Shown: piece by piece, positions 1 through 34,677 of the stretch
Layout of the letters: every line of letters starts with the position of its first letter
Position numbering within the stretch: the first letter of the stretch is position 1
Assembly (NCBI GenBank): GCA_016213895.1
Contig: JACQZJ010000095.1
Coordinates: 1 to 34,677 of the forward strand
DNA from: Planctomycetota bacterium
GTDB taxonomy: Bacteria; Planctomycetota; B15-G4; JADJEK01
Reading direction: 5' to 3'
DNA: 34,677 nucleotides
Made by a program: the position numbers and the translations under genes
Notes under the pieces: generated by a model
The model's input: the letters and a program-made list of their open reading frames with translations, nothing else
What the model was told of the DNA's origin: nothing
Database searches by the model: none

Positions 1-1470
<1,470 letters not shown>

Positions 1471-1667
1471 CGCAGCGTCGTCGGCTACGCGGGCGCGTGC
1501 CGGGATCTCCTCCTCGCAGCGCGAGACGAGGGTTCGAGGGAATCCATCGATACTACTTGCTGGCGCGCGGGCGATGAAAGTCCGGGAGCGAAGAATCCGG
1601 AGAGGCGGCGCACCCGCGTCTTTCCGCTGGAGAGGCCGGCCGCGAGGCTCTTCAATGGGCGGCGCGC

Positions 1668-2456
1668 ATGACGGGCGAAAGCGAACAGCAAGGACCCTGG
1701 CCGCGGCCACTGCCGAAGGTGGTGGTCGTGCTGCCGGCCTACAACGCCCAGGAGACGCTGGAGCGCACCTTTCGCGACATCCCGCGGGAGCACGTGGCGG
1801 AGGTCATCCTGGTCGACGACGGTTCGTGCGACGGCACGGTCGAGATCGCGCGCAGCCTGGGCATCACCACCATCCGCCACGAAGAGAACCGCGGCTACGG
1901 CGCCAACCAGAAGACCTGCTACCGCGAGGCCTTGGCGCGCGGCGCGGACATCGTGATCATGGTCCACCCGGACTACCAGTACGACGCGCGCGTCATCCCG
2001 GCCATGACCAGCTTCCTGCGTCTCGGCATCTGCGACGCGGTCTTCGGCTCGCGCGTGCGCACGCGCAGGGAGACCCGGGAGGGCGGCATGCCGCTCTGGA
2101 AGTACGTCGCCAACCGGCTGCTCACCATCACCGAGAACGTCGTGCTCGGCCAGAACCTGGGCGACGCCCACACCGGCCTCCGCGCCTACACCCGAGAGGT
2201 GCTCGAGACCATCCCCTACCAGGCGAACTCGGATGATTTCGTCTTCGACTCGCAGGTGATCAGCCAGCTCGTGCACTTCGGCTTCCGCATCGGCGACGTG
2301 CCCGTGCCCACGCGCTACTTCCGCGAGGCCTCCTCGATCAACTTCCGGCGCAGCCTGCGCTACGGCCTCGGCACGCTCCGGGTGCTCGGCCAGTTCCTGC
2401 TGCAGCGCCTCGGCCTGGCGCGGCCCGCCATCTTCGCGCAGCGGGTCCGGGAATGA
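1668..2456 (+). CDS. GT2 family glycosyltransferase (polyprenol-phosphate sugar transferase type)
   Basis: A 262-residue GT-A fold glycosyltransferase of family 2, close in layout to dolichol/undecaprenyl-phosphate mannose or glucose synthases: it would move a sugar from a nucleotide sugar to a lipid carrier at the cytoplasmic face of the membrane. Seen: the opening strand [14 protein letters not shown] (residues 18-31), the nucleotide-binding VDDGSCDGT (49-57), [11 protein letters not shown] (73-83) and an HPDYQYD segment (100-106) in place of the usual DXD. Unlike many DPM synthases it has no C-terminal transmembrane helices. The gene stands alone between divergent uvrA and the secretin-domain gene, 143 bp from the latter. 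Substrate and acceptor cannot be read from the sequence; a role in surface polysaccharide or flagellin glycosylation is only a guess. Confidence 0.85.
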
Positions 2457-2599
2457 CCCGATGCCGCCGGGCGGGCGGCGCCGGCCGCGGCGCGCGCGCG
2501 GAGAAACCCGTCTGGCTGCGCAAGGCCGCGGCGTGCGCTCCGTCCAAGGGGGCCGTGCTTCGGGCGTCCTTCGCGCGCTCCTGAAAAGGGAGGTTGCCG

Positions 2600-3784
2600 A
2601 TGATTCCGTTCTTCCTGTCCAAGGCGCTGCTCGCGGCCGCCTTCGTGCTGCCCGTCCAGCAGGCGGCGACATCGCCTCTTACCGTGCTCGACGGCGAGCA
2701 GATCAAGGTGCAGTTCGATGAGGTCGAGGGCACTCCCCTCTGTGACTTCATCTTCTTGTGCCAGGAGATCACCGGTGTGCAGCTGACGTACAGTCATGCC
2801 GAGATCCTGGACGTGCGGCTGCGCCTGATCGGCGCGCGCACCCTGCCGCGGCAGAAGTTCTGGACCTACTTCCAGTCGGTCCTCAAGGCGCACGGCTTCC
2901 TGCTCGTGCCCTACGGCGAGGCGCAGCCCGGCGCTCCCCTGAGCGGGCCGGGCGCCGGCTTCTACGCCGTGCGCGCCCTGGCTCCGCCCATGGGCCGGCC
3001 GGACTGTCCCTGGCGCGGCCAGGCCCCGTTCGTGCCCGCCGCGCAGCTCGAGAGCATGAAGGATGACTGCGCCATCGTCGTCACGACGACGTTCCAGCTC
3101 GAGCACGCGGACACGCCGGGCGCGGGAGAACGTGTGTTCAACATGCTCCAGGCGTACTTCATGCAGCCGGCCACCGAGTCCGTGCGCGCCGGGGGCGAGA
3201 ACACGCTCGTGGTCACGGGCTGCGCCGACATGCTCTGGCGCATGAGCCGCCTGATCGAAGCGCTGAACTCCGCGCCCGGTGCGGAGGAGAGTTGCGTCGA
3301 GACGATCGAGCTGCGGCACGCCGCGGCCGGCGAGATCCGGCCCATCGTGGCCCGCCTCGCCGGCGCCGAGGGCGCTTCCGGCCCGGGGCCCGTTCCGCAG
3401 CAGGGCTTCCTCCCCCGGGCCGCCGGGGTAGTGGAGGCGGACGAGCGCGCCAACGCCTTGATTGCGCTCGGACCGCGCGAGTTCGTGGAGCGCGTCCGCG
3501 GCCTGGTGGCGTTCCTCGACGTGGAGGTCGAAGGGGAACCGACGGAGACCCGCGTGGTTCCGGCCAAGAACGCGGCGGCGGAGGAGATCGCTGACGTCCT
3601 TCGGGACTGGATCAAGCGCGCCGCGAGCACGAAGGGCGCAAACGTCATTCCCGACGCGCGCACCAACTCGCTCATCGTCTCTGCGCGGCCGAAGGACCTC
3701 GCCGAGCTGATCGAGCTGGTCGAGAAGCTCGATGTCCCCGTCCAGAAGGTGGACGAATCGGCGGCGCCGCCAGAGAGGAACTGA
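2600..3784 (+). CDS. secreted protein with secretin N-domains (N0-N1 repeats) but no secretin barrel
   Basis: A 394-residue exported protein. ATG 2600 is preceded by AGGGAGG at a 6-nt spacing and opens a signal peptide (about residues 1-23, hydrophobic LLAAAFVLPV). Residues about 34-126 look like the N0/STN domain of secretins (IKVQFDEVEGTPLCDFI, then VQLTYSHAEILDVRLRL). Three N1/NolW-like units follow: about 156-224 (TFQLEHAD ... NTLVVTGCADMLWRMSRLIEAL), 233-308 (ETIELRHAAAGEIRPIVARL ... ANALIALGPREFVERVRGL) and 315-381 (ETRVVPAKNAAAEEIADVL ... TNSLIVSARPKDLAELIELV). This is the N0-N1-N2-N3 order of GspD/PilQ, but the protein ends where the membrane barrel should begin. It lies directly upstream of the sigma-54 promoter and flgF operon. 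Function unknown; a periplasmic ring or scaffold is an inference. A lost barrel after a 3' truncation is the alternative. Confidence 0.75.
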   Translation: MIPFFLSKALLAAAFVLPVQQAATSPLTVLDGEQIKVQFDEVEGTPLCDFIFLCQEITGVQLTYSHAEILDVRLRLIGARTLPRQKFWTYFQSVLKAHGFLLVPYGEAQPGAPLSGPGAGFYAVRALAPPMGRPDCPWRGQAPFVPAAQLESMKDDCAIVVTTTFQLEHADTPGAGERVFNMLQAYFMQPATESVRAGGENTLVVTGCADMLWRMSRLIEALNSAPGAEESCVETIELRHAAAGEIRPIVARLAGAEGASGPGPVPQQGFLPRAAGVVEADERANALIALGPREFVERVRGLVAFLDVEVEGEPTETRVVPAKNAAAEEIADVLRDWIKRAASTKGANVIPDARTNSLIVSARPKDLAELIELVEKLDVPVQKVDESAAPPERN

Positions 3785-3804
3785 CCGGCGGCGAAGGCCA
3801 GCGG

Positions 3805-3821
3805 CGGGAAACGTTTTCCGG
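3805..3821 (+). promoter_or_regulatory. palindromic motif copy 1 (CGGGAAACGTTTTCCGG)
   Basis: An AT-containing near-palindrome centred on AAACGTTT, in the 238-bp gap between the secretin-domain gene and flgF and about 165 bp before the sigma-54 promoter. An almost identical 17-mer recurs at 34464-34480 (opposite orientation, 16 of 17), at 27116-27130 (15 of 15 core) and a looser copy at 27484-27500. The AAACGTTT core resembles LacI/PurR-family operators. Binding of a regulator is inferred. Confidence 0.45.
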
Positions 3822-3970
3822 CCTATCCGATGGCTGCGGCGAACGAACTTCCCGCAACTCCTCGCGGACGCCCGGCCCGCGGCGCCGGCGAGAGGACGGG
3901 AAGCCTCTTAAACAACTACTGGTTCGCATCTTCCGGCGCCGGAGCGCTCGTCGCTCCTGGCGCCGCGCGC

Positions 3971-3986
3971 TTGGCACCCGCTTCGC
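3971..3986 (+). promoter_or_regulatory. sigma-54 promoter for the flgF operon
   Basis: TTGGCACCCGCTTCGC carries the -24 element TTGGCAC and a GC at -12, with exactly 10 nt between the invariant GG (3973-3974) and GC (3985-3986). Transcription would start near 3997, giving a leader of about 25 nt to the flgF ATG at 4023. A sigma-54 activator with a GAFTGA loop is encoded in the same cluster (23169 downward), which fits the usual flagellar class II/III control. Confidence 0.7.
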
Positions 3987-4022
3987 TCTCTAACCGCTGG
4001 TTCCTTGTCTCTGGAGCGGGCC

Positions 4023-4733
4023 ATGAACGGTGGCATTCTTCACGCGGCAGCGGCGCTCGACCTGCTCGGCAAGATGCAGGACACTCGGGCGCAGAACCTG
4101 GCCAACGCCAGCACGGTCGGCTATCGCAAGCGCGTCGCGTCCGTGCAGGCTTTCGCCTCGGCCATGCGCCAGGCAGCCGGCCTTACCATTCCCGACTACC
4201 GTGAGGACGTGGACCACACGTCTGGCGTTCTCACGCCGACCGGCCAGAACCTCGACCTGGCCCTGGAGGGCAAGGGCTTCTTCGCGGTCGAGACCGCCAG
4301 GGGCGTGCGCTTCACCCGCAACGGCAACTTCGCCCTGGACGGCCAGGGCTTCCTGGTGGCGCATGACGGAGCGCGGGTGCTCGGCCAGGCCGGGCCCCTC
4401 CAGGCCGATCCGGCGCGCGGTTCGCTTGCCATCGACGCGCGCGGCGAGGTGAGCCAGGACGGGGAGCCCCTCGGCCGCCTGCGCGTGGTCGAGTTCCAGA
4501 ACTTGCAGCGCCTCATCCCGGAGGACAGCGGGCGCTTCCGCGAGGGCCCGGACGCGGAGCCCTTCGAGTCGCTCGAGTCCCGGGTGCAGCAGGGATACCT
4601 GGAGAACGCCAACGTCAACGTGGTTGACGAGCTGGTGGCGATGATCGCCGGGCTGCGCGCCTTCGAGGCCGCGCAGCGCGCCCTCTCCGGAATCGACCGC
4701 ACGCGCGCCGAAGGGCTCGACGCCCGGCGTTAG
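4023..4733 (+). CDS. flgF: flagellar rod protein FlgF (FlgF/FlgG family)
   Basis: A 236-residue rod protein of the FlgF/FlgG family, exported by the flagellar type III system and assembled in the periplasmic rod. Seen: N-terminal helix with TRAQNLANASTVGYRK (the ANNxANxxTxGYK signature), a central GFFAVET and RNGNFALDGQGFLV segment typical of this family, and the C-terminal D0 helix QGYLENANVNVVDELVAMI. ATG 4023 is chosen because GGAG lies about 7 nt upstream; a TTG at 4005 in the same frame would place the start inside the short leader. It is the first gene of the flgFGAHIJNKL operon, 26 nt downstream of the predicted sigma-54 start site. It is assigned flgF rather than flgG because the next gene is the clearer FlgG. 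Confidence 0.88.
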   Translation: MNGGILHAAAALDLLGKMQDTRAQNLANASTVGYRKRVASVQAFASAMRQAAGLTIPDYREDVDHTSGVLTPTGQNLDLALEGKGFFAVETARGVRFTRNGNFALDGQGFLVAHDGARVLGQAGPLQADPARGSLAIDARGEVSQDGEPLGRLRVVEFQNLQRLIPEDSGRFREGPDAEPFESLESRVQQGYLENANVNVVDELVAMIAGLRAFEAAQRALSGIDRTRAEGLDARR

Positions 4734-4745
4734 GAGACAAGACCC

Positions 4746-5534
4746 ATGCTCAAGGCACTGTTCACCGCCGCGACCGGGATGAAGGCCCAGCAGCTCACGG
4801 TCGACGTCATCTCCAACAACATCGCCAACGTCAACACCAACGGCTACAAGCGCTCGCGCGTCAACTTCCAGGACCTGCTGTACGTCAAGCACAGCCGGCC
4901 CGGCGACGCCGCGCAGGGCGCCACCCCGCCCACCGGCCTCGAGGTCGGCAGCGGCGTGCGCTCGGTGTCCACGACGCGCGTCTTCACCGCCGGCGTGCTG
5001 CAGGGCACGCAGCGCCAGCTCGACGTGGCCATCCAGGGGGACGGCTTCTTCCAGGTGACCATGCCGGACGGCAGCATCGCCTACACGCGCGACGGCGCCA
5101 TTCACCCTGACTCGCAGATGACGCTCGTCACCTCGGAGGGGTACATCTACGAGCCGCAGCTCACCCTGCCCACCAACTACCAGGACGTCTCGATCAGCGC
5201 CGACGGCACCATCGCCGTGACCACCGCAGACAACCCGACCACTCCCACGCAGGTCGGACAGCTCCAGCTCGCCAGGTTCCCCAATCCCGCGGGCCTGGAA
5301 GCGATGGGCTCGAACCTGTTCCGTCCGAGCGCGGCCTCGGGTACGGCGCTGCAGGTCAGTCCCGGCCAAGAGGGCGCCGGCACCATCGTCCAGGGGTACC
5401 TCGAGCTGTCGAACGTCGACGTCGTGACCGAACTGGTCAACCTTATCGTCGCCCAGCGCGCCTACGAGGTGAACTCGCGCGCCATCCGCACGGGCGACGA
5501 GATGCTGAGCCAGGTGAACAGCCTGGTGCGTTAG
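4746..5534 (+). CDS. flgG: flagellar distal rod protein FlgG
   Basis: A 262-residue distal rod protein, normal length for the family. The N-terminus reads MLKALFTAATGMKAQQ then VDVISNNIANVNTNGYKRSR, the classic FlgG start; GDGFFQVTMPDG and YTRDGAI are in the middle; the C-terminus QGYLELSNVDVVTELVNLI is the conserved D0 helix. AGGAG overlapping the flgF stop region precedes the ATG by about 7 nt. The rod crosses the peptidoglycan and is surrounded by the P and L rings encoded just downstream. The usual rod-type insertion loop is present near residues 50-75 (PGDAAQGATPPTGLEVG). Confidence 0.96.
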   Translation: MLKALFTAATGMKAQQLTVDVISNNIANVNTNGYKRSRVNFQDLLYVKHSRPGDAAQGATPPTGLEVGSGVRSVSTTRVFTAGVLQGTQRQLDVAIQGDGFFQVTMPDGSIAYTRDGAIHPDSQMTLVTSEGYIYEPQLTLPTNYQDVSISADGTIAVTTADNPTTPTQVGQLQLARFPNPAGLEAMGSNLFRPSAASGTALQVSPGQEGAGTIVQGYLELSNVDVVTELVNLIVAQRAYEVNSRAIRTGDEMLSQVNSLVR

Positions 5535-5542
5535 GAGCCGCG

Positions 5543-6487
5543 ATGAGCGCCATTCTCGCCCTTGTTCTGCTCGCAGCCGGCGGCGACGCGCCCGCGCCGG
5601 ACGCGCCGCCGGTCGAGCTGCGCGCCGCGTCGCGCACCCCGGGCACGCGCATCCGCCTCGAGGATCTCGTGCTCCCGGAGCACGCCGGCCGCCTCAGCGG
5701 CGACCTCCTCGCCATCGATCTGGGGCGCTCCCCTTCGCCCGGCGTCGGCCGCCTGCTGACGCTGCGCGCGGTGCAGGCGGCGCTGCCGGAAGGCGCCGCG
5801 CTCCTCGCCGGCCCGGCGGAGATCACGGTGCATACCGACGTCGTCCGGGTCGACCCCGCGGACATCCTCGCCGCGGCCCGCGAGTTCCTGCTCGCCGCCG
5901 TGCCGCTGCCGCAGGGCGCGCAGGTCGAGGTGGCGCGCGAGCCGTTCGAGGTCACGGTGCCGCGCGGGCGCGCCGGCCTCGAGCTGCGCCCGCGCCTGCG
6001 CGGCACGCCAGCCGGACGCGGCCACGTCAACGTGCTGACCGAGGTGCGCGTCGACGGCCAGCTCCAGGCCGTGGTGCCGGCCACCTTCCTGGTGCGCACC
6101 TTCGCCGACGTCGAGGTCCTGGCCGGCGACCTCGGGCGCGGTCAAGCGCTCGCCGCGGGGAACGTCGCGACCGTGCGCACCGAGACCACGGACATGATCT
6201 CTGCCCCGCGCGCCGGCGCCGCCGCGGCGCTCCTCGGGTGCGTCGCCCGCCGCGACCTGCGCGCGGGCGCGCCGCTGCGCGCGGGCGACTTCCAGCCCGC
6301 CATCCTGGTGCGCTGCAGCGAGCCGGTCACCCTGCTCTTCTCCAGCGGCGCGCTGCGCGCCGAGGCATTCGGGGTGGCGCGGGACAGCGGCGCGCTCGGC
6401 GACCCCGTGCGCGTCGAGAACCTCACGACCCGCAAGACCGTGGTCGGCCGCGTGGCCGGCCCCGGCCTGGTCCAGATGCACCCGTAA
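5543..6487 (+). CDS. flgA: P-ring assembly chaperone FlgA
   Basis: A 314-residue periplasmic protein that helps FlgI assemble into the P ring. It starts with a short hydrophobic signal peptide (MSAILALVLLAAGG). The C-terminal half has the SAF-like fold seen in FlgA: VLAGDLGRGQALAAGNV, then GCVARRDLRAGAPLRAGDF and the closing DPVRVENLTTRKTVVGRV, which is highly typical of FlgA. The N-terminal region is longer and more divergent than in enterobacteria (about 219 residues there). ATG 5543 lies 8 nt after the flgG stop, with AGGAG 5 nt upstream. Its position between flgG and flgH supports the call. Confidence 0.9.
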   Translation: MSAILALVLLAAGGDAPAPDAPPVELRAASRTPGTRIRLEDLVLPEHAGRLSGDLLAIDLGRSPSPGVGRLLTLRAVQAALPEGAALLAGPAEITVHTDVVRVDPADILAAAREFLLAAVPLPQGAQVEVAREPFEVTVPRGRAGLELRPRLRGTPAGRGHVNVLTEVRVDGQLQAVVPATFLVRTFADVEVLAGDLGRGQALAAGNVATVRTETTDMISAPRAGAAAALLGCVARRDLRAGAPLRAGDFQPAILVRCSEPVTLLFSSGALRAEAFGVARDSGALGDPVRVENLTTRKTVVGRVAGPGLVQMHP

Positions 6488-6506
6488 AGCACCAGCCGGA
6501 GGCACG

Positions 6507-7121
6507 ATGAAACCCCACGTCACCAGGCTCGTCTTCCTGCTCTTCCTCGCCGTGCTCCTTCCCGCCACCGGCGTCGCGGCCGAGTCCTTGTGGCAGAAGG
6601 GCAAGAAGAACCACGTCTCGCTCATCGCCGACAATCGCGCGCACCGCGTCGGGGACATCGTCACCATCGTCGTCGACGAGCAGCAGGACGTGTCCAACAA
6701 GGAAACCCTGAAGACCGACAAGTCGAACGACGCGAAGGCGGAGATCCCGGTCTTCACGCCCGACCAGGACGCGGCGGACGAGTTCTTCCCCATCGAGTGG
6801 AACTACGACAGCTCGTTCGAGGGAAAGGCGGACTTCGACAAGCAGGGCAAGTTCGCGACCCTGATCACCGCCGCCGTGGTCGACGTGCAGCCGAATGGCA
6901 ACCTGGTGATCGAGGGGCGCCGCAAGGTGGTCCTGGACGGCGAGGAGAAGTGGATGACCGTCACCGGCATGGTGCGCTCGTTCGACGTGGCGAACGACAA
7001 CACGGTCAAGTCGGCGCTCGTTGCCAACGCCACGGTCACCTACGAATCCTGCGGGCCCTTGGCCCGGCAGACGGAAGCGGGCTGGCTCGAGCGGTTCCTC
7101 GACTTCATCTGGCCCTTCTGA
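6507..7121 (+). CDS. flgH: flagellar L-ring protein FlgH, without lipobox
   Basis: A 204-residue L-ring protein, the outer-membrane bushing around the rod. Seen: SLWQKGKKNHVSLIADNRAHRVGDIVTIVVDEQ, the family's N-terminal signature, then KFATLITAAVVDVQPNGNLVIEGRRKV and the C-terminal VKSALVANATVTY. FlgH is normally a lipoprotein with a Cys just after the signal peptide; here the signal peptide (about residues 1-25, ending PATGVAAES) has no cysteine, so it looks like a signal-peptidase-I substrate. The only cysteine is near the C-terminus (ESCGP). ATG 6507 has GGAGG shortly upstream. It follows flgA by 19 bp and precedes flgI by 15 bp. Confidence 0.95.
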   Translation: MKPHVTRLVFLLFLAVLLPATGVAAESLWQKGKKNHVSLIADNRAHRVGDIVTIVVDEQQDVSNKETLKTDKSNDAKAEIPVFTPDQDAADEFFPIEWNYDSSFEGKADFDKQGKFATLITAAVVDVQPNGNLVIEGRRKVVLDGEEKWMTVTGMVRSFDVANDNTVKSALVANATVTYESCGPLARQTEAGWLERFLDFIWPF

Positions 7122-7136
7122 GGCGGCGGGAGCGCT

Positions 7137-8255
7137 ATGGCGATGGACATGTTCCTGGCACTGATGCTCACGCTCGCGGCCGCGCAGGAGGGCGAGCGCG
7201 CGCAGGATCCGCTGCGCGAGACGGTGCGCATCGGCGACGTGGCCGAGGTCAAGGGCATGCGCGGCAACGCCCTCTGGGGCACGGGCCTGATCGTCGGCCT
7301 GAACAAGACCGGCGACACGGCGCGCGCCACGCGGCAAGCGCTCGCCAACCTGCTGGAAAAGCACAACCTGAACCTCTCGGCCCAGGACCTGAAGGAGGGC
7401 AGCGCCGCCCTCGTCTCGGTCACGGCGACGCTGCCGCCGTTCGCGCGCGAGGGAGACCGGGTGGACGTGGTGGTCTCGACGACAGGCGACGCCAAGAGCC
7501 TTTTCGGCGGCACCCTGCTCTTCACGCCGCTCGCGGGCGCGGACGGGACGGTCTACGCCGTGGCCCAGGGGCCGGTCACCATCGGCGGCTTCCAGGCCGA
7601 GGGCGCCGCCTCGAGCGTCAGCCAGAACCACCCCACCGTGGGCCTGGTCAGCGGCGGAGCGACGCTCGAGGAGGATCTCGCCGCGTCCTTCGTCGCGGAC
7701 GACAACACCTTCGAGCTGCGCCTGCATGACCCGGATTTCGAGACGGCGCGGCGCGTGGCCGATGCCCTGAACGCGGAGCTGCCGGGCGTCGCCCGCACCC
7801 TCGACCCGTCGATGGTGCGCGTCAGCATCCCGGAGAACGTCGGCAGCCACCGCTACGTCGAGTTCGTGGCCCAGCTGTGCGCGCTGCGCTTCGCGCCGCA
7901 GCAGCGCGCGCGCATCGTCGTCAACGAGAAGACCGGCACCATCGTCGCCGGCCAGGGGGTGAGGATCTCGACCGTGGCGATCGCGCACGGCAACCTCACC
8001 GTGACCGTGGCCGAGTCGCCCCAGGTCTCGCAGCCCCTGCCCGAGTCGCTCGGCGTGACCACGACGGTGGCGCGCACCGATTTGAACGCGACCGTGGAGA
8101 GCGGCCAGGGCGTCTCGGTGCTCGAGTCCACGGCCACCATCGGTGAGCTCGCCACGGCGCTGAACGCGCTCGGCGCCACGCCGCGCGACCTGATCACGAT
8201 CCTGCAGATGCTGCGCCAGGCCGGGGCGCTGCACGCCGATCTCGAGGTGCTGTGA
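7137..8255 (+). CDS. flgI: flagellar P-ring protein FlgI
   Basis: A 372-residue periplasmic P-ring protein, normal length. A short signal peptide (MFLALMLTLAAAQ) is followed by the diagnostic RIGDVAEVKGMRGNALWGTG, LIVGLNKTGDT, then VVSTTGDAKSLFGGTLLFTPL, and near the C-terminus VVNEKTGTIVAGQGVRISTVA. The last segment LNALGATPRDLITILQML with AGALHADLEVL is the conserved FlgI tail. The stop overlaps the flgJ start (TGATG), indicating translational coupling. ATG 7137 and ATG 7143 are both possible starts; a GGGAG sits upstream of either. Confidence 0.97.
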   Translation: MAMDMFLALMLTLAAAQEGERAQDPLRETVRIGDVAEVKGMRGNALWGTGLIVGLNKTGDTARATRQALANLLEKHNLNLSAQDLKEGSAALVSVTATLPPFAREGDRVDVVVSTTGDAKSLFGGTLLFTPLAGADGTVYAVAQGPVTIGGFQAEGAASSVSQNHPTVGLVSGGATLEEDLAASFVADDNTFELRLHDPDFETARRVADALNAELPGVARTLDPSMVRVSIPENVGSHRYVEFVAQLCALRFAPQQRARIVVNEKTGTIVAGQGVRISTVAIAHGNLTVTVAESPQVSQPLPESLGVTTTVARTDLNATVESGQGVSVLESTATIGELATALNALGATPRDLITILQMLRQAGALHADLEVL

Positions 8256-8587
8256 TGGACGTCGAACGATTGCTTCCCGGCCTGTCCACGCCGTTCCTGC
8301 CTCAACCCGCCCTGCCCGCGGCCGAACAACAGCCAGGCGACACCAGGGAAGTGGCAGAGCAGTTCACGTCCCTCTTCATGTCCATGCTCGTCAAGGAAAT
8401 GTGGAAGACCGTGTCCGTTGACGGCGACAACCCGTTCGGCAGCGGCCCAGGCGCCGAGATCTACCGCGGCCTGGCCGAGTCGGCCTTCGCCGAGGCCCTG
8501 GCGCGCGACGGCATGCAGCCCCTCACCGACACGGTGCACGAGCACATCCTGCGCCTGCAACGGCTCGACGCGGAGAACGAGCCGTGA
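8255..8587 (+). CDS. flgJ: FlgJ rod-binding domain protein (rod cap, no muramidase domain)
   Basis: A 110-residue protein that matches only the N-terminal rod-binding/rod-cap domain of FlgJ: EVAEQFTSLFMSMLVKEMWKT, then an EIYRGLAESAFAEALA segment. The C-terminal glucosaminidase domain of enterobacterial FlgJ is absent, which is normal for many phyla where a separate enzyme opens the peptidoglycan. The ATG at 8255 overlaps the flgI stop (TGATG); a GTG three bases earlier could also serve. The stop overlaps the following GTG start in the form GTGA. Its role is to cap the growing rod in the periplasm. Confidence 0.88.
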   Translation: MDVERLLPGLSTPFLPQPALPAAEQQPGDTREVAEQFTSLFMSMLVKEMWKTVSVDGDNPFGSGPGAEIYRGLAESAFAEALARDGMQPLTDTVHEHILRLQRLDAENEP

Positions 8588-9072
8588 ACGGCCTCAAGGC
8601 CAAGGTCACGGCCCTGGAGAAGCGCCTGGACGACGCCATCCGCGCCGAGGCGGCGCTCACGGCCACGCTCAAGGACCAGCAGCGCGCCCTGCTCGGCGGC
8701 GCGGTCGAGCAGGTGCTGGCGGCGAACCACGCGCTCGACGGCGTGTACGAGGAACTGCGCGTCGTGGCCGGAGGCTGCCGGCAGGCGCTCGCGGCCCTGG
8801 TCGACGACTTGGGCCTGGACGCGGGCGCTCCTCTCGCGCAGGCGCTCGCCCGTTTGCCGCGCGACCTCGCCCCGCAGCTCAAGGAGCGGCGCGAGCGCCT
8901 CGTTGGAGCGCGGCGCCAGGCGCGCCTCCTGGCGGCACGCAACTCGTCCGCGGCGCGCGCCTCGCTGGACGCCATCACCGCGGTGCGCGGCATCCTGGCG
9001 CGCGCCGCGCGTGATCCCGCATCCGACGGCCGCGGCGCCGCGCCCGCCGCCCGTCTGGACGCAACGGCCTGA
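8584..9072 (+). CDS. flgN: FlgN-family export chaperone
   Basis: A 162-residue helical protein in the position of flgN, just before flgK and flgL, whose products FlgN chaperones for export. The sequence is a long amphipathic helical protein with little other signature: KVTALEKRLDDAIRAEAAL, AVEQVLAANHALDGVYEEL and a C-terminal ERLVGARRQARLLAARNSSAARASLDAI, the last resembling the end of the FlgN domain. The GTG start at 8584 overlaps the flgJ stop (GTGA). The tail after about residue 140 is Ala/Pro/Arg-rich and probably disordered. There is no flgM (anti-sigma-28) beside it, unlike many flgMN pairs. The call rests on context and composition more than on motifs. Confidence 0.7.
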   Translation: MNGLKAKVTALEKRLDDAIRAEAALTATLKDQQRALLGGAVEQVLAANHALDGVYEELRVVAGGCRQALAALVDDLGLDAGAPLAQALARLPRDLAPQLKERRERLVGARRQARLLAARNSSAARASLDAITAVRGILARAARDPASDGRGAAPAARLDATA

Positions 9073-9082
9073 GGAGGATGTC

Positions 9083-11401
9083 ATGACAGTCGGGTTCTCC
9101 ATCGGCCTGCGCGCCCTGCTCACCGCCCAGCACGTCATGGACGTGATCGGCCACAACCTCGCCAACCAGAACACGCCGGGCTACTCGCGCCAGATAGCCC
9201 TGCTGCAGACCACGCAGCCGGTGACGGGCGACAGGCTCATACAGCTCGGCACCGGGGTGCAGATCTCCGACATATACTCGGTGGTGAACGAGGCGCTGCT
9301 GGCGCGCATCCGCAGCGAGGTCGCCCACTCCGGCCAGTTCTCCGCGGAAGCCTCGCTCCTCGATCAGATCGAGTCATTGCTCGGCGACCTCACCGAGACG
9401 GGCCTCGCCGCCAAGCTGCAGACCCTCTTCGACAGCGCCACGCAGGCGGCCACCGCGCCCGAGGACCAGGTCCTGCGCCAGAACATGTTGAGCGCCGCGT
9501 CCGAGCTCGCCCTCTCCTTCCGGCTGGGCTACTCGGGGCTGACCGAGCTGCGCACCACCACCCTGTTCGAGGCGCAGACCATCGTCACCACGGCCAACCA
9601 GCTCATGCAGCAGGTCGCCGACCTGAACGTCAAGATCAAGACCCAGGAGTCCATCGGCACCAACGCCTCGGACCTCAAGGACCAGCGCAGCGTGCACCTG
9701 GAGAAGCTCGCCGAGCTGGTCGGGGCGAGCGCCATGATGCTCGACGACGGCACGGTCAACGTGTCGGTCGCGGGAGCCACCGTCGTCTCCGGCATCAGCG
9801 TCGCGAACCTGACGGCCGGGGTGGACCTCAAGGGCGGCATCTCGATCACCGCCGGCGGCGGGCTCGCGATCCGGGCTCCCGGCGGCAAGCTCGGCGGGAT
9901 CATCGAGATCGTGGAGGACTACCTGCCGGCGCGCCTCGCCGAGCTGGACCTGATGGCGCGCAACCTCATCCTGGAGATGAACCGGGTCCACGCCCGGGGC
10001 GTGCCCTCGACCGGTCCCTTCACCCAGCTCACCTCCACGTACGCGGTCGACGTTCCGTCCGGGGTCGATCCGTTGAGCGTCAGCCTGCAGGACGCCGGCC
10101 TGCCTTTCGACCTGAGCGCGGGCACGCTCTCCATCGCCGTCAGCGACCTGGCGAGCGGCGACGTGCAGCGCTTCGACGTCGCCGTCGATCCGGCCAACGA
10201 GACGGTCGGCGACTTGCTCGACTCCTTGAACGCGATCCCGCAGCTCTCTGCCTTCGTCGACGGGGTGGGCCGGCTGCACCTCAAGGCCGCCGCGGGGTAC
10301 GGCTTCGACTTCTCCAAGCGCCTGGACGCCCTGCCCGTCGAGGGCGGCACGTTCGGCGCCGGCGCGGCCACGCTCGTCGGCGGCAGCTTCCCCGCCACAC
10401 TGGTGAACGGGGCGCAGCTCAGCATCGCCGTGGACGGCGGCGCGCCTCAGACCGTCACCTTCAACGCCGCCGACTTCGCTGACATCGGCAACGCGACCGC
10501 CGCCGAGGTGGCGGCGGTGTTCAACTCCCAGACCGCGGGGCTCATGGCGTCGGTCGTCGACGGCCGGCTGGTGATCAGCTCGAACACCAACGGCTCGGCG
10601 TCGAGCCTGACCGTCACGGACGGCGCCGGCGCGCCCGCCGCCGCGCTCGGCCTGCCCGCGAGCGCCAGCGGCACGGACCAGCCGGTCAGTGTCAACGTGT
10701 CCGGCGCCAGCGCGTCGAACACGCCCCAGCACCTGACCTTCCGCGCCGTGGGCGACGGCCAGATCGGCATCACCCCCGGCCTCGAGATCGAGGTCTACGA
10801 CGCGGACGGCATCCTGCTGACCACGCTGCAGGTGGGAGAAGGCTACGAGCCGGGGACGCAGCTCGAGGTCATCGAGGGCGTGTACGTCGACTTCACGCCC
10901 GGGACGATCCAGGGGAGCGCGCAGCAGTTCTTCGACCTGGAGGTCCCGGGCGACACGGACACCGCGGACGTCCTGGCCGGCTTCGGGCTCAACGCCTTCT
11001 TCCAGGGCATGGACGCCAATACGATCGACGTGAGCGAGCTGCTCGCGGACCACCCCGAGATGGTCGCGGGCGCCAGCTACGGCGGCGCGGGCGACGGCGG
11101 CAACTTCCTGGCGATGGCCGATCTGGCCACGCGCCCGCTCGCAGGCCTGGGGAACGTCTCGATCGGCAACTACCACAACGGCTTCGCCGCGGGCGTGGGC
11201 ATCGCCGCCGCCGGCGCGAACTCCTCTCTGCAGGCCTCGGCCATCGTGCTCCTCACGCTCGCGACGCAACGCGCGGCCGAATCCGGGGTGAACCCGGACG
11301 AGGAGCTGCTGACCCTGAGCAGGTTCCAGAGCGCCTACGAGGCCGCGGCCAAGTTCCTCTCCGTGCTCACGGAGCTGGACGACGTGCTCATGCAACTGTG
11401 A
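9083..11401 (+). CDS. flgK: hook-filament junction protein FlgK (HAP1), expanded
   Basis: The first hook-associated protein, 772 residues against about 550 in enterobacteria. ATG 9083 has GAGGAGG 5 nt upstream and gives the canonical start, with VMDVIGHNLANQNTPGYSRQ; the longer frame from 8903 is an overlap artefact with flgN. The C-terminus AAESGVNPDEELLTLSRFQ then YEAAAKFLSVLTELDDVL is the conserved D0 helix. The extra length lies in the middle (about residues 330-650): beta-rich, Gly/Ala/Thr-rich segments, one of which looks like a flagellin hook IN motif (AGTLSIAVSDLASGDVQRF ... TVGDLLDSLNAI). Such surface-exposed insertions vary freely in FlgK. Exported by the flagellar system, probably with the neighbouring FlgN-like chaperone. 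Confidence 0.94.
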   Translation: MTVGFSIGLRALLTAQHVMDVIGHNLANQNTPGYSRQIALLQTTQPVTGDRLIQLGTGVQISDIYSVVNEALLARIRSEVAHSGQFSAEASLLDQIESLLGDLTETGLAAKLQTLFDSATQAATAPEDQVLRQNMLSAASELALSFRLGYSGLTELRTTTLFEAQTIVTTANQLMQQVADLNVKIKTQESIGTNASDLKDQRSVHLEKLAELVGASAMMLDDGTVNVSVAGATVVSGISVANLTAGVDLKGGISITAGGGLAIRAPGGKLGGIIEIVEDYLPARLAELDLMARNLILEMNRVHARGVPSTGPFTQLTSTYAVDVPSGVDPLSVSLQDAGLPFDLSAGTLSIAVSDLASGDVQRFDVAVDPANETVGDLLDSLNAIPQLSAFVDGVGRLHLKAAAGYGFDFSKRLDALPVEGGTFGAGAATLVGGSFPATLVNGAQLSIAVDGGAPQTVTFNAADFADIGNATAAEVAAVFNSQTAGLMASVVDGRLVISSNTNGSASSLTVTDGAGAPAAALGLPASASGTDQPVSVNVSGASASNTPQHLTFRAVGDGQIGITPGLEIEVYDADGILLTTLQVGEGYEPGTQLEVIEGVYVDFTPGTIQGSAQQFFDLEVPGDTDTADVLAGFGLNAFFQGMDANTIDVSELLADHPEMVAGASYGGAGDGGNFLAMADLATRPLAGLGNVSIGNYHNGFAAGVGIAAAGANSSLQASAIVLLTLATQRAAESGVNPDEELLTLSRFQSAYEAAAKFLSVLTELDDVLMQL

Positions 11402-11419
11402 CGCAGGAGTCCACCCGAG

Positions 11420-12886
11420 ATGACGTTTCGCATCACTCCCGCGGTTCTCTTCGAACACGCCCGCTTCGACCTGACCAGCTCCTACGCGCGCTTCGCTCGC
11501 GCGCAGAGCCAGATCTCCACGGGCAAGCGCGTCAGGCGCTTCTCCGACGATCCGGCCGCCGCGTCGCGCGCCCTCGACCTCAAGGTCGCGCTCGCGCGCG
11601 CCGTCCAGCAGCGCGAGTCCGTGTCCGCGGCGCGCTTCGCGGCCGACACGCAGGCGGCCATCCTCGAGGAGGTGTCCGGACTGCTCATCGACGCGCGCGC
11701 CGCGGCCCAGGACGCCGCCTCGGGCACGAACAGCCCGTCGGACCTCAAGGTCATGGCGGCCGAGCTGAACAGCATCCTCGAGCAGGTCGTCGGCAGGGCG
11801 AACCAGCAGTTCGAGGGACGCTACCTCTTCGCCGGCTCCATGGTGGAGACCGTCCCCTTCCCGGCCAGCAAGACGTTGGGATCGATCACGGCCGTGAGCT
11901 ACGCCGGCGACGACATCACGCGCAAGGTGCGCCTCGGACCGGCCGACATCAAGGACGTTGACCTCTCCGGCAAGCAGGCCTTCCTCGCCTTCCGGCGCAC
12001 GGCGAGCGTCATCGCCAGCCCCATCGGCCTCGCCGTCGCCAAGGGCGCGGCGGACACGATGATCGGATCGGCCAAGATCGTCGTCGAGCATACCGCCACG
12101 GTGATCGGCGACGGGCTCGGCGCGGGCGGAGGCGACGCGGCGAGCGGCGTGGCGCCGGGCGCCTCGACCCTGCAAGACACCCTCATCGGGCCAGCCGGCG
12201 TCCACGTGCTGAACCTGGTCTCGGACGCGACCGGCGGCGGCACCGTGTCCCTGGACGACGGCAGCACCGTCCAGTTCACCGGCGCCGAGACCGACCTCGC
12301 GCTCACCAGCGTCAGCGGCGCCGTGATCCACCTCGACCTGACGAGCGTCACTCCCGGCTTCACCGGCAGCGTCGACCTCGCCGGCGACGGCGAGATCAGC
12401 GTCGCCGGCGGACCGGCCCAGGCCCTCTCCTTCAGCGCGGACTTCGCCCTGCAGGACGGCGCGGGACGCGTGGTCCACCTCGACACCACGAACGTGCAGC
12501 AGGAAGGTGCGTCGCTCGTGGTCTTCCCGGGCACGGAAACGGTGTTCGACACGCTCATCGCCCTGCGCGACGACCTGCTCGGCGCGGCCGGTTTCCCGCC
12601 CGAGGACCTGGTGCAGCGCATCCAGACGCGGCTCGTGGCCCTGGACCGCGGCCACGAGGGCGTCCTCGCCGGCCTTTCCGAGCTCGGGGCGCGCAGCGCC
12701 TCCTTCGACCGCATCTCCTCCGGTCTCGTGCTCTTCGAGATCTCGCTGGAGGAGAAGCGCGGCGAGTTGGAGGACACCGACATCTTCACCGCCTCGCTCG
12801 AGCTCTCGCAGGCGGAAAACGCCTACCAGGCCGCGCTCATGGCGTCCGCCCGCCTCAACGGGCCGAGCCTCCTCGACTTCCTCTAA
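11420..12886 (+). CDS. flgL: hook-filament junction protein FlgL (HAP3), expanded
   Basis: A 488-residue flagellin-like junction protein (about 317 in enterobacteria). The N-terminal D0/D1 region contains SYARFARAQSQISTGKRVRR and FSDDPAAASRALDLK, the diagnostic ISTGKRV..SDDPAAA motif; QFEGRYLFAGS follows. The C-terminus ELEDTDIFTASLELSQAEN and AYQAALMASARLNGPSLLDFL is the FlgL D0 end. An inserted beta-rich Gly/Asp/Thr-rich part of about 150 residues (about 225-375) accounts for the extra length. It is the last gene of the plus-strand operon and ends 26 bp from the convergent fliN; no intrinsic terminator with a U-tract is visible in that gap. Confidence 0.93.
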   Translation: MTFRITPAVLFEHARFDLTSSYARFARAQSQISTGKRVRRFSDDPAAASRALDLKVALARAVQQRESVSAARFAADTQAAILEEVSGLLIDARAAAQDAASGTNSPSDLKVMAAELNSILEQVVGRANQQFEGRYLFAGSMVETVPFPASKTLGSITAVSYAGDDITRKVRLGPADIKDVDLSGKQAFLAFRRTASVIASPIGLAVAKGAADTMIGSAKIVVEHTATVIGDGLGAGGGDAASGVAPGASTLQDTLIGPAGVHVLNLVSDATGGGTVSLDDGSTVQFTGAETDLALTSVSGAVIHLDLTSVTPGFTGSVDLAGDGEISVAGGPAQALSFSADFALQDGAGRVVHLDTTNVQQEGASLVVFPGTETVFDTLIALRDDLLGAAGFPPEDLVQRIQTRLVALDRGHEGVLAGLSELGARSASFDRISSGLVLFEISLEEKRGELEDTDIFTASLELSQAENAYQAALMASARLNGPSLLDFL

Positions 12887-12912
12887 CGGCGGCGCGCGCA
12901 GGGTGGGGCGCG

Positions 12913-13323
12913 TCAGGCGACCGAGGTGATGCGCACGCCGTAGAACTCGTCCACGACCACGATCTCGCCGTGGGCCACGCACTTGCCGTGCACGTACATC
13001 TCGACCGGCGCGTCCGCCGAGTGGTCGAGCTCCACCACCGACCCGGGCGCGAGCTGCAGGATCTGCTGCACCGTGAGCTGCGCCTTGCCCAGCTCCACCG
13101 TCACCGGGACGGTGAGGTCGTACACGCGCTCCAGGGGAGACTCGGGCCCGCCGGCGCCGTCCCGCATCTCGGGGAAGCGCAGCGGCGCGGCGCGCGCGCC
13201 GCCGCCCGCGGCCTCTCTCGCCTGGGGCTCGCCGGCCGTGGCCACGGCCGCGCCGACTTCCTCCTCCGCCGCGGGCCGCGCGGCGTCCGCCTGCTCTGCG
13301 CCGATGTCATTGTCTTCGCTCAT
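12913..13323 (-). CDS. fliN: flagellar C-ring switch protein FliN
   Basis: A 136-residue C-ring protein. The C-terminal SpoA domain is clear: VYDLTVPVTVELGKAQLTV, QILQLAPGSVVELDHSADAP, YVHGKCVAHGEIVVVDEFYG and GVRITSV. The first 60 or so residues are acidic and Ala/Gly-rich. ATG 13323 overlaps the fliM stop (ATGA) and has AAGGAG 5 nt upstream, which settles the start although the frame stays open much further upstream inside fliM. It is the last gene of the long minus-strand operon. FliN forms the bottom of the rotor and binds FliH during export. Confidence 0.95.
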   Translation of the reverse strand: MSEDNDIGAEQADAARPAAEEEVGAAVATAGEPQAREAAGGGARAAPLRFPEMRDGAGGPESPLERVYDLTVPVTVELGKAQLTVQQILQLAPGSVVELDHSADAPVEMYVHGKCVAHGEIVVVDEFYGVRITSVA

Positions 13324-14318
13324 GGCGACTCCTTGTGATCCATGCATGCCAGGATGCGAACCGCCAGCTGCCCGCCGGAACGTCCCGGCTGCGCGCTGAA
13401 GCGAGCGAGCGATCCGACCTGCACCTCGAGCGGCTCGCGCACCTTGCGGTCCAAGACGAGCACGTTCCCCGGCTCCAGGCTGAGGAACTCCGCGAGACCC
13501 ACGGTCGCCTGTCCCAGGCTGGCCGACAGGGTGATGCCGAAGCCGCGCACCACGCGCTCCAGCCGTGCGCGCGCCTGCGGCTCCGGGGCGGGCGCCGGCG
13601 CCTCCCCTTGCACCGACAGAAGCGGCGCCACGGTGCGGCGCAGGACCAGCAGCCCGAGGCATCCGCCCTCCGTTCCCTCGGACAGGCGCACGCCGAAGCG
13701 GAAGACGTTGTCCGCGCCGCGCAGCATGTTGTGCGCCGCCAGGCGGCGCCGCGCCTCGTCCACCTCGAAGGGATCGCGCGCCTCGCCCTCGCGAAGAACG
13801 TGGTTCACTTCGCGCACCAACGAGGCGAGGAAGGGTTTGAGGGCCGCGCGGCTGACCTCCCCGATCGCGAGCGGCGCACGCTCCGCCGCGGCGCTCGCCT
13901 CCTCTTCCGGCTCCTGCTGCTTCTTCGCGCCCGACCAGCCCAGCAGGCGCCCGATCAGATGGGACTGGAACGTCTGCTCGATGAAGAGCACGGCGCGCTC
14001 GCCCGCGGGAGTATGCAGCGGCACGAACCAGGTTCCATCCGGCGCATCGGCCACGGCGCTGGCGTACTGCAGCGCCACGGGCGGCGCTACCTCATGCGCG
14101 ATGGCCGTCTTCAGGTAGTTGGCCAGTGCCGTTCTCAGGCGCAGGGCCAGGCGGCGCGCCACCTGCTCCAGCTCCCGGAACTGCGCGGCGGCGGGCGCGG
14201 CCGGGCGGCGGAAGTCGCGCTTCTCGATGCGCGGAACGCGCCGCCCGCGGCGCCGGCTGCTGATCAGCACGGGTTCGCCCGCGGCCTGTTCCGGCCTGGC
14301 GCGTTTCTCCTCGCTCAT
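13320..14318 (-). CDS. fliM: flagellar motor switch protein FliM, lacking the CheY-binding N-terminal peptide
   Basis: A 332-residue C-ring protein placed between fliL and fliN. The middle CheC-like domain (RRLALRLRTALANYLKTAI, then WFVPLHTPAGERAVLFIEQ) and the C-terminal SpoA domain (ASLGQATVGLAEFLSLEPGN, VLVLDRKVREPLEVQV, FSAQPGRSGGQLAVRI) are recognisable. Two family signatures are altered: the N-terminal LSQxEIDALL peptide that binds phospho-CheY is missing and replaced by a basic stretch (SSRRRGRRVPRIEKR), and the GGxG loop that contacts FliG reads GWSG and is followed by an acidic insertion (QEPEEEASAAAER). The stop overlaps the fliN start. The ATG at 14318 has GGAGAGG a few nt upstream. 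Divergent, but context makes the assignment strong. Confidence 0.9.
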   Translation of the reverse strand: MSEEKRARPEQAAGEPVLISSRRRGRRVPRIEKRDFRRPAAPAAAQFRELEQVARRLALRLRTALANYLKTAIAHEVAPPVALQYASAVADAPDGTWFVPLHTPAGERAVLFIEQTFQSHLIGRLLGWSGAKKQQEPEEEASAAAERAPLAIGEVSRAALKPFLASLVREVNHVLREGEARDPFEVDEARRRLAAHNMLRGADNVFRFGVRLSEGTEGGCLGLLVLRRTVAPLLSVQGEAPAPAPEPQARARLERVVRGFGITLSASLGQATVGLAEFLSLEPGNVLVLDRKVREPLEVQVGSLARFSAQPGRSGGQLAVRILACMDHKESP

Positions 14319-14331
14319 GACGCCTCTCCGC

Positions 14332-14853
14332 CTACTCGATCACGAACTCGGTGAAGTAGATGCTCGTCACGCGCGCGTTCCCGGCGGCGAACAGCTCGCC
14401 GTTCAGCCGGTCCATGATGCGCGTCTGCAGGAACTCCATGCTCGCGCCGCCGTCGAGCTCGCCGGCGTTGAGCGAGGAGAGCACCTTGAGCAGCTGATCC
14501 TGCACCTTGGGAAGCAGCTCGTTGAACTTGCCCAGCGTCTCGGCCGCGTCGTCCGTCTCGAGCTCGACGCTGATCGTGGCCTGCAGCAGCTCGTTCTTCT
14601 CGCTCTGGCTCAGGTTGACCAGGGTCTGCGGCACCGGCAGGATGACCCTGCTCTTGTGCACCTGGTGCTGCTCTGCGTCGTCGCCGCCGCCTTCGCTGTC
14701 CGGGAAGGCCATCACGCCCACGATCACCGCCGCGGCCAGGGAGAACGCCGCCAGCCCGAGCGACGCGATGAGCCCGCGCCGCGACGTCTTGCCGGCCGCG
14801 CCCTTCTCCGCCGCGGCGCCTTCCTTGGGGGTGGTTTCCGCATTGTCCGCCAT
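14332..14853 (-). CDS. fliL: flagellar basal body-associated protein FliL
   Basis: A 173-residue single-pass inner-membrane protein next to the stator and MS ring. A positively charged cytoplasmic N-terminus (KTSRRG) is followed by one transmembrane helix (about residues 27-48, LIASLGLAAFSLAAAVIVG), then a periplasmic domain with LPVPQTLVNLSQ, LLQATISVELETDD and the C-terminal FliL signature in which the chain ends TSIYFTEFVIE. It is 13 bp upstream of fliM and 2 bp downstream of the MotE-like gene. FliL rings around stator units and affects torque. Length and topology are normal. Confidence 0.93.
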   Translation of the reverse strand: MADNAETTPKEGAAAEKGAAGKTSRRGLIASLGLAAFSLAAAVIVGVMAFPDSEGGGDDAEQHQVHKSRVILPVPQTLVNLSQSEKNELLQATISVELETDDAAETLGKFNELLPKVQDQLLKVLSSLNAGELDGGASMEFLQTRIMDRLNGELFAAGNARVTSIYFTEFVIE

Positions 14854-14855
14854 GA

Positions 14856-15620
14856 CTACTTGCCTCCGCTCTTGCCGGAGCCGTCCGCCTGCAGCACGCC
14901 GAGCATGCGCTGCGACACGCTCGACGCCAGCTTCGGCGGCAGCGCGGCCAGGATCTTCCCGGCCTCGCGCGGCTTGACGAACTTCAGGATCTTGGCGGCT
15001 TCCTCCGCCGTCTTCTCGGTGAGCAGGGCGGCCGCCGCCTCGCTCGGCATCTTCTCCACGTCCTCGGCGAGCTGCTGGATGTTGGCCAGCTCGGCCTCCT
15101 CGAGCAGCACCGAACGGCCGTCGAGCTCCTGCCGCTCCGCCGCCAGGGACTTGATCGTCTCCTCCAGCTCCTCCTCGCGCCGGTTCAGCTCGTCCCAGCG
15201 CCGGTTGAGGTCGACGCGCACCAGTTCGAAGTCCTTCTGCTCGCGCTGCAGCTGCGCGCTGCGCTCGCGCAGATCGACGCGCGTGGCCTCCAGTTCCTCG
15301 AACAAGGCCGTGGTCTCTTCGCTGGAGAAGGGCGACGGCAGGGTGATCGGGGGCAACAGCCCGTCGCCGGCCGCGCTTCCCGTCCTGCGCTCCGCCTCCT
15401 GGTGCGGCCGCGCCGCCGGCCCGGCATGCGGCGCCGCAGGCGGCCCCTCCGTCTCCGCCTCCTGCTCCGGGCCGCCGAGCAGCGGTCCGAGGTATTCGGC
15501 GTTGAGCTTGCCGCGCACGCCGAGCGTCCCGACCAGCCCGGCCGAGAACAGCCCGGCCGCGCCGCCCAGCAGCAGCACGATCCGCACCAGGCGGGTCATA
15601 AGGGTCGTCCCGTCACTCAT
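14856..15620 (-). CDS. MotE-like protein (TM, coiled coil, MgtE-N/FliG-like C-terminus)
   Basis: A 254-residue protein with a membrane anchor or signal segment at about residues 9-31 (LVRIVLLLGGAAGLFSAGLVG), a proline-rich linker, a strong charged coiled coil (about 95-180, LFEELEATRVDLRERSAQL through ERQELDGRSVLLEE), and a C-terminal MgtE_N/FliG-like helical domain (EKMPSEAAAALLTEKTAEEAA, ILKFVKPREAGKILAALPP). This matches the MotE family (a chaperone for MotC in rhizobia), often found after fliJ in other phyla. ATG 15620 is preferred over the GTG three bases upstream, with AGGAGG close by; it overlaps the fliJ 3' end. Role here is inferred: stator or export support in the periplasm or at the inner membrane. 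Confidence 0.75.
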   Translation of the reverse strand: MSDGTTLMTRLVRIVLLLGGAAGLFSAGLVGTLGVRGKLNAEYLGPLLGGPEQEAETEGPPAAPHAGPAARPHQEAERRTGSAAGDGLLPPITLPSPFSSEETTALFEELEATRVDLRERSAQLQREQKDFELVRVDLNRRWDELNRREEELEETIKSLAAERQELDGRSVLLEEAELANIQQLAEDVEKMPSEAAAALLTEKTAEEAAKILKFVKPREAGKILAALPPKLASSVSQRMLGVLQADGSGKSGGK

Positions 15621-16116
15621 CACGCTCCTCCTCGACAGGCTGCTGGCGCTCGTTCGCGCGGCGCTCGGCCGCGTCCAGGAAGCGGCGCAGCGCCACCTCG
15701 TCCGTGTCCTTCTGCTCCTTGCGCCGCAGGTCGAGCGCTTCCGCCTCCCTGCGCCTCTCCTCGAGCAGTTCCAGGGAACGCGAGCGCCCGCGCGCCTCGC
15801 GGAAGATCCTCTCCGCGGCCTTGCGTCGCTCGCCCTCGGTGCGCCGGCGTTCGACCAGGCGCAACAGCAGTCCCTCGAGATCCTCGGCGTCGGCGCCCAG
15901 CCGCCGCAGCTCCTCCACCGCCAGCCGGCCGGTCGCGGCCGCGGCGCGCAGCTCTCCCTGCGCCGCCGCCAGCCGCCCGCGGCCGGCGCGCTCGCCGGCG
16001 AGCGCCTCGTCCTCCGCGCGCAGCGCCCGGCCGTAGTCGAGGCGCCGCGCCGCCTCCTCGTAGCGGCGGATCTCGAGCAGCCGCTCCAGGCGGTTGCGCC
16101 GCGCGCCGTGCGTCAC
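15613..16116 (-). CDS. fliJ: flagellar export chaperone/ATPase stalk FliJ
   Basis: A 167-residue charged coiled-coil protein in the fliI-fliJ position. The chain is mostly two long helices: RNRLERLLEIRRYEEAARRL at the start, a central LEGLLLRLVERRRTEGERR, and a C-terminal LRRKEQKDTDEVALRRFLDA. FliJ is the stalk-like rotor of the FliI hexamer and interacts with FlhA; coiled-coil composition and length fit. The GTG start at 16116 overlaps the fliI stop (GTGA) and has GGGAGG about 9 nt upstream. The much longer frame that contains it continues antiframe through fliI and is not coding there. Low sequence conservation is normal for the family. Confidence 0.85.
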   Translation of the reverse strand: MTHGARRNRLERLLEIRRYEEAARRLDYGRALRAEDEALAGERAGRGRLAAAQGELRAAAATGRLAVEELRRLGADAEDLEGLLLRLVERRRTEGERRKAAERIFREARGRSRSLELLEERRREAEALDLRRKEQKDTDEVALRRFLDAAERRANERQQPVEEERDE

Positions 16117-17441
16117 GCGCCACCTCCCACCGCCGCCTCGAGCGCCTTCTGCGTGGCGGCGAGCGGCACGGGACGGCTCAGGTCCTGGCGCAGGAAGGCC
16201 TCCAGGGCGGCAATGCGCGCCACCGCCTCGTCCACCGTCGCGTCCGCGCCCTTCTTGTAGGCGCCGACGTCGATCAGGTCCTTGTGGTCGCGGTACACGG
16301 CGAGCAGGCGGCGGAACTTCTCGGCGGCCTGCCGCTGCGCCGGCGCGGCGAGGTTGGGCATGAGCCGGCTGACGCTGCCGAGCACGTCCACGGCCGGGTA
16401 GTGGCCGCGGTCCGCGAGCTGGCGCGCGAGCACGATGTGGCCGTCGAGCAACGCGCGGATCGAGTCGGCCACCGGGTCGGCGAGGTCGTCCCCTTCGACC
16501 AGGATGGTGTAGATGCCGGTGATGCTGCCCTGCTCGAAGTGCCCCGGCCGCTCCACCAGCCGCGGCAGCTCGCTGAAGAGGGAGGGCGGGTAGCCCTTGG
16601 CCGTGGGCGGCTCGCCCAGCGCGAGCCCGACCTCGCGCGACGCGGCGCCGAAGCGCGTGAGCGAGTCCATGACCAGGAGCACGTCGCTGCCTGCGTCGCG
16701 GAAGGACTCGGCGATGGCCGTGGCCACGAACGGCGCCTTGAGGCGCTGCAGCGGCGGCGCGTCCGAGGGCGCCGCCACGACCACGGACTTCTTCAGGCCG
16801 TCCGGGCCGAGCGACTCGTTGATGAAATCGTAGACCTCGCGGCCGCGTTCCCCGACCAGGCCGATCACCGTGACGTCGGCGCTGGAGCGCGAGGCCAGGG
16901 CGGCGAGCAGCGTGCTCTTGCCCACTCCGGCGCCCGCGAAGATGCCGATGCGCTGGCCCTTGCCGAGAGTCAGCAGGCCGTCGATCGCCTTGACGCCGGT
17001 CTCGCACACCTCGACGATCGGCCGGCGCAGCGCGGGGCGCGGCGCCGAACGATGCACCGGCACCCAGCGCCCGCTCTTGAGCGGCGGTCCGCCGTCCTGC
17101 GGCTGGCCGATGCCATCGAGCACGCGGCCGAGCAGCTCGTCCCCGGCCGGGGCGTGCAGCCGCCGCGAGAGCGTGCGCACCTTCGCCCCCGGGCCCACGC
17201 CCTGCAGGTCCGCGAGCGGCATGAGGACCGTCGTCCCCTCGCGGAAGCCGATGGCCTCGGCCTGGATCACTCCCCCGCCGCTGCGCTCGATCGCGCACAG
17301 CTCGCCGAGGTTGACCGCCAGCCCGCGGCACTCCGCGGTGATCCCGATGATCTGGGTCACCGCGCCCTCCACGGCGTACTCCTCGAACGAGCGCAAACGC
17401 TCGTGGTAGGGCGCCAGGTCGATGGTGCGCTGCTCAGGCAC
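16113..17441 (-). CDS. fliI: flagellum-specific export ATPase FliI
   Basis: A 442-residue F1-beta-like ATPase that energises and unfolds substrates of the flagellar type III system. Walker A is AGAGVGKST at residues 169-177; Walker B is in VLLVMDSLTRFG; LVGERGREVYDFI and EPPTAKGYPPSLFSELPRL, TILVEGDDLADPVADSIRA and LDGHIVLARQLADRGHYPA are all FliI/SctN hallmarks. Start is a GTG at 17441 that overlaps fliH by 8 nt. The N-terminal part (residues 1-20) is shorter than in Salmonella. Membrane-associated at the export gate together with FliH and FliJ encoded on either side. Confidence 0.97.
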   Translation of the reverse strand: MPEQRTIDLAPYHERLRSFEEYAVEGAVTQIIGITAECRGLAVNLGELCAIERSGGGVIQAEAIGFREGTTVLMPLADLQGVGPGAKVRTLSRRLHAPAGDELLGRVLDGIGQPQDGGPPLKSGRWVPVHRSAPRPALRRPIVEVCETGVKAIDGLLTLGKGQRIGIFAGAGVGKSTLLAALASRSSADVTVIGLVGERGREVYDFINESLGPDGLKKSVVVAAPSDAPPLQRLKAPFVATAIAESFRDAGSDVLLVMDSLTRFGAASREVGLALGEPPTAKGYPPSLFSELPRLVERPGHFEQGSITGIYTILVEGDDLADPVADSIRALLDGHIVLARQLADRGHYPAVDVLGSVSRLMPNLAAPAQRQAAEKFRRLLAVYRDHKDLIDVGAYKKGADATVDEAVARIAALEAFLRQDLSRPVPLAATQKALEAAVGGGA

Positions 17442-18177
17442 GCGCTTCCTCCCCGCCGAGCAGCGCCTCGCGCACGCGCGAGAGCTCGCGCTCCATGTCG
17501 ATGGTCACCTGGCGCATGTCGCAGTAGATGGCGCAGCAGGAGGGCGCCAGCGCGCGGTCGGCCTCGATGCGCACGCGCTCCACGCCCTCGCCGCGGCTCC
17601 TCAGCACCTCGTCCAGCATCTCCTTGTCCTGTGGCGCGACGCGCACCGTGATGCGCCGCGGGTCGCGCAGACCCGCCGCCACCTTGGCGATCCCCTGCTC
17701 CACCAGGCGCGCGAGGTCCGCCCCGCCGGACTGGATCTCGCGCCCGACGATCTTCCCGGCGATGGCCAGGGCGAGCTTCACCACCTCGGTGCCGATGGCG
17801 GCCAGCTCCTCCTGGAACCTGCGCTCCAGGCGCTTGGCCTCGGCGTCGATGCGGCGCACGAGCGCGTCGAACCTGCCCTGCAGGTGCACCCACTCGGGCG
17901 CGGGCGCCTGGTCGCGGCCGAGGTCCCGGCCCGGCTCTTCCTGCGGCGAGCGCGCCGCCGCGCCGGGGCCGTCCGCCTCGGGTGCCCGCCGCGGCGCCCG
18001 CAGCGGCGCCTGCTCGCGCGGCGCGCCCTCCTCCGCTCCCGGCCGATCCGCGCCCGCGCCGCCGGACTCATCCTCGCGCCGGCGCACGGCGCGCTGCTGC
18101 TCCGCCTCGAGGCGCAGGCGCGCCAGGCGCACCGCCGCCGGGGCGTCGCCGAAGTGCACGCGCAGGTCAGGTGACAA
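17434..18177 (-). CDS. fliH: flagellar export regulator FliH
   Basis: A 247-residue FliH/SctL-type stator of the FliI ATPase. The N-terminal 95 residues are charged and Ala/Pro-rich (linker). The C-terminal half carries the family pattern: FQEELAAIGTEVVKLALAIA and GKIVGREIQSGG, then LAPQDKEMLDEV-like RVAPQDKEML, and ERVRIEADRALAPSCC ending in IDMERELSRVREALL. The start is TTG at 18177, chosen because GGAGGGG lies 6 nt upstream; it overlaps fliG by 11 nt. FliH links FliI to the C-ring protein FliN, and all three partners are in this operon. Confidence 0.9.
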   Translation of the reverse strand: MSPDLRVHFGDAPAAVRLARLRLEAEQQRAVRRREDESGGAGADRPGAEEGAPREQAPLRAPRRAPEADGPGAAARSPQEEPGRDLGRDQAPAPEWVHLQGRFDALVRRIDAEAKRLERRFQEELAAIGTEVVKLALAIAGKIVGREIQSGGADLARLVEQGIAKVAAGLRDPRRITVRVAPQDKEMLDEVLRSRGEGVERVRIEADRALAPSCCAIYCDMRQVTIDMERELSRVREALLGGEEARA

Positions 18178-19174
18178 GGTCGTCCCCTCCGCCGGCGGAG
18201 AACTGGATCTCGCCGCGCTGGATGAGGTCGCGCGCCACGGTCGCCATCTCCTGCTGCGCCTGGCGCACCTCGGACAGCCGCACCGCGCCCATGGTCTCGC
18301 GCTCCTCGCGCACGCGCTCCTGGGTGCGCTTGGAGACGTTGCCCAGGAGGAAGATGGTGGCCTCCGGGCTGGCGCCCTTGAGCGCGGTGGCGAGGACCTT
18401 GGTGTCGATGCCGGAGAGCACGCGCTGCACCTCGCGCGGGCCGAGCTTGAGCAGGTCCTCGAAGGTGAAGAGCTGCTCCTTGACCTTCTGCGCCTTCTCC
18501 GGATCGCTGATCTCGAGGTTCATGAGCAGGCTCTGCTGGGCCTCCTCGTTGAAGCGGTTGAGGATGGTCGCCACCGCCTTGAGGCGCTCCCCCTCCGGCG
18601 CCGGCGGCACGACCGCCTCGAGGCTCTTGGAACGCTCCGCCGCCGCGTCCAGCACCTCGGTGACCAGTTCCTCGGGGGGCCGCTCCATCCTCACCATGCG
18701 CTCGATGAGGTCCTGCCGCAGCGCCTCCGGCAGCATGGGCAGGACCGCCGCGGCCTTCTCCGCCCCCATCTCCAGCAGGATGAGCGCCACGACCTGCGGA
18801 TGCTCTCCGTCCAGGACGAAGGCCAGCGAGCGGCCGTCCAGGCGCGCCAAGGCGGCGCGCGCGCGCTCGCCGCGGTCCTGCGATCCGACGCGGTCGGCGA
18901 AGGACACCGCCTCGGAGCCGAGCGCCTCGTTCAGCAGGTTGCACACGTCCTGGGTGCCCAGGCAAGCCCCCTCGGAACGGTCCAGCGAATCGCGGAACTC
19001 GCGCAGCAGCTGCTCCTGGGTCTCGCGGCCGATGAACACGTCCGTCATGCCCGCCAGCGCCTGCGTGACCGACTGGCGCTCCATGTTCGGCAGGCGGCGC
19101 AGCAGGCCGGCCGCCGTCGGCCGATCGAGCGTCAGCAGGAGAGTCGCCACCTTCTCTGGTCCGCTCTTGGCCAT
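18167..19174 (-). CDS. fliG: flagellar motor switch protein FliG
   Basis: A 335-residue rotor protein, normal length. Middle domain EHPQ motif at residues 124-127 (DGEHPQVVALILLEM) contacts FliM. The C-terminal torque domain has LFTFEDLLKLGPREVQRVL and LKGASPEATIFLLGNVSKRTQE, keeping the alternating charged residues that face MotA. The N-terminal domain binds the FliF tail. ATG 19174 overlaps the fliF stop (ATGA). All regions needed for torque and switching appear present, in contrast to the altered FliM. Confidence 0.97.
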   Translation of the reverse strand: MAKSGPEKVATLLLTLDRPTAAGLLRRLPNMERQSVTQALAGMTDVFIGRETQEQLLREFRDSLDRSEGACLGTQDVCNLLNEALGSEAVSFADRVGSQDRGERARAALARLDGRSLAFVLDGEHPQVVALILLEMGAEKAAAVLPMLPEALRQDLIERMVRMERPPEELVTEVLDAAAERSKSLEAVVPPAPEGERLKAVATILNRFNEEAQQSLLMNLEISDPEKAQKVKEQLFTFEDLLKLGPREVQRVLSGIDTKVLATALKGASPEATIFLLGNVSKRTQERVREERETMGAVRLSEVRQAQQEMATVARDLIQRGEIQFSAGGGDDLVT

Positions 19175-20703
19175 CAGTTCAAGTCCTCACCGCGCAGCCA
19201 GGTGCGCAGGACGCGCGTGGCCGCGCCCGGATCGTGCTCCACGGTCGCCTTGATCGCGTCGTGCAGCGGCAGGGCCGCCTGCGCCGCCAATCCCGGCGCC
19301 TCGGCCTGCAGGCCGCGCGGCGCCAGCGCCGCCTCGGCCTCGGCGCTCGCGCGCCGGCCAGGAGCGGGCCGCGGCGTCCGGCGCTCGGCGGTCCTGAGGA
19401 TCTTGAACACCAGGAAGAGCGCGCCCAGGATGCCCAGCACCTGCACGGCGCGCTCCAGGATCATTGGCAGGTACGACATCCCGCCCTCGTCCGCGACGGG
19501 CGCCGCCTCCTCGGGTGGCGCGAAGGCGTGCACCATCGAGCTGAACGTGTCGCCGCGCTGCTCGTCAAACATGACAGCGGCCTTGACCAGCTCCTCGATC
19601 TCGGCGAGCTGGCTCTGATGGTCCGGGTGCAGGATCATGCTCACGCCGAGGCGCAGGATCTTGGGAGTGTTGGTCTCCTGGCTGCGCACGGTGCGCGACT
19701 GGCCGTACTCGGTGGTGACGGTCTCGTCCTTCTCCACGCCGCCGCTCGCGGCGGCGACCGCGTCCGCGCCTTCCGCGATCTTGGCCTCCGTGCCCGCGGG
19801 CCCGCCCGTACGCGAGGCGGCGGGCGAGACCGAGCGGCTCTCCACCGTCTCGGAGAGGACCGGCCCCTTCGGGTCGAGCTTCTCCGAGGTCTCCCTGATC
19901 TGCTGGAACTCGGCGTCCAGCGCGATGCGCACGTCGGCCTTGATCTGCTTGCTGTCCAGCATCTCCTGCGCCCGCTTGCGGCGCACATCCTCCTCGCGCA
20001 GGCGGTAGGCCAGGAGGTTGTCCGCGGCCGCCGCCCCGGGATCCTTCTCTCCTTCGGTGAGCAGATGTCCCTGCGCGTCCATGACGCGCACGTCGCCCGG
20101 GTCGAGGCTCTCGACCGCCCCGGACACGAGGTGCGCGATGGCGCGCACGTTCTCCTCGCTGAGCTTGCGGCCGGAGCGCGTGTGCACGATGACCGACGCC
20201 TTGGGCGGGCTGTCGTCGTCCAGGAAGGGCGAGCGCTGCCCGGCGGTGATGTTGACCGAGGCCTTCTCCACCGCGTCGAAGCTGGCGATGTCGCGCGCGA
20301 GCGCGCCTTGCAGGGCGCGCCGGAAGGTGACGTTCTGCACGAAGTTCGACATGCCGAAGCTCGCGTCGTCGAACAGCTCCCAGCCCGAGCCGGTGCCGCG
20401 CGGCAGGCCCGCGGCCGAGACCAGCATGCGCATCTCGGAAACCTGCTGGCGCGGCACGTACACCGACCTGCCGCCGTCCCGCGCCTCCGCCGACACGCCG
20501 GCGCCGCGCACTTCCTCGACCACGGCGGCGGCGTCCGCGGGATCGAGGCTGCCGAAGAGCAGGGCGTAGTCGGGCCGCGTCGCCAGGTAGACCGAGCCCC
20601 CGATCCCCAGGAGCACGATGAGGGCGCTGAGCGCGGCCAGCACGCGCTGCGCCGGCGTGCCGCCGGTCAGGATTCCGCCGAACTGGGAGAGAAGCTGCTT
20701 CAC
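19174..20703 (-). CDS. fliF: flagellar MS-ring protein FliF
   Basis: A 509-residue MS-ring protein with two transmembrane helices, at about residues 20-42 (VLAALSALIVLLGIGGSVYLA) and 420-442. Between them are the PrgK/YscJ-like ring-building motifs: LFGSLDPADAAAVVEEV, GSGWELFDDASFGMSNFVQN, RALQGALARDI and ASVIVHTRSGRKLSEENVRAI. The C-terminal tail (IKATVEHDPGAATRVLRTWL) is the FliG-binding helix. The start is GTG 20703 with GGAG upstream; the nearby ATG is out of frame. It follows fliE by 48 bp, the longest gap in this part of the operon. Slightly shorter than Salmonella FliF (560). Confidence 0.96.
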   Translation of the reverse strand: MKQLLSQFGGILTGGTPAQRVLAALSALIVLLGIGGSVYLATRPDYALLFGSLDPADAAAVVEEVRGAGVSAEARDGGRSVYVPRQQVSEMRMLVSAAGLPRGTGSGWELFDDASFGMSNFVQNVTFRRALQGALARDIASFDAVEKASVNITAGQRSPFLDDDSPPKASVIVHTRSGRKLSEENVRAIAHLVSGAVESLDPGDVRVMDAQGHLLTEGEKDPGAAAADNLLAYRLREEDVRRKRAQEMLDSKQIKADVRIALDAEFQQIRETSEKLDPKGPVLSETVESRSVSPAASRTGGPAGTEAKIAEGADAVAAASGGVEKDETVTTEYGQSRTVRSQETNTPKILRLGVSMILHPDHQSQLAEIEELVKAAVMFDEQRGDTFSSMVHAFAPPEEAAPVADEGGMSYLPMILERAVQVLGILGALFLVFKILRTAERRTPRPAPGRRASAEAEAALAPRGLQAEAPGLAAQAALPLHDAIKATVEHDPGAATRVLRTWLRGEDLN

Positions 20704-20751
20704 GACTCCATGTCTCCGCCGCTGGCGCCCTCAGCGGGCGCCGCCCGCCGA

Positions 20752-21054
20752 TCACATCGGCATGCGCTGGATCTCCTGGTACGCGTCGATGAGCCGGTTG
20801 CGCACTTCGACCACCAGCCGGAAGGAGGTGTCCGCCTCGGTGATGGCGATCATCACGTCGTGGATGTCCGTGGGCTCGCCCTTGGCGAGCGACTCGGTCA
20901 GCCGGTCGGAGGCCGCGTTCGCCTGGTTGGCGTCCTGGATCAAGTCGCCGAGCAGGCCGGCGAAGCCGCCCGCGCCGCGCGCGCCGCGCTCCGGCTGGGC
21001 ACGCGCCGCGGTCTCGCTCGCGCTCGCGGCCGCGCGGATTGCGGAGACGTCCAT
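20752..21054 (-). CDS. fliE: MS ring-rod junction protein FliE
   Basis: A 100-residue basal-body protein joining the MS ring to the rod. The C-terminal half has the family pattern: ANQANAASDRLTESLAKGEP, TDIHDVMIAITEADTSFRL and VVEVRNRLIDAYQEIQRMPM, very like canonical FliE. ATG 21054 is chosen from homology and lies 2 bp after the flgC stop. The same frame stays open upstream through flgC and flgB all the way into the response regulator, because that gene lacks its own stop (see flgB entry); the coincidence should not be read as one protein. Confidence 0.94.
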   Translation of the reverse strand: MDVSAIRAAASASETAARAQPERGARGAGGFAGLLGDLIQDANQANAASDRLTESLAKGEPTDIHDVMIAITEADTSFRLVVEVRNRLIDAYQEIQRMPM

Positions 21055-21056
21055 TG

Positions 21057-21482
21057 CTACCTCCCGATCTGCAGCGCGGCGTCCACCATGGTGCGGAACG
21101 CCCTGATGCTGCGCAGGTTGGCCTCGTAGGAGCGCATCGCCTCCATGAGGTCGACCATCTCGAAGACCATGTCCACGTTGGGCAGCGTCACCCAGCCGTC
21201 CGCGTCGGCGAGCGGGTGGCCGGGGTCGCTCACGCGCTTGAGCTCGCTCATGTCCGGCACCACGCCGGCGACGCGCACCGAGGGCAGGCGCTCGCGGTCG
21301 CGCGTGCTGCGCTCGACGTACGCCTCGAAGATGACCTCGCGCCGGCGGTAGGGGCCGCCCTCCTCCGTCTTCAGGGTGTGCGCGTTGGCGATGTTGGCCG
21401 CGACCACCTCGAGGCGGCGGCGCTCGGCCTGCATGCCGGCGCCGGCGATGTCCAGGGCGCGAAACGCTTTCATCCCGCTCAT
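21057..21482 (-). CDS. flgC: flagellar proximal rod protein FlgC
   Basis: A 141-residue proximal rod protein. N-terminus KAFRALDIAGAGMQAERRRL then VVAANIANAHTLKTEEGGP matches the FlgC signature; YRRREVIFEAY follows; the C-terminus has GWVTLPNVDMVFEMVDLMEA and MRSYEANLRSIRAFRTMVDA, the D0 helix. Two in-frame ATGs occur (21482 and 21473); either gives a full protein. It lies 15 bp downstream of the flgB remnant and 2 bp upstream of fliE, the usual flgB-flgC-fliE order. Confidence 0.96.
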   Translation of the reverse strand: MSGMKAFRALDIAGAGMQAERRRLEVVAANIANAHTLKTEEGGPYRRREVIFEAYVERSTRDRERLPSVRVAGVVPDMSELKRVSDPGHPLADADGWVTLPNVDMVFEMVDLMEAMRSYEANLRSIRAFRTMVDAALQIGR

Positions 21483-21497
21483 GCTCCGCCTCCGCCG

Positions 21498-21761
21498 TCA
21501 GCGCCCGCCGCTCACGGCGAGACGCATCATCTGCACCTTGTGCTGCAGCACGAGGCTGAGCGCCTGGTAGACGTACTCGACGCGCGTCAACGCGGCGGCC
21601 TCGTCCTCGGCCACGACGTTGTTGCCGTCCACCTCGCCCGCGCTGCGGTCGAGCGTGACCTGCGGTTCGAAGCGGCCGCCGCGCGCCGCGCGCTCGAGCT
21701 GCTCCTCGAAGGACACCGCGGAGCGCTTGAAGCCCGGCGTGCTCTGGTTGGCCAGGTTGGA
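21498..21761 (-). pseudogene. flgB: flgB remnant lacking its N-terminus and start
   Basis: This frame encodes the last 87 residues of a FlgB rod protein: SNLANQSTPGFKRSAVSFEE (the ANxANxxTPGYK signature), LDRSAGEVDGNNVVAEDEAA and the D0 helix TRVEYVYQALSLVLQHKVQM. The first 25 or so residues expected before SNLANQ (the initial helix) are missing: upstream the frame reads low-complexity Ala/Pro/Arg sequence antiframe to the response regulator's end and contains no ATG, GTG or TTG before a stop. The first possible start inside is GTG at 21716, after the signature. The junction sits beside the repeat GGCGCCGG-TG-GGCGCCGG. Either a real deletion fused the regulator to flgB, or the assembly dropped about 100 bp here. 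FlgB is essential for rod assembly elsewhere, so an assembly error is plausible. Confidence 0.8.
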
Positions 21762-21762
21762 C

Positions 21763-23165
<1,403 letters not shown>

Positions 23166-23169
<4 letters not shown>

Positions 23170-24407
23170 GAGCAGCAAGCCTCCGCCGGCAGAGCCTCGG
23201 CCGGCACCGCCAGGACGAACGCCGCGCCCGAGCCGATCCCGGGCCGCATCTCCACCGAGCCGCCGTGCAGTTCGGCGATCCTGCGCACCAGCGCCAGCCC
23301 CAGGCCCGCGCCCTCGGTCTTGGTGGTGAAGAACGGCTCGTAGAGCCGAGCGCGCGCCTCCGCCGGCACGCCAGGTCCCGAGTCGCGCACCTCCAGCTCG
23401 ACCACGCGCGCGCGCTGCCGCGCCGCCAGCTCGAGCCGGCCCGCGCCGCCGAGCGCCTCGAGGGCGTTCTGAATCAGGTTGGTGAGCGCCTGCCGCAGGC
23501 GCGTCTCGTCCCCCGGCACGCACAGGCCGGGCGGGTGGACGGCGATGGACACGTGGATCCCGCGCGCCAGGGAGGGAGCGGCCTGCGCGACGCACTCGAA
23601 CGCGTCGCACAGGAACCTCTCCGCGTCGATCGAGGCGCGCGCCAGCGGCCGCGGCCGCGCCAGGAAGAGGACCGAGTCGATGATCGCGTCCGTGCGCTCC
23701 ACGCCCTCGCAGATGCGCCGCGCCCAGCGGCGCGGAGTCTCGGCGCCCGCCACGCCCTGCAGGTGGCGCTCGAGCATGCCGGCGAAGCCGCGAATGCCGG
23801 AGAGCGGGTTGCGCATCTCGTGGGCGATGATGGCCGCGACCCGGCCCAGCTCAGCCAGACGGTCCAGGCGCTTGACCTCCAGCTCCAGGGCCTTCACCTC
23901 GGAGCGGTCGTTCAGGACCTCGACCAGTCCGAGGTGGTTGCCCGCGGCGTCGCAAACCGGCACCACGCGGTCGTCGATGACGCGCACGCCGCACCCGTTC
24001 TCGATGACGCGCTCCTGCACCTCGGCCGGCCCGTCTGCCAGCAGGAGCAGCGGCCGCCCGGCCGCGTCCCGCAGGCCGGCCGCGGCGCTGCCGATGAGCT
24101 CGGTCCCCTTCCGCTCCAGGATGCCCTCCGCGGCCGGATTGGCCATGAGGATGGTCCCGTCGCATCCGGCCACCACGACCCCGCAGGGAATGGCGCGCAG
24201 CACGGCCGCGAGCGAGCCGGACAGGTTCTCCAGCTCCTCCACCTGCGCCTTGAGCCGCGCGTTCGCGTCGGCCAGGTCGCGGTCGAGGTTCGCCGCGGTG
24301 CGCTGCAGGCCCTCGTAGGCGGCGCGCAGCTTCTCCGCCACGAGCGCGAAGGCGCTGAAGGCGTCCTTCAGCTCGACTGCGTGGTCGCTGCTCGCGTCGA
24401 TCATCAT
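23166..24407 (-). CDS. flrB: soluble PAS-histidine kinase (FlrB/FlgS type)
   Basis: A 413-residue cytoplasmic sensor kinase with no transmembrane segment, as in FlrB/FleS and FlgS. An N-terminal coiled coil (about 20-65) leads to a PAS domain (about 66-170, LAAVLRAIPCGVVVAGCDGT). The HisKA box is AIIAHEMRNPLSGIRG with His196; the ATPase part has LTNLIQNALEAL (N box), VRDSGPGVP (G1) and EGAGLGLALVRRIAELHGG (G2). Start ATG 24407 overlaps the upstream stop (ATGA) with GGAGGAG 5-6 nt before it. It forms the two-component pair with the next gene. In known systems such kinases sense completion of the export gate or MS/C ring; here this would be inference. Confidence 0.9.
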
Positions 24408-25273
24408 CGCGTCTCCTCCCGCGCCTGCGGGCGCGCGCCGACCACGCCGCTCTGCACGCGCTCCATGCGCTCGAGCTGGCGGCGCGCGCTCTCGCTCAAC
24501 GCGCGCCGTTCGCCAACCTCCTGCACGCAGAGCAGCGCCTGGCGCGCCGCGGCGTAGTCGCGCTTCTCGATCAGGGCGCAGCCCAGGACGTAGAGCGCGT
24601 CGGGCGCGATCCCGCGCGGCTCGCGGCCGCCGAGGAGGCGGATGACGCCGTCCATGTCGCCCTGCCTGAAGGCCAGGAGCGCCTCGTGCGCGGGATCGCT
24701 CGGAAGCCAGTTCTCCTGCTCGCGCGGCGCCGCCTCCTGGCCCGCCGCGCTCCCCTGCTCCGCCTGCGCGCCCGGCGCGGGCTCCAGGTCGAGCCCGGGC
24801 GCGGTCTCCGCGCCCTCGCTCGCCACCAGCTCGGCGACGTCGCGCAGGCCCTCGTTCGGGTCGTTGAGCGAGGGCGCGCGCAGCTCCAGCAGGCGCAGCT
24901 TGGCGCGCAATCCGCTCACCTCGTCCGCCAGCACCTCGATCTGCGCGGCGCGTTTCTCGCTCACGCCGATGTCGCGCAGGCCCACCTCGTCTCCTTGCCT
25001 CTCCTGCAGGAACTGCGCCGCTCCGCCTTCCTCCGCCGAGACCAGGCCGTCGAGCGTCTGGTAGAGCGCCGCCACCTCAGCCTCGAGCGCCACGATCGCC
25101 GGCAGGTGCGCCTCCGGGTGCTCCAGCAGGTTCTCCAGCTGCGGCGCGGGCGCGGCGCCGCCAGCCTGCGCGCCGCTCGCCGCGCTCGACTCGGGCGCGC
25201 TTTCCGGGGCGGCCGGGGGCGCGGCGTCCTGAGCAAGCAGCACGAGCAGCAGGGCGCAGAGGGCGGCGGTCAT
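24404..25273 (-). CDS. exported coiled-coil/TPR-like protein of unknown function
   Basis: I do not recognise this 289-residue protein. ATG 25273 (ATGA overlap with the upstream gene, GGAGGAG 5 nt before) opens a signal peptide or anchor (MTAALCALLLVLLAQ). A Pro/Ala/Ser-rich linker is followed by a helical coiled-coil region (about 55-135, PAIVALEAEVAALYQTLDGL, AQIEVLADEVSGLRAKLRLL) and a C-terminal TPR-like part (about 205-280, EALLAFRQGDMDGVIRLLGG, DALYVLGCALIEKRDYAAA) in which pairs of helices repeat. It is the third of three unknown envelope-type genes at the head of this operon and overlaps the kinase gene. The tight coupling suggests a role in flagellar assembly or in sensing its state; a YbgF/CpoB-like envelope role is another possibility. 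Confidence 0.65.
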   Translation of the reverse strand: MTAALCALLLVLLAQDAAPPAAPESAPESSAASGAQAGGAAPAPQLENLLEHPEAHLPAIVALEAEVAALYQTLDGLVSAEEGGAAQFLQERQGDEVGLRDIGVSEKRAAQIEVLADEVSGLRAKLRLLELRAPSLNDPNEGLRDVAELVASEGAETAPGLDLEPAPGAQAEQGSAAGQEAAPREQENWLPSDPAHEALLAFRQGDMDGVIRLLGGREPRGIAPDALYVLGCALIEKRDYAAARQALLCVQEVGERRALSESARRQLERMERVQSGVVGARPQAREETR

Positions 25274-26841
25274 GGCTTCTCCTCCGCGGCGCCCAGCGCG
25301 CCGCTCTCGCCGTTCAGCAAGCGGCGCGCGCCCTGGTAGTCGCCCAGCGCCTCGAGGCACTCGACGCCGAGGAGCGCGACCTCCTCCCGCGCGCCTGGCG
25401 GCAGCCCGTCCGCGGCCAGGCGCGCCAGCACCAGGCGCGCGCGCTCCGGTTCGCCCGCCGCGAGCAGGGCGCGGGCGATTCCCATCTTCGCCTGGTGGCG
25501 CACGCTCTCGTGCTGCAGCGATTCCTGGAAGAGGAGGCGCGCGCGCTCCGGCTCCCCGTCCTCGAGCGCCATGTGCGCCGAGCGCAGGGCAAGTTGCGCG
25601 GCTTCCTCTGGAGAACCGAGCTGCTCCGCCTCGTAGAAGTGGCGGCGCGCGCGCAGCGTCAGGCCGAGGTCCTGGAAAGCGTCACCCAGCGCCAGATTGG
25701 CGCGCAGGCGCACCGCCGGCCCGGCGTCCGGGGCGGCGAGCGCGGCGCCGGCCAGGAGGATCCCGGCCGCGGCGCGCCCCGCGCGCAGCTCCAGCTCGGC
25801 GAAGGCCATCAGGGCCGAGGCCGCGGGGGGCCCTGCGCCCTCCGCGAACAGGCCGGCCGAGGATCTGAGGATGGTCGCCGCGGACATCGGGTCGGGCCGC
25901 GCCTGCGCCACCAGGGCGAGCGCCAGCACCGGGGCGAGCACGGCGTTCCCTTGCGGGTCCCGCAGCCACAGGTCATGCAGCAGCGTGACCGCCGCCTCGG
26001 CGCGCCCGGCCTCGATGAGGAGCGACGCCGCGTCCGCGAGGCGCTCGAGCGTCTCCGGCGAGATCACGTCGAGCTTCTTGAACGCCTCGCGCAGGTCCTC
26101 GATCTCGCGCAGGCTCGACTCCTCGATGAGCAGCCCGAGCAGCCGCCGCAGGGCGCGGTCGCGCACGCCGCTGTCGCCGCACTTGCCGAGGAAGGCGCGC
26201 AGCAGCTGGGCGGCGCGCACGCGGTCCCCCACCGCCATGTAGCAGTCGGCGAGCAGCAGCTCGCAATCGCGCGCCGCCTCCGCGGAGGGAAAGCGCGAGA
26301 GCAGGGTCTCGTAGCTGGCGAAGGCCGACTTGACGTCGCCGCTCCGGCGCTGCAGCTCCGCCAGCCCCCTGATGGTGAGGGCCGTGACCGCGGCGTCGCG
26401 CTGGCGCAGCAGCGCCATGTTGTAGAACCTCTCCGCCGACCAGCGCAGGCCGGCGCGCACGCGCGGCGCGCCCGGCCGCGGCGGCCCCATCACGCGGTAG
26501 ACGTCGAGGTCCCGCTCCACGTCCACGCCGGAGGCCGCGGCGATCAGCTCGATGATGTACTCCGCGCGCCGTTCGTGCAGGTCGAGGGTGAGGATCGTGG
26601 TCTTCAGCGGGACCTCGGCCAGCGGGTCGACGATCACCGCCGCCTCGCCCGTGCCGACGAGCAGCGCCAGGAACTCGGAGGCCGGACAGTCCCTCCCGCG
26701 CACGGTGAAGAGGCTCTCGCCGTCGACCTGCGGCGCCGCGTGCGCCTCGGGCCGGGCCGGCAGCAGCCTCTCCTGGTCGCCCGCCGCGGCCGGCAGCGCG
26801 TGGAGCGCGCAGGCCAGGGCCAGCCAGCAGATCCTCCTCAT
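25270..26841 (-). CDS. exported STN-like domain plus TPR-repeat protein, unknown function
   Basis: A 523-residue protein I cannot assign to a named family. ATG 26841 overlaps the upstream stop (ATGA), with GGAGGG before it, and opens a signal peptide (MRRICWLALACALHALPAAA). Residues about 35-115 look like an STN/secretin N0 domain: VDGESLFTVRGRDCPASEFL, VPLKTTILTLDLHERRAEYI and GVDVERDLDVYRVMG. From about residue 130 to the end there are many TPR-like helical pairs (LAELQRRSGDVKSAFASYET, ELLLADCYMAVGDRVRAAQL, GDAFQDLGLTLRARRHFYEA, AHMALEDGEPERARLLFQES, ECLEALGDYQGARRLLNGE). STN domain plus TPR suggests a periplasmic scaffold. The barrel-less secretin at 2600-3784 carries a similar N0-type domain, hinting at a shared complex. 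Confidence 0.65.
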   Translation of the reverse strand: MRRICWLALACALHALPAAAGDQERLLPARPEAHAAPQVDGESLFTVRGRDCPASEFLALLVGTGEAAVIVDPLAEVPLKTTILTLDLHERRAEYIIELIAAASGVDVERDLDVYRVMGPPRPGAPRVRAGLRWSAERFYNMALLRQRDAAVTALTIRGLAELQRRSGDVKSAFASYETLLSRFPSAEAARDCELLLADCYMAVGDRVRAAQLLRAFLGKCGDSGVRDRALRRLLGLLIEESSLREIEDLREAFKKLDVISPETLERLADAASLLIEAGRAEAAVTLLHDLWLRDPQGNAVLAPVLALALVAQARPDPMSAATILRSSAGLFAEGAGPPAASALMAFAELELRAGRAAAGILLAGAALAAPDAGPAVRLRANLALGDAFQDLGLTLRARRHFYEAEQLGSPEEAAQLALRSAHMALEDGEPERARLLFQESLQHESVRHQAKMGIARALLAAGEPERARLVLARLAADGLPPGAREEVALLGVECLEALGDYQGARRLLNGESGALGAAEEKP

Positions 26842-27362
26842 CGTCCCTCCGCGTCGGCCAGCGACTGTTCGTACTCGCGGCGCAGGACGTCGCCGAGCAG
26901 GGCGTATGCATCCGCCGCGCGCTGGTTGTCGGCGTGCCCCAGGCCGTCGAGCCTGAGGAGGAAGGCGGCCGCGACGCGACGCGCTCCCTCGATGTCGCCC
27001 AGGGCGAAGCGCTCGCGCGCCACGTCCAGCTCGTGCGCCGGTCCCGGCGCCTGCTGCTGCGGCGCGGCCTCGTGCGCAGGCGCAGCCTCCTGCGGCGTCG
27101 CGGCGGGAACGGCAAGGGAAACGTTTTCCGTCTTCTCCGGCGGGGCGGCGCTCAAGCGCTCGTCGCGCTTGTCGAACAACCAGGTGACTCCCATGCCCTG
27201 GCCGAAGCCGGCGGCGACGAGGACGAGCGCAAGCAGCGCCACTCGCGGCCAGGGATGACCCGGCCGCGCCGTGGTCGCGCGCGAGGAGGGCTCTGTGGCC
27301 TCCTCGGGCTGCGGCACGGCGGCGAAGGGAGGCGCGACTGGAGGATCTTCGGCTGCGGTCAT
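26838..27362 (-). CDS. single-pass membrane protein with TPR-like tail, unknown function; first gene of the minus operon
   Basis: A 174-residue protein. A Pro/Ala-rich cytoplasmic N-terminus of about 40 residues is followed by one transmembrane helix (about 41-61, VALLALVLVAAGFGQGMGVTW), a Pro/Gln/Ala-rich linker, and a C-terminal helical part (about 112-165: LDVARERFALGDIEGARRVA, QRAADAYALLGDVLRREYEQ) that looks like one or two TPR units. No family recognised. ATG 27362 is the first start after the divergent promoter region, so this gene leads the operon that later encodes the flagellar kinase, activator and basal body. One copy of the GGGAAACGTTTTCCG motif lies inside it (27116-27130). Confidence 0.65.
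   Translation of the reverse strand: MTAAEDPPVAPPFAAVPQPEEATEPSSRATTARPGHPWPRVALLALVLVAAGFGQGMGVTWLFDKRDERLSAAPPEKTENVSLAVPAATPQEAAPAHEAAPQQQAPGPAHELDVARERFALGDIEGARRVAAAFLLRLDGLGHADNQRAADAYALLGDVLRREYEQSLADAEGR
27116..27130 (+). promoter_or_regulatory. palindromic motif copy 2 (GGGAAACGTTTTCCG)
   Basis: Exact 15-of-15 match to the core of copy 1 at 3806-3820. It lies within the first gene of the minus operon, about 230 bp after its ATG, where it encodes Glu-Asn-Val-Ser in a linker. Being inside a coding region it may be chance, but an exact 15-mer with seven A/T bases is unlikely in DNA this GC-rich. Confidence 0.3.
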
Positions 27363-27451
27363 GTCGAACCCGCCGCGCGCTCCGGATAGGGACCATTCCC
27401 TGCCTCCGGGCTGGCGCGACTGCGTCCCGATTCGTCACTCCGCGCGCAGGA

Positions 27452-27505
27452 CTTGAGGGCTTTGTGGAAAAGGCGGCACGCCCCCCAGAAAAAGTTTCCC
27501 TCAAG
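27452..27505. repeat. interrupted inverted repeat CTTGAGGG ... CCCTCAAG
   Basis: A perfect 8-bp inverted repeat, arms 27452-27459 and 27498-27505, separated by 38 bp, within the 241-bp divergent region between the minus operon (27362) and the GT2-TPR gene (27604). Its right arm overlaps motif copy 3 and the putative -35 of the rightward promoter, so it may be part of a regulatory site. Confidence 0.4.
27484..27500 (-). promoter_or_regulatory. palindromic motif copy 3, degenerate
   Basis: On the minus strand it reads GGGAAACTTTTTCTGG, matching copy 1 at 14 of 17 positions. It sits in the divergent intergenic region and abuts the TCAAG element of a candidate sigma-28-type promoter, the same arrangement as copy 4 near 34464. 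Weakest of the four copies. Confidence 0.3.
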
Positions 27506-27526
27506 CGCGCGCCCCCGCCGCCGCTA
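27501..27526 (+). promoter_or_regulatory. candidate sigma-28-type promoter before the GT2-TPR gene
   Basis: TCAA (27501-27504), 15 nt, then GCCGCTA (27520-27526) compares with flagellar sigma-28 consensus TAAA/TCAAG, N15, GCCGATAA: one mismatch in the seven visible -10 bases. It is 78 bp before the ATG at 27604. The 15-mer CTCAAGCGCGCGCCC that includes the -35 is repeated exactly upstream of flagellin (30789-30803). Confidence 0.45.
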
Positions 27527-27603
27527 CGAGATTTCCCGCAAGCTCAGCGGCCGCGCCGGCCGAAATGCACGCGGCACGAGGCGTGCCTCTGACGGAAGGC
27601 GGC

Positions 27604-29111
27604 ATGACCGGCATCTCACTCTGCGCCATCACCCGCGACGAGGAGGAGCGGCTCCCGCGCATGCTCGACTCGGTGCGCGGCCTCGTCTCCGAGATCGTCG
27701 TGGTGGACACCGGCTCCCTCGACGGCACCGCCGAGATCGCGCGCCGGCGCGGCGCGCGCGTCATCCATCACCCCTTCCGCGACGACTTCTCCGAGGTGCG
27801 CAACGTCGCGCTGGCCGCGGCCAAGCAGCCCTGGATCTTGGTGCTGGACGCCGACGAGCAGCTCGACGCGGCGGCAGGGCCCGTCATTCGCCGCGCGCTG
27901 CGCGAGCGCGGCCGCGCCGGGTTCCACCTGCACTTCATCAACGACCTCGGGGGCGGCCGCCAGCACGTGCATGCCCTGGTGCGCCTGTTCCGCAACGATC
28001 GCTCCATTCGCTTCCGCTACCTCATCCATGAGCAGATCCTGCCCGACCTCCTCGACTACTGCCGCAGGCGCGGCGCCACCATCGGCCTGCTCGAGCAGGC
28101 CGTGGTGCGTCACGACGGTTACCTGCCGGAGCGCGCGCGGGAACGCGGCAAGGACGAGCGCAACGAGCGCCTCCTGCGGCGGCAGGTGGAGCGGTTACCC
28201 GACCAGCCCTATTCCTGGTACAAGTTCGGCGACTTCTTGCGGCGTTTCGCCGAGCGCCGCGCCGAGGCCGCCGCCGCCCTCGAACGCGCCGCCGCCCTGC
28301 TGCGCGCCATGGACGCGCGCGCGGCCCAGGAGCTCTCCTTCTCCGCCGAGGTCTTCGCCCTGCTCGCCGTCGACAGCGACCGCGCCGGCGACCCGGAGCG
28401 CGCGCTGCGCTTCGCCTGCGAGGGGCGCGAGCGCTTCCCGGCCACGCCGAACCTCCTCTACGCCAGCGGCCACCTGCTGGCGAAGTTCGGGCGGCACCGC
28501 GAGGCCTTCGCCGCCTACGCGCGCCTGCGCGCGCTGCGCGACCGCCTCATGGCCGTCTGTTCGGCATGGGCCGCGCCCTGGTCAACCTCGGACACGTGCG
28601 CGCCGGGCGCCGCTGCCTGGAGCTGAGCGTGGCCCAGAAGCCGCGCGCGGCCGAGCCCTACGTCCTTCTGGCGCGCCTCTACCTCGATCTGAACCGCCTG
28701 CCGGAGGCCCTCGACCTCTACCGCGAGGCGCTGCGCCGCGAGCCCGGCGACGCGTCCCTGCGCCTGCGCCTCGGCGCCGTGCTGCTTTACCTGCGCCGCC
28801 CGCGCGAGGCCCTGGCCGAGTTTCGCGCGGCCAAGGAGCGCGGCGCCGCCGCGGGCGTGGTCGAGCCGCGCATCGGCGCGGCGCTGCTCGCGCTCGGCGA
28901 GATCGACGCGGCGCGCGCCGCCTGCGCCGCCGCCGGAGACGCGCCCGAGGCGCGCGCCGGCAGCAGGCTGCTCGAGCTGTTGGCGGCGGGCGCGGACCCG
29001 GCGCAGGATCCGGAGCTGGCGCGACCCGCGGCGCGCACCTGGCTGCGCTGCCTGGCCCTCTCGCCTCTGGCCGGCGCCCCGGCCGCGCCCGTCCTTCAGG
29101 GCGACAAGTAG
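27604..29111 (+). pseudogene. GT2 glycosyltransferase with C-terminal TPR repeats, broken by a frameshift near 28557
   Basis: The N-terminal frame (ATG 27604 to about 28557) encodes a GT2 domain: SLCAITRDEEERLPRMLDSV, EIVVVDTGSLDGTAEIARRR, VLDADEQLD (DXD-like), then helical repeats. The second frame (28557 to 29111) continues the TPR part without a break in homology: GRALVNLGHVRAGRRCLELS, YVLLARLYLDLNRLPEALDL. At the junction the DNA reads ATGGCCGTCTGTTCGGCATGGG; one extra C after GTC would restore Met-Ala-Val-Leu-Phe-Gly-Met-Gly and a single protein of about 500 residues. In the present sequence the first frame ends at 28626. A real frameshift or a sequencing error both fit. GT2-TPR proteins beside flagellin genes are sometimes flagellin-modifying; that role here is inferred. 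The 3' end overlaps convergent motB by 16 bp. Confidence 0.75.
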
Positions 29112-29824
29112 AACTCGAAGACCGCGCGGCTCTTCTCCCCCTGCGAGGTCTCGATGTCAGCCACCTCGCGCAGCTCACCGAAGGTCTCGATGCGCGCGCG
29201 CCAGTCCTTCGACGCGCGCCGGATGGCGCGCACCAGCGCCGACTGGCGGCGCAGCGCCAGGTCGTATTCCGACCAGGAGTCCTCGCCGGCCAGCACGTCC
29301 AGGTAGACCGCGACGCGGAAGCTGACGTTGAAGCGCTCCACCGCCTCGCCGAACTCGCGGAAGAAGCCGCTGCGATCCGGGCGCAGCATGGCGCTGCTCG
29401 GCGAGAAGAGCCGTTCCGCGGGGATGCGCACCACCACTCCCCGGTCCTCCACGATGCGCTGCACGTCGTCGCGCTCCAGGCGCTCGAACCACTTCAGGAT
29501 CGATCCGTCCAGGAACTGCACGACCGCGGTCAACGACTCGAAGGGACCGGGATCGGAGGTGCGCCGGCCCTTGGGGAAGGCGTTCCCCATGACCTTCGGC
29601 TTGACGCTGTCCGCGGCCCTCCCCTTGGTGTTCGTTCCGCCGGTGCCGACGTGGTGGAAGGCGAACTGCACCGAGTTGGAGAACTTTTTGAGCTTGTTCT
29701 TGTCCACCTCGGACACGGCGTACATGATCACGAAGAAGGCGAAGAGGAGGGTGATGAAGTCGGCGTAGGAGACCAGCCAGCGCTCGTGGTTGACGTGCTC
29801 CTCGTGCTTCTTGTGCTTGCTCAC
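29096..29824 (-). CDS. motB: flagellar stator protein MotB, divergent peptidoglycan-binding domain
   Basis: A 242-residue stator subunit. The single transmembrane helix carries the proton- or ion-binding Asp22 in SYADFITLLFAFFVIMYAVS, exactly the MotB signature, after a short charged cytoplasmic tail. The periplasmic OmpA-like domain begins at about residue 120 (VVVRIPAERLFSPSSAMLRP) but its peptidoglycan-binding motifs are degenerate: the expected GHTD stretch reads VAVYLDV and the usual W-ELSxxRA helix reads EYDLALRRQ. The domain end (SRAVFEFYLSP) is normal. The start is GTG 29824; the gene follows motA by 16 bp. Its stop lies inside the 3' end of the convergent GT2-TPR gene. Confidence 0.93.
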   Translation of the reverse strand: MSKHKKHEEHVNHERWLVSYADFITLLFAFFVIMYAVSEVDKNKLKKFSNSVQFAFHHVGTGGTNTKGRAADSVKPKVMGNAFPKGRRTSDPGPFESLTAVVQFLDGSILKWFERLERDDVQRIVEDRGVVVRIPAERLFSPSSAMLRPDRSGFFREFGEAVERFNVSFRVAVYLDVLAGEDSWSEYDLALRRQSALVRAIRRASKDWRARIETFGELREVADIETSQGEKSRAVFEFYLSP

Positions 29825-29840
29825 GCCGCGCGCGCCCCCC

Positions 29841-30629
29841 TCAAGCCGCCTTGGCGGCCTCCTCGCCCTGCGCCGGCTGCTTCTCCTCGCGGCCGAGCAG
29901 GATCTTCAGCGTCTGCTCGAGCGCCGAGGTCGGCTGCCCGTCGGCCATGCCCACCACTCCCTCCACGACCACCTCGGCGCGCGCCGTCTCCGCGCGCGCG
30001 CGCGACTTGAGCTTGCCCGCGAGCGGCAGGCAGACGAGGTTCGCCAGGCCGACGCCGTAGATTGTCGCCACGGAAGCGGTCGCGATGCCGCTGCCCAGCT
30101 TGGACGGGTCGTCCAGGTTGCCCATCACGTGGATCAGGCCGAGCACGGCGCCGAGGATGCCGACGGTCGGCGAGTAGCCGCCGGCGCCCTCGAAGACGCG
30201 CGCGGCGTCAGCGTACTTCTCCTCGCCCTTGGCCATCGCCGTCTCCAGGCGCGAGCGCAGCTCCGCCGAGGCGACGCCGTCTATGAGCAGGCCGAGCGCC
30301 TGCACCAGGAACGGGTTCTTGATCTCCTGCAGCTTGGTCTCGAGCGCGAGCATGCCGTCGCGCCGGGCGATTTTGGACAGCTCCAGGATGTCCTTGACCA
30401 GGCCCCCGGCGTCGGCCTGCGCCGGCTTGAACACGCGCGGCAGCATCGCCTTGACCGCCTTCATCTCCTCGGCGCTGGACTGCAGGCAGACGGCGCCGAT
30501 GGTGCCGCCGAAGACGATGATCGCCGCCGTCGGGATGAGGATGGCGCCGATGTGGATCCCCTCGAGGACCGCGCCGCCGAACACGGCGAGCACTCCCAGG
30601 ATCACGCCGATAAGGGAGAAGATGTCCAC
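29841..30629 (-). CDS. motA: flagellar stator protein MotA (PomA/MotA family)
   Basis: A 262-residue four-helix stator protein. GTG 30629 gives MDIFSLIGVILGVLAVFGG, the standard family N-terminus; the longer frame from 30680 would add a basic stretch before it. Transmembrane helices 1-2 lie at about residues 4-22 and 29-48 (IGAILIPTAAIIVFGGTIGA); the cytoplasmic loop contains LETAMAKGEEKYADAARVFE; helices 3-4 follow from GGYSPTVGILGAVLGLIHVM to SVATIYGVGLANLVCLPLA. The conserved prolines (SPTVG and CLPLA) are present. It pairs with motB downstream and is transcribed divergently from flagellin. Confidence 0.95.
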   Translation of the reverse strand: MDIFSLIGVILGVLAVFGGAVLEGIHIGAILIPTAAIIVFGGTIGAVCLQSSAEEMKAVKAMLPRVFKPAQADAGGLVKDILELSKIARRDGMLALETKLQEIKNPFLVQALGLLIDGVASAELRSRLETAMAKGEEKYADAARVFEGAGGYSPTVGILGAVLGLIHVMGNLDDPSKLGSGIATASVATIYGVGLANLVCLPLAGKLKSRARAETARAEVVVEGVVGMADGQPTSALEQTLKILLGREEKQPAQGEEAAKAA

Positions 30630-30707
30630 GCGCGACCGTCCAGTGCGAGAAGCGAGAACGCGCCGGCGCGCTCCGGCCACGGGCTGGAGCCGCGCGGCGC
30701 CGTTCTG

Positions 30708-30735
30708 TTATCGGTGCGGCCGCGCGCGGCGCTGA
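30708..30735 (-). promoter_or_regulatory. candidate sigma-28-type promoter for motAB
   Basis: On the minus strand ACCGATAAC (octamer at 30715-30708) matches the sigma-28 -10 GCCGATAA at 7 of 8, with TCAG 16 nt upstream as a weak -35. It lies about 80 bp before the motA start, a leader length like those of the other candidate late promoters here. motAB are sigma-28 genes in many flagellar systems. Confidence 0.4.
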
Positions 30736-30789
30736 AGGGAATCCGCGCGAAAGCCGGCGCCGCGCCCGGGAACGGCGCGGGGCGCCGGC

Positions 30790-30816
30790 TCAAGCGCGCG
30801 CCCGGCGCGACGAACA
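30790..30816 (+). promoter_or_regulatory. candidate sigma-28-type promoter for fliC
   Basis: TCAA (30790-30793), 15 nt, then GACGAACA, which keeps G, CGA and the final A of GCCGATAA (5 of 8). The 15-mer CTCAAGCGCGCGCCC containing the -35 also occurs before the GT2-TPR gene at the same promoter position. About 87 bp before the fliC ATG. The -10 is weak, so the call rests mainly on spacing and the shared 15-mer. Confidence 0.35.
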
Positions 30817-30902
30817 ACAGGCCTGAGGCGGGGCAGCGATGCCAGCAGCCGCCTCCGGGTTGGCAGCGCCGCAGCGGCTGCCGCGGATAGGTGGATCAAG
30901 CA

Positions 30903-31745
30903 ATGGCTCTGAGAATCAACAACAACGTTGCGTCACTGACCGCGCAGAAGAACCTGGCGTCGGTGACGAGCCGCCTGCAGGGCAACTTCAAGCGCCTGTC
31001 GTCTGGCTTGCGGATCGCCACCGCGGCTGACGACGCTGCGGGTCTGGCCATTTCCGAACGCTTGCGGGCGCAGATCAGGGGCATGGAACAGGCCTCGCGC
31101 AACGCGAACGACGGCATCTCCTTGACGCAGACGGCGGAAGGCGGCCTCAACGAGGTCTCCAACATCCTCATCCGCCTCAAGGAGCTGGCGGTGCAGGCCA
31201 ACACCGGCACGGTGTCCGACTCGGACAAGGACACGCTGCAGGCCGAGCTCACCGAGCTGGTGTCCGAGATCGACCGCATGGCCCAGCAGGTCGATTTCAA
31301 CGGCATCAACCTGCTCGACGGCTCGTCCTCCACGATCGAGTTCGCGGTCGGCATCGGCGACACGAGCGGCATCGACACCATCGCGGTGTCGCTCGACTCG
31401 GTGCGCACCAGCACGCTCGGCGGGTCGACCGCGCTCTCCTCGATCGACATCGGCTCGAGCGGCGACGTGAGCGCCGCGCTCATCTCCATCGACTCGGCCA
31501 TCGACACGGTGTCGACCTACCGCGGCCGGCTCGGCTCGACCGAGAACCGCCTGAACTCGGCGATCGCCGGCCTGGCGACCCAGGTCGAGAACCTCACGGC
31601 CGCCGAGTCGCGCATCCGCGACGTGGACGTGGCCAAGGAGGCGGGAGACCTCACCAGGAACTCGATCATCCAGCAGGCGTCGCTGTCCATCCTGGCGCAG
31701 GCCAACCTGCAGCCGCAGACGGCCCTCGCCCTGCTCTCGAGCTGA
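30903..31745 (+). CDS. fliC: flagellin
   Basis: A 280-residue filament protein. ATG 30903 gives the universal MALRINNNVASLTAQKNL start; AGGTGG lies upstream, and the GTG at 30891 in frame is disregarded. The N-terminal D0/D1 region has LSSGLRIATAADDAAGLAIS, and RNANDGISLTQTAEGGLNEV, then LAVQANTGT; the C-terminal D1/D0 ends TAAESRIRDVDVAKEA, SIIQQASLSILAQANLQPQT, ALALLSS. Only about 90 residues separate the conserved parts, so the variable D2/D3 domains are absent: a compact flagellin. Single gene followed by a strong hairpin terminator, then fliD. Confidence 0.98.
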   Translation: MALRINNNVASLTAQKNLASVTSRLQGNFKRLSSGLRIATAADDAAGLAISERLRAQIRGMEQASRNANDGISLTQTAEGGLNEVSNILIRLKELAVQANTGTVSDSDKDTLQAELTELVSEIDRMAQQVDFNGINLLDGSSSTIEFAVGIGDTSGIDTIAVSLDSVRTSTLGGSTALSSIDIGSSGDVSAALISIDSAIDTVSTYRGRLGSTENRLNSAIAGLATQVENLTAAESRIRDVDVAKEAGDLTRNSIIQQASLSILAQANLQPQTALALLSS

Positions 31746-31764
31746 CGGCGCGACACGGGTGCGT

Positions 31765-31797
31765 GCGCGGCCCGGGCGGAGGGGGCCCGGGCCGCGC
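31765..31797 (+). terminator. terminator hairpin after fliC
   Basis: A perfect 13-bp stem, GCGCGGCCCGGGC (31765-31777) and its complement (31785-31797), with a 7-nt loop, 20 bp after the fliC stop, followed by GCCTTTCTC. The T-tract is short, but the stem is very strong. It would cap the abundant flagellin mRNA and lower read-through into fliD. Confidence 0.75.
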
Positions 31798-31850
31798 GCC
31801 TTTCTCGCCGCGCCCTTCCCCCGCCCACCCCCTGAGCCCGGGAGTCCAGC

Positions 31851-33749
31851 ATGGCTGCATCACTCATATCCTTCGGCGGCATGGCCTCGGGCCTGGACAC
31901 GCAGTCTATCATCGCGGCCCTGGTCGGCGTGAGGAAGCAGCCGATCGCCCTGCTGGAGGCGCGCAAGGCCGAGTACAGCCAGCTGCGCACGCGCTACAAC
32001 CAGCTGCGCGACAAGCTGGAGAAGCTCCAGTCCAAGGCGGAAGACCTGAAGCAGGCCACCGACTTCCTTTCCTTCTCCGCCGTCTCCTCCGACACCACGG
32101 TCCTGGACGTCTCGGCCGAAGGCAGCGCCTCCGAAACCTCCTTCGCGGTGGTCGTGAGCGCGCTCGCCGCCGCCGAGTCCGAAGCCTCGACCGGCTTCGC
32201 GGACTACGACACGACCCACCTCGGCACGGGCACCCTCAAGATCACGCTCGCCGGCACGCAGCACGACGTCGCGGTCGCCAGCGGCGAGGATACCCTCGAG
32301 GGGATCCGCGACGCCATCAACGACGCCGAGATCGGCGTGACCGCCACGATCGTCAACGAGGGCACCGGGGCGAACCCGTACAAGCTGGTGGTGACCTCGG
32401 ACGACACCGGCGCCGCGAACACCATCAGCTTCTCGGACGATCAGGGCGGCAGCGGTCTGGCCGCCACCCTCAACTTCGGCAACGTGCAGCCCGCGGCCGA
32501 CGCCGTGGTGCAGATCAACGGGCTGACCGTGCACCGCGCGACCAACGTCGTCGACGACGTCGTGCCTGGGGTCACCTTCACGCTGCTCAAGGCGGGCACC
32601 TCCACCGTCACCCTGAACGCCGACCTTGGCTCGATCAAGAAGAAGGTGCAGGAGTACGTCGACGCCCACAGCGACCTGATCAGCTTCATCAACAACGAGA
32701 TCAAGGTCTCCGACATCACGGACCAGGCGGGAGCGTTCAACGGCGAAGCGACGGTGCGCGGCATCAAGAACCGCATCCTCGCGCAGTACACCCTCTCCAG
32801 CTACCCGGGCGGCGCGCTCAGCACCCTGGCCGAGGTGGGCATCACGCTGGAGAACGACGGCACCCTGACCTTCGATGAGTCCGACTTCGACGACGCCGCC
32901 GAGGAAAGCCTGGACGACGTCACCGGCCTCTTCACCACCAGCGGCGACGCGATCGGCGGCGCCGGCTTCTCGCTCTACCACGTGCCCGACACGCTCGCCG
33001 CCGGCGACTACGCCGTGAACGTCACCCAGGCCGCGACCAAGGCGGCCACGCAGGCGACCCAGGCCTTCCCCACGGGCGGCCTGAGCGCGGACGAGAAGCT
33101 CACCTTCACGCTCGGCGCCGACACGGTCGAGGTGCAGCTCGCCTCCGGCGACTCGCTCGCGGACGTGGTGGGCAAGGTCAACGACGCTCTCGACGACGCC
33201 GGCATCGGCGTCACGGCCTCGGACCAGGCGGGCGTGTTGAGCTTCACGGCCGACGCCTACGGCTCGGCGAGCAGCTTCTCCGTGGTCTCGGACACGGCGG
33301 TCGGGCCGGGCTCCACGGGCGTGGGCGCGAGCCCGCTCGCGGCCGCGGGCCTCGACGTCCAAGGGACGATCGGCGGCCAGGCGGCAAGCGGCGCCGGCCA
33401 GTACCTCACGGGCAGCGGCGACTTCGCCGAGGTGGAGCTGCGCTACACCGGAACCGCGCCGGCCGCGACCACGTTGACCGTCGGTCCGGACGGCTTCTTC
33501 GTCAAGATGGATGACCTTCTGGACGACGCGCTTCTGCCGCTCACCGGCCCGATCGACGCGCGCCTGGACGCGCTCGACGACACGATCGAGGACATCGAGG
33601 ACCGCGTCGACTCGCTCGATCAGCGCGCCGAGCAGTATCGCGAGATGCTCGTGCGGCAGTTCGCCGCCCTGGAGTCGCTCATCGGCAAGCTGCAGGCGCA
33701 GCAGAGCTACCTGGCGACCTTTGCCGCCAACTGGAGCACCAGCTCATGA
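31851..33749 (+). CDS. fliD: filament cap protein FliD (HAP2)
   Basis: A 632-residue cap protein. The N-terminus has SFGGMASGLDTQSIIAALVG, the FliD signature, then a coiled coil (LLEARKAEYSQLRTRYNQLR). A flagellin hook IN motif follows (LGTGTLKITLAGTQHDVAV, DTLEGIRDAINDAEIGVTAT), with a second similar unit near residues 395-450. The C-terminal coiled coil is typical (LDALDDTIEDIEDRVDSLDQ and EMLVRQFAALESLIGKLQAQ, ending YLATFAANWS). It is longer than enterobacterial FliD (about 468), again through beta-rich insertions. ATG 31851 has GGGAG 6 nt upstream. Stop overlaps fliS (ATGA). Confidence 0.96.
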   Translation: MAASLISFGGMASGLDTQSIIAALVGVRKQPIALLEARKAEYSQLRTRYNQLRDKLEKLQSKAEDLKQATDFLSFSAVSSDTTVLDVSAEGSASETSFAVVVSALAAAESEASTGFADYDTTHLGTGTLKITLAGTQHDVAVASGEDTLEGIRDAINDAEIGVTATIVNEGTGANPYKLVVTSDDTGAANTISFSDDQGGSGLAATLNFGNVQPAADAVVQINGLTVHRATNVVDDVVPGVTFTLLKAGTSTVTLNADLGSIKKKVQEYVDAHSDLISFINNEIKVSDITDQAGAFNGEATVRGIKNRILAQYTLSSYPGGALSTLAEVGITLENDGTLTFDESDFDDAAEESLDDVTGLFTTSGDAIGGAGFSLYHVPDTLAAGDYAVNVTQAATKAATQATQAFPTGGLSADEKLTFTLGADTVEVQLASGDSLADVVGKVNDALDDAGIGVTASDQAGVLSFTADAYGSASSFSVVSDTAVGPGSTGVGASPLAAAGLDVQGTIGGQAASGAGQYLTGSGDFAEVELRYTGTAPAATTLTVGPDGFFVKMDDLLDDALLPLTGPIDARLDALDDTIEDIEDRVDSLDQRAEQYREMLVRQFAALESLIGKLQAQQSYLATFAANWSTSS

Positions 33750-34141
33750 CCCGTTCCGCGAGTCCCGCCGCCACCTACCAGCGCGACGAGGTGCTGACCG
33801 CCTCGCCGCTGCGCCTCGTGCTGCGCGTCTTCGGCGCGGCCATCAGCGCCCTGCAGCGCGCGCGCCGCCACGCGGAGGGCGGCGATCGCGTGCGCTGCCG
33901 CGCGGAGACGAGCCGCGCACGCGGCCTCGTGGCCGAGCTGCTCGGCGCTCTCGACAAGGAGCAAGGCGGCGAGATCGCCGGCCAGCTCGAGGCCCTATAC
34001 GTGTTCATCCTCACCCAGCTCCTCGGCGGCAGGGCGTCCCCGAACCCGCGCGCCCTCGCCGACGCCGAGCGGATCCTCGACACACTGAGGGAGGGCTTCG
34101 ATGCGATCCTGCGCAACGACGGCGAACGCCGCGACTCCTGA
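33746..34141 (+). CDS. fliS: flagellin export chaperone FliS
   Basis: A 131-residue helical chaperone that binds the flagellin C-terminus in the cytoplasm. The family pattern is present: YQRDEVLTASPLRLVLRVFG (the usual YxxxxVxTASPxxLxxxLYDG), ALQRARRHAEGGD, then KEQGGEIAGQLEALYVFILT and LADAERILDTLREGFDAI. ATG 33746 overlaps the fliD stop (ATGA), confirming the fliD-fliS pair. The FYD/LYDG element reads VFGA, a mild divergence. Confidence 0.92.
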   Translation: MTRSASPAATYQRDEVLTASPLRLVLRVFGAAISALQRARRHAEGGDRVRCRAETSRARGLVAELLGALDKEQGGEIAGQLEALYVFILTQLLGGRASPNPRALADAERILDTLREGFDAILRNDGERRDS

Positions 34142-34463
34142 GGCGGTCAGCGCGGCGCTGGAGCGCCTGCTCGATCGGGTCGGCCGCGCCGAGGCGCGCG
34201 ACCCCGGCTCGGTGCAGCCGGTGCTCGAGGCCCTGGCGCAGCTCAACCTCGCCCTGGCCGAGAACCGCGTTCCCGCCGAGAGCTTCCCGCAGACGCGCGC
34301 CGCGCTCGACCGCGCCATGAACGAGATCGGCGCCCTGCTGGCTCGGCTGGTCGAGGCGCGCGACGGCCTGTGCGAGACCCTGGCCGCGCTCAACGCCAGG
34401 GGCCGCGCCCGCTTGTCCGGCGCGGCGCGCGGCCGCGGAGGGCGCCTGGACGTGAGGAGCTGA
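34101..34463 (+). CDS. FliT-like small helical protein (probable flagellar chaperone)
   Basis: A 120-residue helical protein directly after fliS, the place of fliT, the FliD chaperone. ATG 34101 overlaps the fliS 3' end by 41 bp but has GGGAGGG 7 nt upstream and no later start in the early region. The sequence is mostly amphipathic helices: AALERLLDRVGRAEARDPGS, LEALAQLNLALAENRVPAES, MNEIGALLARLVEARDGLCE, with a basic Arg/Gly-rich tail. There is no decisive motif; FliT is poorly conserved, so the assignment comes from position and size. Confidence 0.55.
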   Translation: MRSCATTANAATPEAVSAALERLLDRVGRAEARDPGSVQPVLEALAQLNLALAENRVPAESFPQTRAALDRAMNEIGALLARLVEARDGLCETLAALNARGRARLSGAARGRGGRLDVRS

Positions 34464-34480
34464 CCGGAAAACATTTCCCG
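34464..34480 (-). promoter_or_regulatory. palindromic motif copy 4
   Basis: On the minus strand it reads CGGGAAATGTTTTCCGG, 16 of 17 identical to copy 1 at 3805-3821. It begins right at the end of the FliT-like gene, just before the candidate promoter of the last gene. Confidence 0.45.
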
Positions 34481-34497
34481 TTCCGCTCAAGAACGGG
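34477..34497 (+). terminator. hairpin after the FliT-like gene (possible weak terminator)
   Basis: CCCGTTC and GAACGGG form a perfect 7-bp stem with a 7-nt loop (CGCTCAA), 14 bp after the stop of the FliT-like gene. The following TGCCATTCC is a poor U-tract. The TCAAG of the putative next promoter lies in the loop, so the site could be read as an operator instead. Confidence 0.35.
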
Positions 34498-34515
34498 TGC
34501 CATTCCTGCCGACCA
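34487..34515 (+). promoter_or_regulatory. candidate sigma-28-type promoter for the last gene
   Basis: TCAA (34487-34490), 17 nt, then GCCGACCA (6 of 8 to GCCGATAA). The spacing is two longer than usual. About 68 bp before ATG 34583. Preceded by motif copy 4. Confidence 0.35.
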
Positions 34516-34535
34516 CTGATCCCGTGGATGACCCC

Positions 34536-34554
34536 GCGGACGCCGCCCGTCCGC
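34536..34554 (+). other. hairpin in the leader of the last gene
   Basis: GCGGACG and CGTCCGC form a perfect 7-bp stem around a 5-nt loop (CCGCC), 28 bp before ATG 34583 and not followed by T residues, so it is not a normal terminator. It would lie in the 5' leader if the candidate promoter is used. Confidence 0.3.
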
Positions 34555-34582
34555 AGTGACGGGGGCCCACGGAGCGTGGTCG

Positions 34583-34677
34583 ATGAACAAACTCCGCTTG
34601 CCTGCGCTCGCCGCCGCCCTCTCCCGGGCGCGGCCCTCCCGGCGCCTGAGCGCCGTTCTTGGCCTGTGCTGCGTCCT
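34583..34677 (+). CDS. start of an unidentified gene with a signal-type N-terminus (runs off the window)
   Basis: ATG 34583 with GGAG 8 nt upstream opens a frame that stays open to the window edge (31 codons). The peptide begins MNKLRLPALAAALSRARPSR and goes on to a short hydrophobic stretch (LSAVLGLCCV), which looks like a signal peptide, possibly of a lipoprotein, with two cysteines. Too short to identify. It lies downstream of motif copy 4 and a candidate late flagellar promoter, so it may be part of the flagellar regulon. Confidence 0.5.
   Translation, partial: MNKLRLPALAAALSRARPSRRLSAVLGLCCV

Follow-up and report, generated by a model that had tools for sequence, protein, structure and literature searches.

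A barrel-less paralogue of the type II secretin GspD encoded directly upstream of flgF in a Planctomycetota bacterium

The analysed stretch of DNA, here called the window, comprises 34,677 nucleotides from a Planctomycetota bacterium (assembly GCA_016213895.1, contig JACQZJ010000095.1; genome G000). Table 1 lists its features around flgF, with which the rod/ring operon flgF-G-A-H-I... begins. An intact open reading frame with an ATG start and a good ribosome-binding sequence (GGGAGG) just 5' of it encodes a protein of 394 amino acids, named SEC here. The first-pass annotation of the window had described SEC as a secretin made up of the periplasmic domains N0-N1-N2-N3 only, ending before the outer-membrane barrel, and this was confirmed by Pfam, NCBIfam, AlphaFold2 and Foldseek, and by orthologues that end alike. 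The N-terminus resembles a signal peptide; no lipobox was seen in the translation read by eye. Between SEC and its orthologue from the same genus (G001), dN/dS was about 0.47 (NG86) or 0.18 (YN00), which is higher than for most neighbouring genes. Since dN/dS is below 1 and two orthologues keep both length and end point, SEC is a coding sequence and not a chance frame. Scans for sigma-70 promoters and terminators around SEC found nothing, and RNA folding 3' of the gene revealed nothing notable.

Table 1. Coordinates of SEC, its domains and the adjoining flgF promoter region in the window.
Feature	Position	Strand	Basis
GT2 glycosyltransferase upstream of SEC	1668..2456	+	Pfam, gene neighbourhoods
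SEC, barrel-less secretin paralogue, N0-N1-N2-N3 only	2600..3784	+	ORF, profiles, alignment, AlphaFold2, Foldseek
SEC signal-peptide-like N-terminus (MIPFFLSKALLAAAFVLPVQQAA)	2600..2668	+	read from translation by eye
N0 domain, residues 27-125	2678..2974	+	AlphaFold2 secondary structure; weak PF21305 match
N1 domain, residues 160-224	3077..3271	+	Pfam, AlphaFold2
N2 domain, residues 231-306	3290..3517	+	Pfam, AlphaFold2
N3 domain, residues 316-377	3545..3730	+	alignment to GspD, Pfam, AlphaFold2
Shortened N3 loop between W337 and N356, 19 residues	3611..3664	+	alignment; 36-56 residues in full-length GspDs of the phylum
Inverted repeat GGAAACGTTTTCC, candidate activator site (UAS) of the flgF promoter	3807..3819	.	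conserved before flgF in G001, G002, G003
Degenerate second UAS copy	3840-3852
flgF sigma-54 promoter TGGCACCCGCTTCGCT	3972..3987	+	sequence motif; conserved in four genomes
flgF, first gene of rod/ring operon	4023..4733	+	ORF calls, profiles

Profile searches against the secretin N-domain families yielded two stretches of Pfam Secretin_N (PF03958, E=3.4e-31) and a weak match to the GspD N0 domain (PF21305, 0.012), the latter backed by alignment to GspD N0 and by AlphaFold2 and Foldseek. No Pfam match to the secretin barrel (PF00263) was obtained, and both the protein and its orthologues stop after N3, at a point directly past which full-length GspD runs into the barrel in the alignment. The NCBIfam GspD model matched SEC with E=3.7e-31 and 108 bits, below its equivalog cut-off of 351 bits since SEC corresponds to the N half alone. 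The AlphaFold2 model, built from five aligned sequences with a mean pLDDT of 66, contained N0 followed by beta-alpha-beta-beta-alpha repeats at the positions of N1, N2 and N3 and a disordered tail of about 17 residues. In a Foldseek search of this model against the PDB, the top hits were type II secretins only, including PulD (6hcg, E=2e-13) and the N0-N1-N2 part of XcpQ (5mp2, E=1.5e-10); the low TM-scores are due to the uncertainty with which the model places its domains. A phmmer search of PDB sequences likewise returned only secretins (13 of 14 type II GspDs, the remaining one a type IV piliation secretin).

Orthologues of 393 and 390 amino acids with the same end point were found in G001 (84% identity) and in another genus of the same family, G002 (about 37-38%), and in both they lie directly upstream of flgF, with gaps of 241 bp and 207 bp, respectively, as compared to 238 bp in the window. 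Length and position are thus common to three genomes from two genera, and the possibility that SEC is a truncated full-length secretin was not borne out. Agreement among three separate assemblies also ruled out a truncation or assembly artefact, and a chimera that had lost its barrel downstream was ruled out by the lack of a barrel match on contig C54. In the phylogenetic tree, the G002 protein fell nearer to a second poreless paralogue, SEC2 (support 84/81), so that a strict tree-based orthology was not upheld; a single SEC clade was not rejected (AU p=0.30), and orthology of the G002 protein therefore rests on position. The GT2 glycosyltransferase gene adjoins SEC-flgF in G001 as well, and is two genes away in G002. 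In G003, a flagellated member of the same family from a third genus with a draft 84% complete, SEC was not found, and the neighbour of flgF is a divergent gene, M1 peptidase-like by eye. In four flagellated genomes of sister family f3 (G005, G007, G009, G011), SEC is absent beside flgF and other genes lie upstream.

The sigma-54 site noted before flgF, and the size of the gap containing it, proved right. The promoter takes the form TGGCA[C/T]CC or TGGCACCG, then GCTTCGC/GGTTCGC, and is conserved together with a GGAAN5TTCC repeat in four genomes. In all three genomes having SEC, both elements lie between SEC and flgF, and neither was found upstream of SEC. No sign of co-regulation of SEC with the flgF operon was therefore seen in these motifs. 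The GGAAN5TTCC repeat occurs three times in the window (at 3807, 27117 and 34466), as compared to 0.12 expected occurrences, and these repeats are likely sites of the flagellar sigma-54 activator. In G001, counterparts are found at flgF, within the gene that precedes the TPR operon, and ahead of a fliO/P/Q/R-flhB-flhA-like operon.

The first-pass annotation had seen no type II secretion gene, which holds within the window but not for the genome: contig C14 carries a gspDEFGHIJ operon encoding a full-length GspD of 758 amino acids, and the genome has 12 secretin-barrel matches in all. The closest relative of SEC, the genome's own GspD, had thus been overlooked. SEC shares with it, and with PulD, XcpQ and EpsD, the order and fold of N0-N1-N2-N3, and is about 41% identical to the C14 protein over the N part, but it lacks the barrel, has an N3 loop reduced to 19 residues and is encoded outside the gsp operon. 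SEC2, of 383 amino acids, is encoded on contig C99, away from flagellar genes, and has the same length in G001. In a tree of the N0-N3 part, SEC and SEC2 formed one clade (97/95) that was sister to the GspDs of their own family f1 (98/97); the GspDs of two sister families fell outside this group, and the grouping was reproduced in a larger set. Thus, SEC is a duplicated gspD that has lost its barrel, and the simplest history suggested by the tree would be a gspD duplication in the family ancestor, loss of the barrel and then a second duplication. The order within the SEC/SEC2 clade is unsure since the SEC stem branch is long (about 1.0 change per site after the duplication) and its composition deviates. 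The usual inner-membrane partner of the GspD N0 domain is GspC. GspC (PF11356) was not detected in 14 genomes of the order, although every one of these genomes had GspD, and gspE/F turned up wherever the operon was read. Thus, even full-length GspD must rely here on a different inner-membrane partner or on one that has diverged strongly.

Across 294 genomes of the phylum, which were searched for N-domain matches in short open frames, further such matches were obtained, and a subset of the loci was read. Among those read, poreless proteins ending soon after N3 were found in family f59 (378-390 amino acids) and in G026 (one of 379 amino acids). The proteins of families f59/f16 formed a second poreless clade separate from that of SEC (98/97), which points to two or more losses of the barrel. 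In all nine poreless N0-N3 proteins, from both clades, 15-27 residues separate the alignment columns of W337 and N356, as compared to 36-56 residues in 25 full-length GspDs, and what is lacking is the Gly-rich N3 loop. This loop presumably corresponds to the constriction of GspD. The N3 domain of GspD is known to carry a constriction site (PMC9251779). That both this loop and the pore are gone would suit a ring without a gating function any more. Poreless copies also occur in genomes holding long secretin frames, and at the loci read, none of them belonged to a gsp operon.

Other short secretin-N proteins were also seen. Proteins with N0-N1 only occur in G002, G010 and G013, three of them with a coiled-coil-like C-terminal tail, and they stand in tandem in G029 (two to three copies; L121, 4605-7235) and in G013 (L051, 9586-11208). 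At three loci of family f59 (L112, L114, L116), a poreless secretin N-domain protein is encoded near a weak PspA/IM30-like protein; at L112, a Ser/Thr kinase and an FHA-GAF sigma-54 activator are also found nearby. Psp systems respond to misplaced secretins.

The location of SEC could be taken to suggest a lineage-specific flagellar accessory, i.e., a secretin-derived periplasmic ring or collar round or beside the rod, or under the P ring. SEC directly precedes flgF in all three genomes, and the adjacency survives in a second genus at only about 37% identity, which hints at some coupling. Moreover, injectisomes, which are relatives of flagella, recruited secretins, and the same domain type surrounds their needle (PMC3459982). 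The P and L ring proteins FlgI and FlgH, encoded a few genes downstream of SEC, also form periplasmic or outer-membrane rings. They show no sequence similarity to SEC in family searches, and since both normal rings are present (FlgH in G000 and G001), SEC replaces neither. The first-pass annotation had proposed that a free N-domain ring might line the rod or the P/L ring; this is opposed by the position of SEC outside the promoter and UAS block of flgF, by the flagellated relatives described above and by size. The N0-N1-N2 ring of XcpQ has an outer diameter of 120 Å and a cavity no wider than 60 Å (PMC5646246). The rod measures 130 Å and the LP ring 135 Å inside (PMC8298488); thus, a ring of known size cannot surround the rod, and about twice the usual stoichiometry would be needed. 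SEC does not accompany flagella consistently, as seen in G003 and at flgF in the f3 genomes, although these drafts are incomplete. Poreless relatives, in turn, occur in genomes without a FlgI match, such as those of the second poreless clade, and in non-flagellar loci of the same genomes (SEC2). Gene order is likewise kept around gspD, where rpiB and other neighbours (identified by eye) recur in G000, G002, G003 and even G008, i.e., among genes without obvious shared function, so that the SEC-flgF adjacency in two genera is weak evidence. The further proposal that SEC docks an STN-TPR protein encoded at 25270-26841 fared no better: the TPRs are real, but the STN part was recovered neither by Pfam nor by shallow profile comparison, and G003 has the protein although no SEC was found there. 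None of these arguments is decisive alone; together they make a flagellar role rather unlikely, i.e., possible but not favoured. Recruitment of a secretin periplasmic ring into the bacterial flagellum as a lineage-specific accessory ring, echoing that of the injectisomes, appears slightly more doubtful still. No literature on secretins in flagella of Planctomycetes was found and, if true, such a role would be a novel connection between secretins and flagella.

Encoding a secretin N-terminal part without a barrel has a precedent in RhcC1 (NolW) of rhizobial type III secretion, which works together with the barrel protein RhcC2 (PMC3459982), and SEC could similarly be one half of a split secretin. 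The genome does contain secretin-barrel genes in which few N domains, or none, are recognised. However, no barrel gene (PF00263) was found in the window, on contig C54 or next to SEC in the three genomes, whereas rhizobial rhcC1 sits among other core genes of its system. RhcC1 also represents the first N-domain region only and is of type III secretin origin, while SEC descends from GspD and keeps all of N0-N3, yet lacks the N3 loop; a split secretin is thus very improbable. Functionless decay of a gspD copy, for which the long stem branch and the elevated dN/dS could be taken as signs, has marginally less to recommend it, given that the frame is open and stops at the same point in all three genomes, that dN/dS is below 1 and that SEC shares the loss of the N3 loop with other poreless proteins. 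A type II accessory, i.e., an extra N-domain ring or substrate adaptor docking to the GspEFGHIJ platform or to GspD, is a special case of the reading favoured below and would agree with the descent of SEC from GspD, the gspDEFGHIJ operon in the genome and the poreless copies in genomes also holding long secretin frames. The lack of poreless copies inside gsp operons among the loci read, and of a detectable GspC, argues against it, and it is put forward tentatively, being a minority possibility. It is nevertheless the most likely specific role, ahead of a role outside both machines and of the flagellum.

As judged from sequence, SEC has kept N0-N3 but neither the barrel nor the Gly-rich N3 loop. 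Probably, though by no means certainly, SEC is a neofunctionalised copy of the lineage's own type II secretin that acts as a free periplasmic N-domain oligomer or adaptor and not as a part of the rod or P/L ring. SEC would be exported to the periplasm and would self-assemble via its N domains. The N0-N1-N2 part of XcpQ forms dodecameric rings without a barrel (PDB 5mp2, 4e9j, 5ngi; PMC5646246), although this construct was made in the laboratory and lacks N3. The product would be an ungated ring or adaptor rather than a pore, and it could bind periplasmic partners or substrates that are normally bound by the N domains of GspD; a non-oligomeric role may also apply. The place beside flgF would then reflect an inherited neighbourhood with separate transcription. 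Secretin N-domain rings can thus exist apart from the pore and persist on their own in the periplasm. This has probably come about on more than one occasion within the phylum, the N3 loop disappearing in every case, which makes the poreless proteins natural test cases for N-domain function alone.

Two further gene structures in the window are of note. On the minus strand, one uninterrupted frame of 952 amino acids (20752-23610) covers an AtoC-type regulator, continues across flgB/flgC and has FliE at its end; flgB was called at only 72 amino acids, and a disrupted reading frame is possible near 21720. The GT2-TPR gene, which starts at 27604, forms a single frame of 513 amino acids in G001 and two frames in the window, the break near 28557 (28500-28620) being presumably either a frameshift or a sequence error.
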